A stretch of 34,298 nt of DNA from Bacteroidia bacterium (GTDB taxonomy: Bacteria; Bacteroidota; Bacteroidia; Chitinophagales; UBA2359): positions 1 through 34,298 of the forward strand of contig JAUHXA010000073.1 of the NCBI GenBank assembly GCA_030427245.1, read 5' to 3'. The position numbers and the translations under genes are program-made. The notes beneath the pieces were generated by a model that worked only from the letters and a program-made list of their open reading frames with translations, was not told the DNA's origin and did not search any database. Shown here piece by piece: positions 1 to 34,298 of the stretch (its first letter is position 1; each line of letters begins with the position of its first letter).

Positions 1-1617
1 GATTAAGAAACTGTGTATTTGGTCATCCCATAACTTAGAAGAAATATCCACTTTCAAAATGTCCTCATAATATCCTTCGTACTCTGTCGTAGAATCGTTT
101 TCATTCAAAACTTCTCCTTCTGCAAATGCAATCATTTTGTCATCGTTGCTTCCTTCAATGAAGGCAAAAAACGCCAAATACAATAAGCCTAAAGATAGAT
201 AACTAAATAAGGGCGTATCCATCGTCCATTGTCGGTGTTCTATATAGTTTCGATAGATATAAAACCCTAAACCAACGACTATAATTACTCCTATAATTAT
301 TCCGAACAATCCCAGCCAGTTTACCCATTCATCCAAAAAAGCAATTTGAACGATATCTAACCATTCTTGTAGCCTTGCTTGTGTCCACATGGAATACAGT
401 AGGGCAATACTGATGAATACGCCCACTACCTTTACTGCATGAATCAAAGTTCCCCCGAAAGTTTTGGCTGGTTTTCTACGCTTTTTTTCCATCATCATAC
501 TCATAGTGGCCAATACTCCAAAAATACCCCAATATAAAATACTCGTAGGTCGTATGGGGTTGCTGCCCAATATCCAGGCCCATTGATAAATGTGAAAAAA
601 CCAAGTAAAGAAAAAAGTGACCAAAGCAGATAATAAAAGAGCGTGTTTGGGTGTAATTTTACGCAGCTTGAAGTAAACAGGGTAGTAGCAGATTTTCATC
701 AAGAAAGTTTTCCAGTAAATATTGATTCGCCGAAACAAGTCGGCAAAACTACTTGCCAAAAACATATAGTTGAAAATATCGGGTAAGTTGTAGCCAAACA
801 ATCTCAAGACTCCAACTGATAAAGAGAGAATTCCTACTAAGCGTATGACGGTCAAATAGGTTGCGATTACATATTGACTGACCGAAAATACTCCATCTAA
901 GTTTTCTGTATTGGGAATCGCAAAGTAATAAATCCAACGGTAAACCAACAAACATATAATACTCCATAGGATTAGGTTGATTCCCCGTTGATAAATAAAA
1001 GTAGCGGGTTTGTTATAATAGGTGCTTAAATACGTTTTGTAGTCGACAATTGGAAATAAGGGAAAAATAATATTAGGTAATAGGAAAAAGTAATTTAAGC
1101 GTTGCCAAATAGAAGCGGACTCCTTTTCATACTTCAATTCATATAGATAGACAATGGTTCGGAACATGAAAATGGCTGCAAATACAGTGAGTCCATGAGA
1201 GGACAAAGGTGACCAAATATAGCCCAATCTCCCTAAACCCAATAAAATAGCAATAATAAATACGGTTGTCTTTCTGATATTTAGCGAAATGGGTAAATGG
1301 CATATTCCAAATATTCCCAGACCCATAGTCAGCAATACAACAACGTCTTGAAAACCAAGAAATAACAATATGGTACACAAGAAACTAATAAGAAAGACAA
1401 TGGGTTTGTATTTTATTGGAATTAGTGCATGGATAGGGAAAAAAATAATGACCAAAGGCAAAAATCTTTCGAGCCATAAGTCAGATTCTATATTAAGACT
1501 TAATACTAAGTACCAAATTAATAGCAGTTGGAGTAAATGTAAAAACAAGTGGCCAATATAAGCAAAATCTATTATAGGATAGGAATAAGACGGAGTGAGT
1601 TTATTTTTTGTATCCAT
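1..1617 (-). CDS. MBOAT-family membrane O-acyltransferase, C-terminus cut by window edge
   Basis: The frame is open from an ATG at 1617 to base 1 (539 codons, no stop), so the C-terminus lies outside the window. The protein is very hydrophobic, with many membrane spans. It carries MBOAT (AlgI/DltB-like) hallmarks: LPNIIFPLFPIVDYKTY at about residues 180-200, then IYQRGIN, then SSFADLFRRINIYWKTF, which corresponds to the family's FWRRxNIYW segment with Leu in place of Trp. The conserved membrane histidine falls in FFHIYQW (His342). Known members move acyl groups onto polysaccharides, teichoic acids or lipids at the membrane; the substrate here is not identifiable. A further hydrophobic stretch and a polar tail follow the catalytic core. 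It diverges from the GT-C glycosyltransferase at 1844, which suggests a shared role in envelope glycan or lipid modification (inference). Confidence 0.75.
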   Translation of the reverse strand, partial: MDTKNKLTPSYSYPIIDFAYIGHLFLHLLQLLLIWYLVLSLNIESDLWLERFLPLVIIFFPIHALIPIKYKPIVFLISFLCTILLFLGFQDVVVLLTMGLGIFGICHLPISLNIRKTTVFIIAILLGLGRLGYIWSPLSSHGLTVFAAIFMFRTIVYLYELKYEKESASIWQRLNYFFLLPNIIFPLFPIVDYKTYLSTYYNKPATFIYQRGINLILWSIICLLVYRWIYYFAIPNTENLDGVFSVSQYVIATYLTVIRLVGILSLSVGVLRLFGYNLPDIFNYMFLASSFADLFRRINIYWKTFLMKICYYPVYFKLRKITPKHALLLSALVTFFFTWFFHIYQWAWILGSNPIRPTSILYWGIFGVLATMSMMMEKKRRKPAKTFGGTLIHAVKVVGVFISIALLYSMWTQARLQEWLDIVQIAFLDEWVNWLGLFGIIIGVIIVVGLGFYIYRNYIEHRQWTMDTPLFSYLSLGLLYLAFFAFIEGSNDDKMIAFAEGEVLNENDSTTEYEGYYEDILKVDISSKLWDDQIHSFLI

Positions 1618-1843
1618 TTTGTTGCTATGTGATGGTCTTTATTTGAACGTTTGTTTTCTGAAATATTCTTTGGAAAGATTAAATATAGTTTTTTTCAATT
1701 GAAAGTGAAGGAATGAAAACTAAAGTATGGTTTTTTTTTATTCTAAAACATGTACTATCTTGGCAAACAACTTCAAATGGATACTGCTGAACAATTCATT
1801 ATTTAAGGACTGATTTTTCATCCGTATGCAGAAATAATACCCT

Positions 1844-3688
1844 ATGAGTCGCCATAAAAGAGAATCAAATTACCTCAATTCCGAACAACTCGCAGGTTAC
1901 TTTTTTTTAGCTTGGTTATTACTCGCCTCTATTGTGATAGCTTTGGATGTTTATGGTGTCCATTCATTTTTAGCCCAAAGAGCTAATACTTTTTTGGCAA
2001 TTGTTGTTGGAGGGGCAGCGGGGGTATTTGTCTATTTAAGTAGAGACCGAATGCAACATTTGGAATATCAAGCATGGCAAAGAGAAAGAAAAAGACTGCA
2101 AAAAAATAAAAAAAAGATTTTAAAATCACACCCTATTTTATCTTCCATTCCCATTTTGGGTTTCTTATTTGAAAAATGGAAAGTAGAGCCACTACTGTAT
2201 AAATTGGCTTTAGGAGGGCTAAGTGTATTGGCTGTTGTACTGTATATGTATGATTTATCTTACTATGATTGGCTTCCCGATGAACCTTTGGTAGTAAGTG
2301 CTGCTAAGGGCTATTTGGAAACGGGGAAATATACTCAATGGGATTTTTGGATGAATCAATCAAGTACAAGAGAATACGATAGAGCATGGGTGCATACTTG
2401 GATGGTGGCCCAAAGTTTTAAATTATTTGGTGTATCTGAATGGTCTGCACGTATCGTATCTGTTGTGTTGGGTGTGATAACCGTTCCAATAATGTATGGA
2501 GTATCTTATTTTTTTCTTAGGAATCGTTTAGCAGCCCTCATTGCTACTTTGGTTTTTATATTGCACCCTTATCCTACTGCTTATTTTAGACGCACTCGGA
2601 TGTATGCCCTCTTTTTACCTAGTTTTATCTTATTGGGGTATTTATCCTACCAAAGTTTGGTCAAACAGAAAGTCTACGATTGGTTTTTGTATAAAAGATA
2701 TGCTTGGGTCAAGAAGTATTTGAACTATAATTGGGGACTAGTAGTTGGTGCTTTATTCCTATTGTATTTTGTAGTAATGGTTCATAAATTAGGAACGATT
2801 ATTCTACCTATACTATTTCTGTTTGTTTTGTATTTGATAGTATTAAAAAAACAAATACGATTATTGTATCTTCTATTAGTCAGTTTATTTGTGTTTGGAA
2901 TAATTGGAGTTTTGATATCTTTGAAAACGAATGTTTTTCTGAGAATATACATGGGGGAGTCCATATTTACTTTCTTTCAAGTCTATAAAACTGCTTATGT
3001 AGAACATTTATTTCTCTCTCCCTTTCAACCTTCTCTTTCCATTAGTTTTTTATTGGTGGGATTGGTGATGCTTAGGTGGACCAAAAGGGATGCGAGATGG
3101 GTTTTTCTATATTTAATAATAGCGACAACGATTGTCTTATTTGTTTTTGTCATAGATTATTCCCTCAACAATAATTTTAGGTATATCATGCACCTCATTC
3201 CTTTTGCCTGTATGTTGGTGGTTGGAATTGTACTGAAAATCAATAATTTGATAGCTTTCAGGCCTTTAAGGTGGATACTCCCCATTATAATCGTGGTGCT
3301 TAGTGTAGGGAATTTCAGTAAAAACTTTGAATGGATATATCGAACCTATCCGGAAGCACAGTTTTCTAAAAGAGCTTATCCTACCATATTGAACAACATA
3401 CAACCTGAAAAAGAAGGTGTTTTAGGACTTTATCTTCAAAAATACTACATGCAAGGTTGGGGAGATAAGATTGTCACTTTGCCTATGTTAAAAGGAAAAA
3501 AATATACACTTGAACTCCTCAAAGAAGATTTAGCAATTTTTGAAGGAACTTGGGTAACTTGGGCTACTCACAAGAGTTGGCACCTTAGACCTGAAGTCAT
3601 AAGATACATCAATAAAAATTGTAGGAAATACCATGGCCACGGCATAGACGATACACTGATAGAGGTCTATTACTGTGGTCAAAAATAA
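1844..3688 (+). CDS. GT-C family glycosyltransferase (PMT/ArnT-like), multi-pass membrane protein
   Basis: 614 residues with about a dozen hydrophobic segments and a short polar C-terminal domain. After the first spans an external loop carries YYDWLPDEPLVVSAAKGY, with the acidic pair Asp146-Glu147. This is the position and type of the catalytic acidic motif of GT-C enzymes such as dolichyl-phosphate-mannose protein mannosyltransferase and ArnT. RRTRMYALFLPSF further on resembles the family's R-x-Y-A-L segment, and an RYIMHLIPF segment sits near the last spans. Such enzymes use polyprenyl-phosphate sugars as donors and act on the periplasmic face. The acceptor is unknown. A TATCTTGG element at about 1757 resembles the Bacteroidota -7 box but is weak. 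The divergent MBOAT gene makes envelope glycan or lipid modification a reasonable setting. Confidence 0.75.
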   Translation: MSRHKRESNYLNSEQLAGYFFLAWLLLASIVIALDVYGVHSFLAQRANTFLAIVVGGAAGVFVYLSRDRMQHLEYQAWQRERKRLQKNKKKILKSHPILSSIPILGFLFEKWKVEPLLYKLALGGLSVLAVVLYMYDLSYYDWLPDEPLVVSAAKGYLETGKYTQWDFWMNQSSTREYDRAWVHTWMVAQSFKLFGVSEWSARIVSVVLGVITVPIMYGVSYFFLRNRLAALIATLVFILHPYPTAYFRRTRMYALFLPSFILLGYLSYQSLVKQKVYDWFLYKRYAWVKKYLNYNWGLVVGALFLLYFVVMVHKLGTIILPILFLFVLYLIVLKKQIRLLYLLLVSLFVFGIIGVLISLKTNVFLRIYMGESIFTFFQVYKTAYVEHLFLSPFQPSLSISFLLVGLVMLRWTKRDARWVFLYLIIATTIVLFVFVIDYSLNNNFRYIMHLIPFACMLVVGIVLKINNLIAFRPLRWILPIIIVVLSVGNFSKNFEWIYRTYPEAQFSKRAYPTILNNIQPEKEGVLGLYLQKYYMQGWGDKIVTLPMLKGKKYTLELLKEDLAIFEGTWVTWATHKSWHLRPEVIRYINKNCRKYHGHGIDDTLIEVYYCGQK

Positions 3689-3750
3689 AATAATGGCGAC
3701 TTTCGCACTTTCTACAAAAGAAATTAACTTTTCGAAAATCAAATACAAAT

Positions 3751-4539
3751 ATGAACGATTTACAACACAAAATCAGTGATTTATTCAAGGTTGAAGGTAA
3801 AGTAGCCTTGGTGACAGGCGGTTCTCGGGGCATTGGATTGATGATAGCTCATGCCTATATTACCAATGGTATGAAAGTCTATATCTCCTCTCGTAAAGCA
3901 GCAGTATGTGATGCCGTTGCAGCCGAATTATCCAAAATCGGTACTTGTATTTCGATACCTGCCGATCTTTCAACTGAGGAAGGTCGAACCACATTGGTCA
4001 ATGGCATCAAGGAAAGGGAAGATTCTTTGGATGTATTGGTGAACAATGCGGGCGCATTGTGGGCAGCTCCTTTTGCAGATTTTCCAGAGGAAGGTTACGA
4101 CAAAACAATGGACATCAACGTGAAAGCTATTTTTCTATTAACGCGTGATTTACTGCCTCTCCTCGAAAAAAATGCCAGCACTACCGAACCTGCAAGGGTT
4201 ATCAACATCGGTTCGATTGATGGAATTCGAGTGCCCGAAGTAGACAATTTTGCCTATGGACCAAGTAAAGCGGCTGTGCATCACCTCACCAAAGTTTTGG
4301 CAGTTCGTTTGGCCTCTAAGGGAATCACCGTCAATGCGATTGCACCTGGCCCTTTTGAGAGCAAAATGACTCAATGGATGCTCGAAAACATGCGAGAAAT
4401 GATTGAAGCAAAATGTCCATTGAAGCGTATTGGCAATCCAACTGATATGGCAGGATTAGCACTTTATTTAGCTTCGAGAGCAAGTAGTTATTTGAATGGA
4501 GTAATCATTCCTTTGGATGGAGGGATTTCGATAAAATAA
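3751..4539 (+). CDS. SDR-family NAD(P)H-dependent oxidoreductase, RhlG/FabG-like
   Basis: 262 residues, the normal length for a classical short-chain dehydrogenase. Visible motifs are the cofactor-binding TGGSRGIG (22-29), NNAG (98-101), the catalytic Asn123, Ser155 and Tyr169-x3-Lys173 (YGPSK), and IAPGPFESKMT after beta-6. Motif wording, including INIGSIDG, YGPSKAA and VIIPLDGG, is closest to my memory of Pseudomonas RhlG-type beta-ketoacyl reductases. That supports a 3-ketoacyl or related substrate but does not prove it. Arg after TGGS together with the SSRK segment at 46-49 suggests NADPH preference (inference). The gene follows the GT gene by 62 bp and may be co-transcribed. It ends at a strong hairpin shared with the convergent paaC. 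Confidence 0.88.
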   Translation: MNDLQHKISDLFKVEGKVALVTGGSRGIGLMIAHAYITNGMKVYISSRKAAVCDAVAAELSKIGTCISIPADLSTEEGRTTLVNGIKEREDSLDVLVNNAGALWAAPFADFPEEGYDKTMDINVKAIFLLTRDLLPLLEKNASTTEPARVINIGSIDGIRVPEVDNFAYGPSKAAVHHLTKVLAVRLASKGITVNAIAPGPFESKMTQWMLENMREMIEAKCPLKRIGNPTDMAGLALYLASRASSYLNGVIIPLDGGISIK

Positions 4540-4557
4540 AAACGCAACTTCAAAATC

Positions 4558-4594
4558 CAAACTCAAATACAAACCAGATTTGTATTTGAGTTTG
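4558..4594. terminator. bidirectional terminator hairpin between SDR gene and paaC
   Basis: A perfect 16-bp inverted repeat (arms 4558-4573 and 4579-4594) around a 5-nt loop CCAGA. It lies between the convergent SDR and paaC genes, with AT-rich flanks on both sides, so it can end transcription in both directions. Confidence 0.8.
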
Positions 4595-4625
4595 ATATTT
4601 ACATTTGAACCTAGGAATTTTAAAA

Positions 4626-5399
4626 TTACCACTCAGCCGATTCATCTACTTTATGCACCTCCGTCATTTCCTGCAATAAAGGATGCAAATATTCACTGTG
4701 AAAACCTTTTCTTCCGCCATAAACGGGAGTGATAGAAGTGGAGTCGGGGAGGTTCAATCCCGCTTTTTGCAGAAAAGATTGAAGGTTTTGAAGCCATTGT
4801 TCCTGCAATGCTTTTTCACCCATAAAAATATTTTTGGCCTGCAATTCAGCCTCAAATTCTCCTTCTTCAAAAATACCTAAGGCATAAGGAAATGCTTCAT
4901 TCAGTGCGGTTTGAAGACGAGCTTTGGCTTCTTCGGTTGCACGAGCCAACTGTTTGACCCATACATCTGCATGAAAAATATGGTATTTGATTTCACCTCG
5001 GATTTTAGCAGACAACTGCGCCAAAGGCTCAAAGGAGGAATTCATCAAGGCCTCATAGCGCAAGGCTTCAGCATAATCAAACAACAAATGTCGAATCAAA
5101 CTAAAGTCATACTCTCCAATCGGCAATTCCACCAGTTGACAACATTTGAAGTCTTTGGTAGCCCGCTGAAAACCCAATACATCAGGATTGGCTTCACCCA
5201 AATGTTCGTGCAAAATCAGATATAATTGATACGCATGACCAATTTTGTCCTGTGCCATTGACGAAAAAGCAATGTCTTCTTCAATTGTCGGCCCTAAGCC
5301 TGTCCATTCCGAATTGCGGTGTCCAATAATGAGTGCATCGTCAGCCATCTTGTAGAGTAACTCTTTGATAGCTTGCTGATTGTCTTTCTGGATTTCCAT
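4626..5399 (-). CDS. paaC: 1,2-phenylacetyl-CoA epoxidase, structural subunit PaaC
   Basis: 257 residues, close to the usual 245-260. The N-terminal half has the PaaC signature DDALIIGHRNSEWTGLGP, then EEDIAFSSMAQDKIGHAYQLY, which is a ferritin-like helical fold. PaaC pairs with the catalytic PaaA in the PaaABCE monooxygenase, which converts phenylacetyl-CoA to the ring-1,2-epoxide in aerobic phenylacetate breakdown. PaaC itself keeps the fold but not the working di-iron centre. The start ATG lies 8 nt after the paaB stop, so the two are co-transcribed. The next gene downstream is convergent, so no paaD or paaE follows here. Confidence 0.93.
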   Translation of the reverse strand: MEIQKDNQQAIKELLYKMADDALIIGHRNSEWTGLGPTIEEDIAFSSMAQDKIGHAYQLYLILHEHLGEANPDVLGFQRATKDFKCCQLVELPIGEYDFSLIRHLLFDYAEALRYEALMNSSFEPLAQLSAKIRGEIKYHIFHADVWVKQLARATEEAKARLQTALNEAFPYALGIFEEGEFEAELQAKNIFMGEKALQEQWLQNLQSFLQKAGLNLPDSTSITPVYGGRKGFHSEYLHPLLQEMTEVHKVDESAEW

Positions 5400-5407
5400 A
5401 CTTATTT

Positions 5408-5800
5408 TTATTTTTGTTCGTCTTGAGATTCTGATTTCTTTTGAGCTTTTTTGAAAGCCGTAATCTTATCGCTTACTTTGAAGCCCTGAGGCAAACGATA
5501 TTTTTTATCTCGGTTATTGTCAAACATATCTGCATCTGCAACATTCAGCGCAAAAATGTTGGTTGTTTTGACCACCCAAATATTGAAGCAAGCATCTCGC
5601 CGTCCATATTGCTCCTTTGCCAATACCAATGCCATTTCATGACCTGCGGCGTGTAGGGAACCAACATGAAGATGTTGCGCTCCTCGTTTCTTTTGGGTGA
5701 AGACCTCATAGGTTTCCCAATGTTGGTGTTGAGACGTTTCGTTTTCGGGGGTATCGCTTTGTAAATCTAAGCGATTAACTCTTGGGTCTAATGAATCCAT
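5408..5800 (-). CDS. paaB: 1,2-phenylacetyl-CoA epoxidase subunit PaaB
   Basis: 130 residues. The core HWETYEVFTQKKRGAQHLHV, then AAGHEMALVLAKEQYGRR and NIWVVKT, is diagnostic for PaaB, the small subunit that bridges PaaAC units in the phenylacetyl-CoA epoxidase. The protein is longer than E. coli PaaB because of an N-terminal extension (MDSLDPRVNRLDL) and a charged Lys/Glu/Gln-rich tail. It is the first gene of a two-gene paaB-paaC unit with its own -7-like box (5826-5833). In many genomes paaA precedes paaB; here the DNA upstream holds an unrelated lipoprotein gene on the other strand. Confidence 0.93.
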   Translation of the reverse strand: MDSLDPRVNRLDLQSDTPENETSQHQHWETYEVFTQKKRGAQHLHVGSLHAAGHEMALVLAKEQYGRRDACFNIWVVKTTNIFALNVADADMFDNNRDKKYRLPQGFKVSDKITAFKKAQKKSESQDEQK

Positions 5801-5825
5801 AAATCTATTTGAAAATTGCTGAAAT

Positions 5826-5833
5826 CAAAATTA
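5826..5833 (-). promoter_or_regulatory. candidate -7 element for paaBC
   Basis: On the minus strand the octamer TAATTTTG matches the Bacteroidota -7 consensus TAnnTTTG exactly and lies 25 bp before the paaB ATG. No convincing TTTG -33 box is seen at the expected 19-21 bp spacing. Confidence 0.4.
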
Positions 5834-6010
5834 GTAAAAAAAGGAAAACTGCCACCACCTCACGACTATCTCAATAATATTGGAAGGCATATTCTTAAAC
5901 GTTTTTCCTCCAAAATAGTCTAACATTTCATACTCTATTGTACGTCAAAAGATGCTTTTAGAAGGTATTTATTCTTTTCTTTACCTAGACCATTTCTAAA
6001 ATCCACGAAT

Positions 6011-6523
6011 ATGAACAGTCGCTTTAATCTTCTTATTGCTTTGTCTATCAGTTTTTTATTAGGTGCATGTAACCTGACTCCAAATTTAGAGGAAACCGAA
6101 ACCAATCTCATAAAGCTGGATGGTGTCTGGCAATCCGAAAGCAGCAATCTAGCGAGCAATGTTAGAAATCAACTTCAAAAGAGAACTCTACAAATTTACC
6201 AAGACTTCAGCTATTCTTTGATAGATGCTGATTATACTAGCAATATTTCAGTAGCAAAAGGAACTTTTGATTTTGAAGAAGGTATTGATATGAAAGGCGT
6301 TTCTCCTGTGACCATTCACCAAACCTATCCGAATCCCATCACTTATAAGGGGATTGTGGAAATCAATATGGATGTCGAACCAATGGAAATGACCTTAGAG
6401 TATGTGCAAGTTTTTCCCAGTCAAGAAGTCGCCCTCGCACCTCCTGTTGCTACACAAGGTTTTGGAAGTACCGATAACTTCAATCTGGGTATCAGCAATG
6501 TACAGAAGTTTAGTGTTCAGTGA
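6011..6523 (+). CDS. hypothetical lipoprotein
   Basis: 170 residues beginning with a lipoprotein signal peptide. A hydrophobic run (LLIALSISFLLGAC) ends in the lipobox LGAC, with Cys20 as the lipidated residue. The mature part (LDGVWQSESSNL, then YQDFSYSLIDADY) has the W-x-S opening and alternating hydrophobic pattern of small lipocalin-like beta-barrel lipoproteins. I do not recognise a specific family, and the function is unknown. The residue after the lipidated Cys is Asn, so outer-membrane retention is possible. It diverges from paaB and converges on the beta-barrel gene at 6540-7181, with only 16 bp between the stops. Confidence 0.7.
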   Translation: MNSRFNLLIALSISFLLGACNLTPNLEETETNLIKLDGVWQSESSNLASNVRNQLQKRTLQIYQDFSYSLIDADYTSNISVAKGTFDFEEGIDMKGVSPVTIHQTYPNPITYKGIVEINMDVEPMEMTLEYVQVFPSQEVALAPPVATQGFGSTDNFNLGISNVQKFSVQ

Positions 6524-6539
6524 GGTGACAGGAATGATA

Positions 6540-7181
6540 TTATTCTTCTTCTCCTGCAAACATAAATATGGCTCTAAGTGCCAATGTTCGATGTCTTTGA
6601 CGTAAGCAATCTCCAGGAAACAATAGGCTATTGCAGTTGGTACGTATAGAAGGAATAGAATTGGTAAATCGAAAGTTTAGACCAAATTTTGAGGAAAACA
6701 TATATGCTACATCTATTATTCCTCCAATTTCCCATTTTTTAGGTGCGTTGTTTCCTCCAAAGAAAGAGTCTGTTAAGTCGACTCCAGATTGGATGAATTT
6801 ATTGTTTACCGATCGAGCCAGCAATACACCCGCACCAAAAGTCAAGCCTCCTTTGGGGTCGTGAAACCTGATAAGTAAGGGAATCTCAGCATAATCCATC
6901 GAAATTTTGAAGTCAATAACAGAGTTGTTCAGAGTAGAACGGCTTCCTTTCTGTGAGTATAAAATCTCCATAACCGCACTCCATTTGTTTTCTTCATCCA
7001 ATCCCACTTCCACCATAAATCCCCCATTCAAACCAATCTTGTCATAGCCTGCAATATCATCTCCATCAATTTGTGAAAAATTGAAACCTCCTACAAAACC
7101 TGCTCTAAACAACTGCTGGGCTTGAACAGAATGGCTACAGATTACACAATATAGGAAAAGAATAAAAGTTATATTTTTCAT
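6540..7181 (-). CDS. outer-membrane beta-barrel protein, PorT-like
   Basis: 213 residues from the chosen ATG at 7181. A longer frame to 7253 exists, but only the 7181 start puts a clean signal peptide first (MKNITFILFLYCVICSHSVQAQ, cleavage after AQ). The mature part opens FRAGFVGGFNFSQIDGDDIAGYDKIGLNGGFMVEVGL, the usual start of the PorT/outer-membrane beta-barrel domain family. It then shows alternating amphipathic strands (SAVMEILYSQKGS, MDYAEIPLLIRF) and ends in a strand with aromatic/hydrophobic character (ALRAIFMF) followed by acidic residues. Ligand and function are not predictable. It is divergent from the small membrane-protein gene at 7269. Confidence 0.75.
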   Translation of the reverse strand: MKNITFILFLYCVICSHSVQAQQLFRAGFVGGFNFSQIDGDDIAGYDKIGLNGGFMVEVGLDEENKWSAVMEILYSQKGSRSTLNNSVIDFKISMDYAEIPLLIRFHDPKGGLTFGAGVLLARSVNNKFIQSGVDLTDSFFGGNNAPKKWEIGGIIDVAYMFSSKFGLNFRFTNSIPSIRTNCNSLLFPGDCLRQRHRTLALRAIFMFAGEEE

Positions 7182-7209
7182 GGAAAACAGAATTTGATAG
7201 TTGGTAAAT

Positions 7210-7258
7210 GACATATTATAGAAAATATGTCTTATCTTGATATGGAATCCCAAAACTA
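7210..7258 (-). promoter_or_regulatory. candidate promoter box and 5' leader hairpin of the beta-barrel gene
   Basis: On the minus strand TAGTTTTG (7251-7258) fits the TAnnTTTG consensus. Between it and the ATG at 7181 lies a perfect 8-bp inverted repeat (GACATATT at 7210-7217, AATATGTC at 7224-7231, 6-nt loop). If the box is used, this would fold in the 5' untranslated leader, or it could serve as an operator. Confidence 0.35.
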
Positions 7259-7268
7259 AAAAATAAAC

Positions 7269-7712
7269 ATGATTACTGCATTGATTATTATTGCTTTTCT
7301 GGTCATTTTTCCGCTATTCTGGTTGGGGATAACCTTTCTAATCGCTAAGATATCGGGTTGGGGAACAATGGCGAAATACTATCGCACTGATAATAAGCCC
7401 GAAGGGTATACCAAATCCATGACAAGTGGCACGGTAGGATGGGCAAGGTACAACTACATTTTACACCTGGTTCTCAATGAGGAGGGTTTGTACATGTCCA
7501 CGATTTCTATATTCAGCCTCACCAATCCGCCTTTGTTTATTCCTTGGGAACACATCGAACTGAGAGGAAAAGTGGATTTTTTGATGATGGTAAGACAAAG
7601 GTTGTCCATCTTTACGCCAAATGGTAAGCGAATTGCAAAAGTCTTATTGTCCAGAAGTATTTTTGAGGCTGCAAGTGAAGTGATTCCTTATTCTATTGAT
7701 ATAGAGGACTAA
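7269..7712 (+). CDS. hypothetical small membrane protein
   Basis: 147 residues. One strong N-terminal membrane segment (about 3-28, ALIIIAFLVIFPLFWLGITF) is followed by a soluble domain with the motifs GWARYNYILHLVLNEEGLYMS and PPLFIPWEHIEL. The layout suggests a membrane-anchored PH-like domain (a beta strand, a P-W-x-x-I step, then more strands), but this is only a shape argument and I do not recognise the family. Two hairpins that can act as terminators follow the gene. It points tail-to-tail at the double-glycine peptide gene (7840-8058). An immunity role for that peptide is conceivable but unsupported beyond position. Confidence 0.6.
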   Translation: MITALIIIAFLVIFPLFWLGITFLIAKISGWGTMAKYYRTDNKPEGYTKSMTSGTVGWARYNYILHLVLNEEGLYMSTISIFSLTNPPLFIPWEHIELRGKVDFLMMVRQRLSIFTPNGKRIAKVLLSRSIFEAASEVIPYSIDIED

Positions 7713-7727
7713 AAGTATAAAATGTAA

Positions 7728-7770
7728 AAAGACCTGCTTATACAAAACAGTTTTGTGTAAGCAGGTCTTT
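7728..7770. terminator. strong bidirectional terminator hairpin
   Basis: A 20-bp stem (arms 7728-7747 and 7751-7770, 3-nt loop) with a single G-U step when read on the plus strand. T-rich sequence follows on the minus strand and a shorter T-rich run on the plus strand. It can end the 7269-7712 transcript and also the oppositely directed peptide-precursor transcript. Confidence 0.82.
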
Positions 7771-7814
7771 ATTCTTTAAGATAAATTATTTTTGCATAAA
7801 TAACTTAAATTGTG

Positions 7815-7841
7815 ATTGGAGTCCGAACTCCAATTTTTTTT
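7815..7841 (+). terminator. second terminator hairpin, plus strand
   Basis: A perfect 8-bp stem (7815-7822 and 7827-7834) with a 4-nt CCGA loop, followed directly by a run of eight T. It is a typical intrinsic terminator on the plus strand, placed tandem to the previous one. Its T-run overlaps the stop region of the minus-strand precursor gene. Confidence 0.75.
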
Positions 7842-8058
7842 ATTTCCCTCCAAGCATAAATGCTCTTAAATCAGATAAGGAATTAAAAACTTTTCCTGAA
7901 AAAGGAAAGGGTTTTCTTGATGTACGTTGAATGGGGGCTTCCATATTCATAAAGTCACCTGAAAGAAAACGTCCACCCTTGAAGGATGATTGCTTACTTT
8001 CATCAATGGATTTTACGCTTTTGTGGTTTTCTGCTTGAAATTTGACTAATGTTTTCAT
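7840..8058 (-). CDS. candidate double-glycine leader peptide (bacteriocin/pheromone or RiPP precursor)
   Basis: 72 residues. A polar N-terminal leader (MKTLVKFQAENHKSVKSIDE) ends in SSFKGG, with the double glycine at 28-29. This resembles the ...KGG leader ends of Bacteroidota natural-product precursors and the GG cleavage sites of C39 peptidase-ABC transporters. The predicted mature peptide (residues 30-72, starting RFLSGDFMNM) is cationic: seven Arg/Lys against three Asp/Glu. It has six Phe and three Pro and no cysteine, and it ends in LGGK. No lanthipeptide or radical-SAM modification gene lies nearby, so an unmodified peptide is most likely. The gene is divergent from the PCAT transporter at 8422, with 363 bp between them, and has a promoter-like pair upstream. 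Assignment rests on the leader motif and context, not on a recognised family. Confidence 0.6.
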   Translation of the reverse strand: MKTLVKFQAENHKSVKSIDESKQSSFKGGRFLSGDFMNMEAPIQRTSRKPFPFSGKVFNSLSDLRAFMLGGK

Positions 8059-8421
8059 GGACTGGACTTTTTAAAAAAGTTGTTAAAATAGAATTACGAA
8101 ACATAAATATCCAAATATCATACCAAGCCTGCCATTTTTTTTTTTTACCCATTAACTTGCCTATTATCAATCCTTTTTACCTGCTTCAATCTATTCGTAT
8201 TCACCTCTTTTACGAAAAATGGGATTTTTTTTTATGCAAGCAAGCTTTGTTGCACAGTTTTTGCATAACACTACTATGACAATTAAGAATTCTCAAACCC
8301 AACAAAGAAATTCAAATTCAAACGAAAGCTAAAACAGGAAAAAGCATGAATCTTTTGAATTTGAGCTTGTGATTTGAAATTGATTTTAAACTCATTAATC
8401 CCCATTTAAGCCAACCCATTT
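8059..8421. other. 363-bp divergent intergenic region between peptide and PCAT genes
   Basis: This stretch holds the peptide promoter candidate, a pure T tract at about 8143-8155, and an 11-bp inverted repeat (8312-8322 with 8354-8364) ahead of the transporter start. A 32-codon plus-strand frame (ATG at about 8233) has no signal, leader or recognisable motif and is not called as a gene. No clear plus-strand -7 box was found. Confidence 0.5.
8083..8115 (-). promoter_or_regulatory. candidate promoter of the double-glycine peptide
   Basis: On the minus strand a TTTG box (8112-8115) is followed after 21 bp by TATTTTAA (8083-8090), which matches TAnnTTTG except for the last two bases. It ends 24 bp before the ATG at 8058, a plausible spacing for a Bacteroidota promoter. 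Confidence 0.4.
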
Positions 8422-10611
8422 ATGGCAAAGTTTCCTTTTTACAAACAGCTGGACGCAATGGACTGCGGTCCTACGTGCTTACGGATGATATCCAAGCACT
8501 ATGGAAAGCACTATACCCTCCAACACCTACGAGAACGGAGTCACATAGACCGAGAAGGGGTGTCGCTTTTGGGCATCAGTGATGCCGCCGAAAATGTTGG
8601 CTTTCATACTTTAGCTGTTACACTACCTTTTGATGTCCTTCAAGACAAAGCCCCACTTCCCTGCATTGCCCACTGGAAACAGAATCACTTCGTTGTCGTA
8701 CACAAAGTCACCAAGGACAAAGTTTTTGTAGCCGACCCTGGATTGGGATTGGTAACATATAGTATTGAAGACTTTTTGAAGGGATGGATATCGAATCGGC
8801 AAAATGGACAGACAGAAGGAGTCGTATTATTACTGGAACCCACGCCCGATTTTTACGAAGCTGAAGGACAAGCAATAGACAAAAAAAGTTTTGGCTTTCT
8901 GTTTTCATATTTCACCAAGTACAAAAAACTCATCGTCCAATTGCTACTCTGCTTACTGATAGGCAGTATGCTGCAATTGATATTTCCGTTTTTGACCCAA
9001 TCCATTGTTGATATTGGAGTCAATACCCAAGACATGAATTTTGTGTATTTGATTTTGGTGGCTCAATTGATGCTCTTTGTAGGACGAATGTCAGTGGAAT
9101 TTATACGCTCATGGATATTGCTGCACATCAGTACAAGGGTCAATATTTCGCTGATTTCGGATTTCTTAATCAAGTTGATGCGACTGCCGATTTCCTTCTT
9201 TGATACCAAAATGACGGGCGACCTTTTGCAGCGCATCTGGGACCATCACCGAATCGAAAACTTCTTGACCAATTCGAGTTTCAATACACTCTTTGGAGTG
9301 GTCAATTTGTTTATTTTCAGTTTGGTATTGGGTTTTTACAGTTCCACCATTTTACTTGTATTTTTTGGAGGTAGCATCTTGCACATTTTGTGGATACTAC
9401 TGTTTTTGAAGAAAAGAAGGGAACTAAATTTCAGAGAATTTGACCAAGCTTCTGCCAATCAAAGTGCATTGATTCAGTTGGTACAGGGAATGCAGGAAAT
9501 CAAACTCAACAACTACGAAAAACAAAAACGCTGGGAGTGGGAAGGTATTCAAGCGGCCCTCTTCAAAGTGAAAGTTAAAAGTCTTGCAGTCGAGCAGTAC
9601 CAACAAGCTGGTGGCATGTTCTTCAATGAGTTAAAGAATATTTTGGTCACTTTTATTTCGGCGCAAGAGGTCATCAATGGCAATATGACTCTTGGTATGA
9701 TGATGGCGGTTTCGTATATTATTGGTCAATTGAACTCTCCGATTTTGCAAATAATCGGTTTCATTCAGTTAGCGCAAGATGCCAAAATCAGTTTGGAGCG
9801 TTTGGGTGAAATCCATTTGCAGGCAGACGAAGAAGCGGTGGACAAACCCAAAATGACCATGCTGCCCGAAAACCGTGATTTGGTACTCGACAAATTGAGT
9901 TTTCAGTATGGTGGGCCTCATTCGCCAATGGTTTTGGAAGACATCAACCTATTCATTCCAGAAGGAAAAGTCACTGCTTTGGTCGGTACGAGTGGAAGTG
10001 GTAAAACCACAATTTTGAAGCTTTTACTAAAGTTTTATGAGCCTACGGATGGCAAAGTACGGATGGGAGAATTGGATTTGGCGCACTTATCCAACCCTTT
10101 GTGGCGCAGCAAATGTGGTGTCGTGATGCAGGAAGGGTTTATTTTCTCGGACACCATCGCCCGAAATATTGCAGTAAGTGATGAAGTGATTGACAAACGA
10201 AAACTTTTAATGGCGGTAAAAGTCGCTAATATACAAGGTTATATAGAATCTTTGCCTTTGGGCTACAATACCAAAATCGGTCAAGAGGGTGTAGGACTGA
10301 GTCAAGGTCAAAAACAACGATTATTGATTGCGAGGTCGGTCTATAAAAACCCCGATTACCTCTTTTTTGACGAAGCAACGAATGCACTTGATGCCAATAA
10401 TGAACGCATTATCATGGAAAATCTCGACCAATTCTTCAAAGGTAGAACGGTGGTCGTAGTAGCACACCGACTGAGTACGGTGCAGAATGCCGACCAGATT
10501 GTGGTTTTGGAGAAAGGCAAAATCGTAGAAGTGGGCAATCATCAGTCTTTGACAGAGCGACGGGGAGCGTATTATCATTTGGTAAAGAATCAGTTAGAAC
10601 TTGGGAATTGA
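8422..10611 (+). CDS. peptidase-containing ABC transporter (C39 peptidase - TM - NBD), PCAT/bacteriocin exporter
   Basis: 729 residues, the usual size for a PCAT. The N-terminal C39 protease domain (about 1-130) has the catalytic Cys15 in AMDCGPTC, His in HFVVVHKV and Asp in VADPGLG, so the leader-cutting triad is complete. Six hydrophobic spans follow (about 160-440). The NBD has Walker A GTSGSGKTT (about 522-530), Q-loop VVMQEGF, signature LSQGQKQR, Walker B with catalytic Glu (YLFFDEATNALD) and H-loop VVAHRLS, all intact. Such proteins cut double-glycine leaders in the cytoplasm and export the peptide. The HlyD-family gene 117 bp downstream supplies the periplasmic adaptor; a TolC-like outer-membrane partner is not in the window. 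The divergent 72-residue GG peptide is the obvious candidate substrate. Confidence 0.95.
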   Translation: MAKFPFYKQLDAMDCGPTCLRMISKHYGKHYTLQHLRERSHIDREGVSLLGISDAAENVGFHTLAVTLPFDVLQDKAPLPCIAHWKQNHFVVVHKVTKDKVFVADPGLGLVTYSIEDFLKGWISNRQNGQTEGVVLLLEPTPDFYEAEGQAIDKKSFGFLFSYFTKYKKLIVQLLLCLLIGSMLQLIFPFLTQSIVDIGVNTQDMNFVYLILVAQLMLFVGRMSVEFIRSWILLHISTRVNISLISDFLIKLMRLPISFFDTKMTGDLLQRIWDHHRIENFLTNSSFNTLFGVVNLFIFSLVLGFYSSTILLVFFGGSILHILWILLFLKKRRELNFREFDQASANQSALIQLVQGMQEIKLNNYEKQKRWEWEGIQAALFKVKVKSLAVEQYQQAGGMFFNELKNILVTFISAQEVINGNMTLGMMMAVSYIIGQLNSPILQIIGFIQLAQDAKISLERLGEIHLQADEEAVDKPKMTMLPENRDLVLDKLSFQYGGPHSPMVLEDINLFIPEGKVTALVGTSGSGKTTILKLLLKFYEPTDGKVRMGELDLAHLSNPLWRSKCGVVMQEGFIFSDTIARNIAVSDEVIDKRKLLMAVKVANIQGYIESLPLGYNTKIGQEGVGLSQGQKQRLLIARSVYKNPDYLFFDEATNALDANNERIIMENLDQFFKGRTVVVVAHRLSTVQNADQIVVLEKGKIVEVGNHQSLTERRGAYYHLVKNQLELGN

Positions 10612-10724
10612 TGGTTGTATGGTTTTATTTTTATATGGCTGAATTGTTAACTCAACTCATTCACAATAATACAACCACAAAGCAATACAATCATAAAACA
10701 ATACAGCAATAAAGCAGTAAAAAA
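10610..10724. repeat. 16-bp-period repeat in the leader of the HlyD gene
   Basis: Between the PCAT stop and the HlyD ATG three consecutive 16-bp units run at 10677-10692, 10693-10708 and 10709-10724 (consensus about ATAAARCAATACAAYC, the last decaying into poly-A). A partial earlier unit sits at about 10661-10676. At 10610-10632 a copy in inverse orientation (minus-strand ATAAAACCATACAACC) begins just inside the PCAT stop. The same arrangement recurs at 20881-21086. Confidence 0.7.
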
Positions 10725-10728
10725 AAAA

Positions 10729-12078
10729 ATGGAAGTCACCCATAAAACATACGAAGAAGGCATTTCACAAGCGGCTCACGAGTCCGAAGCAGACAAGATA
10801 GAGTTGCGGAGTGAAGAGATGCAAGACATATTGGGCTACGTGCCACATTGGATAGTTCGATGGGGGGCGAGTGTCATTTTATCCGTTTTGGTATTATTGA
10901 TACTCATATCCTATTTGGTCAAATATCCAGATGTGATTCCCGCCCGAATCACCCTACAAACCCAATCTCCACCGATTCCCGTCATTTCTCGCAACAATGG
11001 TAAGTTGATTCAACTCAATGTCGAGAATGAACAAATGGTGGTCAAAGACGAAATCGTTGGTATATTGAATAGTTCGACCGACACGAGTTCTGTTCTACAA
11101 TTGAAGTCGGAATTGAAGAAAATCGAAGGATTGGAGGTCAATCGCAGCATTGGAAAGGTAAAATTAAACTCTGTCAATCATTTGGGGGCATTGGAAGATG
11201 TGTATGCTCAACTGTTGCGGAGTGTCAATGAATACCAAACATTTCTACGGAATCAAAACCCAACCAAACAAGTGGATGCTGTTCAAAACCAGATTGCAGC
11301 CTTCAAAAATCTAAGTGCAGAATTGGAACGTCAAAGAGGAATTTACCAACGAAGAGTCGAAATATCCAAAGGAAATTATTACCGCTTTCAACAAGCATTG
11401 AGAGATGGAAATGTATCTATGATTCAAGTAGAACAAGCAGAAACAGAGTTGATTGGAAATATTCAGGGGTTGGCAAACTTGGAGGCTCGGATTCGTGAAA
11501 ACGACCTGCAAATCGGAAGCCTCAACACCAACATTGTTGGCATCAACTCCAATGCAAGTGAACAAGAAAGCACCCTCCAACGAAACATCGAACAGTCGCT
11601 CAGTAGTGTCAAGGCACAGTTGGCAAATTGGGAATTGAACCATATTTTGAGAGCTTCAATTGATGGAACGGTATCGCTGCCCGACCGCATCAAATTGCAG
11701 CAAAATATCACAATGGGCGAGGAAGTCATGACCATCGTACCTGTAGGTGGGGAGCAGCAAATTGTAGGCAAAATGCAGTTGCCGATTTATGGAGTGGGGA
11801 AAGTGAAGATTGGTCAGCGGGTCAATATCAAATTGGACAGTTATCCAAATACCGAATTTGGGATGTTGCATACTGCGGTAGCAGATATTGCAGCCGTTCC
11901 GCGTGACAATTTTTATGATGGTACGGTTTATTTACCCGATGTTTTGGTTTCTAATTACAATAAGGAATTGCCTTTCAAACAAGGAATGCAGGGAACGGCA
12001 GAGGTGATTACCGAAGACCTACGACTGATAGAACGTATCTTCAATCAATTGAAATCCATCTTCAAAAGCAACACCTAA
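10729..12078 (+). CDS. HlyD-family secretion adaptor (membrane fusion protein)
   Basis: 449 residues. A cytosolic N-terminus of about 40 residues is followed by one membrane span (about 45-68, WGASVILSVLVLLILISYLV). A lipoyl/barrel-sandwich half follows (LIQLNVENEQMVVKDEIVGIL), then a long heptad-rich coiled coil (about 110-300, rich in Gln, Glu, Asn and Leu). The second lipoyl half (ILRASIDGTVSL) and a beta-barrel (GQRVNIKLDSYPN) complete the fold, and a short amphipathic tail (IFNQLKSIFKSN) ends it. This is the standard architecture of the periplasmic adaptor joining an inner-membrane ABC exporter to an outer-membrane channel. The gene follows the PCAT on the same strand with a 117-bp gap filled by repeats, and the two are presumed to work together. 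Confidence 0.9.
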   Translation: MEVTHKTYEEGISQAAHESEADKIELRSEEMQDILGYVPHWIVRWGASVILSVLVLLILISYLVKYPDVIPARITLQTQSPPIPVISRNNGKLIQLNVENEQMVVKDEIVGILNSSTDTSSVLQLKSELKKIEGLEVNRSIGKVKLNSVNHLGALEDVYAQLLRSVNEYQTFLRNQNPTKQVDAVQNQIAAFKNLSAELERQRGIYQRRVEISKGNYYRFQQALRDGNVSMIQVEQAETELIGNIQGLANLEARIRENDLQIGSLNTNIVGINSNASEQESTLQRNIEQSLSSVKAQLANWELNHILRASIDGTVSLPDRIKLQQNITMGEEVMTIVPVGGEQQIVGKMQLPIYGVGKVKIGQRVNIKLDSYPNTEFGMLHTAVADIAAVPRDNFYDGTVYLPDVLVSNYNKELPFKQGMQGTAEVITEDLRLIERIFNQLKSIFKSNT

Positions 12079-12080
12079 GG

Positions 12081-12169
12081 ATTGTATTTGACACCTTTTT
12101 CGCTTCGCTTCAAAGATGGCAAATACAATTCTTTATTATGATGTTGGTTTATGGTGATTAAAGGTGTCA
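12081..12169 (+). terminator. hairpin region after the HlyD gene with two alternative pairings
   Basis: A 10-bp perfect stem (12081-12090 with 12120-12129) enclosing further CCTTT/AAAGATGG pairing and followed by T-rich sequence makes a likely terminator. The left arm overlaps by 2 nt a second 10-bp perfect repeat, TGACACCTTT (12089-12098) with AAAGGTGTCA (12160-12169). The two folds therefore compete for overlapping sequence. The rest of the 222-bp gap to 12300 holds no gene I can support. Confidence 0.5.
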
Positions 12170-12300
12170 CATAACTTACGAAGGCGCAAAAAAACACACC
12201 AACTTTCTTTTTTATTCCTTGTGAGAAGCATCTTGTGGATTGAAATGAGTAGTTTTATCATCAACTATTCTCTCGAATTTAAACCGACACCACAAACACA

Positions 12301-14523
12301 ATGAACTTCAAACTCTTACTTTTCTTCCTCTTCTTTCTCCACCTTCAAACCCTATTCGCTCAACCTCTCGATTTTCAACGCAATCGAAACATCACGGTTC
12401 AAAATCAATCCCATTCACTGCAATACGCATGGGCGGGAGGACTCAATACGCCCCAGTTTTCGGCTATGGACTTCGATGGTGACGGCATAGAAGATTTATT
12501 TATCTTCGACAAAACTTCTAATAAAATACTGACTTTCATCAATAAAGGAACGCCCAACCAACAAGATTATGTTTACACACCCGAATACGCTTTCCAATTT
12601 CCACCACTGCAAGATTGGGTATTGCTGAAAGACTATAATTTGGATGGAGTCAAGGACATATTCACTTACAGCATTGCAGGAGCAGGAGTAAGCGTGTATC
12701 GAGGTAAGCGGACTTCAACGAGTAGTTTGGTATTTGAATTGGCATCTGAAAGGCTTTTGTATCAAGGCGCAAATGGACCTTCAAATGTTCTGGTTACACG
12801 CATTGACATCCCTGCAATAGTCGATGTGACAGGAGATGGAGATATGGACATTTTGACCTTTGATGCTTTTGGCACAAGGGTCGAACACTATGAAAATCAA
12901 TCGCAAGAACTAACAGGAACGCCAGATGATACACTTTGGTTTGAACGAGTCAGTCAATGTTGGGGAGGATTTTCGGAGGACACCAATACCAATTTGGTCT
13001 TTTTAAACGATGAAGATTGCAGTGGAAAATCTGCTTCTTCTACTGCAAATGTACACACAGGCTCAACGATACTTGCCTTTGACTTGGAAAATGACAACGA
13101 CCAAGACTTATTGATAGGCGACTTGAGTTCCAGTAACTTGGTCTTGCTAATCAATGGAGGAACAGCCCAAAATGCTTTGATGACCGACCAAGATACAGAC
13201 TTTCCGAGCAATGACCACGAGATAGATATTTTCGTTTTTCCAGCCGCTTATTCGATAGATGTCAACAACGATGGACTACAAGATATTCTCACTGCTCCTA
13301 ACGAAGCAAAGTCAAAAAGCAGCAACCAAATATGGGCTTACTTCAATCAAGGAACAGCCGAAAACCCTCTCTTTGAACGCCAAACCGAAAACTTTCTGAC
13401 TGAAGACATGATAGATGTGGGGGAAGGAGCTTATCCCGCTTTTGTGGATTACAATGCAGATGGCTTGATGGATTTTATGATTGGCAACAAAGGTGATTTC
13501 GATACAAAAAACCAAGTATATGTTGATGCTCGTTTGACCCTTTTTGAAAATGTGGGTACGCCTGAAATACCTACCTTTGAGTGGGTTAGCGACGATTACT
13601 TCAATATGAGTGAACACCATTTGTTGGGTTTGTATCCTGCGTTTGGAGATGTGGACGGTGATGGCGACGAAGATATGATAGCAGGAGACGAAGCGGGGCG
13701 ATTGCATTATTTTGAAAATACGGCTGCTCCCAACGAAGCTCTGCAATTGGAGCTACATACGTTTGAACTTTTGACCTTAGTTCCAGATGATTATTCGGTA
13801 GTTCCTTTTTTGGTGGATATAGATGGTGACGAAAAAATGGATTTATTGGTGGGTACTGCAAAGGGGCGCATTTTCCACTTTCGGAATTTCACCACTCCAG
13901 AATCCGAAACGCCACTTTTTTCTATGGAAAGCCAAAGATGGGGCGATGTTTCGGTGCGAAGCTTCAATTTTTCGAGGGGAAGTGCTGCGCCTGTTGTGAC
14001 AACTTTGGACGATACAGGCAAGCAATATTTAATTGTGCAAAGTGAAGGCGGTAATTTATCGCTTTTTGAAGGGCTCGAAAAAGATACTTTTGACTTGGTA
14101 ACAGATAATTATTCGTTTATCAATGAAGGTGGACGAGGTGGTTTGGCAGTAGCGGATTTGGACGGTGATAGACAGAAAGATTTATTGGTCGGCAATCGTC
14201 GAGGCGGAGTCGCATTGTATTCGCAAAGTTTGGTTTGGAATAACATTGAAGAAAACCCAGTCAATACCGAGATACTCGTTTTCCCAAATCCTTGTGCTTC
14301 AAGGTGTGAAATTTATTTCAAAGGTTGGGGGGACTTCTCTGCAATAAAACTGCCCATTTTTGCGCTCTACAACATTGAAGGTAAGCAAGTAAGAGGGCAG
14401 AAAGATGTGGATTACTCCAATAACTCACTATCCATTGATGTGGAAGATTTGCCGCAAGGAATTTATTTTTTTGAAGTAATCACCGAGAATAGCAGAAAAG
14501 TGGGTAAATTGTTGGTGAATTAA
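12301..14523 (+). CDS. secreted FG-GAP/VCBS-repeat protein with T9SS type A sorting domain
   Basis: 740 residues. The signal peptide (about 1-21) has an FFLFFLHLQTLFAQ core and ends in AQ. Nine or so calcium-type D-x-D/N-x-D-G-x-x-D repeats are visible, such as DFDGDGIEDLFIF, DVTGDGDMDILTF, DVNNDGLQDIL, DYNADGLMDFMIG, DVDGDGDEDMIAG and DLDGDRQKDLLVG, arranged like integrin beta-propeller blades. The last 80 residues (from about 660) form a Por secretion/T9SS type A domain: ILVFPNPC, then YNIEGKQV, LPQGIYFFEV and a final KVGKLLVN. The protein is therefore exported by Sec, crosses the outer membrane through T9SS and is anchored or released. The ligand is unknown; adhesion or carbohydrate contact is a family-level guess. 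The plsC-like gene starts 14 bp after the stop and may share the transcript. Confidence 0.93.
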   Translation: MNFKLLLFFLFFLHLQTLFAQPLDFQRNRNITVQNQSHSLQYAWAGGLNTPQFSAMDFDGDGIEDLFIFDKTSNKILTFINKGTPNQQDYVYTPEYAFQFPPLQDWVLLKDYNLDGVKDIFTYSIAGAGVSVYRGKRTSTSSLVFELASERLLYQGANGPSNVLVTRIDIPAIVDVTGDGDMDILTFDAFGTRVEHYENQSQELTGTPDDTLWFERVSQCWGGFSEDTNTNLVFLNDEDCSGKSASSTANVHTGSTILAFDLENDNDQDLLIGDLSSSNLVLLINGGTAQNALMTDQDTDFPSNDHEIDIFVFPAAYSIDVNNDGLQDILTAPNEAKSKSSNQIWAYFNQGTAENPLFERQTENFLTEDMIDVGEGAYPAFVDYNADGLMDFMIGNKGDFDTKNQVYVDARLTLFENVGTPEIPTFEWVSDDYFNMSEHHLLGLYPAFGDVDGDGDEDMIAGDEAGRLHYFENTAAPNEALQLELHTFELLTLVPDDYSVVPFLVDIDGDEKMDLLVGTAKGRIFHFRNFTTPESETPLFSMESQRWGDVSVRSFNFSRGSAAPVVTTLDDTGKQYLIVQSEGGNLSLFEGLEKDTFDLVTDNYSFINEGGRGGLAVADLDGDRQKDLLVGNRRGGVALYSQSLVWNNIEENPVNTEILVFPNPCASRCEIYFKGWGDFSAIKLPIFALYNIEGKQVRGQKDVDYSNNSLSIDVEDLPQGIYFFEVITENSRKVGKLLVN

Positions 14524-14537
14524 TAGATTAAAACCTT

Positions 14538-15890
14538 ATGCTCTACGCCTTTCTAAAACTCATTTTCCGCATAACCCTCCGAGTATTTTTTCGGCAATAC
14601 AAAGTCGTCAATCGGCATTTGATTCCCAAAAAAGGCCCTTTGATAGTGGTGTCGAACCATCCGAGTACCTTCATGGACCCAATCATTGCAGCGAGCCTAT
14701 TGAAGCAAGAGGTGTATTTCATTGCCAAAGGAACACTTTTCAATACGAGATTTAAGAACTGGGCTATGAGCAACATAATGAATGCCATTCCTGTCTATCG
14801 CCAACAAGACAATCCCAGTAAATTGAAGCAAAACGATGCCATTTTCGAACGGTGTTTTGAGTTTTTGGAGCAGAAAGGCACGCTGATTATTTTTCCAGAA
14901 GGAACGAGCATCAACGAGAGGCGACTACGGGAAATCAAAACGGGAACAGCGAGGATTGCATTAGGGGCAGAGGCAAGGAATGATTTTGACTTAGGTGTTT
15001 CGATTTTGACCATCGGCGTCAATTACAGCGATGCTTCGACATTTCGGAGCGATGTGTGGGTGAATATTGACGAACCTATCGAAGTGAAAGAATTTAAGGA
15101 AGCGTATCATCAAGATGCGTTTAAGGCAGTGAGGGCTTTGACGGAGGTGATTCGGCAGCGATTGGAGAAAAACCTAATTATTACAGAAGATGATACGGAA
15201 GACGAATTTGTGCAACAGATTGAGGCGATTTACAAAAATCAACTGATTGCTGATTTGGATTTAGACCCCAAAGAACACGCTTTTACGCTGACGAGGGGCA
15301 TTGTAGATGCGGTGAAGCATTTTGAAGAAATGGACGTGACGAGGGTGGAAACATTGAAGGGAAAAGTGAGTTCCTACATGACCCAACTTGGAGAATTGGA
15401 TTTGGAAGATAGTTTTTTGGCGCAAGACAAAAAGCGCAAGCGCAATATTTTTCGGGATAGTGTGTGGATGTTGGTCACGTTGATTTTGGGTTTTCCTTTG
15501 TATCTGTATGGACTTATCAACAACTACATTCCCTATATTCTTCCTTCTAAAATTGCGGCTCTGCTGACGAAAGACGAGGAATACGTGGGACCCATCAAAA
15601 TGACCAGTGGTATTTTTACCTTTTCGCTTTTTTATGCCCTTCAAACCTACTTATTTCACCAATATCTTTCCCCAAATGAATGGTGGACTTTGGCGTATGC
15701 GCTGAGTTTACCAATTTCGGGCTTTTTTGCGATGGGTTATTGGCAACATTCGGGTAAGTTCCTGAAACATTGGCGTTTGATTTCACTTTTCTATCAAAAA
15801 ACTGCCGAGATAGGAAGTTTATTGCAGCAACGGACGGCGATTATCGAAATATTGGAGGAGGCGAAAGTGGAGTATTTTGAAGAGAAATAA
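14538..15890 (+). CDS. PlsC-like glycerol-phosphate acyltransferase family protein
   Basis: 450 residues. The N-terminal 220 hold the acyltransferase domain: motif I VSNHPSTFMDP (NHx4D-type), motif II around FIAKGTLFNTRFKN, motif III FPEGTSINERRLREIKTGTARIA, and VGVNYSDAS-like motif IV. Known enzymes acylate lysophosphatidic acid or related lipids at the membrane. The C-terminal half is unusual for plain PlsC. It has a charged helical region (about 215-300) and then two to four hydrophobic segments (about 310-420, LVTLILGFPLYLYGLINNY and others), so this is the longer membrane-anchored type found in Bacteroidota. The substrate is not defined by sequence. The 14-bp gap to the T9SS gene upstream suggests co-transcription. 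Confidence 0.88.
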   Translation: MLYAFLKLIFRITLRVFFRQYKVVNRHLIPKKGPLIVVSNHPSTFMDPIIAASLLKQEVYFIAKGTLFNTRFKNWAMSNIMNAIPVYRQQDNPSKLKQNDAIFERCFEFLEQKGTLIIFPEGTSINERRLREIKTGTARIALGAEARNDFDLGVSILTIGVNYSDASTFRSDVWVNIDEPIEVKEFKEAYHQDAFKAVRALTEVIRQRLEKNLIITEDDTEDEFVQQIEAIYKNQLIADLDLDPKEHAFTLTRGIVDAVKHFEEMDVTRVETLKGKVSSYMTQLGELDLEDSFLAQDKKRKRNIFRDSVWMLVTLILGFPLYLYGLINNYIPYILPSKIAALLTKDEEYVGPIKMTSGIFTFSLFYALQTYLFHQYLSPNEWWTLAYALSLPISGFFAMGYWQHSGKFLKHWRLISLFYQKTAEIGSLLQQRTAIIEILEEAKVEYFEEK

Positions 15891-15927
15891 GTTTTTTTGT
15901 AAAAAAACATTTTTTTTGAAGGAACTA

Positions 15928-15960
15928 TTTGGAGATAAAAAGAATTCTATTGTATATTTG
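15928..15960 (+). promoter_or_regulatory. Bacteroidota-type promoter of tRNA-Thr
   Basis: TTTG (15928-15931) and TATATTTG (15953-15960) are separated by 21 bp, matching the TTTG/TAnnTTTG consensus, and end 19 bp before the tRNA 5' end. Confidence 0.7.
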
Positions 15961-15979
15961 CATCCGCTAACGAAAAGCA

Positions 15980-16053
15980 GCCGGTGTAGCTCAGTTGGCC
16001 AGAGCAGCTGATTTGTAATCAGCGGGTCGGCGGTTCGAATCCGTCCACCGGCT
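15980..16053 (+). tRNA. tRNA-Thr (anticodon TGT)
   Basis: A full cloverleaf folds: acceptor GCCGGTG/CACCGGC, D stem GCTC/GAGC, anticodon stem GCTGA/TCAGC with loop TTTGTAA (anticodon TGT, reading ACA and related Thr codons), 5-nt variable loop, and T stem GGCGG/CCGTC with TTCGAAT loop. The discriminator base is T and CCA is not encoded. It is a single tRNA gene with its own promoter and terminator. Confidence 0.97.
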
Positions 16054-16067
16054 CTCAAAAGAGTCAC

Positions 16068-16110
16068 AAAGCATAAATCGTTTTTAAAAAATGGTTTATG
16101 CTTTTTTGTT
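16068..16110 (+). terminator. terminator of tRNA-Thr
   Basis: A 10-bp outer stem (16068-16077 with 16095-16104) encloses further T/A pairing, forming a long hairpin that runs into a T-rich tail just after the tRNA. Confidence 0.75.
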
Positions 16111-16167
16111 TTTGGGGATATGGGAAATTGAAGTATAAATTCATTTGATTCCAAGTTGAACCAAAAA

Positions 16168-16437
16168 CTATCCCTCCATCTCCAACAAATCTTCCCTTTC
16201 TATCTTCCGATTGTTCCACCACCAATATCCTCCCAAAATCATCGCAATACAATAAGGAGTCATAAAAAGGTACATAATGCCCGTATTCAAACCAATACCT
16301 GCATTGCCGCCATCTTCCAAGTTGCTTACTCCTACGCCTTTACACATTGCACACTGCGCTGAAGCTTCGTTTACTCCTACAAATAGAAGTAAGCCAATGA
16401 CCAATAACAGAAGGAAATATTTAAGTTGCTTATTCAT
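16168..16437 (-). CDS. small conserved-looking membrane protein with QCAMCK motif
   Basis: 89 residues. A signal peptide or first span (FLLLLVIGLLLFVGVNEASA) is followed by QCAMCKGVG, a two-cysteine CxxC motif. A linker (GGNAGIGLNTGI) leads to a second span (about 54-75, YLFMTPYCIAMILGGYWWW) and a short charged tail. The arrangement resembles a small Bacteroidota membrane protein often annotated as hypothetical. The CxxC facing the periplasm could bind metal or be redox active (inference). The function is unknown. An upstream -7 box (16519-16526) supports independent expression. Confidence 0.65.
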   Translation of the reverse strand: MNKQLKYFLLLLVIGLLLFVGVNEASAQCAMCKGVGVSNLEDGGNAGIGLNTGIMYLFMTPYCIAMILGGYWWWNNRKIEREDLLEMEG

Positions 16438-16518
16438 GTTTCGATTCTACATTTTATTGTAAGTCAAACAAAAAAAGTAGCAAATGGTTTGTGTTGTTTC
16501 CATTTGGCTTTCAGACTG

Positions 16519-16549
16519 CAAAGATACGCATGTACACTGAGAATGAAAA
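16519..16549 (-). promoter_or_regulatory. promoter of the QCAMCK membrane protein gene
   Basis: On the minus strand TATCTTTG (16519-16526) matches TAnnTTTG exactly. TTTT (16546-16549) sits 19 bp upstream where TTTG is expected. The leader to the ATG at 16437 is about 75 nt. Confidence 0.5.
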
Positions 16550-16627
16550 TTAAAAAGTGTGTTGTGTGAAATCAAAATACTCGAAAAAAGTAGGATGGGA
16601 CGGAGGGAAGGTTGTAGCAAAAGAAAA

Positions 16628-16676
16628 TAGGCAGAACCGAAATTCTGCCTACGCTAGATGCTTGCTCAAAGAGCAA
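16628..16676 (-). terminator. terminator of the pnuC transcript
   Basis: A perfect 9-bp stem (16628-16636 with 16643-16651, 6-nt loop) is followed on the minus strand by a T-rich run. It lies about 105 bp past the pnuC stop. A second small 6-bp hairpin (16662-16667 with 16671-16676) lies just before it. The rest of the 16438-16756 gap contains only the promoter described above. Confidence 0.6.
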
Positions 16677-16756
16677 CCTCTTTTTGTATGATAAAATTAG
16701 TGTTTTTTCTTCAAAAAACAAAAAATCTTTGCTTCTCCATTTTAGCGCCTCTGATT

Positions 16757-17377
16757 TCAATGCAAGGCCTCTTTTATTTCCATTTTTCGCTTCCACTCAA
16801 AATAACCCATTACGGCAATGACCGTATAAATCCCAAACAACACACTCGATAGATGCCAGCCTTTGTAGTACAATAAACCCACATAAATCGGGTCGGCTAT
16901 TATCCACACCAGCCAGTTTTCCAATTTTTTGCGGGCGGTCATCCAAGTAGCAGTGAGGCTGAGGGCAGTCGTCAGCGCATCCCAAAATGCGACATCTGTA
17001 TCGGTAAAGCTGCTCAGTAAAAAATACAAAACAAGCGTTGAAAGTAGGGTAGTAGGAATCAATGTAGCCCATAGTCTGGAAGAAGTAGTGGTGATTTTCA
17101 AAGTATTTTCTGGCTTGTTTTTATTGCCGTACACCCACTGCCACCAACCGTAGATTGTCAATCCAAAATAAACGACCTGCAAACCTACATCAGAGTACAT
17201 TTGGGCATTGAAGGCAATTATAAAAAACAAACATACATTCACCAAGCCAAACAACCAACACCACACATTTTCTTTGGCAGCCAAGGTGACATAGAGAATA
17301 CCACTAATCAATGCACCCCAATCAATCCATGAATAAGAAAGAAGGGTGTTGTATGCTTGTTGAAGATAGTCAGTCAT
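16757..17377 (-). CDS. pnuC: nicotinamide riboside/nicotinamide mononucleoside transporter PnuC
   Basis: 206 residues with about seven hydrophobic segments. Recognisable PnuC features are NVWCWLFGLVN (the W-xx-G-x-x-N segment), QVVYFGLTIYGWWQW, LTATWMTARKKLENWLVWI, and IIADPIYVGLLYYKGWHLSSVLFGIY. PnuC imports nicotinamide riboside by facilitated diffusion for NAD salvage, and kinase trapping by NadR or NRK occurs elsewhere. The gene starts 18 bp after the beta-barrel gene at 17396, so the two form an operon, and the barrel could be its outer-membrane entry route (inference). No known riboswitch was recognised upstream. Confidence 0.92.
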   Translation of the reverse strand: MTDYLQQAYNTLLSYSWIDWGALISGILYVTLAAKENVWCWLFGLVNVCLFFIIAFNAQMYSDVGLQVVYFGLTIYGWWQWVYGNKNKPENTLKITTTSSRLWATLIPTTLLSTLVLYFLLSSFTDTDVAFWDALTTALSLTATWMTARKKLENWLVWIIADPIYVGLLYYKGWHLSSVLFGIYTVIAVMGYFEWKRKMEIKEALH

Positions 17378-17395
17378 ATTCTCAAATGCATTTAA

Positions 17396-18079
17396 TCAAT
17401 ATCCATTGTCCATTACCCGTTTGACTCCAACCATTCCGCCTATTGTCCAATTGCCATCGTATTGAAGATAAGGTTTCGTGATTATTGCCCAACCATCTGT
17501 GAGTGTCAACTCTGCACCAACACTTGCCATCCACGTTACATCAAACCATTTCATCTTCACAAGATGATTGTGGTCTTCATAAGGCCCTTCAATGACGGAT
17601 TGTGTTTGATAATCGTTTTGCCAATACTCACCTTCCCATTTTGTATGAGCAAATATATTGTAAACAAAGCCCAATTCTGCAAAAAACTGTAAAGAACTGT
17701 ATTTGTGCGTAGCAAAATAGTATTTCAGACTTACAGGCACATTCACTTCGCTATTGACTTCATCATACCAATAATAGGATTTCGTTAGTAAGTTTGTTCC
17801 AATTTCCCCTTCCATTGAATTGAATACTCCACAATCTACGCAGCTATGCTTACCAAAACTATTTGCATATTGAAAGCCCAAGTACCAAACCAAACTATTC
17901 CCTATGCACTTGTCCATCCCAATATTTAGTGTGTAAGCATTTATATAGTTGGATTGATTGAAGTAGGGGATATGGCGGTTTTCAATAGAAGCTGTCATGG
18001 AAACGCCACTACTTTGGGCGAAGATTGAATGGAAGGAAAGAAAAGCGAAAAAACATAAAAAGCAAGTAAGAGATTTCAT
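17396..18079 (-). CDS. putative outer-membrane beta-barrel protein, first gene of pnuC operon
   Basis: 227 residues from the ATG at 18079; a frame two codons longer starts with TTG and is less likely. The signal peptide MKSLTCFLCFFAFLSFHSIFAQ ends in AQ. The mature chain alternates polar and hydrophobic residues with many Tyr and Trp (WYLGFQYANSFG, YYFATHKYSSLQFFAELGFVYNIF, WAIITKPYLQYDGNW), a typical outer-membrane barrel pattern. A Cys pair (CVDCG) sits in a probable loop. I do not recognise a named family. Being directly upstream of pnuC, it is a candidate outer-membrane channel or sensor for pyridine nucleosides. Confidence 0.65.
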   Translation of the reverse strand: MKSLTCFLCFFAFLSFHSIFAQSSGVSMTASIENRHIPYFNQSNYINAYTLNIGMDKCIGNSLVWYLGFQYANSFGKHSCVDCGVFNSMEGEIGTNLLTKSYYWYDEVNSEVNVPVSLKYYFATHKYSSLQFFAELGFVYNIFAHTKWEGEYWQNDYQTQSVIEGPYEDHNHLVKMKWFDVTWMASVGAELTLTDGWAIITKPYLQYDGNWTIGGMVGVKRVMDNGY

Positions 18080-18172
18080 AAGCAAGGATTTTTGTATGCT
18101 TTATTTAACGTTTGTTTAGCTGCATTAGTTGTTTCTGCATAAAACAATTATGAATTACAATTCACTTTATCC

Positions 18173-18180
18173 TATTTTTG
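18173..18180 (+). promoter_or_regulatory. candidate -7 element of histidine kinase gene
   Basis: TATTTTTG is an exact TAnnTTTG match 44 bp upstream of the ATG at 18225. No TTTG box is seen at the usual distance. Confidence 0.4.
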
Positions 18181-18224
18181 TAAAAAAGGAGATGTACTTC
18201 AAAAATACTTAACCATCACAAGAA

Positions 18225-19391
18225 ATGTCAAATATTTATCGACTTCAACAACAAAATCAGGCTCTGACCATCCTCAATACCATTGCCCAAAACCTCAATA
18301 AAGAAGTACACCTCGAAAAAGCACTCAATTCTGCCTTGCAGCAAATCACCCAACTTTTGCAGCTCAAAACAGCGTGGATTTGGCTCTTCAATGCCGACAC
18401 AAAAATGGCATACATTGCAGCCGCTATCAATCTCCCTCCTGTTTTTGAAGAAAAACCCGAACTGCTCACTGGTTGGTGTTGGTGCATCGAAAAGTATTTG
18501 ACGGGAACGGGTAAAGAATTGAAAACGGCTTACAACATCAGCGAAATTACTTGTTCTCGCCTCGAAAACTTACGGAAAGGTACAGACGGTTTGCGCTACC
18601 ATGCGAGCGTTCCATTGATTACTCACGAACAGCAGAAATTGGGGATTTTGAATGTGGTCAGTGAAAACTCACAAGAGTTAGCTCCACAAACTTTGGAGCT
18701 TTTGCATACGATTGGAGATATGTTGAGCATTGCGATAGAACGGGCAAAACTATTTGAAAATAGCCGTCAGTTGGGCATCATGCAAGAGCGCAACCGTTTG
18801 GCGAGAGAAATTCACGATACCATTGCACAGGGTTTGACCGCCCTATCATTGAAGTTAGAAACCATTGATGCTTATCTGGAGATAGATGCCCATAATCCCA
18901 AAATACCTGAATTGGTGCGCCAAAGTTTGGAGTTGACCAAATCAAATCTTGAAGAAGCTCGCCGTTCTGTTTTAGATCTTCGAGCGACCCCGCTGCAAGA
19001 TGCAACGCTTTTGGAGGCATTGGAAAACCTTGTTGAAGAGACTATAAACAGCCACAAAATAAAAGTTGTTTTTCAGCCTTTAGGCACCTACCAAAAATTG
19101 CCGCTTCGCACCGAAATGGCTTTGTACCGTATTGCTCAAGAAGCTGTTCAGAATGTGGCCAAACACGCTGCTGCCAAGCGTTTAATTCTACAATTGAAGT
19201 ATCAAATGGATTCGGTGGTTTTGAAGATTGAAGATGATGGAGTTGGTTTTGACGTTGCCTCTAATTTGATTTCCTCACAAGGTTTTGGTTTGTTGGGTAT
19301 TAGCGAACGGGTGAAACTACTGAAGGGAAAAATGGAATTGAAGAGTGAGTTGGGGGTTGGGACGGTTTTGAAAGTTGAAATTGCTGAATAG
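18225..19391 (+). CDS. GAF-domain sensor histidine kinase, NarL/DegS type
   Basis: 388 residues with no membrane span, so probably cytosolic. A GAF domain covers about residues 15-170 (LNTIAQNLNKEVHLEKALNS, through GILNVVSENSQEL). The HisKA_3 dimerisation helix follows with the H-box ERNRLAREIHDTIAQGL (phospho-acceptor His197, next to Asp). The HATPase_c domain has the N-box YRIAQEAVQNVAKHA and G-boxes EDDGVGFD and GFGLLGISERV, so all kinase boxes are present. Its partner should be a LuxR-type response regulator, but none is adjacent; the next gene is a DNA methylase. The GAF ligand is unknown. Two cysteines, in WCWCIEKYL and ITCSRL, lie in the GAF domain and could bind a cofactor (inference). 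Confidence 0.9.
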   Translation: MSNIYRLQQQNQALTILNTIAQNLNKEVHLEKALNSALQQITQLLQLKTAWIWLFNADTKMAYIAAAINLPPVFEEKPELLTGWCWCIEKYLTGTGKELKTAYNISEITCSRLENLRKGTDGLRYHASVPLITHEQQKLGILNVVSENSQELAPQTLELLHTIGDMLSIAIERAKLFENSRQLGIMQERNRLAREIHDTIAQGLTALSLKLETIDAYLEIDAHNPKIPELVRQSLELTKSNLEEARRSVLDLRATPLQDATLLEALENLVEETINSHKIKVVFQPLGTYQKLPLRTEMALYRIAQEAVQNVAKHAAAKRLILQLKYQMDSVVLKIEDDGVGFDVASNLISSQGFGLLGISERVKLLKGKMELKSELGVGTVLKVEIAE

Positions 19392-19469
19392 ATAAGTCTT
19401 TTCCCTATGACCACTAAATTTTCAAACAAGCTTCATTCATCGAGATGGAAAATTTTTGTGGCAGAATAA

Positions 19470-19498
19470 GTTAGCAAAAAAACAGTATTTTTGCTAAC
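19470..19498. promoter_or_regulatory. 11-bp perfect inverted repeat overlapping the dam-like gene promoter
   Basis: GTTAGCAAAAA (19470-19480) and TTTTTGCTAAC (19488-19498) are perfect complements around a 7-nt spacer. The exact -7 match TATTTTTG (19486-19493) overlaps the right arm, and the methylase ATG lies 13 bp downstream. The position fits an operator, with an alternative role as a hairpin after the kinase gene. Confidence 0.55.
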
Positions 19499-19511
19499 AC
19501 AATTAGATGAA

Positions 19512-20366
19512 ATGCAAACGAAAATATTGAAAACAGAAAATAAATCCATCGCCCCTTTTGTGAAATGGGTGGGAGGTAAGAGACAACTTATCACCCATAT
19601 TGCCAAGTTGATGCCTAAGAAATTTACACACTACTACGAACCCTTTGTGGGTGGAGGAGCTGTATTGTTTGGTTTGCAGCCAAAGAAAGCAGTAATCAAT
19701 GATGTAAATTCAGAATTGATTAATGTTTATTCAACGATTAAAAACAACCTTGAAGAATTGATACTCGACCTTCAAACCCATAAAAATGAAGCAGATTATT
19801 TTTATGAAATACGTGCAAGGGACAGAGTGAAAAATTATGCAGAATTATCGAACATCCAAAGAGCTTCAAGAGTTATCTACTTAAACAAAACTTGCTTCAA
19901 CGGGCTGTATAGAGTGAACAGTAAAGGTAAATTCAATACTCCTTTTGGGAAATACAAAAATCCCAATATCGTAAATGAAGTCGTATTAAGAGCAGTTAGC
20001 AGCTATTTGAACTCCAATGACATTACGCTATTAAGTCAAGATTTTAACACTATTTTTACAGACATCCCAGTAGAAACTTTTGTGTATTTTGACCCTCCTT
20101 ATGATCCTGTTTCTAAAAGTTCAAATTTTACAAGTTATAATCAAAAAGGATTTAAGGAAACAGATCAAATAAGGCTCCGGAACTTGTGCAATGAACTTAA
20201 TGAACAAGGGGTCAAATTTTTACTATCTAATTCTGCAACTCCTTTCATTGAAGATTTGTATCAAGACTATAATATACATTATGTCGAAGCCAAACGGGCC
20301 ATAAATTCTAATGGACAAAAAAGAGGGGCAGTAAAGGAAGTCTTGATTAGAAATTATACTGATTAG
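19512..20366 (+). CDS. Dam-family (DpnM-like) N6-adenine DNA methyltransferase
   Basis: 284 residues from ATG 19512; a TTG seven codons earlier lies inside the palindrome and is less likely. Motif X (FVKWVGGKRQL) and motif I (YYEPFVGGGAVLFGL) bind AdoMet. The segment YLNKTCFNGLYRVNSKGKFN is typical of the Dam/DpnM branch, and motif IV is FDPPYDPVSKSSNF with DPPY at 194-197. By family the likely target is GATC, but specificity cannot be read from sequence alone. No restriction endonuclease or MutH-like gene is adjacent, so this is an orphan (solitary) methylase or the remnant of a restriction-modification pair. Codon use is slightly more AT-rich than in its neighbours. Confidence 0.92.
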   Translation: MQTKILKTENKSIAPFVKWVGGKRQLITHIAKLMPKKFTHYYEPFVGGGAVLFGLQPKKAVINDVNSELINVYSTIKNNLEELILDLQTHKNEADYFYEIRARDRVKNYAELSNIQRASRVIYLNKTCFNGLYRVNSKGKFNTPFGKYKNPNIVNEVVLRAVSSYLNSNDITLLSQDFNTIFTDIPVETFVYFDPPYDPVSKSSNFTSYNQKGFKETDQIRLRNLCNELNEQGVKFLLSNSATPFIEDLYQDYNIHYVEAKRAINSNGQKRGAVKEVLIRNYTD

Positions 20367-20435
20367 TGTAAATAAAGTACGCATATCAATCTGTACCTTT
20401 ACTCTTCAAAATCAAAAAAGAAACAAACCAAAACC

Positions 20436-20888
20436 ATGTCAAAAGCACAAATTACCATCCGAAAAGGGTCCATTTTAGAAGCCACAACTGTTACACATCA
20501 AATTCCTGAATTTGGAAAAGCTTATATGACTGCCGAATATGTGAAGCGACTAGAGAATGTGCCACATTTGATACTCATTGCAGAGATAGAGGGGGTAGTC
20601 GTTGGATTCAAAGTAGGGTATGAACGAGAGCAAGATGATTCTTTCTATAGTTGGATGGGGGGAGTTTTGCCAGCGTATCGACGAAAAGGAGTAGCGACTT
20701 TATTGGCGGCTCGTTTTGAACAATGGGCATTATTGAAGGGTTATAAGTCTGTTCGTTTCAAAACCCGCAATGAATTCACAGGAATGTTGGTTTTTAGCCT
20801 CAATGGAGGTTTTAAGATTGTGGATTTTGATCCAAGGAATTCACTGGATCAGCATCGGATTATTTTGGAGAAGCGACTAAATGGCTAA
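20436..20888 (+). CDS. GNAT-family N-acetyltransferase
   Basis: 150 residues. The GNAT fold is visible: beta strands LILIAEIEGVVVGFKVGYE, then the acetyl-CoA loop VLPAYRRKGVATLLAARFEQWA (Q/RxxGxG/A type, RRKGVA) and C-terminal strands FSLNGGFKIVDF. The substrate is unknown; the ending resembles small-molecule or amino-terminal acetyltransferases. The gene stands alone between the methylase and the ABC exporter, with a weak TACCTTTA box at 20394-20401. Confidence 0.85.
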   Translation: MSKAQITIRKGSILEATTVTHQIPEFGKAYMTAEYVKRLENVPHLILIAEIEGVVVGFKVGYEREQDDSFYSWMGGVLPAYRRKGVATLLAARFEQWALLKGYKSVRFKTRNEFTGMLVFSLNGGFKIVDFDPRNSLDQHRIILEKRLNG

Positions 20889-21086
20889 ATGGTCAGACTG
20901 TTGAATGGTTTGATTGCCGAACTGTTGTATTGTTTAGATGAGGATGAAACGTCCATGATTATTTCATTCATGGTAAGTTCCATCTGACCTTCAAAAAGAA
21001 AAAATAAACCGATGAAAAAGAACAATGCTGCAATGTAACAATACCACTATAAAACAATATAACCATAAAGCAATACAACAATAAAA
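20881..21086. repeat. 16-bp-period repeat array in the leader of the ABC exporter
   Basis: Units ATAAAACAATATAACC (21049-21064) and ATAAAGCAATACAACA (21065-21080) run straight into ATAAAA-ATG, the ABC start. A partial unit precedes at 21035-21048. At about 20881-20940 the opposite strand reads as decayed 16-bp units (TAAACAATACAACA, then CAATCAAACC and TTCAACAG steps). This is the same inverse-then-direct layout as 10610-10724. The middle part (20941-21030) has no other feature. Confidence 0.65.
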
Positions 21087-22877
21087 ATGAAAAACCTTTT
21101 ACACCTTAATAAATACCTCTTTAAATATCGTTGGCGATTGCTATTGGGCGTTTTGTTTGTGACCCTCTCCAATGTATTTGGCGTTTTGCCTCCACAGGTA
21201 ATTCGTCATGCTTTCAATTTGGTAAAAGAAAACATCGAATATTATCACTTATACAGCGGTTTTGAATTGCAGTCTTCGTTTTATGGAGTCTTCAGCAGTG
21301 CAGTGATATTCTTTGGATTGGCGGTTGTTGCTTTGGCGGTAATGAAAGGTATTTTTATGTTTTTCATGCGGCAGACGATGATTGTGGTGTCAAGGCTAAT
21401 AGAGTACGATTTCCGCAACGAGATTTACGAACACTACCAAAAACTGACCACGGCATTCTACAAACGTCATCGAACAGGGGATATGATGTCTCGTATTACG
21501 GAAGACGTGTCGAGAGTGCGAATGTATTTAGGACCAGCTTTGATGTACAGTGTGAATTTAACGGTTTTGATAGTGATTGTGGTCTCAACAATGTTGCAGG
21601 TGAATGTGGAATTGACTTTGTATGCATTGATCCCTTTGCCGATTTTGTCGGTGTCGATTTATTATGTGAACAACATTATCAATCGCCGGAGTGAAGAAAT
21701 TCAACGACAATTATCAAGTCTGACAAGTATTGCACAAGAATCTTATTCGGGTATTCGAGTATTGAAGGCCTATACACAAGAAAAAGCCACAGATACTTTT
21801 TTTGACAAAGAAAGCGAACGCTACAAAGAAAAATCATTGAAGTTGGCAACAGTGCAGGCGTTGTTTTTTCCGTTGATGATGGTATTGATTGGGGCGAGCG
21901 TAATTATTACAATTTACGTTGGAGGACAGCAAGTCATAAATGGGTATTTGACTTCTGGGAATATCGCAGAATTTGTGATTTACATCAATATGTTGACTTG
22001 GCCCGTTACTTCAATTGGTTGGGTGGCTTCAATTATTCAAAGAGCAGAAGCTTCACAAGAGCGCATTAATGAGTTTTTGAAGACTGAGCCAGAAATTGCT
22101 TCTCCAAACCATGATGCTTTGACACTGAAAGGGAAGGTAGCGATGGACAAAGTGAGTTTTACTTACCCCGATACAGGCATTGAAGCCCTCAAAGAAGTGT
22201 CTTTTGAGTTGAGGCCTGGTGAAAAAATGGCTTTGATTGGTCGAACGGGTTCGGGCAAAAGCACGATTGCAGAATTGTTGGTACGAAAATACGATGCAAC
22301 GAAAGGACAAATATTAATGGATGATGTGGATATACGAGATTTGAATTTGAGTGCTTTACGGGCGCAAATCGGTTATGTGCCGCAAGACGTATTTTTGTTT
22401 TCAGATACGATTCGAGACAACATTGCCTTTGGAAAAGAAGAGGCTACAATGGAGGAAGTTCGACAAGCAGTGCATCAAGCAGTGATTTTGAAGGAAATTG
22501 ACGACTTGCCCGAAAAATTTTTAACAATGGTTGGAGAAAGGGGAGTTACGCTTTCGGGCGGTCAAAAACAGCGAATTTCGTTGGCAAGGGCCATCATTAA
22601 GAACCCACAATTGTTGATTTTTGACGACTGTTTGTCTGCGGTAGATGCGAATACAGAACATGTTATTATCAGTAATTTGAATGATTATTTATCTGACAAG
22701 ACGGCTATTATCATTACACACCGCATTTTCTCCTTGATGAGCTTCGACAAGATTGTGGTATTGGATCAGGGATGCATTGTAGAAGTCGGAACACATGAAA
22801 GTTTGATGTCGGCAAGGGGCTATTATTTCGATTTATATGAGAAACAAAGGTTGGAAGATAAAAAAATGGCTTTATAA
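21087..22877 (+). CDS. ABC exporter (TM-NBD half-transporter, multidrug/lipid type) with degenerate Walker B
   Basis: 596 residues: six membrane spans (about 15-310), then an NBD. Motifs are Walker A IGRTGSGKST, Q-loop YVPQDVFLFSDT, signature LSGGQKQR, and H-loop IITHRIFS. Walker B reads LLIFDDCLSAVD, so the catalytic Glu position holds Asp514. This feature marks the degenerate subunit of heterodimeric exporters (the MdlA, TM287 and BmrC type). A partner with the normal Glu is expected but not adjacent; the PCAT at 8422 is not a likely mate because of its protease domain. The substrate is unknown; drugs, lipids or metabolites are typical. The repeat array forms its 5' leader. Confidence 0.92.
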   Translation: MKNLLHLNKYLFKYRWRLLLGVLFVTLSNVFGVLPPQVIRHAFNLVKENIEYYHLYSGFELQSSFYGVFSSAVIFFGLAVVALAVMKGIFMFFMRQTMIVVSRLIEYDFRNEIYEHYQKLTTAFYKRHRTGDMMSRITEDVSRVRMYLGPALMYSVNLTVLIVIVVSTMLQVNVELTLYALIPLPILSVSIYYVNNIINRRSEEIQRQLSSLTSIAQESYSGIRVLKAYTQEKATDTFFDKESERYKEKSLKLATVQALFFPLMMVLIGASVIITIYVGGQQVINGYLTSGNIAEFVIYINMLTWPVTSIGWVASIIQRAEASQERINEFLKTEPEIASPNHDALTLKGKVAMDKVSFTYPDTGIEALKEVSFELRPGEKMALIGRTGSGKSTIAELLVRKYDATKGQILMDDVDIRDLNLSALRAQIGYVPQDVFLFSDTIRDNIAFGKEEATMEEVRQAVHQAVILKEIDDLPEKFLTMVGERGVTLSGGQKQRISLARAIIKNPQLLIFDDCLSAVDANTEHVIISNLNDYLSDKTAIIITHRIFSLMSFDKIVVLDQGCIVEVGTHESLMSARGYYFDLYEKQRLEDKKMAL

Positions 22878-22879
22878 CA

Positions 22880-22944
22880 TTTTTTTTTATGAAATAATCA
22901 TATAGTTTTGTATTAGTTTAAGAAAACGTCTATTAGATGTTTTC
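22880..22944 (+). promoter_or_regulatory. promoter and 5' leader hairpin of the PUR-alpha (DUF3276) gene
   Basis: TAGTTTTG (22903-22910) matches TAnnTTTG, with TTTT at 22880-22883 in the -33 position. A 10-bp stem with one G-U pair (22922-22931 with 22935-22944, 3-nt loop ATT) follows and would fold inside the transcript, ending about 17 bp before the first usable start codon. Confidence 0.55.
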
Positions 22945-22961
22945 ATTTATTTAATTAAAAT

Positions 22962-23396
22962 GTGTTGAAAGTGGAGAACAGATTCAATCGAGATGGAGTA
23001 TTTTCCAAAAAAATTCGTGCAGGAAGAAGACGAACCTATTTTTTTGATGTTCGTACTACGAGGTCTAATGACTATTACATTACCATCACAGAAAGTAAAA
23101 AACGCTATGATGATGATGGGTATGAACGTCATAAATTGCATCTCTACAAAGAGGATTTTCATAAATTTATTGAAGGGTTGCAAGACACAATAGATCATGT
23201 GAAAACAGAGTTGCTGCCTGAGTATGATTTTGATGAATACAGCCGCAACTATGACGATTATCATGAAGGAGGAGGAAACGACCAACAGTACAGTAATACA
23301 AAAGAGCATGTGGAAGCAGAAGAGGAAGAGGAGAGTGCTGAGGAAGTTGATGTGGAAGAAGAGGAGGTAGATGATGACGATTTGAAGTGGGATTAG
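22962..23396 (+). CDS. PUR-alpha-like single-strand nucleic-acid binding protein (DUF3276)
   Basis: 144 residues from GTG 22962, or 141 from GTG 22971 giving MENRFNRDGV. No in-frame ATG lies upstream, and the ATG at 22960 is out of frame and stops at once, so a non-ATG start is used. The domain FSKKIRAGRRRTYFFDVRTTRSNDYYITITESKKR, split over residues 15-50, then HKLHLYKEDFHKFIEGL, is the Bacteroidota/Spirochaete PUR-alpha domain that binds single-stranded DNA/RNA. The last third is an acidic tail (EEEEE-, DDDD-rich). The role is likely RNA-binding regulation or replication-associated. The leader hairpin and odd start hint at translational or auto-control (inference). Confidence 0.88.
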   Translation: MLKVENRFNRDGVFSKKIRAGRRRTYFFDVRTTRSNDYYITITESKKRYDDDGYERHKLHLYKEDFHKFIEGLQDTIDHVKTELLPEYDFDEYSRNYDDYHEGGGNDQQYSNTKEHVEAEEEEESAEEVDVEEEEVDDDDLKWD

Positions 23397-23444
23397 TACA
23401 ATAAAAACTCACTGAGAACATAACGTTTCTCAACCCAATAAAGG

Positions 23445-23480
23445 ACTCCATTGACTTTGGTTAATGGGGTTTTTTATTTA
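23445..23480 (+). terminator. terminator of the DUF3276 gene
   Basis: ACTCCATT (23445-23452) pairs with AATGGGGT (23463-23470), one G-U, followed by a T-rich run. It ends transcription just before the convergent E1 gene (stop at 23492). Confidence 0.75.
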
Positions 23481-23491
23481 TTGTCCCTTCC

Positions 23492-25561
23492 TTACCAATC
23501 CAATAACTCTCCAATCGCTTTCGCTACCTTTTTTGCATTTGGTAACATCGCTTGTTCTAAAACCGTATTCATCGGCACAGCGGGAACATTTGCTGCTCCG
23601 AGGGTAGCAACAGGCGCATCTAAATAGGTGAAACATTGTTGAGAAATGCGTCCTGCCAAACTTTCTGCAAAGGAGTTTTCGAGAGGCTCTTCGGTCAAAA
23701 CCAACACTTTGTTGTGTTTTTTGGCGGCTGCAAAAATCATTTCTTCATCCAAAGGCTTCAAAGTGCGTAAGTCAATGATTTCTACCGAACCTTCAAATTT
23801 TTTGGAAGCAGTTTTTGCCCAATACACACCCATCCCGTAGGTAATGACCGCCACGGTATTACCCCTCTTCAATTGTTCTTCACTCGCTGACTGAGCTATG
23901 CGAGCTTTGCCCAAAGGAATTACATAGTCTTCACTCGGCTCAATGGTTTTTGCATCGGCTGTACCCATGACCTTGCTCCAATACAAACCTTTGTGTTCAA
24001 ATAATACAACGGGATTGGGGTCTAAAAATGCCGCCTTCAATAGTCCTTTCATATCTGCTGCATTGGAAGGGAAGACGATTTTGATGCCAGGAATATTCAA
24101 AATACTGGATTCAATACAAGCAGAATGATAAGGCCCTCCACCACCATAAGCACCCGCAGGCACACGAATCAAGGTCTGTACAGGGAATTTACCTGCCGAC
24201 AAATAGCAAGATTTGGCGATTTCTGTCACCAACTGATTCATACTCGGCCAAAAGTAATCTGCAAACTGTATTTCGACAATCGGCTTCAAACCTACTGCCG
24301 ACATACCAGATGTTGAACCAACGATATAAGCTTCTTGAATTGCCGTATTGAAAACACGTTCATCTCCATATTTTTGAGCCAAAGTTGCCGCTTCTCTAAA
24401 GACTCCTCCCAAACGTCCCCCTACATCTTGTCCATAAAACAAAGCTTCAGGGTAAGTTCTTAATATTTCGTCCATTGCGTACAAAGCCGCATCTACCATC
24501 AACACTTTTCGACCTCCTTCTGGAGAGCGTTCTCCTTTTTCTTTTGTTACAGGAGTAGGTGCATAAACGTGTTCTAAAAGGGTTTCGGGGTCGGGATTTG
24601 CAGCCATTTCTGACTTTTCAAAGGTTTCCTCTATTTCAATAAACACCTGTTTTTCGATTTTGCTCAATGTATGCTCATCAAAACCTAATTCTACGAGTTG
24701 TTGGTGAAGTTTAACTATCGGGTCTTGTAAGGCATGTTCCTCCAAGTCGTCTCGATACCATTCCTTGCGAACACCCGAAGTGTGGTGGCCCAAAAGTGGA
24801 ACAGTGGCATGTAAAACGATAGGACTACGATGTTCTCGAATATGGTTCATACATTTTTGAACCGCCTCATAACTCGCAAAAAAATCGCTCCCGTCCACAC
24901 TGATTCGCTTCAATCCTTTGAACCCACCTGCATATTCATAGGCATTCATACTTCGGGTTTCTTCCCCCGTTGCCGAAATGCCCCAATCGTTGTCTTGCAC
25001 CAAATACAAAATCGGTAACTGCTTCAATGCGGCAAACTGCCACGCCTCTGATATTTCGCCCTCAGTGACAGAACCATCTCCCAATGAACAAACAACCACT
25101 GTTTTTGCGCCATTTTCGACCAAACCTTGTTGTTCTTTGTATTGAATCCCTTGTGCTATGCCTGTTGTCGGAATGACTTGCATTCCTGTGGCACTCGATT
25201 GCTGAATAATTTTGGGATATCTCTCGTCTTTGGAGGAAGGGTGGGAGTAATAGGCTCGTCCTGCAGTGAAGGGGTCGTCTGCTTTTGCCAACAATTGCAA
25301 CATCAAACTATATGCTTCAAAACCAGCTCCTAGTAAAAGGGCATCATCTCTATAATAGGGACTTACATAATCGTAACTTTTGAGTTGGAGTCCTAAGGCA
25401 AGCTGAATAGCTTCATGCCCTCTTGCGGTGGCGTGAACATACTTACAGGTGTAGCGGTGTTTTTCGTAAGTTTCCGCCATAGCCTTTATCTTCTGCATCA
25501 ACTCGTAAGCCTTCAAAAGTACTTTTTCATCTATCTTAAACGGAGCTTCAGTTTCGAGCAT
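23492..25561 (-). CDS. fused E1 alpha-beta subunit of a 2-oxoacid (branched-chain type) dehydrogenase
   Basis: 689 residues fuse two normally separate subunits. E1-alpha (about 1-330) holds the thiamine diphosphate site: GDG at 161-163 with Asn191 (GDGSVTEGEISEAWQFAA through VQDN) and YYRDDALLLGAG at about 69-80. E1-beta (about 350-689) contains ALYAMDEIL, FYGQDVGGRLGGVF, GLKPIVEIQFADYFWP, the RVPAGAYGGGGPYHS segment and the C-terminal VLTEEPLENSFAE region. It decarboxylates 2-oxoacids and hands acyl groups to an E2 lipoyl enzyme. The fusion and alpha motifs resemble Bacteroidota 'dehydrogenase E1 component' of branched-chain type, but pyruvate is possible. No E2 or E3 gene is beside it. Confidence 0.9.
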   Translation of the reverse strand: MLETEAPFKIDEKVLLKAYELMQKIKAMAETYEKHRYTCKYVHATARGHEAIQLALGLQLKSYDYVSPYYRDDALLLGAGFEAYSLMLQLLAKADDPFTAGRAYYSHPSSKDERYPKIIQQSSATGMQVIPTTGIAQGIQYKEQQGLVENGAKTVVVCSLGDGSVTEGEISEAWQFAALKQLPILYLVQDNDWGISATGEETRSMNAYEYAGGFKGLKRISVDGSDFFASYEAVQKCMNHIREHRSPIVLHATVPLLGHHTSGVRKEWYRDDLEEHALQDPIVKLHQQLVELGFDEHTLSKIEKQVFIEIEETFEKSEMAANPDPETLLEHVYAPTPVTKEKGERSPEGGRKVLMVDAALYAMDEILRTYPEALFYGQDVGGRLGGVFREAATLAQKYGDERVFNTAIQEAYIVGSTSGMSAVGLKPIVEIQFADYFWPSMNQLVTEIAKSCYLSAGKFPVQTLIRVPAGAYGGGGPYHSACIESSILNIPGIKIVFPSNAADMKGLLKAAFLDPNPVVLFEHKGLYWSKVMGTADAKTIEPSEDYVIPLGKARIAQSASEEQLKRGNTVAVITYGMGVYWAKTASKKFEGSVEIIDLRTLKPLDEEMIFAAAKKHNKVLVLTEEPLENSFAESLAGRISQQCFTYLDAPVATLGAANVPAVPMNTVLEQAMLPNAKKVAKAIGELLDW

Positions 25562-25590
25562 AAACTTTGGTTGTTTTAGGAGTTTGATAG

Positions 25591-25666
25591 CAAAAATACG
25601 TAATTTTCACGCACTTTAACAACGTGTACTAACAATTGTTAGTTTTCTCTGTTTGTGCTAACTTTG
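25591..25666. promoter_or_regulatory. divergent promoters flanking a perfect 16-bp palindrome (E1 / araC)
   Basis: A perfect palindrome ACTAACAATTGTTAGT lies at 25628-25643. The E1-side box TATTTTTG (minus strand, 25591-25598) and the araC-side box TAACTTTG (25659-25666) are both exact TAnnTTTG matches. The palindrome overlaps the expected -33 region of the araC promoter and lies just upstream of the E1 one. It is well placed as a shared operator. Confidence 0.6.
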
Positions 25667-25694
25667 GATAGAATACTTCAAAATCCCTTCAAAA

Positions 25695-26573
25695 ATGCTT
25701 GTTGTTCCAAATAAACTATATGACGAATCATTTGTGGAAGTTCTTTATCGAGACAAACATTTTGCGGTTTTGAAGAAACACATTTATCAGCCTGTATTGA
25801 ATAGACAAAGTTATGTGGCGATGCATGCTGTATCTTTCGTTCTGAATGGTGAACAACGAATTGCAGAAAATGATACGCAAGTATTGTGTATTAAAAGCGG
25901 CGAAATCGGCTTTGTCAAAAAAGGGATTTATACAGTGACGGACTTGTTTTCGGGTAAAAATGGTTTTCAATCCTATCATTTGTATTTTGACGATGAATTG
26001 TTGAATGATGTCCTTCAATTGTTTCCCAAACCAAATCAAAAACGGGCTTTCCAACCGTGCTTAAAAATTCCTTCGAGCTTTGCGATTAGCCAATACTTCA
26101 ATTCTATAAGACATTTGGCTCACTCCTTAGAACAATGTGGGAAACAGCTTTTTAGAATCAAGTTGATGGAGTTTTTGGCTTTGACCATTGCAGAAAATGA
26201 AGACCAAAATATTTTGGCTCAACTGAGGAGTTTTACTTACCAAACTCCTCAAAACCTTCGTGCATTTATGAGCGAAAACTTCGAGAAACCTTTTTCGGTG
26301 GAAGATTATGCTTATTTGACGGGCAGAAGCTTGTCTTCTTTTCGGAGGGAATTCAAGGCAAAGTTTGGAATTTCTCCTCGAAAATGGGTTACACAAGAAC
26401 GCTTGAAAAAGGCAAAGGAAATTTTATTGAAGGATAAGAAAAGCGTGGCAGATACAGCTTATCTAGTTGGTTATGAAAATGTTTCTCATTTTATTAGTGC
26501 CTTCAAAAAATTCTATGGCTATACTCCTAATCAAATCCGTAACTCTACCGATTCTGACCTTTTGCTTCAATAA
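25695..26573 (+). CDS. AraC-family transcriptional regulator
   Basis: 292 residues. The N-terminal about 180 form a sensor half with a cupin-like beta pattern (QPVLNRQSYVAMHAVSFVLNGEQRI, LCIKSGEIGFVKKGIYTV). The C-terminal 100 contain both helix-turn-helix units: SVEDYAYLTGRSLSSFRREFK, then the classic SVADTAYLVGYENVSHFISAFKKFYGYTPNQIR. The ligand is not predictable. It is divergent from the E1 gene, sharing 133 bp that contain a palindrome and both promoters, and it lies upstream of a hydroxyisobutyrate-dehydrogenase-like gene. Regulation of either is plausible (inference). AraC members often bind direct repeats rather than palindromes, so the palindrome may belong to another protein. Confidence 0.92.
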   Translation: MLVVPNKLYDESFVEVLYRDKHFAVLKKHIYQPVLNRQSYVAMHAVSFVLNGEQRIAENDTQVLCIKSGEIGFVKKGIYTVTDLFSGKNGFQSYHLYFDDELLNDVLQLFPKPNQKRAFQPCLKIPSSFAISQYFNSIRHLAHSLEQCGKQLFRIKLMEFLALTIAENEDQNILAQLRSFTYQTPQNLRAFMSENFEKPFSVEDYAYLTGRSLSSFRREFKAKFGISPRKWVTQERLKKAKEILLKDKKSVADTAYLVGYENVSHFISAFKKFYGYTPNQIRNSTDSDLLLQ

Positions 26574-26652
26574 AGTGAGCGAAATTCGATACTTTGACTG
26601 ATTTTGGGTATTTCTTTTATCAAACCAAGCGTAGTTTTGCGACTGGTAATTT

Positions 26653-26787
26653 GGTTGGTAAATAAGCAAAAGTCTATAAGTAAGGGTAAAAAAATAACTC
26701 CTCGTTTTCTTTTGCTAACATACCCCATCCCTTTTCAAAAGGGGAATATTGGTCGATGAGTTATTTTTTCTTTTTTACTAACCAACC
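26653..26787. repeat. large imperfect inverted repeat with nested hairpin
   Basis: Nested pairs are visible: GGTTGGT (about 26653-26659) with ACCAACC (about 26780-26786), AAAAAATAACTC (26689-26700) with GAGTTATTTTTT (26758-26769), and a 7-bp core CCCTTTT/AAAAGGG (26729-26735 with 26737-26743). It lies between araC and the dehydrogenase gene. It may be a transcription terminator for araC or a degenerate MITE-like element. No other feature is seen in the 244-bp gap. Confidence 0.5.
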
Positions 26788-26817
26788 TTTTCTAACAGAA
26801 TTCAAAAACAACACATC

Positions 26818-27690
26818 ATGACAAAAATAACTTTTATTGGTTTGGGAATCATGGGCAGTAGAATGGCGAAAAACTTGCTTCAAAAAGGGGGAGACATAGA
26901 ATTGACGGTTTTCAATCGTTCAGTTGAAGCTGCAAAACCATTGCAGAAAATAGGCGCAACTATCGCTAAATCTGCGATTGAAGGAGTCAAAGAAGCAGAC
27001 ATCGTTTTTACCATGCTTTCTACACCCGAAGTAGTTGAAGCTGTTGCGATGGGGGATAGTGGGTTTTTGTCTAATATGAAAGAAAATGCTCTTTGGGTCG
27101 ATTGCTCTACGGTCAATCCTTCTTTTTCATTGCGAGTTAATAAAGAAGCGCAAGAAAGAGGTGTAAGGTTTGTTGACGCACCTGTTGCAGGAACGAAACC
27201 ACATGCGGAAAATGCACAATTGGCATTTTTTGTGGGAGGTGAAACAACAGTCCTTGCTGAAATTGAGCCTTTTTTGAAGGCAATGGGAACAACTATATTG
27301 CATATTGGAGAGATCGGCAAAGGAGCAGCCTACAAAACCTTGATTAATTCAATGTTGGCGCAATCTATGCTGATTTTTTCGGAAACAGTCGTATTAGGTG
27401 AAAAAATGGGCTTATCTAAAGAATTTTTACTTCAAGCTTTGCCCAAAGCCCCTGTAATTGCACCTTTTACTCAGTTCAAAGCCAAAATGATTCAGGAAGG
27501 AAATTATGAGGTACAGTTTCCTTTGGAGTGGATGCACAAAGATTTGCGGTTGGTCTCTGAGAGTGCTGCTGAGTTAAACCACCCTTTGCAGATGGCGAAT
27601 TTGGCAAAAGATATCTATGGTAAGGCGAACGAAGCAGGTTTAGGCAGAAAAGATTTTGCTGCGATTCATGAGTTTGTGAGTAAAGGTTAA
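26818..27690 (+). CDS. beta-hydroxyacid dehydrogenase, 3-hydroxyisobutyrate dehydrogenase/GLYR family
   Basis: 290 residues, standard length. The N-terminal Rossmann fold starts with FIGLGIMGSRMAKNLL (GxGxxG, 8-13) and then TVFNRS, whose Asn-Arg suggests NADP(H). The substrate-binding motif is FVDAPVAGTKPHAENAQLAFFVGG, and the catalytic Lys sits in GKGAAYKTLINSMLAQSM. The C-terminal domain ends LGRKDFAAIHEFV. Family members oxidise 3-hydroxyisobutyrate (valine degradation) or reduce glyoxylate and succinic semialdehyde; the exact substrate is open. Its neighbours (fused E1 and AraC) would fit branched-chain amino-acid breakdown, though this is inference. Its stop is 3 bp from that of the convergent FAH gene. 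Confidence 0.88.
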   Translation: MTKITFIGLGIMGSRMAKNLLQKGGDIELTVFNRSVEAAKPLQKIGATIAKSAIEGVKEADIVFTMLSTPEVVEAVAMGDSGFLSNMKENALWVDCSTVNPSFSLRVNKEAQERGVRFVDAPVAGTKPHAENAQLAFFVGGETTVLAEIEPFLKAMGTTILHIGEIGKGAAYKTLINSMLAQSMLIFSETVVLGEKMGLSKEFLLQALPKAPVIAPFTQFKAKMIQEGNYEVQFPLEWMHKDLRLVSESAAELNHPLQMANLAKDIYGKANEAGLGRKDFAAIHEFVSKG

Positions 27691-27693
27691 AGC

Positions 27694-28305
27694 TTATTTT
27701 ATATTACACTCCAACAACTTCTGATCCCCCAAAAAACCTTCTAATTTGTCTCCAATTACTACGGGACCAACTCCAGCAGGTGTACCTGTAAATATCAAGT
27801 CACCAATTTGTAGGGTGAAAAACTGTGAAATGTAGGTAATCAAATAATCGAAGTCAAAAATGAGATCTTTGGTGTTCCCTATTTGTACGGCTTCTCCATT
27901 TTTGGTCATCGAAAAATCAATATTGTTCACATCGCCTATATCTTCAATAGGTAACCATTTGCCGATTGGAGCAGAACCATCAAAACCTTTGGCGAGTAAC
28001 CACGGATGACCTTTGGCTTTGAGTTGGTTTTGGATGTCACGAGCCGTAAAATCAATGCCCAAAGTGATTTCATTGTAGTATTTGTGGGCAAATTTTGGAG
28101 CAATATATTTGCCTAATTTGCAGACTTTGAGCACTATTTCGATTTCGTGATGGATGTCTTTGGAGAAGTCGGGATAGAAAAATGGGCGATTTTCTCGCAC
28201 CAATGCCGTTTGTGGTTTGGAGAAAACAAGCGGTTTTTTGGGAACAGGATTACTTAATTCTTTAGCGTGTTCGATGTAGTTTCTACCGATACAGAAAATC
28301 TTCAT
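27694..28305 (-). CDS. fumarylacetoacetate hydrolase (FAH) family protein
   Basis: 203 residues, the short YcgM-type. It opens MKIFCIGRNYIEHAKEL and has the metal-binding acidic residues in HHEIEIVLKV and ITLGIDFTARD. KGHPWLLAKGFDGSAPIG and the C-terminal FTGTPAGVGPVVIGDKL are the standard FAH signatures. Members hydrolyse or decarboxylate acylpyruvates, oxaloacetate or fumarylpyruvate; the substrate is not fixed. It begins 18 bp after the pth stop, so pth-FAH is one unit. It is convergent with the dehydrogenase gene, with only 3 bp between stops and no terminator between them. Confidence 0.9.
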   Translation of the reverse strand: MKIFCIGRNYIEHAKELSNPVPKKPLVFSKPQTALVRENRPFFYPDFSKDIHHEIEIVLKVCKLGKYIAPKFAHKYYNEITLGIDFTARDIQNQLKAKGHPWLLAKGFDGSAPIGKWLPIEDIGDVNNIDFSMTKNGEAVQIGNTKDLIFDFDYLITYISQFFTLQIGDLIFTGTPAGVGPVVIGDKLEGFLGDQKLLECNIK

Positions 28306-28323
28306 GAGAGAGAGTTTGAATTG

Positions 28324-28884
28324 TTAGTTGAAAGTATTCATCGTTCTATCAATGCCCAATGTAGCAAAACTTTTGATGGCTTCAACGCTTTTTTTGATGT
28401 GTTTGTCTAAGTCTACTTTTTCTTCCTCTGTCCATTTTCCCAATACATAGTGAATCTGTTCTCCAGGGTGAAAGTTGTTGCCGATACCAAATCGAAGACG
28501 TGGATATTTATTAGTGTTCAATTGAAAGGTGATGTCCTTCAGTCCATTGTGTCCTCCATCATTGCCCTTGGGTTTCATTCGCAGTTTGCCGAAATCCAAA
28601 TCCTTGTCATCCACAATCACCAAAACTCTGTCAATGGGAATTTTTAATTGTTGCATCCAATATCGAACTGCTTTGCCACTCAGGTTCATGTAAGTAGTGG
28701 GTTTGATGAGGTGCAATAACCTTCCTTTGAGTTTGACTTCTGCTCTGTGAGCAAGGCGTTCTAATTTGAAAGAAGATTCGTATTCTTCTGCCAATTTATC
28801 TACAATATCAAAACCGATATTGTGGCGAGTGTCATCATAGTCTACTCCAATATTACCCAAACCTACTATTAAAAATTTACTCAT
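28324..28884 (-). CDS. pth: peptidyl-tRNA hydrolase
   Basis: 186 residues, normal length. Motifs are FLIVGLGNIGVDYDDTRHNIGF with the catalytic His, PTTYMNLSGKAV, VIVDDKDLDFGKLRMKP and GGHNGLKDI. These are the active-site and substrate-channel residues of bacterial Pth. The enzyme recycles tRNA from peptidyl-tRNA dropped by stalled ribosomes and is essential in most bacteria. It lies downstream of rplY, from which it is separated by a strong terminator, and upstream of the FAH gene in the same operon. Confidence 0.97.
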   Translation of the reverse strand: MSKFLIVGLGNIGVDYDDTRHNIGFDIVDKLAEEYESSFKLERLAHRAEVKLKGRLLHLIKPTTYMNLSGKAVRYWMQQLKIPIDRVLVIVDDKDLDFGKLRMKPKGNDGGHNGLKDITFQLNTNKYPRLRFGIGNNFHPGEQIHYVLGKWTEEEKVDLDKHIKKSVEAIKSFATLGIDRTMNTFN

Positions 28885-28920
28885 AACTTATTCCAACAAA
28901 TCAATACATTGGTTTACACT

Positions 28921-28960
28921 AAAAAAAATGAACCGATGGCTGCTTGCCATCGGTTCATTT
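28921..28960 (-). terminator. terminator of the prs-rplY unit
   Basis: A perfect 15-bp stem (28926-28940 with 28946-28960, 5-nt loop) is followed on the minus strand by a run of T. It is an intrinsic terminator between rplY and pth. The rest of the 28885-29084 gap shows nothing else clear. Confidence 0.88.
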
Positions 28961-29084
28961 ATAAAACTCAGTGCAAAACATTTCCAGAATGGATTACTTA
29001 AATCCATTTAGATTAAATTCACACCTTTTTTTTAAGATGAATAGTTCATCTCCTTTTGCACAAGTTCAAGTCGCTTGAATCCTG

Positions 29085-29687
29085 TTATTTCTTTTTGGTT
29101 TCCTTGGCGGCAGCAGTAGCAGCAGCGGCAGCAGCACTTCTCAATGCTCTTGTGATATCGACAGAAGCAATCGGTGAAGCTGGAGAGTTCATGATTTCAA
29201 TTCCTTCAATATTAACAGATTGAACTCGTACGGATTTCCCTACTTCAAGTTTGGTGACATCTACATCAATTTCAGAAACCAAATTTTCAGGTAATGCTTT
29301 TACCTTCAAAAAACGCATTTTCAGCATTAGCTTCCCTCCGTTTTTTACTCCTACAGCTAAGCCTTTCAGACGAACAGGAATTTCAGTATAAATCGGGCGA
29401 CCTTCTACCAATTCTTGAAAGTCAATGTGTGTAATAGCATCTGTTACTGGATGAGCTTGGAAAGATTTGATAATCGTTTTATAGGATTTGCCATCAACAG
29501 TAATAGATATTGTATTAAAATCAGGCGTATTAATCAAAGGGCGTATTGACGCTACTGGCGTAGAGAAATGCACATTATTTTCTCCGCCATATATCACACA
29601 AGGAACCATTCCTTCTCTTCTAACTGCTTTTGCCGATTTTTTTCCGCTTGAATTGCGGATAGTTCCTTCAATTGCTATTGCTTTCAT
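29085..29687 (-). CDS. rplY: 50S ribosomal protein L25/general stress protein Ctc
   Basis: 200 residues, the long CTC form. The N-terminal L25 domain (about 1-95; GTIRNSSGKKSAKAVRREG, VIYGG, FQAHPVTDAITHIDF) binds 5S rRNA. The C-terminal TL5/CTC beta domain follows (IPVRLKGLAVGVKNGGKL, VDVTKLEVGKSVRVQSVNI). The end is an Ala-rich, Lys-capped tail (AAAAAATAAA, then KKK). It is 12 bp after prs, so the two are co-transcribed, a common Bacteroidota order. Confidence 0.96.
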   Translation of the reverse strand: MKAIAIEGTIRNSSGKKSAKAVRREGMVPCVIYGGENNVHFSTPVASIRPLINTPDFNTISITVDGKSYKTIIKSFQAHPVTDAITHIDFQELVEGRPIYTEIPVRLKGLAVGVKNGGKLMLKMRFLKVKALPENLVSEIDVDVTKLEVGKSVRVQSVNIEGIEIMNSPASPIASVDITRALRSAAAAAATAAAKETKKK

Positions 29688-29699
29688 TTTTATGTATTA

Positions 29700-30647
29700 T
29701 TAACTGTGTTTTTGAATAAACAATGAACTTATAGAGCGATTTTCTAATAATCTTTTTATTGATTTGCCAAACAAAGGCGCAACAGATTGCACATTTATTT
29801 TAGTACATTTTTGTCTCAATGGAATGGTATCACATACCACTAGCTCAGTCAAGGCAGAGTTTTCAACACGTTCATAAGCATTACCACTCAATACTGGATG
29901 CGTGCAAATAGCTCTTACACTTTCTGCTCCTTTTTCCATCAGTGCTTTTGCTGCACTTGTCAAGGTGCCTGCTGAATCCACAATATCATCAACAATCACC
30001 ACATTTTTCCCTTTTACCTCTCCTATGACTGTCATTCCCGCTACTTCTCCCGCTTTTTTTCTATATTTTTCACAGATTACCAAACCTGCATTTCCGCATT
30101 TCTGAGCAAAAAGTCTGGTTCTATTGGCACTACCTGCATCTGGTGAAGCAAAAGCCAAATTTGGTAATTTTAAACCCTGTATATAAGGTACAAAAATAAA
30201 AGAACTATCCAAATGATCTACAGGGATGTCGAAAAAACCCTGAATTTGAGGAGCATGTAAATCCATTGTCATTAATCGATTTGCTCCTGCTTTTACCAAC
30301 ATATTTGCCATTAGCTTTGCAGCGATAGGCACTCTGGATCGGTCTTTTCTATCCTGCCTTGCATAACCATAGTAGGGAATAATTACGGTTATATATTTTG
30401 CCGATGCTCTTTTTGCAGCATCAATCAACATTAACAATTCCCATATACTATCAGAAGGAGCGATTGTTGATTGGATTAAGAACACATGATGTCCTCTTAC
30501 CGATTCTTTTAAATGAGGTTGGAACTCTCCATCATTAAAGACCAATACTTCTACCTCGCTTAAAGGCTTATCATAAGCCTCGGCTATTTTTTCCGCTAAT
30601 TTCATTGAACTACGCCCACCGAATAACTTTATTTCCGAATTCATCAT
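29700..30647 (-). CDS. prs: ribose-phosphate pyrophosphokinase
   Basis: 315 residues, normal. Recognisable are LFGGRSSMKLAEKIAEAY, the ATP site in YYGYARQDRKDRSRVPI, the flexible MTMDLHAPQIQGFFDIPVDHL loop, and the PRPP-binding VVIVDDIVDSAGTL. It makes PRPP from ribose-5-phosphate and ATP for nucleotide, His and Trp synthesis. It is the first gene of prs-rplY with a very good promoter just upstream (30668-30698). MM at the start means the second Met may be the true start. Confidence 0.97.
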   Translation of the reverse strand: MMNSEIKLFGGRSSMKLAEKIAEAYDKPLSEVEVLVFNDGEFQPHLKESVRGHHVFLIQSTIAPSDSIWELLMLIDAAKRASAKYITVIIPYYGYARQDRKDRSRVPIAAKLMANMLVKAGANRLMTMDLHAPQIQGFFDIPVDHLDSSFIFVPYIQGLKLPNLAFASPDAGSANRTRLFAQKCGNAGLVICEKYRKKAGEVAGMTVIGEVKGKNVVIVDDIVDSAGTLTSAAKALMEKGAESVRAICTHPVLSGNAYERVENSALTELVVCDTIPLRQKCTKINVQSVAPLFGKSIKRLLENRSISSLFIQKHS

Positions 30648-30667
30648 TATATTTTGATTTCGGGACG

Positions 30668-30698
30668 CAAAGGTACAAAATAAATTAAATTATCCGAA
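30668..30698 (-). promoter_or_regulatory. Bacteroidota-type promoter of prs-rplY
   Basis: On the minus strand TTCG (30695-30698, one mismatch to TTTG) is followed after 19 bp by TACCTTTG (30668-30675, an exact TAnnTTTG match). The ATG at 30647 lies about 20 bp downstream, giving a short leader. Confidence 0.7.
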
Positions 30699-30833
30699 CT
30701 ATAAATTTTTCAATAGTTCTTGTGCTTGTTTGAATTTCCAAGCATTCTTTTCAAGAATCGATTGGAGGTTTTGGATTTGGTTTTTTTTTAGATTTAGGTA
30801 AACTAAAATATTAAATTAGCCACTCAGAAAATC

Positions 30834-30862
30834 CAAACAATTCGCTTACAAAGTATTGTTTG
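30834..30862 (-). terminator. weak terminator after udk
   Basis: CAAACAAT (30834-30841) and ATTGTTTG (30855-30862) form an 8-bp stem with a 13-nt loop 8 bp past the udk stop, followed by a short T stretch on the minus strand. The remainder of the gap to prs holds only the prs promoter. Confidence 0.4.
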
Positions 30863-30870
30863 AATTTGCC

Positions 30871-31479
30871 TTACTGAATCCTCGTACTAATCATTCTTGC
30901 CAATACATCAATCGCTACCTCATTTTTGCCTCCCCGTGGCACAATGATGTCCGCATATCTTTTGGCAGGTTCGATAAATTGTTGGTGCATCGGTTTGACC
31001 GATTTTTCATAGCGTTCCAATACTTCTCTCACATTTCTACCGCGTTCCAAAATATCTCGATGAATGACCCGAATCAAACGGTCGTCGGCTGCCGCATCCA
31101 CAAATACCTTGATGTCCAATAAATCTCTAAGCCTAGGGTGAGTTAGAATCAAGATTCCTTCCACTATTACCACATTTTTGGGTGACATTTGAATCGTTTC
31201 TTCTGAGCGTGTACAAGTTAGATATGAATAAATCGGAACCTGAATATCCTCTCCCTGTTTGAGGCTTCGAACATGCTTTACCAACAGGCTGAACTGAATA
31301 GCAGCAGGATGATCAAAGTTCAGCTTTTGTCGTTCTTCCAAAGGTAAATGACTATTGTCTTTGTAGTAATTATCCTGAGGAATAACGGATAAATTTGCCT
31401 CAGGGAGGCGCGCCATTATTTTCCTAACCACTGTTGTTTTTCCTGCGCCAGTTCCACCAGCAATACCAACCACTAACAT
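30871..31479 (-). CDS. udk: uridine kinase
   Basis: 202 residues, normal. The P-loop is GIAGGTGAGKTTV (about 5-17). Other family motifs are VIPQDNYYKDNSHLPLEERQKLNFDHPAA, IVEGILILTHPRLRDLLDIKVFVDA, and RLIRVIHRDILERGRNVREVLERY. It phosphorylates uridine and cytidine in pyrimidine salvage. It is probably monocistronic, as it ends at a hairpin before prs. A one-mismatch -7 box, TATTTTTA (31500-31507), lies upstream. Confidence 0.95.
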   Translation of the reverse strand: MLVVGIAGGTGAGKTTVVRKIMARLPEANLSVIPQDNYYKDNSHLPLEERQKLNFDHPAAIQFSLLVKHVRSLKQGEDIQVPIYSYLTCTRSEETIQMSPKNVVIVEGILILTHPRLRDLLDIKVFVDAAADDRLIRVIHRDILERGRNVREVLERYEKSVKPMHQQFIEPAKRYADIIVPRGGKNEVAIDVLARMISTRIQ

Positions 31480-31964
31480 TTTATATAATATTTCATGTTT
31501 AAAAATAGCTCACTCTTCGTGTTTTACTTCAAAAAAATGAATTGAAGTAAGGCAATTGCTAATAATTCGACAGAAATGCCATAGTTACGTAAGAATATTA
31601 AAAAGGTTACGAAAACTGGCATTTTTTTTGACTTAATAATTGCACGAGCAGATTATTTAATTTAACTTTATACGAAAGTAGAATTTTTGGGAATACTAAT
31701 TACTATACTAAACTCCTTTTTTTAAAAAATCATTCTATTAGAGTTTATTATACATGGCTCTAATTTGCAGTTATTTTTTTTTAATAAAATACCTTTAATC
31801 CCTGAAATCTTACTTTGCAAAGCATATTTTTTTTAGGTTTTCCCATTTCAGACCAATATTTGAGCATCCACCCTAATAAAAATATCAGCAATTAGACGAA
31901 TATTAGTTGTGTATGTGTGTATTAGCGACTAAAATTATTGTTTAATGCTAAAACTAAGGTGTTC
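31480..31964. other. 485-bp AT-rich gap between udk and ankyrin gene
   Basis: The stretch is AT-rich with poly-T runs. A perfect 9-bp inverted repeat, TTACTTCAA/TTGAAGTAA (31524-31532 with 31542-31550), lies beside the weak udk -7 box and may be an operator. No protein-coding frame with a recognisable motif was found; the short frames are not supported. A convincing promoter for the ankyrin gene was not identified. Confidence 0.5.
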
Positions 31965-32774
31965 ATGAAACTTATTAAAAAACAACTGTGGTGCTTACTA
32001 TTATTGTTGTTTACGAGTATGGTAGCTCAAGGGCAAATAGATGTACTTGAAGCAGCATTGGAGAATGACTATCTAAGCATAGAAGAATCTATTCAAAAAG
32101 GGCACAATGCGTTTGAAAAAGAATCTTCTGGATTTAGCTTGGTTGAGTATGCTATTTCGTCTGGTAACCATAATTTATTGGCGACAATCATAAGCAATAC
32201 ACACTCAATATCTAATAAAGACTTATTCTCCATTTTTTCAACAGCTATTGATTATAAACAATCAGATATAATCGAGTATTTGTTGAGTAAAAACTTTCAT
32301 ACAGAAATTGACAGTACAGAAATGTACAATTTGGTATCTCTTGCGGTGCAACACGATGACGCTCAAATTTATCAGTTGCTCAGTGATAATGTCCTTCTTA
32401 CTGATAAAACACATAAGGACTTCTTGTTTATGGCTACTCGTAGTAGTCGGAACAATGTCTTTTCTTTCATCTTCAACAATGTAAAAATTAGTCCTTCAGA
32501 GAAGATTCGAGAGGAATCGCTTCTACACCAAGCCACAAATAGTCTTTTCATCTCTACTTTTTTAGTTAAAAAAGGTGCAGATATCAACGCTCTTACCACG
32601 AATGGACATACACCTCTACACCTCACCAAGAATTTCAAAATTGCTCAGTTATTGATCAAAAATGGTGCAAAAGTAGATATTAAAGACAAGGATGGCTACA
32701 CACCACTTGACTATGCACAAAAAGCAGGCGACACTTCTATGATTCGTTTGTTTGAAAGTGCATTGAAAAAATAA
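31965..32774 (+). CDS. exported ankyrin-repeat protein
   Basis: 269 residues from ATG 31965; the frame also has a TTG nine codons earlier. The chosen start gives a clear signal peptide (MKLIKKQLWCLLLLLFTSMVAQGQ, cleavage after GQ or AQ). The mature chain is built of ankyrin-type helix pairs. The best repeats are at the end: NALTTNGHTPLHLTKNFKIA and KVDIKDKDGYTPLDYAQKAG (TPLH / TPLD signatures). Earlier repeats are degenerate (about 30-190). Ankyrin repeats bind partner proteins; here the site is probably periplasmic or outside the inner membrane. The partner is not known. It is a single gene upstream of tyrS. Confidence 0.82.
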   Translation: MKLIKKQLWCLLLLLFTSMVAQGQIDVLEAALENDYLSIEESIQKGHNAFEKESSGFSLVEYAISSGNHNLLATIISNTHSISNKDLFSIFSTAIDYKQSDIIEYLLSKNFHTEIDSTEMYNLVSLAVQHDDAQIYQLLSDNVLLTDKTHKDFLFMATRSSRNNVFSFIFNNVKISPSEKIREESLLHQATNSLFISTFLVKKGADINALTTNGHTPLHLTKNFKIAQLLIKNGAKVDIKDKDGYTPLDYAQKAGDTSMIRLFESALKK

Positions 32775-32907
32775 GCAAACTTACTACCTCAACTCATAGG
32801 CTCTGTCCTAACTGTGAAAATACCGCATACTATACACCAAATTTAATATGCTTCACATTTAGTACGGGGCTTTTTACTTTCCGATAGGAACTAAATTTCT
32901 CCAATTC

Positions 32908-32922
32908 CTGTTAGCCTAACAG
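32908..32922. promoter_or_regulatory. palindrome upstream of tyrS with weak -7 box
   Basis: CTGTTAG (32908-32914) and CTAACAG (32916-32922) form a perfect 7-bp inverted repeat around one base. The box CATATTTG (32932-32939, one mismatch to TAnnTTTG) is 10 bp further on. It is candidate operator or leader structure for tyrS. Confidence 0.35.
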
Positions 32923-32970
32923 ATTTTTCTTCATATTTGCACTTTTAATTTTTACCAATCAGTCACCTCC

Positions 32971-34263
32971 ATGAACTTTATAGATGAACTTCGATGGCGA
33001 GGAATGTTGCACAACAGCACTCCAGGAGTAGAAGAATTATTAGAAAACGAAAAACCCGTTGCAGCTTATTTGGGTTGTGACCCCACAGCCCCTTCATTGA
33101 CCATCGGCAATTTGGCATCTTTGATGATGTTGATTCACTTCCAAAAAGCAGGACATAAGCCGATTGCATTGGTAGGAGGCGCAACAGGCATGATTGGAGA
33201 TCCCTCTGGAAAATCAGCCGAGCGTGAATTGAAGTCCGTTGAAGTGCTGCACTATAATGTTGCCCAACAAAAGAAAATTCTTCAAAAACTGCTCGATTTT
33301 GACCATCCTGTAAATGGTGCGGAATTGGTCAACAATCACGATTGGTTCAAAGACATGCCTGTATTAGATTTCTTGCGAGACATCGGAAAAAATCTGACCG
33401 TCAATTATATGATGGCAAAAGATTCAGTCAAAAATCGCTTGGAAACAGGTCTTTCTTTCACCGAATTTTCCTACCAATTGATTCAAGGATACGATTTTGT
33501 ACACTTGAATAAGCATAAAAACTGCAAAATCCAATTTGGGGGAAGTGACCAATGGGGAAATATGACCGCAGGAACGGAGCTAATTCGCAAAATGTCGGCT
33601 GAAGGTGAAGAAACCGAAGCTCATGCTGTGACTTGCCCCTTGATTACCAAAGCAGACGGCACTAAGTTTGGCAAAACCGAAAGCGGCGCAGTTTGGCTCA
33701 GTCCAGAACTTACCTCGCCTTACAAATTTTACCAATTTTGGGTTAATTCTTCTGATGAAGATGTCAAGCGATACATCCGCATTTTTACCTTACTCGACAA
33801 AGAAACCATTGAAGCCTTAGAAGTAGAACATAATGAAGCGCCTCACCGACGAGTACTTCAAAAACAGTTGGCTCAAGAAATCACTACTATGTTACATGGA
33901 GAAGAAGCCTACGATATCGCTATACAAGCTTCTCAAATTTTGTTTGGCAAAGGCACGAAACAAACCCTCCGCAACTTGTCAGAGGATGATTTTTTGGATA
34001 TTTTTAGAGGTGTGCCTCAAATTGAAGTAAGCCACACTGCCGTTGAAGAGGGCATCAATGTGGTAGATTTATTAGCAGAAGCGACCCAACTTTTTTCTTC
34101 AAAAGGAGAAATTCGCCGAGGAATTAAGGGCAATGGCATCAGCATCAACAAGGAGAAAGTTTCAGATAGCGATATGACAATTACTTCCGATGACTTAATC
34201 GCCAATAAATACATTTTGCTACAAAAAGGCAAGAAAAGCTATGGCTTGGCGGTGGTGAGCTAA
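32971..34263 (+). CDS. tyrS: tyrosyl-tRNA synthetase
   Basis: 430 residues, normal for bacterial TyrRS. It has [11 protein letters not shown], the Gly-rich [23 protein letters not shown], and [16 protein letters not shown]. The KMSKS-type loop is KFGKT (232-236), and a C-terminal S4-like RNA-binding domain ends the protein (about 350-430). It charges tRNA-Tyr and is essential. Unusual feature: the HIGH motif reads TIGN (44-47), with Thr replacing the usual first His. Asn at the fourth position is known in some TyrRS, but Thr at the first is not what I expect, and that His normally helps stabilise the ATP transition state. The Class I fold is otherwise complete. Confidence 0.96.
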
Positions 34264-34298
34264 TCTCTTGCATTGTTCAGTATTTTAGCTTATATTAG

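Follow-up and report, generated by a model that had tools for sequence, protein, structure and literature searches.

A palindrome between divergent 2-oxoacid dehydrogenase E1 and araC genes of a Bacteroidia genome is a candidate PaaR-type operator

The window analysed here, a stretch of 34,298 nucleotides taken as a whole, belongs to the 7.58-Mb genome of a member of the Bacteroidia (G000). Within it, the gene for a fused 2-oxoacid dehydrogenase E1 and a gene for an AraC-family regulator diverge from an intergenic gap of 133 bp (25562-25694), in which a perfect 16-bp palindrome lies between two predicted promoters. The features of the region are as follows.

23492-25561, minus strand: fused alpha/beta E1 of a 2-oxoacid dehydrogenase complex, 689 aa (Pfam E1_dh, Transket_pyr and Transketolase_C)
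25598-25591, minus strand: -7 box TATTTTTG of the predicted E1 promoter, an exact TAnnTTTG
25622-25620, minus strand: TTG, candidate -33 element of the E1 promoter, 21 nt ahead of the E1 -7 box
25628-25643, no strand: perfect palindrome ACTAACAATTGTTAGT, candidate operator of PaaR type (TetR family), from its sequence and a matrix score of 22.93 bits
25636-25638, plus strand: TTG within the palindrome, candidate -33 element of the araC promoter, 20 nt ahead of the araC -7 box
25659-25666, plus strand: -7 box TAACTTTG of the predicted araC promoter, an exact TAnnTTTG
25695-26573, plus strand: AraC-family regulator with an ExsA_N-like N-terminal domain (Pfam HTH_18 and ExsA_N)
26818-27690, plus strand: beta-hydroxyacid dehydrogenase, the partner of araC (NAD_binding_2 and NAD_binding_11)
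27694-28305, minus strand: FAH-family hydrolase (Pfam FAA_hydrolase), followed on the minus strand by pth, which was assigned by eye

The palindrome ends 66 bp from the start of E1 and 51 bp from that of araC, whose product has homologues alignable from residue 1. The -33 candidates of both promoters were judged by the customary spacing between -33 and -7 elements. In flavobacteria the -7 box recognized with sigma-A is TAnnTTTG (PMC9723704); such boxes are frequent, the whole window having 25 plus-strand and 38 minus-strand copies. The initial annotation had described a 16-bp palindrome between opposed exact -7 boxes, overlapping the likely -33 region of araC. That description is accurate: the palindrome is exact and self-complementary, both boxes are present, and the TTG at 25636-25638 falls inside it.

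A palindrome of this length could be a functionless product of chance. Dinucleotide-shuffled versions of the window contain a mean of 0.87 perfect palindromes of at least 16 bp, and 118 of 200 shuffles contain one or more. At the scale of the window the bare palindrome is thus unremarkable and constitutes weak evidence; its importance lies in its sequence. Against an origin by chance, a palindrome of at least 16 bp appeared in only 125 of 20000 shuffles of the 133-bp gap itself (about 0.6%). A second perfect palindrome in the window, CCAAAATATTTTGG at 26204-26217, lies within the araC gene and is probably a chance occurrence.

A genome-wide search found the exact 16-mer only once in G000, with no copy at one mismatch and eight at two mismatches. 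Five of the eight copies at two mismatches are intergenic, several of them adjoining catabolic genes. A relaxed form, RCTARC-N4-GYTAGY, was derived from these near copies and occurs exactly six times in G000. Because its form was taken from the near copies of the palindrome, counts confined to G000 involve some circularity; the evidence from TetR-paaA loci and from the matrix, described below, comes from outside G000. All six exact copies are intergenic, as against 6 of 26 copies with one mismatch (Fisher p 0.001); a motif copy at window position 18667 falls in the ORF at 18225-19391. The reversed-control pattern is commoner in G000 than the motif (12 vs 6 copies), and the motif total is not above chance. 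Since the reversed controls are the more numerous, counts of motif or palindrome are uninformative, and it is the placement of the sites, the function of their neighbours and their presence in relatives that carry the argument.

The five sites of G000 outside the window are placed as follows.

Contig C39: 80 bp before PaaA (451.8, over the NCBIfam cutoff of 280)
Before a PaaH-like dehydrogenase that scores below its cutoffs: gap of 32 bp
Before IcmF (1745, over the cutoff of 1500): gap of 19 bp
C26:55317-55332: 150 bp before GltB (1712, over the cutoff of 1047)
C139:9016: close to the contig end, with no clear gene

The divergent neighbour at the paaA site is an agmatinase (195.1, over a cutoff of 174.3). 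The PaaH-like set continues with a thiolase (600 vs a cutoff of 605 for 3-oxoadipyl-CoA thiolase) and then PaaZ (883.5, over 562.8). Judged by these neighbours, the window site is one of a few similar candidate sites in G000 that precede predicted genes of phenylacetate and acyl-CoA catabolism. The palindrome had been put forward as a strong operator candidate, and that view is supported.

Some features of these contigs deserve separate mention. GltB, a glutamate synthase, would be an unexpected target for a phenylacetate regulator, given its site of 23.5 bits. The short contig C139 bears a second motif-like site at C139:6725 (16.6 bits, compared with 13.6 bits for C139:9016); one of the pair lies at an ORF end and the other near the contig end. 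The window itself contains paaC (4626-5399, minus strand) and paaB (5408-5800, minus strand), both of which pass their NCBIfam cutoffs, at a distance from paaA on C39. No PaaR-type site was found upstream of this paaB-paaC pair, the best match being 8/12.

The motif recurs among relatives. At least one exact copy is present in 18 of the 20 genomes of the family, G000 included, and 36 of the 38 sites in the 19 relatives were examined (G007:C259 and G012:C367 were left out). Eight of the 36 lie inside long ORFs of at least 240 aa; a ninth, in L138, lies in a 112-aa ORF taken as spurious. Five sites precede a TetR gene (L126, L127, L138, L143 and L144), with paaA next in four of these. Four others lie 35-133 bp upstream of phenylalanine 4-hydroxylase-like genes (L118, L123, L128 and L142); only the L128 product was scanned, and it passes TIGR01267 (271.1 over 264.75). 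Exact sites at these genes would place phenylalanine breakdown under the same regulator. Acyl-CoA dehydrogenase-like genes follow the motif in L135, where the product was scanned and reached no cutoff, and in L140, where it was assigned by eye. In L113 the motif lies 212 bp ahead of PaaE (433.6 over 420.8), and in L129 it lies 29 bp ahead of an 832-aa E1-like gene. The remaining sites have no connectable gene.

With the TetR protein of L143 (P0001) as query, matches were obtained in 13 of 20 family genomes at 1e-20 and in 120 of 396 genomes of the order at 1e-40. Thirty-two loci, a non-random sample made up of the 19 best matches in the order and the 13 in the family, were scanned over 150 bp upstream plus 60 bp. 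The TetR gene adjoins paaA in 23 of them, and all 23 have a site: 14 match at 12/12 core positions, eight at 11/12 and one at 10/12, starting 15-41 bp ahead of the extrapolated TetR start. Of the nine loci in which TetR does not adjoin paaA, one (L156, 12/12) has a site, and the other eight reach 8/12 at best. The reversed-pattern control at these loci has a maximum of 9.

A weight matrix was built from 14 distinct TetR-paaA sites, none of them from G000, and reads C[TG]AAC[GA]NN[CT]GTT[AC]G. The window palindrome scores 22.93 bits, within the range of the training sites (19.9-25.0; 18.6-24.7 on leave-one-out), and the next-best match in the window scores 9.45. The sequence CTAACAATTGTTAG fits CNAAC-N4-GTTNG, with A and T at the two inner positions, where they account for roughly one third of the training letters. 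Nothing in 6 Mb of simulated sequence scored as high as the palindrome. The other G000 sites score 23.5 bits (gltB), 21.3 (paaH-like set), 18.8 (icmF), 14.5 (paaA) and 13.6 (C139:9016), the last two being undistinguished by score alone, as about 1.3 chance sites per Mb are expected at 14 bits or more. These scores, together with the sites at two E1 relatives described below, make a functionless chance palindrome highly improbable, the window-scale expectation and the relatives' copies inside ORFs notwithstanding.

The conserved linkage of TetR gene, site and paaA directs attention to the TetR proteins of G000. At 1e-20 the query has a single match there, C53:11531-12085 (P0002), a protein of 196 aa with TetR_N (54.2 over 24) and TetR_C_24 domains and with 58% identity over 184 residues to the paaA-linked TetR of G016. 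No site was found in the 150 bp upstream of the gene, and no paa neighbour in the stretch inspected. We hold with considerable confidence that the palindrome is the operator of a PaaR-like TetR-family repressor, for which the C53 protein is the candidate. Several findings weigh against this reading: the motif total is at the chance level, ten of 14 E1 relatives in the family lack the site, the TetR gene of G000 is unlinked and siteless, and the G000 paaA site is weak (14.5 bits). To these are added the scarcity of good matches at E1 loci outside the family (two of 22 at 11/12), the lack of a site at paaB-paaC of the window, the exact copies in relatives that fall within ORFs, and the A and T that replace the G and C of the Thermus operator beside the centre.

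It is conceivable, though unlikely, that a different TetR-type acyl-CoA regulator, a sensor of fatty-acid or branched-chain acyl-CoAs rather than the C53 protein, acts at the palindrome in response to a signal other than phenylacetyl-CoA. Such a regulator would suit the targets beyond phenylacetate (icmF, gltB, the acyl-CoA dehydrogenases and the E1 genes), and the C53 protein is encoded away from paa genes, has as its best PDB match an unnamed TetR (3vpr) and gives weak NCBIfam matches, FadR-like among them. The site accompanies the TetR gene at all 23 loci where that gene adjoins paaA, which speaks for the PaaR-like repressor instead, as do the single G000 match to the TetR query and the inclusion of PaaA and PaaZ among the targets.

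E1 is the likely target of the operator. E1 was found in 301 genomes, and 37 upstream regions were scanned, including that of the window (the fragment L068 was left out). Among the 14 family relatives with upstream sequence, two match at 11/12 within 250 bp, two at 10/12 and ten at no more than 9/12. The best two are L057 (ACAAACAAACGTTAGT, 18.1 bits) and L063 (ACTAGTGAACGTTAGT, 13.3 bits); L065 and L066, from one genus, have sites of 11.2 bits at 10/12. Two relatives at 11/12 would arise by chance with a Poisson probability of 7e-5, at the G000 rate and 200 bp per gene. At orthologous loci the site is conserved in part: two E1 orthologues carry it clearly and two weakly. In L063, L065 and L066 it is FAH rather than araC that lies upstream of E1, so the site goes with E1 in the absence of araC, though not in all relatives. 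The icmF site is not counted as conserved: upstream sequence could be scanned for 13 IcmF relatives (not for L217-L219, which lack a usable start), of which two match at 10/12 (8.2 and 10.1 bits) and the others at no more than 9/12.

Of 22 E1 loci in the order but outside the family, two match at 11/12, L186 and L201, both of family f81. They have a common upstream sequence, ACTAACTACCGGTAGT (12.6 bits), 68-71 bp ahead of where the E1 alignment begins, which may be a degenerate site of PaaR type or another operator altogether; in both genomes a TetR-paaA unit also carries a site at 12/12 (L223 and L224). One further E1 locus outside the family matches at 10/12, where the reversed control also reaches 10.

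The position of the palindrome between araC and E1, covering the likely -33 element of araC, raises the possibility that it is the operator of the divergent AraC protein and that AraC controls both genes, as divergent regulators often control their neighbours. AraC-family proteins usually bind longer, asymmetric half-sites, which a 16-bp palindrome does not resemble. Of the regions upstream of araC homologues, 35 could be used (L082 lacks upstream sequence). None of these matches at 11/12 or better, and two match at 10/12; the homologues are only 29-39% identical, and this result by itself is weak. The site occurs, moreover, at E1, paaA, paaZ-set, icmF and TetR genes that have no adjoining araC. 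An AraC operator was accordingly rejected, the site being absent at 11/12 from the 35 regions at araC homologues and present at E1 and paa genes; we regard this reading, the one first suggested, as very unlikely and not supported.

The araC gene and its partner may have a history of their own. An araC gene and the same kind of dehydrogenase adjoin in 17 of 36 AraC-homologue loci, and E1 lies beside araC in none of the 36, within flanks of at most 1.5 kb (for L082 and L092 the upstream flank is short or missing). In L060, L063, L064, L065 and L066, FAH is the immediate upstream neighbour of E1, co-oriented with it and with no araC in between. These arrangements are most simply explained by an insertion of the araC pair, in the lineage of the window, between FAH and E1. 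The araC-dehydrogenase pair (25695-27690) looks like a mobile unit of two or three genes with a signal of its own. In L017 an extra ORF, SRPBCC-like by eye, lies between the two genes. A search of genome contigs with AraC found five weak relatives.

In Pseudomonas, the AraC-family regulator MmsR is associated with mmsAB and a 3-hydroxyisobutyrate dehydrogenase. The window resembles this system in that araC adjoins a beta-hydroxyacid dehydrogenase gene; it differs in that the dehydrogenase falls below the HIBADH cutoff and the palindrome is not tied to araC homologues. The dehydrogenase scores 196.8 against the HIBADH model TIGR01692, with a cutoff of 291.6, and its best PDB matches are 3pef and 3pdu. 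The gene had been called 3-hydroxyisobutyrate-dehydrogenase-like; by this score it is not a curated HIBADH, and a valine route through 3-hydroxyisobutyrate is therefore not supported. A valine module of that kind was rejected on the same evidence. From the proposal of a regulated branched-chain 2-oxoacid module there survives the idea that E1 probably belongs to a regulated catabolic set, while the HIBADH valine route does not.

The proposed operator matches the published operator of Thermus PaaR. In Thermus thermophilus, PaaR (TTHA0973) has an operator given as CNAACGNNCGTTNG from homology and as AACnAACGTTnGTT from selection in vitro, and its loss raises expression of paaABCD and of a bifunctional aldehyde dehydrogenase/enoyl-CoA hydratase gene (PMC6651687). 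Its effector is phenylacetyl-CoA, according to the title of a paper cited in PMC9493321. The likeness to G000 extends to the TetR family, to an operator (CNAACGNNCGTTNG) equal in length and spacing to the window site, and to paa genes and a PaaZ-type gene as targets (PMC6651687); a TetR gene like that for Thermus PaaR adjoins paaA in relatives of G000. In contrast to Thermus, the window site has A and T where the Thermus operator has G and C beside the centre, the TetR gene of G000 lies apart from paa genes and lacks a site, and E1, icmF and gltB would be added targets.

In Burkholderia, PaaR acts as a negative regulator of TetR type; control requires an inverted repeat in the paaA promoter, and similar repeats are present at paaH and paaZ (PMC2770484). 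B. cenocepacia PaaR (BCAL0210) shares with the G000 candidate its TetR type, inverted repeats before paaA, paaH and paaZ, and scattered paa clusters (PMC2770484, PMC9493321). Its 15-bp repeat, ACCGACCGGTCGGTT, differs from CTAAC-N4-GTTAG (PMC9493321), and the available sections of PMC2770484 and PMC9493321 name no E1 target for it. A 2026 survey places PaaR with paa genes in Flavobacteriia (PMC13186573); the accessible part of that paper neither gives an operator sequence nor names E1 or IcmF as a target. Among literature titles and the opening lines of abstracts, a scope outside which most subscription journals fall, none described PaaR control of E1, IcmF or GltB. Sites of PaaR type are thus known as a kind, and what G000 appears to add are the putative targets E1, IcmF and GltB and an unlinked regulator.

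From the sequences we infer a scheme that takes in TetR binding, the direction of control, the inducer, the part of E1 in its pathway and the co-regulation of araC. In the absence of inducer, a TetR dimer would occupy 25628-25643, over the -33 element of araC and abutting that of E1. Bound TetR would keep E1 expression low, and perhaps that of araC and the partner dehydrogenase as well; araC may be co-repressed by virtue of the operator's position. An acyl-CoA inducer, presumably phenylacetyl-CoA by analogy with PaaR of Thermus and Burkholderia, would release TetR, and E1 would then be made alongside PaaA, the PaaZ set and IcmF during breakdown of amino acids or aromatic compounds. The operator very probably ties E1 to the phenylacetate catabolic gene set. 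These comparisons provide a candidate pair of operator and repressor for phenylacetate catabolism in Bacteroidia and would assign to a specific regulon a fused E1 that is widespread and loosely annotated. AraC, the obvious candidate by its position, is probably not the right regulator.

A catabolic role for E1 seems plausible. Among proteins of solved structure, the E1 protein is most similar to 2-oxoisovalerate dehydrogenase beta subunits (3e-56), followed closely by a pyruvate dehydrogenase (2.4e-52); the alpha part matches a Thermus 2-oxo acid dehydrogenase (3.6e-27) and branched-chain enzymes (1.4e-24) ahead of pyruvate dehydrogenases (3e-16). Judged by these solved relatives the sequence leans toward the branched-chain enzymes, and it reaches no NCBIfam cutoff. 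A speculative and rather doubtful extension is that a PaaR-type repressor took over E1 as an enzyme that makes its inducer, phenylpyruvate (from phenylalanine) being converted directly to phenylacetyl-CoA, and isobutyryl-CoA from valine passing to IcmF. If so, one acyl-CoA sensor would govern the breakdown of phenylalanine, valine and aromatic compounds, in a self-reinforcing loop.

A paralogue of E1 was also encountered. In L129 (G013:C206), a fused E1-like protein of 832 aa is accompanied by a site of 22.8 bits at position 2530, 29 bp upstream, which faces an aldehyde dehydrogenase-like ORF.
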